A DNA stretch of 21,283 nt, taken from a virus. The stretch spans positions 1 to 21,283 of the IMG/VR virus record IMGVR_UViG_3300010354_000821, one strand, 5' to 3'. Positions within the stretch are counted from its first letter, which is position 1. The number at the start of each line of letters is the position of its first letter. The notes under the pieces are model-generated. The model ran no database searches. It was not told the origin of the DNA and saw only the letters and a list, made by a program, of their open reading frames with translations. Position numbers and translations under genes: made by a program. Positions 1 through 21,283 of this stretch are shown in pieces.

Positions 1-159
1 GATTCTACCATCATTCAGAAAAATATTCAAGTGCCCTGTGCTACCATTCTCCATGTAGAATGCCATCCACACATGATGCCCTTCATCCATCACCTCATAA
101 TGATATGCTTTGATGTTATCAAGTAGAAACTCATCGGGGTTGTAGAGTTCTTTATCCAT
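1..159 (-). CDS. Small hypothetical phage protein, C-terminus cut by the left edge
   Basis: The frame opens with ATG at 159 and stays open for 53 codons to the left edge, so the C-terminus is missing. The start is well supported: GAGGAG (169-174) lies nine bases upstream, and an in-frame TAA lies just before it. The visible protein is acidic and aromatic, beginning MDKELYNPDEFLLDNIKAYH. No motif or family is recognised. It is the last visible member of the small-gene cassette and is separated from the gene before it by about 60 bases, the longest non-coding gap in the window. That spacer shows no hairpin or promoter I would defend. Function unknown; the reality of the gene is likely because of the ribosome binding site. 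Confidence 0.7.
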   Translation of the reverse strand, partial: MDKELYNPDEFLLDNIKAYHYEVMDEGHHVWMAFYMENGSTGHLNIFLNDGRI

Positions 160-168
160 TATACTAAA

Positions 169-174
169 CTCCTC
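169..174 (-). promoter_or_regulatory. Ribosome binding site GAGGAG
   Basis: GAGGAG on the minus strand sits nine bases before the ATG at 159 and fixes the start of the left-edge gene. Confidence 0.65.
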
Positions 175-221
175 AATACTTTACGAAGAAACTGAATAGA
201 ACCATAAAACTCTTCTCCATC

Positions 222-443
222 TTACCCACCAATCACAATCCAATCAATCTCTTCTAGTGCTAGTTGAATCTTTTGTTCTTTAGTGAGGTCTTCAAAGTCT
301 CTTTCAGCAAACTCCTTTCTTTCAATCGCAGCAAGATGTTGAAATGCTTCTTTGTTTTCCTCCATAATGTTCTTAGCAATATCTAGAACTTTGTTTTCTT
401 TTTCTCTTCGTGCTGCTTCTTCAAGCATTTCCTCGTGTGTCAT
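222..443 (-). CDS. Small acidic helical hypothetical protein
   Basis: This 73-residue protein starts MTHEEMLEEAARREKENK and ends DWIVIGG. It is rich in Glu, Lys and Ala with almost no Pro, so it is probably one or two long helices, possibly a coiled coil. The frame could be extended four codons to a TTG at 455, but the ATG at 443 is preferred because GAGG (450-453) lies six bases before it. The start overlaps the end of the previous gene (stop at 421-423) by about 23 bases, which suggests translational coupling. No family is recognised. Short charged helical proteins like this are common in the accessory regions of T4-like phages, where their functions are mostly unknown. Confidence 0.7.
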   Translation of the reverse strand: MTHEEMLEEAARREKENKVLDIAKNIMEENKEAFQHLAAIERKEFAERDFEDLTKEQKIQLALEEIDWIVIGG

Positions 444-726
444 GTACCACCTCAAAACATACTGAATTAAACTTTTGTTTTAACACCCCTCGCAACTCAA
501 TCTTGGTGTGTTGTGAATGCACATAAACGTGCTCGACATAATACTTGTCGCCTACAATCAATAACCCATTTGGATCATCATTCCCGCCCCATCTAACCTG
601 CTCTGGTGAGCATCCGATAAACTTTACAGTGTCTCCTGCTCTGATTCTATCCATCTTTGCCCACCCTAGATTAGGCCACGTATCTCTATATATTTGGTTG
701 AGACGCTCGTTGCCGTAATCAATCAC
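421..726 (-). CDS. Small beta-rich hypothetical protein
   Basis: With the GTG start at 726 the product is 101 residues. An alternative ATG at 654 (residue 25) has an AGGG at 664-667 with a nine-base spacer and would give 77 residues beginning MDRIRAGDTVKFIG. The GTG overlaps the stop of the preceding gene (719-721), but no Shine-Dalgarno sequence precedes it, so the shorter form is quite possible. The core has alternating hydrophobic strands (DTVKFIG, GLLIVGDKYYVEHVYVHS, TKIELRGV) and ends in KFNSVCFEVV. This layout resembles small SH3/KOW-like barrel proteins of phages and bacteria that end in a similar 'FNSVCFE' strand, but that resemblance is from memory and is not proof. Function unknown. 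Confidence 0.65.
   Translation of the reverse strand: MIDYGNERLNQIYRDTWPNLGWAKMDRIRAGDTVKFIGCSPEQVRWGGNDDPNGLLIVGDKYYVEHVYVHSQHTKIELRGVLKQKFNSVCFEVVHDTRGNA
450..453 (-). promoter_or_regulatory. Ribosome binding site GAGG
   Basis: GAGG (within GAGGTGG, 447-453) lies six bases before ATG 443 and argues for that start rather than the TTG at 455. The site lies inside the coding end of the preceding gene. Confidence 0.6.
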
Positions 727-946
727 TGCTATGTTGGGATTCGCTTACATATGTGCGTGGATGATATTTAAGATACTCAAAGAACGTGAGTTTCATCTCT
801 TTTTGTGTCATACCACAATGTTTTGCAGCAGCAGGTAGAGTCATAGTGCAATTAAATAACCCCTCGTTTGCCTCTTTGACATTCTCTGGGGTTGTTTTAA
901 CTGGTGCTTCGTAAAGTGCTGCTCTATTGATTTTTAAAAGGGCCAT
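719..946 (-). CDS. Small hypothetical phage protein
   Basis: A 75-residue protein that begins MALLKINRAALYEAPVKTTP and contains AKHCGMTQKEMKLTFFEYLKYHP. The middle (about residues 37-60) reads like a small helix-turn-helix or helical hairpin, but I cannot assign it to a DNA-binding family. ATG 946 lies inside the end of the preceding gene, giving a 23-base overlap. A GGA seven bases upstream (within TGGAATGAAGGATG) may serve as the ribosome binding site. The gene is sandwiched between overlapping neighbours on the same strand, which supports it as real. Function unknown. Confidence 0.65.
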   Translation of the reverse strand: MALLKINRAALYEAPVKTTPENVKEANEGLFNCTMTLPAAAKHCGMTQKEMKLTFFEYLKYHPRTYVSESQHSSD

Positions 947-1130
947 CCTTCATTCCATCGAGTGTGTCAAAGAGTTTATCAAAAGATTTGAGTCTGTCAA
1001 TACTACACATTAATTCAGCAATTCCTTGATTAACTACTGGTCGCTCATTACGGGCAGCATATGCTAAGGCATTACGCAATGATGCTTGTGCTTCGTCTAG
1101 TGATTCTTCTACTTGTTTAGATAATGCCAT
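924..1130 (-). CDS. Conserved-looking small cyanophage-type protein
   Basis: This 68-residue protein begins MALSKQVEESLDEAQASLRN and continues with ALAYAARNERPVVN, then two further helical stretches (IAELMCSIDRLKSFDKLFDT). The 'EAQ-SLRNAL-AARNERP' pattern resembles a short hypothetical protein that I associate with marine T4-like cyanophages. This is recognition from memory and no function is known. The ATG at 1130 overlaps the stop of the preceding 59-codon gene by one base (TGATG), and GGAGAG lies about ten bases upstream, so the two genes are probably translationally coupled. The predicted structure is all helical. Confidence is good that it is a gene and low on what it does. Confidence 0.75.
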   Translation of the reverse strand: MALSKQVEESLDEAQASLRNALAYAARNERPVVNQGIAELMCSIDRLKSFDKLFDTLDGMKDGPFKNQ

Positions 1131-1309
1131 CAGTCACTTGCTCTCCATTGTCCAATTTGTGTGCGATTAGTTTGAAACTCTTCCACCATCGTAAGAATTT
1201 TATGTGCTTTATCTCTGGCAGAATCTTCATTCCATTCTGAAGTATTCTCACTCCAAAGATACCACATTTCCTCTATAATAGAATCGATAAGTTTGTCGTA
1301 ATGAGTCAT
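1130..1309 (-). CDS. Small acidic hypothetical protein (59 residues)
   Basis: This short gene fills what otherwise looks like a gap between two neighbours. The protein starts MTHYDKLIDSIIEEMWYLWS, is acidic and Trp-rich (four Trp), and ends RTQIGQWRASD. The start is one of the best supported in the window: GGAGG (1317-1321) lies seven bases before ATG 1309. Its start overlaps the stop of the preceding gene (ATGA) and its stop overlaps the start of the next one (TGATG), so it sits in a coupled chain of genes. It is probably helical. No family is recognised and the function is unknown. It falls just below common 60-residue length cut-offs, so automated annotation could miss it. Confidence 0.8.
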   Translation of the reverse strand: MTHYDKLIDSIIEEMWYLWSENTSEWNEDSARDKAHKILTMVEEFQTNRTQIGQWRASD

Positions 1310-1464
1310 TGAATGACCTCCAGTTTGCGCTTCAGTGCCTGCTTACGTGCCTTCGCTTGACGCATCGCCTGAGGTTTCAGGGTGCGTTTGGCATCCTTTT
1401 TAGAGTGGTGCTGCCAGTTGGGCGTGGTCATCGGTCTGTTGCGTGTCCTAGCACTATATAGCAT
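1306..1464 (-). CDS. Small strongly basic hypothetical protein
   Basis: Three starts are possible in this frame: TTG 1509 (67 residues), ATG 1488 (60) and ATG 1464 (52). ATG 1464 is preferred because GAGG (1473-1476) lies eight bases upstream. A further ATG at 1431 would give 41 residues and is the first start downstream of the promoter proposed at 1453-1481, though it has no well-spaced Shine-Dalgarno site. The C-terminal 40 residues hold about eight Lys and four Arg against two acidic residues, with runs such as QAMRQAKARKQALKRKLEVI. The tail is therefore a very basic helix that could bind nucleic acid, but this is inference from charge alone. The stop overlaps the start of the next gene (ATGA). 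No family is recognised. Confidence 0.55.
   Translation of the reverse strand: MLYSARTRNRPMTTPNWQHHSKKDAKRTLKPQAMRQAKARKQALKRKLEVIQ
1317..1321 (-). promoter_or_regulatory. Ribosome binding site GGAGG
   Basis: A perfect GGAGG seven bases before ATG 1309. It is the strongest Shine-Dalgarno match I see and identifies the 59-residue gene. Confidence 0.8.
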
Positions 1465-1481
1465 TTTTACTACCTCGTCAA
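1453..1481 (-). promoter_or_regulatory. Sigma70-type promoter, TTGACG-17-TATAGT
   Basis: On the minus strand TTGACG (1476-1481) and TATAGT (1453-1458) are separated by exactly 17 bases. Each differs from the bacterial consensus (TTGACA, TATAAT) by one base. Transcription would begin near 1446 and run into the small-gene cassette towards position 1. It lies where the very AT-rich 317-residue gene gives way to more GC-rich small genes, which is where a new transcription unit would be expected. It overlaps the 5' part of the basic small ORF, so either that gene starts downstream (ATG 1431) or it is also read from an upstream transcript. Confidence 0.6.
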
Positions 1482-1505
1482 GGACCATGCTATAAGAAAT
1501 TTTTA

Positions 1506-2459
1506 TCAAACAATGAATGGCGTGAAATTTGGATTATCTTTCTCCAAATATAATTTAATGTTTATATTATCTTTATTTTCCCATTTATATTTGAATACTA
1601 CCGCATCAAAATCTTCTTTATTTAAAAATTGTTTAGTTTCATCGTATGTTTCCGCTTTAATAATCTTTCTCTGCCTTATACTTTCTAGATGAGATAACGA
1701 CTCTTCTTTACCAACAATAACATATTCCAACGCAATATAATCGCTGTAATTACTGTTCGTTACATACTGCATTCCCAATCCATAATCCGTTGGCAATTCT
1801 CTCAAGACATCCAACACATTTAAAAACTTTTTATATTCTTTATATTTTTGATAGTCACTTTGCATAAACATAAAGATTGGAGTAACAAATCCTATTTTTA
1901 CGATTAAACCAGAAAAACTCATACCGACATATTCAATATCAAATAAATCAGTATCGCGTCTAATACTAAAGAGAAAATCTTGTGTTGTTTTAGGTAAATT
2001 AAAAACGTCAAAAATATCTGTTAATAAATTATCATCTAGCATCGGAATATTTCCGCTAGTTATAGCAAAATAATATCCTTCTATTAGTTTAGATTCTCCT
2101 TTGTATGCTACACCAAAAGTAGAATCTACGTTAAAAATGCCCTTAGGAAAATAATGAAACATTTTCCTAAGTAATTCAATATTCTTTTTTATTCTTTCGT
2201 CTGGAAAATAATCGACAGAAGAATATCTATAAGCTTTTCCAGATGAAACGATACTTCTTTTTTTTAAATCATATTCTTTAGCTGAAGAAGAATAAAAATT
2301 AGAGACACAGTGATTTATTTTTATCTGTGTGCTAGTATCAATTACTTTTTCAAATGCCAAATACAAATTATTAAAATCTTCAAATGTTAATTTGATATTA
2401 TTTTCATCAAAAATTTTAACAAGTTGTGTCATATCACGTTTCAAATATTTAAATTTCAT
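1506..2459 (-). CDS. Hypothetical protein with repeating helix / strand-pair pattern
   Basis: A 317-residue, very AT-rich gene of unknown function, soluble-looking, with no signal peptide or membrane segment. After two helices (about 1-50), by eye the protein alternates a helix with a pair of strands four times. The strand pairs lie near residues 108-133, 165-197, 228-249 and 287-309. Examples are FNVDSTFGVAYKG with GYYFAIT, EYVGMSFSG with LIVKIGF, and VVFKYKW with NIKLYLE. Such alpha-beta-beta-alpha repeats are typical of ABBA-barrel prenyltransferases of about 300 residues (NphB/CloQ and cyanobactin KgpF/PagF types). I see no diagnostic active-site motif, so this is only a hypothesis. ATG 2459 follows the previous stop by six bases with no clear Shine-Dalgarno site. 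It is the last gene of the structural block, so a role in fibre maturation or host interaction is possible. Confidence 0.75.
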   Translation of the reverse strand: MKFKYLKRDMTQLVKIFDENNIKLTFEDFNNLYLAFEKVIDTSTQIKINHCVSNFYSSSAKEYDLKKRSIVSSGKAYRYSSVDYFPDERIKKNIELLRKMFHYFPKGIFNVDSTFGVAYKGESKLIEGYYFAITSGNIPMLDDNLLTDIFDVFNLPKTTQDFLFSIRRDTDLFDIEYVGMSFSGLIVKIGFVTPIFMFMQSDYQKYKEYKKFLNVLDVLRELPTDYGLGMQYVTNSNYSDYIALEYVIVGKEESLSHLESIRQRKIIKAETYDETKQFLNKEDFDAVVFKYKWENKDNINIKLYLEKDNPNFTPFIV

Positions 2460-2465
2460 ATTTAC

Positions 2466-2816
2466 TTATTCGTTAGACATTACTAATTGAAGATCTGGAG
2501 AAACAACATTTGCGTAGATGTAAAAATGCTCTTCTCCTTCTAAAAGTTGAGATTTTCTGGGAAACCAATCTTCTAAGGCATTTATTGCTTGCTCACTAGT
2601 TGTAAAATAACAAAAAATTTCGCCAAATTGTTTTAACATATCATAAACATTAATGTCGCATTTACCATAGTAAAAATCCCAAACTTCTTCTACTTTTTCT
2701 ATATCTGAACAATTCAATGGACCTTCTGCTCTCAAATGCATCACCACTTTTCCAGAATTTTTAGCTAATTGCTCCACCCAATCATATTTGTCAAAAACAT
2801 CTACATTAATTTTCAT
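2466..2816 (-). CDS. Hypothetical protein in the fibre operon
   Basis: A 116-residue acidic protein starting MKINVDVFDKYDWVEQLAKN. It contains an aromatic-rich middle (VWDFYYGKCDINVYDMLKQF) and a strand-helix segment (EIFCYFTTSEQAINALEDWF). The mixed alpha/beta layout suggests a small globular domain, but I recognise no family. ATG 2816 overlaps the TAA of the 365-residue chaperone-like gene by one base (TAATG), and GAGGGG lies about seven bases before it, so it is probably co-translated with that gene. Its base composition matches the 317- and 365-residue neighbours, so the three look like one functional set. A role as partner or cofactor of the chaperone is only inference from position. Confidence 0.7.
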   Translation of the reverse strand: MKINVDVFDKYDWVEQLAKNSGKVVMHLRAEGPLNCSDIEKVEEVWDFYYGKCDINVYDMLKQFGEIFCYFTTSEQAINALEDWFPRKSQLLEGEEHFYIYANVVSPDLQLVMSNE

Positions 2817-3913
2817 TATAGTGCCCCCTCATCATTTTGAATATCGTTAATTAATTTCACAGCATCATATTCTACCACACTTCTCTTGTTAGATTCAATT
2901 AATTCATTGAGAATATCACCAATAGTAAAATTCAAATCATAACCTTGTAGTTGCGAATTAATAAGTTGTATTTTATCTTCCAATTTCGTCATTCCAACTT
3001 GCCACCAATTCTTTGGATTTTCGTCTTCAATTAGAATATCATCTCTGACCATTTGATCTGGTATTTCTTGTATTTGTGCTAGAGATTGCTCAATAGAAGA
3101 CATATTAATATCAAATATAGGCAATCTTATGTCATTAAGAGCTCGCATTACTTCGCACTTTACTTGTACTTCTGCAAACTTTTTAACAATTTCTACTGGT
3201 GGATCATTTTGATACACAGAAATTATATCATCAATGACTTTTTTGGGAAAATTACTTTGTGATGCAACATATCTAATTTCATCCATCAACACACACAATT
3301 CTGAAGCAGGATTAGGACTAACTGGAATTGTAATAGAAGAATAATCTCTCATCTTCCATGCTTCTTGGTCAGTTATATCTCTCCATTCCTGTCTATAATT
3401 AGACCAATTTTCTTTATCTTCTTCAGTAGCAAATTTATAATCACCTAAAAACATGTAATCAGTTTCTTTTAAAATTTTATCTCTAGCTTGAAGTAAATTA
3501 TACTCAATATACGAAAGATCATTTATTTTTTGAATAATTTCATCATATAATCCCTCAACCTTTTCAATTCTTTTTTTGGAGTAAAATTGCAAAAATATAT
3601 TGAAAACTTCTGTAACTTGCTCTGTTGTCGCAGCATCAAATTTATATACTTTTTGCTCGACCTCTCTATTAGTATAATTAAAGACTTCTTTAACACGCTC
3701 ACAATAAAAAGACTTATCACTAAATGCAACAAATCTAAGAATTCTATCTTTATCCGTGTGCCAATATTCAGGAAGCAAAGAAGTTACTTCCCCATAATCA
3801 GATTCAGTTAAATCTAAACTAAATCCTCTATAATTTATACTTTGACGTGGAATATGAGCCGTATAAAATTTAGGCTCTAAGTTAACAGTCAACAAACGTG
3901 TAACTTCGGTCAT
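2816..3913 (-). CDS. Probable tail fibre assembly chaperone-like protein
   Basis: A 365-residue protein directly after the fibre genes. Residues about 141-201 carry the layout of the phage tail assembly chaperone family (Phage_tail_APC): LQARDKILKETDYMFLGDYK, then ENWSNYRQEWRDI and ITIPVSPNP. Family members typically read 'R-x-LL-x-x-TDW ... W-x-x-YRQ-x-LRDI ... WP-x-x-P'. Here Tyr replaces the usual Trp after TD. The N-terminal 140 residues and the C-terminal 160 (helical, ending NDEGAL) are unlike the short family members, which are usually near 150-200 residues. Such chaperones help fold or attach distal fibre proteins, and this gene follows three tip-like genes. ATG 3913 has AAGGA (3925-3929) upstream. 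The start of the 116-residue gene overlaps the stop. Confidence 0.7.
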   Translation of the reverse strand: MTEVTRLLTVNLEPKFYTAHIPRQSINYRGFSLDLTESDYGEVTSLLPEYWHTDKDRILRFVAFSDKSFYCERVKEVFNYTNREVEQKVYKFDAATTEQVTEVFNIFLQFYSKKRIEKVEGLYDEIIQKINDLSYIEYNLLQARDKILKETDYMFLGDYKFATEEDKENWSNYRQEWRDITDQEAWKMRDYSSITIPVSPNPASELCVLMDEIRYVASQSNFPKKVIDDIISVYQNDPPVEIVKKFAEVQVKCEVMRALNDIRLPIFDINMSSIEQSLAQIQEIPDQMVRDDILIEDENPKNWWQVGMTKLEDKIQLINSQLQGYDLNFTIGDILNELIESNKRSVVEYDAVKLINDIQNDEGAL

Positions 3914-3935
3914 TTTACTTTGAATCCTTATTTTT

Positions 3936-3943
3936 TATTTATT
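3936..3943 (-). promoter_or_regulatory. Possible T4-type late promoter (AATAAATA)
   Basis: The short gap before the 365-residue gene reads AATAAATA on the minus strand, one base from the T4 late promoter TATAAATA. It overlaps the TAA of the 1326-residue gene. A start near 3929 would give a leader of about 16 bases containing AAGGA. In DNA this rich in A and T the match could be chance; the same octamer also occurs inside the 362-residue gene near 8904. Confidence 0.3.
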
Positions 3944-6900
3944 AGTAAGCTTTAATTAAATATTTAAGTCTAAAATATGGTTGCAATATAGGACATGATT
4001 CATTATTTCTTAAATAAAATGACATAGCACCATTAAACAGTGCTCTAGATTGATTGGTCATTGTAATATCAACAGATGATAATGTTATACCCAACGAAAC
4101 TGGATTTGCATTATCTTGATTCAAACGCACAATTTGGGAAACACTATCAGATGCTCCCGTAGATCCAATACCACTTCCATGATTTGCTGTATATCCATCT
4201 CCTGCCGCCGCTGGTTGTAAACTTACGCTATGTGAGTGTACACTTCCAGCAACATCATCTGGAATGTTTGCTGGTCCTGGTAAAACATTTCCGCCAGCTT
4301 CTCTAATTCCATAAAATTGAGGACTAATTGTTCCAGCTCTACATCCACCAGCATGTGCTTCTAATCTAATACCTCCAGCTACAACAGCGCCATGTCCATG
4401 TGGAGGCGGTGATGTCATAAATCCAGCAAGCATTGGTCCTACTCTATAAGTAAATTGTCCAGAGAAAGTAGTAGATGTTTGTGCGCTACAGTCAGTAAAA
4501 CCAGTAGTATTAAAGGATCCCAAAGTAAATGTAGAGGCATTAGATACTCCAGCAGTGCCATCTGGCAATCCAGATACGCCTGGAGATCCTGGGGGTAATT
4601 GTGCAGACCTATCATAAGTATAAACACCACCTATAGATCCAACTACATTTTTATCACCACCTGAAGCACCATTAGCAGCAAATAAAGGTGTAATAGAAAC
4701 AGACCCAGAATTATTATCAACATTACCTGTTCCCATCAATTTTTTGCCGTAAAGATTTGGCATACGGAAGGCAGTCGCGCTAACAGGACTACTAAAAGCA
4801 TCTCCAATTATAGCATACAATGCTGGAAATTCTGATTTTAATAACCACTGTCCTCTCATTTCTAAATATCCTGGGAATCTGTCTTGAGACCAACTAGGCA
4901 CTCTTAAAGTTCCAGAAACCCACGCTGGTTGTGTTGAAGCATTTACCGAAGAAGTATAATTCGTGCCCCCTGCTGCATCACCAGAATTTGCTACAGCCCA
5001 CTGATTATTATCATCCGTAGTAGCAGAAGTATTGTTAATATATCCAGGTGGTTTTGGCACACATATTACTGTGCCAAGTGCTGATCCAGTTTTTTGTGTT
5101 TCTTTAGAATAAAAAATTGGAACGAAAGCAGCAGAAACTACACTCAATGTCACTTCAGCAGTATTAAAAGGTGAAGTAACAGAAACAACAAAATTTGTAT
5201 TATTTCTACTATACTCTTGTTGTGTGCATTGTGTGAGGGTTACTGTGCAACGATATCGATAATTATTTGAAGCGGGCGTAATTGATGATATTGAAAGTGT
5301 AGATGCAGTTTCTCCTGATAAGTTTGCCCAACTAGATCCACTATCTGTGCTTCGTTGCCACTGATAAGATGGAACACCACCAGTAAATGTGGGATTTAAA
5401 TCTAGTGTAAATGGACTACCAGAAGACACAATTTTAGTTGCTGCATCTGCAAAATATGTAAATCTTCTATTAACTGTTATAGTGCATGAAATACTATAAA
5501 CATCAACGGGAACTCCAACAGCAGATATTTTACATCTTATTATAGCACCATTGTCAGTAATTCTATCAAAAGGAAGCGGGACATATCTATCCGCATTTGA
5601 TGGTGCTCCTAAATATCCAGCAGCTAAATTAGAAAAATCTGCATCACCAACTCGTTTAATTTGCCATTGATATGTTGGAGACACACCAATAGTAGAGTTT
5701 GCTGCAACTTGGAAAGCATATTCATTAATTGCTCCTTCTAAAAATGTTCTCGTAGAAGGAGTATTTAACGTTATATTGATTGCAACTCGTTGAACTTCCA
5801 ACCTGGCAACGTTACTATATGCTATAGTTCCACCAAAACTAGTTAATTTACAACGATAATAACCATCATCCAAAATTAGTAAACTTGGAAAAGCTAATGT
5901 ATTAAAAGTTGCTCCAGAAACATTAGACCACGTTGCAGAAGATGGAGAAGCAGGATTGTAATTCGTACTCTTTTCCCATTGATAAGAAATTGCTCCTAAA
6001 CTTAACGATTGTGCAGATATGGTCCAAGATGCAGATTCATATTCTTTCAAATAATAATCATTTAAACTACTAATACTTGTGAAACTATCTACTAAAAATC
6101 CTAATTGTGCAGTCACACTAGTAATAGAAAATAATTGATCTGGAACACTAACAACACATCTATAAAATTTTCTAGCAATGGAAGTAGTTGCAGAAGAAAT
6201 GACTAATAAGTTTGTTTGTGTATTGCTATAAGGAGCAGATTCTGGGACATTTATCCATCCAGTAGAGGTGTTTGAAGTATTATATTGCCACTGATAAGAT
6301 ATAGTAGAACCGCTGGTGGGAATAGCATTAATACCAAAAGAAGCAGTTTGATTATTGAATACAATAGAATCAGCTGGTTGTCCAGTAATAATAGCAGTTC
6401 GATAAACCGTTAACGTTATGGCGTCAGAATAATATGGGGTTAAAACTTTGTTACCGCTAGACAAAGTATATAAAGCACTTGACGTTACTTTTAACCTGTA
6501 TTGTGATTGGTTATCCGTATCTCTTCGTAGAGGAGGAGTAATATATCCAATGTCGAGAAAATCTTCTGGTAAAACGTCTGGTGTCGCAGTATAATCACTA
6601 GTTTCATCAGGAAGGATTCTAGAGACAGGCGCTCCAATATCAGACCATGTTGTTTCACCTGGATTTTTTCGTTGAAAAATAATAGTTACATCACCATTTA
6701 ATCCAAGATTTCTAGAAACATCTATTTGTGCGGTTAATTCAACTGTGCGAATAGGATCCTGAAATGTATTTCTATTTGATATATTTCCATATCTATCTTC
6801 AACCGAAGATACTGTAGTAGATGGAATAACTATAGGTTCCTGTATATCAAACATTTCAATAAAATATGGATTACTGGTAACTGATGTTTCTCCAACAGAT

Positions 6901-7922
6901 CCAGTAATTACAGCTCTAACGCCAAAATCTTCAAAATAAATTAATCTATCTATTTCCAACACATCGGAAGTAGATGTGGTGCCTGGTTTTAATCTAAACC
7001 AATATTTTCCTAGTGCATCATCAACATCATACCATTGAGATGTGCCAGTGTTAACTTGCCACGCATAAAATACTGATTGCCCTGCTGTACTAAAAGCACT
7101 TACCTGAAATTTTGCTTGTCCTGTATTAGGTATTGATGTTGCGTGACATTGCACTTGAGTGCTATCGGTAGAAAGAGTGCCAGGATGATATAGTATTGAA
7201 ATAACTGGATTTACATAAATTGTAGTAGCATCTAGTGTAATTGGAGTATTAGAAGCCCCAGTATAAGTAAATCTTACCCTATATTGATATAAATTTTTAT
7301 CAAAAGAAATATTTGATAATGTTAAAATACTTCTTCTAGCATATGAAGCTTGATTTTCTAATAAAATACTTGTAGTTGCAATTGTTTGATTATCTGTTCC
7401 AGATGTAATTGTAGTCCAAGTACTACCATTATTAGTACTTCTTTGCCACTCCACACCTATGTTATTAACATTTGCAACATTAGTTACATCAACATTCAAT
7501 AATGATGCTGTTGCTTGCAATACAACTGTCCCACCCACCGCAGAACTATATGTTTGATTGTATTGGTCTAAAACAATAATCAATGGAGCCGCAGTTACGA
7601 CAACAATTCTTACTCCAATAGCAGAAACTTCATTACTATAAACTGTTTCAGTGCCATTTGATATAGCAACTCGCCAATAATACCCAGATTGGTTAGATGT
7701 TAGATTACTCGTTTGAAAAGTAGCAGAAGTATTATTAAATAATCCAGACGTAGTATATGTAACACCATTGTCAAAAGAAACTTGCCATTCATAACTTAAT
7801 GGTAGACTATTTGTTTCTTGTGCAACTACTGTAAATGTTACACTTTGACCAGAACTAATAACAATAGTGTTATTAGTTTCTGGTGGAAATGGTGGTGTTA
7901 GTGAATTAATTACAATAGCCAT
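3942..7922 (-). CDS. Tail fibre protein: tandem Ig-like domains plus collar domain and His-x-His tip
   Basis: A 1326-residue virion protein. Residues about 10-925 are a chain of roughly eight Ig-like domains. Each carries the core motif (Y/E)-x-W-(Q/E) followed about 40 residues later by Y-Y/R-x-R-(C/V). Examples are SYEWQVS at 43, GVEWQRS at 156, SYQWQYN at 542, SYQWEKS at 646, TYQWQIK at 750 and SYQWQRS at 852. Residues 1015-1060 form a Tail_Collar-like segment (RFPGYLEMRGQWLLKSEFPA ... IIGDAF ... RMPNL). The C-terminal part has HGH (1175) and HSH (1229) and ends LKYLIKAY. In T4 fibre tips HxH motifs bind metal in a trimer. The likely role is host attachment, with the Ig chain as stalk. ATG 7922 follows the previous stop by six bases with no Shine-Dalgarno site. 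Confidence 0.88.
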   Translation of the reverse strand: MAIVINSLTPPFPPETNNTIVISSGQSVTFTVVAQETNSLPLSYEWQVSFDNGVTYTTSGLFNNTSATFQTSNLTSNQSGYYWRVAISNGTETVYSNEVSAIGVRIVVVTAAPLIIVLDQYNQTYSSAVGGTVVLQATASLLNVDVTNVANVNNIGVEWQRSTNNGSTWTTITSGTDNQTIATTSILLENQASYARRSILTLSNISFDKNLYQYRVRFTYTGASNTPITLDATTIYVNPVISILYHPGTLSTDSTQVQCHATSIPNTGQAKFQVSAFSTAGQSVFYAWQVNTGTSQWYDVDDALGKYWFRLKPGTTSTSDVLEIDRLIYFEDFGVRAVITGSVGETSVTSNPYFIEMFDIQEPIVIPSTTVSSVEDRYGNISNRNTFQDPIRTVELTAQIDVSRNLGLNGDVTIIFQRKNPGETTWSDIGAPVSRILPDETSDYTATPDVLPEDFLDIGYITPPLRRDTDNQSQYRLKVTSSALYTLSSGNKVLTPYYSDAITLTVYRTAIITGQPADSIVFNNQTASFGINAIPTSGSTISYQWQYNTSNTSTGWINVPESAPYSNTQTNLLVISSATTSIARKFYRCVVSVPDQLFSITSVTAQLGFLVDSFTSISSLNDYYLKEYESASWTISAQSLSLGAISYQWEKSTNYNPASPSSATWSNVSGATFNTLAFPSLLILDDGYYRCKLTSFGGTIAYSNVARLEVQRVAINITLNTPSTRTFLEGAINEYAFQVAANSTIGVSPTYQWQIKRVGDADFSNLAAGYLGAPSNADRYVPLPFDRITDNGAIIRCKISAVGVPVDVYSISCTITVNRRFTYFADAATKIVSSGSPFTLDLNPTFTGGVPSYQWQRSTDSGSSWANLSGETASTLSISSITPASNNYRYRCTVTLTQCTQQEYSRNNTNFVVSVTSPFNTAEVTLSVVSAAFVPIFYSKETQKTGSALGTVICVPKPPGYINNTSATTDDNNQWAVANSGDAAGGTNYTSSVNASTQPAWVSGTLRVPSWSQDRFPGYLEMRGQWLLKSEFPALYAIIGDAFSSPVSATAFRMPNLYGKKLMGTGNVDNNSGSVSITPLFAANGASGGDKNVVGSIGGVYTYDRSAQLPPGSPGVSGLPDGTAGVSNASTFTLGSFNTTGFTDCSAQTSTTFSGQFTYRVGPMLAGFMTSPPPHGHGAVVAGGIRLEAHAGGCRAGTISPQFYGIREAGGNVLPGPANIPDDVAGSVHSHSVSLQPAAAGDGYTANHGSGIGSTGASDSVSQIVRLNQDNANPVSLGITLSSVDITMTNQSRALFNGAMSFYLRNNESCPILQPYFRLKYLIKAY
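5355..5370 (-). repeat. Exact 16-base repeat in Ig-like domains, copy 1
   Basis: The 16 bases read on the plus strand as TTGCCACTGATAAGAT and encode the SYQWQ core of the eighth Ig-like domain. An identical copy is at 6285-6300 in the fifth. Confidence 0.7.
6285..6300 (-). repeat. Exact 16-base repeat in Ig-like domains, copy 2
   Basis: Identical to 5355-5370. It encodes SYQWQ in the fifth Ig-like domain, 930 bases from the other copy and in the same frame. Confidence 0.7.
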
Positions 7923-7928
7923 TGTTTT

Positions 7929-8843
7929 TTAAAATTTTATTAGAAATTCGCATAATATAAATTTTGGTGCAATATCGTCCATTTTAAAAGTATTTCTTAC
8001 ATTTACATTAACGGTTGTTATCAGTCCAGCCGCAGAAACATTCACGCTACTTACAGATCCAGTTGGATTTGGAACTGAAGTAATAGTAGGAAATAATGTG
8101 CCATGTCTATGACTAGTGCCAGCATCTGTTCCTTCTTCAAGTAGAGTTAAAGTATTGTGCTGAAGACCAAAACTTTCGTCTGCTACACAAGTTCTTTGAT
8201 TTGTTCTACTACAAATATAAACTCTTCTCCAAGTTGCAAATGATAGTCCGTCTGGTCTGTAATTTATTCTAGAGGAAAGAAAATGACTAACTTGGTGTCC
8301 ATGTGCTAAGCATTGTGATGCACCTACTTCTGATGCGTCTGAATTTGATGGTCCTGTTGCCGCAACATTACCAGTAAAATTTAAATTTCTACCTGGAACT
8401 CTAAAAGATCCACTGTAAGTAAATTCTACACTACTTTCTCTTGCTTCTAAAGTTACTCCAACCCCAGCTTTCTGGACTGTAAGATTGGAAGCAGGATTTA
8501 TTATTGTGGTGTTTTCATAAGCGCCACTATTCTGACCAGATGAAATATATTTTGACCCCAAATCAGGAAGCTGAATCGTACCACCTGTGCCATTTTCATT
8601 AGGATCTTGCAAAACTGTCCCTGGTTTTTTGTAAATACACTCTCCACCGACACCAATAACTCTCGCAAGATTAGGATATTCATTAGCAGATAAAATTTGA
8701 CCCCTGCATCTTAAAAATCCTGCAGGAATATTATTTTTATATTCGTCATCTAAAGGAGATGTGCTGTTTAAATCTCGGAAAAAAGGGTAAATTGTGCCAC
8801 AAGGACCACCATATTTTCCTTTCTCGAATGAATAATACGCCAT
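7929..8843 (-). CDS. Collar-domain tail fibre / tip protein (304 residues)
   Basis: The N-terminal part (residues about 38-96) is Tail_Collar-like: NIPAGFLRCRGQILSANEYP, then RVIG, and after an insert QLPDLGSKY. The second half is Gly/Ser/Thr-rich with HGH at 181-183 and HRH at 245-247, and it ends APKFILCEFLIKF. This architecture matches its two neighbours and suggests a trimeric needle-like fibre tip. It is unusual in having seven Cys (near residues 15, 46, 69, 178, 211, 219 and 298), more than its relatives. There is a 20-residue insert between the two collar halves. ATG 8843 follows the previous stop by five bases without an evident Shine-Dalgarno site. Its partners are presumably the giant fibre and the other two collar proteins. 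Confidence 0.85.
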   Translation of the reverse strand: MAYYSFEKGKYGGPCGTIYPFFRDLNSTSPLDDEYKNNIPAGFLRCRGQILSANEYPNLARVIGVGGECIYKKPGTVLQDPNENGTGGTIQLPDLGSKYISSGQNSGAYENTTIINPASNLTVQKAGVGVTLEARESSVEFTYSGSFRVPGRNLNFTGNVAATGPSNSDASEVGASQCLAHGHQVSHFLSSRINYRPDGLSFATWRRVYICSRTNQRTCVADESFGLQHNTLTLLEEGTDAGTSHRHGTLFPTITSVPNPTGSVSSVNVSAAGLITTVNVNVRNTFKMDDIAPKFILCEFLIKF

Positions 8844-8848
8844 AAGAT

Positions 8849-9937
8849 TTAATAAGCGCGAATAATAAACATCATACTTAAATTTGCGGTGCCACTATTC
8901 ATATTTATTCTAGCAAAGTCCCTTCCAGGCGTGTTGTCTATGGCAACAGTGTTTATCTGAACATCATTAACTGTTCCTGGATTGATAACACGTATTCTAC
9001 TAGTAAATGTATGTGTTACAGTGCCATGATTATGTCCGTTAATTTGAGAAAAATTTACTTCTGTATTACTCAAACTAGTAGCAAATCTTATCTGTCCATT
9101 TCTATTGGAAAACATATCTCCAGCACTACAACCATCACCAGCATCCACACCAGTAGCTAATAATTGATTTCCCTCACGAGGTAATTGCACAACATTTCCA
9201 CCCCCACAAACAAAATTTTGATCTCCTGGCAAAGGAGGATCGTTTACAGATCTAGAAACCGTTGCACCAGTTCCTTCTAATCTACATGCACCATCATCAA
9301 ACCAAGATCCTGGATTAATACTTGCCGCAGTACTTCTTCTTTCGTATGATGGAGATTCTGTGCTAGACTCATAACTATGTCCATGTCTAGGCACATGCAC
9401 GTCGCTCAATTTTCTATCATTAATAGAAATTGTAGTTTGAAAATCACCCGCACTTAATTCCAATCCTGTATGCACAGCAACTAATGGTGGCATAGTTCCC
9501 ATTACGCCCACTACATCAATAGTTGATGGATGATCTTGTTGTATAGACGAAGATTGATTGCCATTATCGGCACCACCAACATGAGTCCAAAAAGTATTGC
9601 TTGTTATCGGAATAGATCCAGTTGGATTGGGATTGTGGGCAGCACCTCTAACCGAAGAATCTAACCAATAGTAATGACCTCTAAAAATATCAACCATTGC
9701 TTTTGGTGTATTATTCAAATTAGGAATAGCAAATGTAGAATTTGCTGTTCCTCCATATGCGTTTCCTATCGTTTGATATAATAAAGGATATCTAGCTGTC
9801 TCAAAAGTGGTGCCACTACATTGTATCCATCCCCTAGGAATAGAATCTTGTTGACCTGTCCATGGAAGAATTGCACCAATTGGCAATCCTTTCATAGACT
9901 TTACTGTATTATAATTTGCAGCATCTTTATATGCCAT
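8849..9937 (-). CDS. Collar-domain tail fibre / tip protein (362 residues)
   Basis: Residues about 19-75 match the Tail_Collar pattern well: PIGAILPWTG, SIPRGWIQCSGTTFETARYP, LYQTIGNAYGG and FAIPNLNN. This is the clearest of the three collar segments. The rest is a beta-rich, Gly/Asn/Ser-rich receptor-binding-type region with HGH (185-187) and HNH (302-304), ending MMFIIRAY, close to the LIKAY end of the 1326-residue protein. It probably forms a trimeric distal tip that contacts the host surface. ATG 9937 has GGAG ten bases upstream, inside the last codons of the giant gene, so translation may be coupled. Four Cys (40, 218, 244, 270) are spread through the protein. Confidence 0.87.
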   Translation of the reverse strand: MAYKDAANYNTVKSMKGLPIGAILPWTGQQDSIPRGWIQCSGTTFETARYPLLYQTIGNAYGGTANSTFAIPNLNNTPKAMVDIFRGHYYWLDSSVRGAAHNPNPTGSIPITSNTFWTHVGGADNGNQSSSIQQDHPSTIDVVGVMGTMPPLVAVHTGLELSAGDFQTTISINDRKLSDVHVPRHGHSYESSTESPSYERRSTAASINPGSWFDDGACRLEGTGATVSRSVNDPPLPGDQNFVCGGGNVVQLPREGNQLLATGVDAGDGCSAGDMFSNRNGQIRFATSLSNTEVNFSQINGHNHGTVTHTFTSRIRVINPGTVNDVQINTVAIDNTPGRDFARINMNSGTANLSMMFIIRAY

Positions 9938-9940
9938 AAA

Positions 9941-12900
9941 TTAAATCTCCATTAGATACCAACCTTGTTGGTCGGAAGGAATGCCATTTCCATCACCATC
10001 AGTATCACCAGAGTAAATTAATCCAAATCCAGCATTTGGTGTATTGACAATCAATTCACCACCTGCATATGCACTACCAAGTCCACCTAAATTACTGCCA
10101 GTTGAGCTATTTTGTAATCTAACACCTGCTGGAGCTCTAATAATCAGATTAATTGCAAAATTCAATACGCCACCAACATCAACAATTCTAACAATATCTC
10201 CAGTTATAGCATTTGAAGGTAATCTAAGGACTAGGTTAGATGATGGTCTTACTAGATACTGTAAATTTGGTTTTAAATTATATGCAGTAGAATCGGTGTT
10301 TCCTTGTGTAGAAACAAAGACTGTCTTTCTACCACCATTGATATTATAGAAATTATTTTCACCAAATGCATCGATTGACGCATCTTGCTTAATTCTGAAT
10401 GGTTTAGCACCACTAACACCTAACCCGTTTACTGATAAAGTATTTACTCCAGCAGAAGGAGAAGCAGTAGAATTTCCATTTACAGTGAGATATCTGCCAA
10501 CAAAAGTATCACCAGTTTGAGCATCAACCGTAAATCTAGAAGTAAATACATTAGTTACTGTTTCGGCGTTACTAGAATTTGCTAGTGTGCCAACCGCAAA
10601 ATCATCTCCTGCTCTTAAAGTACCAGCAATCTTAGTATTTCCAGTATCACCCAATACTTCAAGTGCTAGATTTACAGCTCCATCAACTCTACCTTTATCA
10701 AAATTACCAGAAGTATAGAAAGAATCTTTATAAATTTTAAAATCTGCACCATCATACAATTTAGTATCTCCACTAGCAGACTCGACAAAGAATTTAGGAA
10801 TAGATCCATTGGTGATTACAAAATATTGTCTTCCTGGAGTAGATGTTGTGGTGTTACCACTTAATTCAATAGAGTTATGTACTTTTAAATTTCCTCCTCC
10901 AGATTGAGATATCGCAGGTCCAACAGATGTGCTGGATGGTGCTTGATAATAATCTGCTAATGCAAGGTCATTTGCTGGATTTTCACTATTTTGACTGGTA
11001 TCATAACCAATAATAACATCTCCAATAATTTGAGTATTTCCTGTAGTGGAAATAGTTTTGAGCATTTGTAAAGGATTCTTTGGCAACACTGTTGTGCCAA
11101 AATCACCATTATTAATAACAAATGCTTGAGCATCGGAAGTATTAATCTGACTAATTCTCACATATTCTTCATTTTGAAGTCCCTTATTAATTCTTAGTAA
11201 ATCACCTAAACGTAAAGTACCAGAGAATTCAGCAATATTAACGGTAGTTGCTGTAGCAAGTACTGGATTTGGGAAAATATATGAGGCATTTTCTTGTTTT
11301 ACTAAACGATATAACCTCTCTCCATCTGGATGTGAAGTTCTAGCAGTACCGTCTTGTGCTCTCTCAACTCTTACAGTATAAGTAGTTGGAGAATCTGGAT
11401 TGAATGAAGTTGGGAAAGAAACAGTTTTAACAATTTCCGTGCCAATCAAATATAGTTGGTTAATTGCAATTCCTCTTGGATTGTTAATAGGTAACGTCCA
11501 AGTGCCATCTGTATTTAAGAAGCTATTATCTCCCCAAGGTAAATCACCAGCAGTATCTACAAATGTTTGTGATAATCCAATTCTAGCTGTGCCAGCATTT
11601 GTAGCGCCACCAATTAAACCAATTGTTATTAAACCACCAGAATTATTTTGTAATGTAAACCCTGCAAGATCTCTTTCTCTTACATAGTAGACAGTATTTA
11701 CAGAAACTCCAGACAAGTTTCCAACATCTATAAATCTAACAGCATCATTTTGACTAAACCAATGACCTTCTACCAACAACTTATTGCTAGTAACTGTCTG
11801 GACATTTGCAGCACCATCAACACTATCACTTACTGAATAATAATCAATGTTTAGATTTGCAAGACTACCAGTAGCTTGATTAAATCCAATTCCAGTGGTA
11901 ACGCTACCAGTTGCACTAGTTGTTGTAACATTGCTGCCAGTATTTGAATAAGTAAATGTAGTGCTATCAACTACAGTAATAGAAACTGTATTAACCGTAG
12001 CAAAACTATCAAAACTACATCTTACTGAAACAAGATTTCCAGTAGCTAAATTATGTGGATTTACAGTAACTATTGTTGCTACATTAGCATTTCTAGCAAC
12101 AGAGAAAATCCTGATAGAACCCAAGACATTTCTATCTACCCCAACACTAGAATTTCTAAAACCACCATTCTGTGTAACATCAGATTCAAAAAATGCTGCT
12201 CCAGCAACTTTAATACCATGTCTGATATTAGTAAATCCAGCAACACCACCGAGATTCAAATTACCAACTGAAGATCCAATAGAAAGAGTATTTAATCCTT
12301 CAGTAAATATACTAAATTCACCAGTAGTAGATGTTGTATTGATTATTCCACCATTAATTGTTAAAATACCATCTAAAACTGTTTGATAGTTTTTAACTCT
12401 AAATCTACTTGATGCTCTATTTTCAAAAGCACCACCCAAAGTTATTAAGGAAGAAGTAGTATTTGGAGTATTAGGTACTGTGCCAAGATTTATTACAGAA
12501 TCAGTAGAATTTGTATGAATATTTAATCTTGTTTGTCCAGTAGCTGCTGTGGCAATATTGATTGTTTGACTACTTGCTGCATTTCCAACATTGATAGTCT
12601 GAGAAGAAGTAGTTAGATTGCCAAGATTAATAGTAGTAGCATATCCAGATAAAGTTAAATTAGAAGTTCCAGATTGATTTGCGATAGAAAATGCGCCAGA
12701 TGTTGATCTAATATCTCCACCATTTACATCAATATCACTTTGGAAAGTAAAGTCACCTGTAATTCTAGCATCACCAGAAACAACTAAGTTTTTATCTAAA
12801 GCACCATCACCAACATTAATACCAATTCTTCCCCCGCCAAGATCAGCAGTTGCGCCTGGAGAAGGAAGTGGCACCGTAGAAATTCTGAATGTAGCTGTTG

Positions 12901-15900
12901 TATCTGGATTTGCACTATCTCCACCAACAATAAATGCCTTATTAGTATTAGAGAAAGTTGCTAAATCAGTAAAGTTATTTTGTAACTTACCACTAATAAA
13001 AGCATTACCAACTACATCTAAATTGGCTCTAGGATCGGTAGAAGTAGTAACATATCCAACATTCCAATCGGTAGAATTAGCTCTAGCAACAGTATTAATT
13101 CCTAGTCTATAATCGCCATATTGAGATGTTCTGGTTCTAATTGATTCAGATCCAATTACACCTACTTCTTTCCATTGGGAATCAGATCTAGCGATTTCAA
13201 TAGTTGGTTGGACTATAGATACAACAGAATAAACATATGGAGGAGATCCAATTAGAGTTGCTTCAGATGCTCTAGTCGTTAATAGATACACATAACTATT
13301 AGAAGCATTATACTCATACCCCTCGGTAGGATTATTATAAACAGTATGGACTCCATTCAATACTGCCAATCTATCAATTGCACCAGTAATACGTATTTGC
13401 GTATTTGTGGTGATTCCCAAAGACGCACCTGGATTAGTCGTGCTAAAATTAACTTTTCCAACTTGGAAAATTAATTTAATGATATTAAGATTAGGATAAA
13501 ATTGTATTCCAGTGATATCAATGCTAGATTCTTGTCCAGCAGCTGCATTTAGTCTATACGCAGAGAATGTATTAGCATATACCCATCCCAAAGATCCAGA
13601 ATATCCAACTTCAGCACCTTTAAGAACTACATCTCCCGAAAGAGGGACGCTAGATCCAAATTGCAATGTTTGGTTAGAATTGATTCTTGCTCTCAATCCA
13701 GAAGTATCTTGATTCGGAGTATTGTTATTAATTGCTGTGCGGAATGAATAACGCTGGGTGCCGCGTGTATTCATATCAAAAATAGCAGCTCTTACTCTAT
13801 TCTTATCAATGATAATATCGCCAGCTTTTGTCGTATCAATTAATGGATCATCATCGCCAGGCAATAATGCTTGTCTATTACCAGGACGTGATACAACCCT
13901 CAATGATGGAGGAGTCATTATACCATTAAATTCAGGATCAACATTAACTTCTACAGGAGAGTTAAAGAAGTTTTTAAGATTTGGTGGAGCATTAAGAGTA
14001 ATAATATTCTCAAATGTTACGGGATCTTCAAATACCGTAACGAGACTTCCTAGATCACCAGCATCTGCCTCTTCTTCTTCAAGAATAATAGGCTCTACAA
14101 ATGATTCTTCACCAGTAATAGCATTAATCTTCTTGTTACCAATATACAACTCACCGTTAGAGTTAATACCAGTGTAGAATACAATACCAGCGTCTTGCTT
14201 CTTCGCCTGTGCGTAGAAGTCTTGTACCGAAGTAAGAATAACAGTCTGTCTTGCTGGGAAACCAGTTGAGTAGTTACCAGGACCGAAACCTAGATATTCA
14301 AACGTGTGGTTACCAGCACGAGCAATCGATGGTCTACGAAGCTCAACATACAATCTTTGCTCTAATGGGTATGCAGAATCACCAGCAATAGGTATTAATC
14401 TTTCTTCTGCACCAGATGCTGCTGCACCAGGAAGAGCTTTAAGCACATTATTACCAGTAAACGTATAATTACCAGATCCAGGATCCTGAGTAAAATCTAA
14501 TACTGCTTCTTTAGTTAATGAATTTTTAGCATCATTAATCGAAACAGATCCATGAACGTAATTATCTGCCGCACAAACAGATGCTGGTGGGTCTACGATT
14601 TGAATATTCTGATTTCCACCTAATTCATCAGCTCCATCATATTGGAAGAGAAGAGGATCATTTTTATATGCAAGAGGATATAATCTAGATACTGGTTGAC
14701 TAAACTTAAAGTTTCTAAAGTTTGTGCCGACGCCCGCGCCCGTTGGATATGGAGAAATATCACCACGAATAGCTGTTAGATAATATACACCATCTTGCTG
14801 ACGCGGAATTCTTCTTTGAATTTCATCAATTTTATAGATGTAATATGATTGCTCCAAATCTTCAACATCTTCGACGCTCATGACTCTATATTGTCTAGCA
14901 GCATCATCAGTAATAATATCGCCAGGAGTTACAGTATAAACATTAGATGCTTCTACGCCATATAGATATTCAGACTTATCTTCTTTACCGAAGTTTGGTC
15001 TGGATATTAATTCTGCAGTTACATCTGCTTGACCAGAAATTGTTTGACGGAAGAAAGTTTGTGTTTTTTCATCAAAATCAATTTCTCCCTCAACATCCTT
15101 GAGAATAAGATAGTTAAATGTTTCTGTTCCACCTTCAACTGGTTCTGTGCCAAACCAAGAATGCACAATAGCTGATCCAGTGTATTCACCATACCAATCA
15201 ATTCTACTATTTGTCAAAAATTCTCCATTGCCACCTTGAGGTTGAGCAACTTTAACAGTGACAAATCTTTTTGCTTTCAGTGACTCTAAATCTAGTCCAT
15301 GGTCAAATACCACCATTTCTAGATAATCACCAGTTACAATTTTTGCAGATTGAATAGTAAAAGAAATATTAGAAGAAGTGCTGGTGCCAGCAATTCTCTT
15401 TCTATTCGTTGGATTGTAAGGATCGTATGTTACCGCTGCTTGAGATGAAGTGGCGGGCAATCCAAGTCTCTTAGGATTCTGCACTCCAGTTTCAAAGAAA
15501 GTAGCAGTCTTAGGATCATTTTGTGCAACAGGCTTGAGAAGAAGTCTTTGTGGTAAAAGTTTTCTTGTCTCGTCCGTTCTAATCTTCATTACAATTCCAT
15601 TAATAGGATCTCTAACATCATCACGATAGTTAGGAATCACATAACGGAAACGATATACCTTATCTGACTTATCTCTAGCATCATCTGCTCTATAGAAGAA
15701 TGAATCAGGCGTCTTTTCTGGTTTATTTGCATAAGAAGATCCAAGATTAGGATCATTTAGTGTCAAACGAGCGTAAATTTCATTAGTGGAAAGAAGAGTC
15801 TTGATAAACCAACCAGACTGTAATGGATCATATCCAAATGGGCTTCTCTTTCTGTTTGCAAATACTTGGAAAGAATATGTGAATGGGAAATTGAACTGCA

Positions 15901-18900
15901 ATGCGTTTTGTCTATTAATTGCATCGCTTTCAGTTAGATAAATTGAGAATTGATTATTTGTGGTATATGTGGCAGGACGACCAACATAAAAAGTTCTATT
16001 AATTTCTAATCTGCCACCACTTGTCTTCGCAGGTAAAGTATTTAATGCCGCACCAATCGCTTGACCATTAACAAGATTTTCTTCTAATGGATAGAAGAAT
16101 ACTTTTTGCACTTGGACACCAGCAATGCCAGTGTCAAATACATGATTTGTGCTGGTTTGGAATACTCTCGATGAAACCAATGAGCAAGTATAACGATGCA
16201 AATCGTAATTTACATCTGTCAAATACTGATGAACTTCAATCTGCACATCTGGGTCCAACCCATTTGTTTCGGAAGAATAAATGTAGTTACCCGCAGTTGC
16301 ATTTTCTCTAGAAGTAGCAAGCATGAATACTTGTCCATCATTAAACTGAGAAGTAGCACCTCCAGCAGAATAATCAAACGGAGCAGTTATTTTACCAGGA
16401 GCAATTACATAATAAACTTTATTGCTTTCAAAACCTTTTGGTAGTCTAATTAGTCTCTTGTCAACATTAACTGGTCTACCAGTAGTGCTATCAACTCTTG
16501 CTCTTGCAACCAATCTAACTGGAGTAGCAGTTTCTAAGTTGTGTGGGTTAGCACCAGCGACACGGAATAATGTTGCTCTCTGTGCGAACGAAGAAGTATT
16601 AACCAACTGAGAAACTAATGGCTCTGCATCTGCACCATTGCGAATAATGCTTTCAATAACACGCATCTTCTCAATGATAGCATCCTTAGTGCCAGCACAC
16701 TTGTTAGTTGGAGTTGTAGTATCGTTGATAATACTATTATCTCTTTGTGGTCTTTGTCTTTCTACATACTCACTGCTTCCAAAAGTTTTTGGTGGAAGAG
16801 CAGTTGTATTTGTGAGAGCACCTAGAAGAATATCAAATTCTGTTGCAATTGCATAAGCAACATCAGCACAAACAGGCACGCCAGCGGTGGTAGTGTCAAT
16901 CGAGTTATCTACAGAATAATTTAATAAAGTATTTGAATTCTTAACATATAGAGGATCAGTGGATGTGCCATCACCAGTTCTCCAATTACGCATAGCAAGA
17001 ATAGCAAGATCTCTTGCTTTCTTATATGCATAAACACTCATATCCAATTCACCAACTAAAGACTCAGCACCAGCATTATATCTGAGAGGTGGATATTGAT
17101 AATTACCATTTTGTAATTTAGTAAGAATAATACCAAACAACGAATCTATAGTATTTCTTACATCTAAACAAGAATTAGGATTATCATTTGGAATATTTGG
17201 ACCAGCAACACCAATTTGAGCAGGACCAGGAGAAATATCAAAATCTCTTACATTCAACTGATTAGTAACTGCTTTGAAGCAAAGGTCTCTAGCTGCACTA
17301 AATGCAGTAACTGATTGCGAAATTTCTCCAGCAAGACCATTAGTGATAAGAGTATTGCCAGTGCTATCAAAATAGAATTTAGTCGCAGTAATAATATTAT
17401 TATTGCCACCAAGAGCAAGGTCATCTGCGATAGCATCAACAATATAACCAATATCTCTCTTACATTTTGCTTGGAATTCTGGTGCGCTTCCATAATTAAT
17501 AGTTGGAAGTGCTGGGTTTTGCGTAGTTGCAGTTACAAGATCACCCTGACGAATTCTTGCAAAGATAATATTGCCAAGAGTATCTAGAGTTTGCTGGACA
17601 TTAGTGCAGGACTGCAAATCGGTGTTGTTAGCAGTATTACCTGGAGTGCCAAATACGCTAACTCCAGACTCAGGAGTATTTGGAGCGGGGTCACCAGTAA
17701 GCGATAAATCTTTTACTGTTAGTTGATTTGTAATTGCTCTCTTCATTTGAGCAATTGCTGCATTGTATGCAAAAATAGATTGCGTTTCTTCTCCTTGAAG
17801 ACCACCAGTAATCCATGCTTGCTCCACAGTAGATACAGTAACAACAATATTATCAACTAAATCTACACCACCAATAGCAGATCCTGGAATAGTAATTGTG
17901 TTACCAACTGCATACTTGTATCCCCCAGTAGCAATTGTAATACTACCAATAGCACCAGTAGAATTCCTATTTACATTAAATGTGGCTCCAATACCACTAC
18001 CATTTGTAGTAGTTGCAATACCACTATAAACTCTATTTGCTCTATTTGCAAGAGTAGTGCCAGCAGTATTTGTAAATGTCAATACTTTACCATTTACTTT
18101 ATCCGCAACAAAATATTGACGAATAAAATCAATAGAATAAGAATTTCCTAGCGTAGTTAAATCTGTAGAAACTGCGTCAATGAAATATCCAATATCACGC
18201 TTACACTTATTCTCTAAATCAGTTGGTTGTGGATTTGGAAGACCATTTGTAACAAGAGCATTATATGCGTTATTAATAATTTCAGCACGATTTTGCTGAA
18301 TTAAACGATAAGAATCTTTATATCTTGAAAATACATTTGTTTGTGCATCTCCGCCGTTGGTAAACCCACTTCCACCATAATAAAAATCAGGATAATCAAT
18401 AGCAAGTTTTGCAGCTGCTTTATCGACAATTTCTCTTCTATTAGCAAGAATAAGATTTTTAGCATCAAAATAACGAGAAGGAGCGCCAACATATGCTTCT
18501 GCAGCTTCAACAATTCCAGAATTGCCAAAGTTTCCAAGGTCTTTAATTACACCCTCAAGGACATACTTAATATCTCTCTTGCACTTAGTATCATTAGGAA
18601 CTGTTACAGCAGGATATTGTGCTTTAGCAAGATTTAGTGCTTCTTCTGCAATAAATTCTTTATTAAGATTGATGAGAGTGCCAGCATCAAAGTTTCTACC
18701 AGAAGAAGTAGCAAACTTACCCTGTGTTAATTCAAAATTAAGTGTAACTCCACCTGCAGATGCACCAGTTGCAATAATTGTAGCAGTTGCATTTACATCT
18801 TCAGTATCATTTCTGTTACCTAATTTGAATTGTGTTGTACTAATAATTTCTCTTACATATGTCCCAGCAGGAATAGGATTAGTCTGTCCAGCAGCAACTG

Positions 18901-21283
18901 TTGCTGTAACAGACATACCCTCGACAATACCAATTGTGGTGATACCCGCAGGGACAGTTACTGTTGCCTGATTAATAAAAGTAGAGCAATTATTAATATA
19001 GAAATTCCAATTACGCATTGCTCCAATGGCAAGACTTCTAGCGTAGTTGAAAGCATCTAATGTCTCTTCTTTTTCACTTTCAATATAATCTAGATTATTA
19101 CCAGTGTAATATGCCTGAGCAGCCTGTACAGCATTGACATTACCACCAACGCGAAGGTCATTTGCAACTGCTTCTAGAATATACCCAACGTCTCTTCTGC
19201 ACTTGTTAATGCTAATGTCTCTGGTTAGAAGATATGGATACTTACGAGTAATATATCCGTATGTTTCAGATGCAATAAAGTCTCTATTGAGGTCAATTAA
19301 GTTTGCTGCATCCTGGTCATTATTAGATACTCCAGTAGATACAGTTGGACTCAATGTTGACATTGCAACACTCCACTTTCTGTATCCAGCAGGAGCAATT
19401 TCGGCGCTGCGAATAGATCCAGTAAATCCTGTAGCAGAATCTAGTTTTACATAAATTTTGTCATGTGCTTTTGCACCAATTCTAAATCCACCAACAACAG
19501 TTGCTGGTTTGATGAGAGGATCTCCAGCAGTCTCATGTCCCAAGTAAAGTTTTGTAGTAATAGAACTAGTGCCGCCTGGACCATCAAAATTCTGTGCGTT
19601 ACTATTTCTAGATTTAATTTGATTAAAAGTATAATACTGTAGTTTCTTGGTCGTAGTTGTTACTTTTTTCGGTGGGACAATGTGTGAAATATATCCACCT
19701 TGATCCTGAGCAAAGGAATATCCTTTGTAACCAATAGCATGTAGAGAGGTATTACCAAAGTTAGAGTTAGAGTTGGTGATCGACATGTCACCACCAGACT
19801 CCATCAAGAAGTGGTCAGCGAAACCTACAGCGAAGATCGAAACGTTCTGAATGAAAGCATCATTCGATGCCTTGACGTGGAAGTTTCTCCAATCATCTTT
19901 CCAATATGCATCACCTTTCGTGTGGTAAGGTGTGGTTGCAAACGCATCAGTTAGAGGCGCTTGATTCCATGTGTTGCTGAATTCGTCGTAGCGAATAAAC
20001 GCTCTATCGTCTCTCTGTAGCGAAACACCCGTATATTGGGCGATAACCATCGACTTGAAACCACTTGCCTTGCTACCATCAGCGTGGATGCCGCAGATAC
20101 CCCACGTAGAGCGGATAGAAACGTTGAAGACGTATGGTGAGGCAGATTCTACCGAGTCAACTTCTGCCTGTGTAATGGCGTTTGTATCGAGCGTAGGAGG
20201 CGTAATTGGTTGTCCGATTCTATCACCTAGACCAACAGCAGCTGCATTCTTACCTTCTACACGGTAACTGAATTCTTTGGGATCAGTGATGCTGATTCCT
20301 CTAACTGCAAATACACCAGTGAGAGGATCATTAGCGAGAGGAATAGCAGTTGTTGCTCCAGCTGGTAGAGTTGAGCGAAGATTACTTACAGCAACTGCTT
20401 GTCCTACATAATAACCATGATTCGTCTTTGTTTTAACAGTAACGTCAAGTGCAGTAGTGCCTACAACGTTATTAACTGTAATAGAATCAATACGAATAGC
20501 ATCCTGCAGAGGACCAACGATTCTGTTTTCTTGTGGTCTTTGAGTGAATTCACCAGGATCATCAATTGTTGGTTGATATAAGGAGAATGCACGAGCAATC
20601 TTTCTGTAAAGAAGACCAAGATCTTCTCTGCTAGCGAATTCAAAGTTACAAATTTTGTGGTGCGAATAATATGGCACCTGAGTAATTGTAGAATTAGGTT
20701 GCGAATAAACCTTACCAATTCCTGCTTGAGCATCATATAATGGTGAATTTGGCTCTACATCACCATCAAGAATAGTAAACTGCCAGAAGTAACAACCACC
20801 AGTTACGTTGAATAGGGTGCAACGTGGAACATCTTTATCTGCAGGATCTGGAACATATAGAGGATGCAGGCGAGTTCTACGAAGGTCCATACCAACGAGA
20901 GATGTGCCTCTAGGAATGGTAGCACCACCGTTAGGACCATTAAACTTATAGAGAATATTGTTAGGATTTTTAAGGTCAACAATAGAATTGTCTTCCCATT
21001 CTTGTGTTGCCTGGTTGAATGCAAAAGGAACAATTTCCTCTGGATTCATGATACCAGGACGGTTATCAATATAGTGGTTGCCAGGCGACAACATAATTGT
21101 AAATTGGTCAAAACGATCATTCTCTTGACCAGGAACATACGAGTACCTAGCAACCTCTAGGAATGCTCTCTGAATTGTGAGGAAAGGACGGGTTGGGGAG
21201 TTGCCTCTATTGTCTAATGCATCAGAAGCATTAAAATCGTCAGGTGAAACATATAGATATCTTCCAGTTTTACTAGAAATTAA
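9941..21283 (-). CDS. Giant tail fibre / spike structural protein, N-terminus beyond the right edge
   Basis: The frame is open for all 63 codons between the ATG at 21094 and the right edge, so that ATG is internal and at least 3,780 residues are encoded. The first part contains TGRYLYVSPDDFNASDALDN and then PFLTIQRAFLEVARYSYVPG and DQFTIMLSPGNHYIDNRPG, a pattern common at the start of tailspike-like beta-helices. Further beta-helix character follows (DMSITNSNSNFGNTSLHAIG, near 19750). An alpha-helical repeat domain spans about 17000-19335. Beta-rich modules follow, then a fibre shaft (12120-12960), and a C-terminal beta domain ending GWYLMEI. It is probably the main long fibre or baseplate spike, upstream of its tip genes. 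Function is inferred from architecture and context. Large giant-phage-type length makes it one of the longest genes such a phage would carry. Confidence 0.85.
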   Translation of the reverse strand, partial: LISSKTGRYLYVSPDDFNASDALDNRGNSPTRPFLTIQRAFLEVARYSYVPGQENDRFDQFTIMLSPGNHYIDNRPGIMNPEEIVPFAFNQATQEWEDNSIVDLKNPNNILYKFNGPNGGATIPRGTSLVGMDLRRTRLHPLYVPDPADKDVPRCTLFNVTGGCYFWQFTILDGDVEPNSPLYDAQAGIGKVYSQPNSTITQVPYYSHHKICNFEFASREDLGLLYRKIARAFSLYQPTIDDPGEFTQRPQENRIVGPLQDAIRIDSITVNNVVGTTALDVTVKTKTNHGYYVGQAVAVSNLRSTLPAGATTAIPLANDPLTGVFAVRGISITDPKEFSYRVEGKNAAAVGLGDRIGQPITPPTLDTNAITQAEVDSVESASPYVFNVSIRSTWGICGIHADGSKASGFKSMVIAQYTGVSLQRDDRAFIRYDEFSNTWNQAPLTDAFATTPYHTKGDAYWKDDWRNFHVKASNDAFIQNVSIFAVGFADHFLMESGGDMSITNSNSNFGNTSLHAIGYKGYSFAQDQGGYISHIVPPKKVTTTTKKLQYYTFNQIKSRNSNAQNFDGPGGTSSITTKLYLGHETAGDPLIKPATVVGGFRIGAKAHDKIYVKLDSATGFTGSIRSAEIAPAGYRKWSVAMSTLSPTVSTGVSNNDQDAANLIDLNRDFIASETYGYITRKYPYLLTRDISINKCRRDVGYILEAVANDLRVGGNVNAVQAAQAYYTGNNLDYIESEKEETLDAFNYARSLAIGAMRNWNFYINNCSTFINQATVTVPAGITTIGIVEGMSVTATVAAGQTNPIPAGTYVREIISTTQFKLGNRNDTEDVNATATIIATGASAGGVTLNFELTQGKFATSSGRNFDAGTLINLNKEFIAEEALNLAKAQYPAVTVPNDTKCKRDIKYVLEGVIKDLGNFGNSGIVEAAEAYVGAPSRYFDAKNLILANRREIVDKAAAKLAIDYPDFYYGGSGFTNGGDAQTNVFSRYKDSYRLIQQNRAEIINNAYNALVTNGLPNPQPTDLENKCKRDIGYFIDAVSTDLTTLGNSYSIDFIRQYFVADKVNGKVLTFTNTAGTTLANRANRVYSGIATTTNGSGIGATFNVNRNSTGAIGSITIATGGYKYAVGNTITIPGSAIGGVDLVDNIVVTVSTVEQAWITGGLQGEETQSIFAYNAAIAQMKRAITNQLTVKDLSLTGDPAPNTPESGVSVFGTPGNTANNTDLQSCTNVQQTLDTLGNIIFARIRQGDLVTATTQNPALPTINYGSAPEFQAKCKRDIGYIVDAIADDLALGGNNNIITATKFYFDSTGNTLITNGLAGEISQSVTAFSAARDLCFKAVTNQLNVRDFDISPGPAQIGVAGPNIPNDNPNSCLDVRNTIDSLFGIILTKLQNGNYQYPPLRYNAGAESLVGELDMSVYAYKKARDLAILAMRNWRTGDGTSTDPLYVKNSNTLLNYSVDNSIDTTTAGVPVCADVAYAIATEFDILLGALTNTTALPPKTFGSSEYVERQRPQRDNSIINDTTTPTNKCAGTKDAIIEKMRVIESIIRNGADAEPLVSQLVNTSSFAQRATLFRVAGANPHNLETATPVRLVARARVDSTTGRPVNVDKRLIRLPKGFESNKVYYVIAPGKITAPFDYSAGGATSQFNDGQVFMLATSRENATAGNYIYSSETNGLDPDVQIEVHQYLTDVNYDLHRYTCSLVSSRVFQTSTNHVFDTGIAGVQVQKVFFYPLEENLVNGQAIGAALNTLPAKTSGGRLEINRTFYVGRPATYTTNNQFSIYLTESDAINRQNALQFNFPFTYSFQVFANRKRSPFGYDPLQSGWFIKTLLSTNEIYARLTLNDPNLGSSYANKPEKTPDSFFYRADDARDKSDKVYRFRYVIPNYRDDVRDPINGIVMKIRTDETRKLLPQRLLLKPVAQNDPKTATFFETGVQNPKRLGLPATSSQAAVTYDPYNPTNRKRIAGTSTSSNISFTIQSAKIVTGDYLEMVVFDHGLDLESLKAKRFVTVKVAQPQGGNGEFLTNSRIDWYGEYTGSAIVHSWFGTEPVEGGTETFNYLILKDVEGEIDFDEKTQTFFRQTISGQADVTAELISRPNFGKEDKSEYLYGVEASNVYTVTPGDIITDDAARQYRVMSVEDVEDLEQSYYIYKIDEIQRRIPRQQDGVYYLTAIRGDISPYPTGAGVGTNFRNFKFSQPVSRLYPLAYKNDPLLFQYDGADELGGNQNIQIVDPPASVCAADNYVHGSVSINDAKNSLTKEAVLDFTQDPGSGNYTFTGNNVLKALPGAAASGAEERLIPIAGDSAYPLEQRLYVELRRPSIARAGNHTFEYLGFGPGNYSTGFPARQTVILTSVQDFYAQAKKQDAGIVFYTGINSNGELYIGNKKINAITGEESFVEPIILEEEEADAGDLGSLVTVFEDPVTFENIITLNAPPNLKNFFNSPVEVNVDPEFNGIMTPPSLRVVSRPGNRQALLPGDDDPLIDTTKAGDIIIDKNRVRAAIFDMNTRGTQRYSFRTAINNNTPNQDTSGLRARINSNQTLQFGSSVPLSGDVVLKGAEVGYSGSLGWVYANTFSAYRLNAAAGQESSIDITGIQFYPNLNIIKLIFQVGKVNFSTTNPGASLGITTNTQIRITGAIDRLAVLNGVHTVYNNPTEGYEYNASNSYVYLLTTRASEATLIGSPPYVYSVVSIVQPTIEIARSDSQWKEVGVIGSESIRTRTSQYGDYRLGINTVARANSTDWNVGYVTTSTDPRANLDVVGNAFISGKLQNNFTDLATFSNTNKAFIVGGDSANPDTTATFRISTVPLPSPGATADLGGGRIGINVGDGALDKNLVVSGDARITGDFTFQSDIDVNGGDIRSTSGAFSIANQSGTSNLTLSGYATTINLGNLTTSSQTINVGNAASSQTINIATAATGQTRLNIHTNSTDSVINLGTVPNTPNTTSSLITLGGAFENRASSRFRVKNYQTVLDGILTINGGIINTTSTTGEFSIFTEGLNTLSIGSSVGNLNLGGVAGFTNIRHGIKVAGAAFFESDVTQNGGFRNSSVGVDRNVLGSIRIFSVARNANVATIVTVNPHNLATGNLVSVRCSFDSFATVNTVSITVVDSTTFTYSNTGSNVTTTSATGSVTTGIGFNQATGSLANLNIDYYSVSDSVDGAANVQTVTSNKLLVEGHWFSQNDAVRFIDVGNLSGVSVNTVYYVRERDLAGFTLQNNSGGLITIGLIGGATNAGTARIGLSQTFVDTAGDLPWGDNSFLNTDGTWTLPINNPRGIAINQLYLIGTEIVKTVSFPTSFNPDSPTTYTVRVERAQDGTARTSHPDGERLYRLVKQENASYIFPNPVLATATTVNIAEFSGTLRLGDLLRINKGLQNEEYVRISQINTSDAQAFVINNGDFGTTVLPKNPLQMLKTISTTGNTQIIGDVIIGYDTSQNSENPANDLALADYYQAPSSTSVGPAISQSGGGNLKVHNSIELSGNTTTSTPGRQYFVITNGSIPKFFVESASGDTKLYDGADFKIYKDSFYTSGNFDKGRVDGAVNLALEVLGDTGNTKIAGTLRAGDDFAVGTLANSSNAETVTNVFTSRFTVDAQTGDTFVGRYLTVNGNSTASPSAGVNTLSVNGLGVSGAKPFRIKQDASIDAFGENNFYNINGGRKTVFVSTQGNTDSTAYNLKPNLQYLVRPSSNLVLRLPSNAITGDIVRIVDVGGVLNFAINLIIRAPAGVRLQNSSTGSNLGGLGSAYAGGELIVNTPNAGFGLIYSGDTDGDGNGIPSDQQGWYLMEI
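11630..12070 (-). repeat. Two adjacent small beta modules in the giant protein
   Basis: The first copy (11930-12070) reads VNPHNLATGNLVSVRCSF, then VNTVSITVVDSTTFTYSNTG. The second (11630-11780) reads EGHWFSQNDAVRFIDVGNLS, then VNTVYYVRERDLAGFTLQNN. Both follow the pattern of an N/H/G turn, a V-rich strand, VNTV and a final (F)T(F/L) strand, and look like internal duplications of the module at 20245-20465. Confidence 0.55.
12120..12960 (-). repeat. Repetitive beta-structured fibre shaft
   Basis: The protein here is built from short Gly/Asn/Ser/Thr-rich strands: DFTFQSDIDVNGGDIRS, INLGNL, QTINVGNAASSQTINIATAA, LNIHTNS, VINLG, LITLGG, LSIGSSVGNLNLGG. The tightest part (about 12505-12640) repeats SSQTIN(V/I) within a few residues. 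This is typical of trimeric phage fibre shafts, in which each short repeat forms one turn or strand. Confidence 0.7.
16985..19335 (-). repeat. Alpha-helical repeat domain with CKRD signature
   Basis: Four copies of a 21-residue signature lie at 19139-19201 (CRRDVGYILEAVANDL..), 18521-18583 (CKRDIKYVLEGVIKDL..), 18143-18205 (CKRDIGYFIDAVSTDL..) and 17402-17464 (CKRDIGYIVDAIADDL..), each ending in G-N. Before the first three copies comes a 'LI-x-x-NR-x-(F/I)I' helix ending near a 'YP'. After three copies, and once alone near 17000, comes '(A/Y)-x-x-AR-x-LA-x-x-AM-x-NW' or a variant. The unit is therefore 100-200 residues, helical, and imperfectly repeated. It is unusual inside an otherwise beta-rich fibre. 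Confidence 0.8.
20245..20465 (-). repeat. Small beta module, copy in the N-terminal part of the giant protein
   Basis: The module reads VTVKTKTNHGYYVGQAVAVS ... TGVFAVRGISITDPKEFSYR. It matches a common phage structural pattern, 'NHG(L)-x-x-G-x-x-V-x-(I/V) ... G-x-(F/Y)-x-V-x-x-(I/V) ... (F/T)-F-x-Y'. Similar copies recur near 16395-16555 and at 11930-12070 and 11630-11780. Confidence 0.55.

Follow-up and report, generated by a model that had tools for sequence, protein, structure and literature searches.

Why should a giant virus tail protein carry a block of helical repeats, each led by a cysteine in the same short motif? The block lies in the minus-strand tail cluster of a T4-like cyanophage, which forms the window (the whole stretch of DNA analysed, 21,283 nucleotides). 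The tail-fibre open reading frame (ORF, 9941–21283) encodes a protein of more than 3,717 aa and is open at the 5′ window edge, so its true start may lie outside the view. The ORF matches PHROG 4527 (3143 bits), 529 and 5342, all of them tail-fibre families, and three collar-domain proteins (short-fibre genes) are encoded downstream, which together identify it as a T4-like cyanophage tail fibre.

Four copies of a helical domain

A first-pass annotation had described four homologous 21-residue signatures with a common G-N ending. All four are present exactly, each ending in GN and all on the minus strand. An independent HMM of 52 copies, from which the window and its close orthologues were left out, scores copies 1–4 at 107, 54, 51 and 69 bits (iE 2e-33 to 5e-16) and finds exactly four copies and three weak partial pieces in the window, while no reversed or shuffled window protein exceeds 2.9 bits. 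Because this HMM recovers all four signatures, they are homologous, as had been proposed, and a chance repeat is ruled out. The features are as follows, all on the minus strand.

9941–21283, minus strand: giant tail-fibre ORF, 3,780 aa within the window, 5′ end open at the window edge
19001–19327, minus strand: copy 1, complete, helices A-B-E-F-G (107.3 bits, iE 2e-33); signature CRRDVGYILEAVANDLRVGGN at 19139–19201, Cys codon 19199–19201
about 18722–18970, minus strand: beta-rich insert between copies 1 and 2 (low-confidence model)
18476–18706, minus strand: copy 2, helices A-B-E-F, without the G helix (54.0 bits, iE 6e-17); signature CKRDIKYVLEGVIKDLGNFGN at 18521–18583, Cys codon 18581–18583
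18377–18478, minus strand: half-copy after copy 2, helices A and B only, without the C-x-R-D helix (5.5 bits)
18107–18331, minus strand: copy 3, helices A-F (51.2 bits, iE 5e-16); signature CKRDIGYFIDAVSTDLTTLGN at 18143–18205, Cys codon 18203–18205
about 17822–18106, minus strand: beta-rich insert separating helices F and G of copy 3 (low-confidence model)
17705–17800, minus strand: G helix of copy 3, displaced by the insert (2.1 bits alone; consistent in position)
17252–17473, minus strand: copy 4, helices E-F-G, A-B pair missing (68.6 bits, iE 2e-21); signature CKRDIGYIVDAIADDLALGGN at 17402–17464, Cys codon 17462–17464
16964–17062, minus strand: orphan G-like helix (4.0 bits alone)

The half-copy scores weakly alone, and its helix pair also appears in the AlphaFold model of the whole 856-aa block, which is poor (pLDDT 56) and was used for secondary structure only. 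The orphan trailing helix reported earlier is present and helical in the model, but its low score leaves it supported mainly by position. The earlier description of more than 700 residues of helical repeats is overstated, because two predicted beta-rich inserts break the block.

The same tail-fibre block contains a second Cys-led helix repeat, roughly C-x-x-[VT]-x3-[IL], which differs from the C-[KR]-R-D repeat. The first bases of its Cys codons are at 17608, 17170, 16870 and 16699 (minus strand), and two of the four fit a stricter pattern.

Relationship to phycobiliproteins

Copy 1 (18962–19342) was modelled with AlphaFold without templates (pLDDT 85.9, pTM 0.77). The model is neither beta-helical nor disordered, in keeping with the helical fold that had been suggested; it is a compact, globin-like fold with helices A to G. 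The flexible hinge proposed as an alternative finds no support and is ruled out by this compact predicted fold. In a Foldseek search of the PDB, the top 44 matches to the model are all phycobiliproteins. VIA comparison with phycobiliproteins gave Z scores up to 12.1 (rmsd 2.1–3.8 over 105–116 residues), the best being to a phycobilisome chain (Z 12.1, rmsd 2.9 over 111 residues); by the tool's own guidance, unrelated helical models can attain a Z of 12, and its weight comes from agreement with the sequence evidence. Model residues 1–114 map to phycobiliprotein residues 26–28 through about 147, in the same register as the sequence alignment by hhalign. The N-terminal X-Y helical hairpin of phycobiliproteins is absent, the structural match beginning at about residue 27, and in one locus (L025) tandem copies lie about 110 aa apart, leaving no room for it. 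This fold recurs in models that others predicted for the tail proteins of S-CAM1, S-WAM2 and S-PM2.

Individual sequence matches are each weak (PDB E ~0.02; single copies below the Pfam cut-off). The window protein matches Pfam PF00502 (Phycobilisome) with 28.8 bits against a cut-off of 22.2, a score summed over copies, no single window copy passing alone; the matches include 18377–18532, spanning the end of copy 2 and the half-copy, and 18176–18313 within copy 3. Among 14 control genomes, PF00502 is matched only in Synechococcus elongatus. Taken singly, seven of 51 copies match PF00502 at E<1, against one copy for every other family. Single-sequence searches of the PDB (phmmer) returned phycobiliproteins in nine of ten matches (the best, copy 4 against phycocyanin alpha, at E 0.016), and a profile search did so in all but two of 35 (best E 0.019). 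Profile–profile alignment by hhalign with 18 phycobiliproteins gave P 96%, E 4–6e-9 and a score of 53.7 over 105 collinear columns, compared with a mean of 11.2 (sd 2.2, maximum 19.2) for 150 column shuffles. Masking C-x-R-D leaves a score of 27.8 across those 105 columns, so that the match does not depend on the motif alone. Cyanobacterial globins resembling the bilin-biosynthesis-associated globins (BBAG) also align (P 91%, E 1e-6, 98 columns). Identity between the domain and phycobiliproteins is only about 18%.

The chromophore cysteine of phycobiliproteins and of BBAG-1/3 lies within a CXRD motif, and BBAG-1/3 need no lyase to bind bilins (PMC10151467). The C-[KR]-R-D of the window repeat is this bilin-attachment motif, C-x-R-D; it stands at the start of helix E in all four copies, in identical profile register. 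A conserved structural or binding site had been anticipated and is sharpened here to this motif; the relationship to phycobiliproteins had been missed. Among 144 dereplicated phage copies, the Cys is kept in 138, Arg86 in 124 and Asp87 in 143, and two new near-invariants appear, an Asp at +14 and a Tyr at +30 after the Cys. The position of Arg93, an alpha-beta assembly residue of phycobiliproteins, is Asp in 100 of the 144, and the loop before C-x-R-D is shorter than in phycobiliproteins. To judge from the sequences, the pocket residues are retained while features of quaternary assembly are lost. That one Cys is so strictly kept suggests that the pocket has a genuine chemical function.

Conservation differs between sources. 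Cyanophage copies keep C in 61, R in 46 and D in 65 of 65, the motif Arg being replaced by Asp in 12; copies from large environmental contigs are stricter (C 77/79, R 78/79, D 78/79). A C-x-D-D or C-x-T-D variant occurs in giant baseplate-type cyanophage proteins (L039, L190, L192, L195 and L196), in which Arg86 is lost and the Cys and Asp87 are kept in most.

A phycobiliprotein-like fold is thus well supported by the predicted models, and the phage domain is most likely homologous to phycobiliproteins and BBAGs. The repeat very probably represents tandem modules of phycobiliprotein-like, bilin-binding-globin fold in the tail fibre. Each would be a shortened globin with helices A, B, E, F, G and probably part of H, lacking the X-Y hairpin.

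Distribution of the domain and of bilin genes

The helical domain measures ~95 aa and occurs in 1–13 copies per protein in tail-fibre and gp7-type baseplate proteins of T4-like cyanophages. Iterative searching from the four window copies reached 79 copies at <62% identity in viral contigs and phages, with up to 13 copies in one open frame, in both tail-fibre genes and giant gp7-type baseplate genes. Among 50,697 isolate records, the matches were all cyanophages, even when a copy from a non-cyanophage-like contig was the query at E<1, one match (Marine virus AG-345-P14) having no host recorded. Restriction to cyanophages holds for isolates and is not shown for environmental contigs. No cellular domain was found in 146 cyanobacterial genomes (a search without a positive control) or in a scan of genome contigs with one copy as query, so a cellular intermediate was not found. 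In the public record of S-PM2, the coding sequence of the giant tail fibre is annotated as enclosing an array of ~16 tRNA genes with the same orientation (18557–23384).

In cyanophages, bilin genes often accompany the domain. The lyase gene cpeT is present in 18 of 21 domain-bearing cyanophages and in none of four without the domain (Fisher p = 0.003, or 0.013 when restricted to the 22 records tested here for both), both tests ignoring kinship; the cpeT status of S-SM2, Syn9 and P-SSM4 was taken from the CpeT column of PMC3037559. In seven phages (S-PM2, S-CAM1, S-RIM32, S-CAM4, S-WAM2, S-H9-1 and Sf-FR1) cpeT lies 0.3–2.8 kb upstream of the giant tail gene, and in S-RIM2, P-HM2 and S-SCSM2R it lies among tail or baseplate genes without adjoining the domain gene. 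The surroundings of cpeT are a hot spot for cargo genes, where cp12, glutaredoxin and tRNAs also occur. The cpeT of S-H9-1 is unannotated (record positions 32002–32511), and its location matches that in related phages.

Three relatives of the window (L005, L009 and L012) carry a PebS-like bilin reductase at about 900–1830, at most about 450 bp upstream of the tail gene, and another (L020) has CpeT upstream of it. Neither was detected in the stretch examined upstream of the tail gene in L003, L004, L007 and L010. In the isolates examined, pebS lies elsewhere in the genome. The PebS-bearing phages P-SSM2, S-SSM7 and S-PRM1 lack the domain, which rules out PebS as a general partner enzyme.

Thus cpeT or pebS stands beside the tail gene in many cyanophages, and both are absent from several large environmental contigs. 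In such contigs of 118–167 kb with 7–9 copies, no psbA, CpeT or bilin reductase was detected, and the contigs may be incomplete. The large contigs behind L019, L022, L028 and L029 have tandem domains and no detected photosynthesis genes, and the gp23 (capsid) of the L029 contig is nearest to that of jumbo phages of heterotrophs. In these environmental phages, either a tetrapyrrole of another host is used, or the motif serves a purpose for which bilin is not required.

Role of the pocket and relation to known systems

T4-superfamily phages, and cyanophages in particular, would use the domain as a module repeated within their giant tail-fibre and baseplate proteins, most copies serving primarily as compact, rigid units that lengthen or space the fibre. 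What, then, does the pocket do? The low identity, short domain and common helical arrangement could mean that an unrelated helical bundle resembles phycobiliproteins by chance, which we regard as improbable given that the register is the same in the sequence profile, the structure-only alignment and the motif, and that two related families match where shuffles do not. Chemistry of the Cys other than bilin binding, such as a disulfide joining chains at the fibre axis or a metal site formed by the Cys, the two Asp and the Tyr, is somewhat less remote and still unlikely. Fibres are commonly multimeric, and one near-invariant Cys per copy with conserved Asp and Tyr would suit such a site; the phycobiliprotein context of C-x-R-D, the fold and the register of the Cys would go unexplained. 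Reuse for structure only has a better claim, though short of an even chance: a descendant of a bilin-binding globin would bind nothing, and a buried Cys/Arg/Asp/Asp/Tyr network would hold the short globin together. The motif is retained in phages without bilin genes, the two new near-invariants are atypical of phycobiliproteins, and Asp87 is kept in BBAG relatives that have lost the Cys. Against this, a Cys buried for structural reasons should often have given way to Ala, Ser or Val among copies at ~30% identity, yet it persists in nearly every phage copy.

For a chemical role of the pocket, a covalently bound bilin is the leading, if putative, candidate, and we consider it a minority prospect. 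The cysteines of cyanophage C-x-R-D would then carry PEB or PCB supplied by host or phage enzymes, its placement aided by the lyase-like phage CpeT, and the tail could use it for light sensing, quenching, stability or host contact. Such a pigmented virion, which is possible but doubtful, goes beyond the modular reading given above and is compatible with it. It draws on the identity of the attachment motif, on the lyase-free binding by BBAG-1/3, on the occurrence of cpeT solely in domain-bearing cyanophages and on the bilin genes upstream of tail genes in isolates and window relatives. Several observations weigh against it: the 7–9-copy contigs with no detected psbA or bilin genes, at least one with a capsid nearest phages of heterotrophs, keep the motif more strictly; PebS occurs in phages without the domain; cpeT sits in a cargo hot spot, and its co-occurrence test disregards kinship; T-type lyases are known for the Cys-153 site and not Cys-84; and the pre-motif loop is short. 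Our first choice is therefore a structural module whose pocket is conserved, a bilin-bearing virion being the most interesting live option, at less than even odds. Only tentatively do we suggest that cyanophage virions bear covalent bilin on tail-fibre or baseplate domains, with CpeT (and in some phages PebS) serving the virion as well as the host antenna.

What bilin genes do for cyanophages has been described as a mystery (PMC3037559). A tail protein with bilin-site motifs in phages that carry cpeT is a candidate CpeT substrate, and suggests a testable role for these puzzling pigment genes. It would be surprising for host machinery to be put to such a use, a light-harvesting fold with its pigment-site residues being built repeatedly into a virus tail. 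Recognizing it also gives a name to a domain overlooked in hundreds of tail and baseplate proteins of cyanophages, whose annotation goes no further than structural. We found no report linking phycobiliproteins to cyanophage tails in the open-licence literature, and one may exist elsewhere.

The window protein belongs to PHROG 4527, 529 and 5342 over most of its length; these are annotated as tail fibre only, with no phycobiliprotein relationship given. Cyanophage CpeT and PebS, encoded by the same phages and sometimes directly upstream of the domain-bearing tail gene, are bilin-metabolism enzymes or chaperones to which no role beyond assisting the host's light harvesting has so far been ascribed. 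With the BBAGs (Rockwell et al. 2023, PMC10151467), bilin-binding globins of which BBAG-1/3 carry C-x-R-D, the domain shares an alignable sequence; BBAGs, in contrast, are single-domain cellular proteins whose genes cluster with those for heme oxygenase and bilin reductase. With the light-harvesting phycobiliproteins (PF00502; phycocyanin, phycoerythrin and allophycocyanin), it shares the globin-like fold of helices A–G, C-x-R-D at the start of helix E and a collinear profile match. The phage domains differ in forming tandem modules of a giant tail protein without the X-Y hairpin, in having mostly Asp for Arg93, a shorter pre-motif loop and the new Asp and Tyr, and in that their bilin is only putative.
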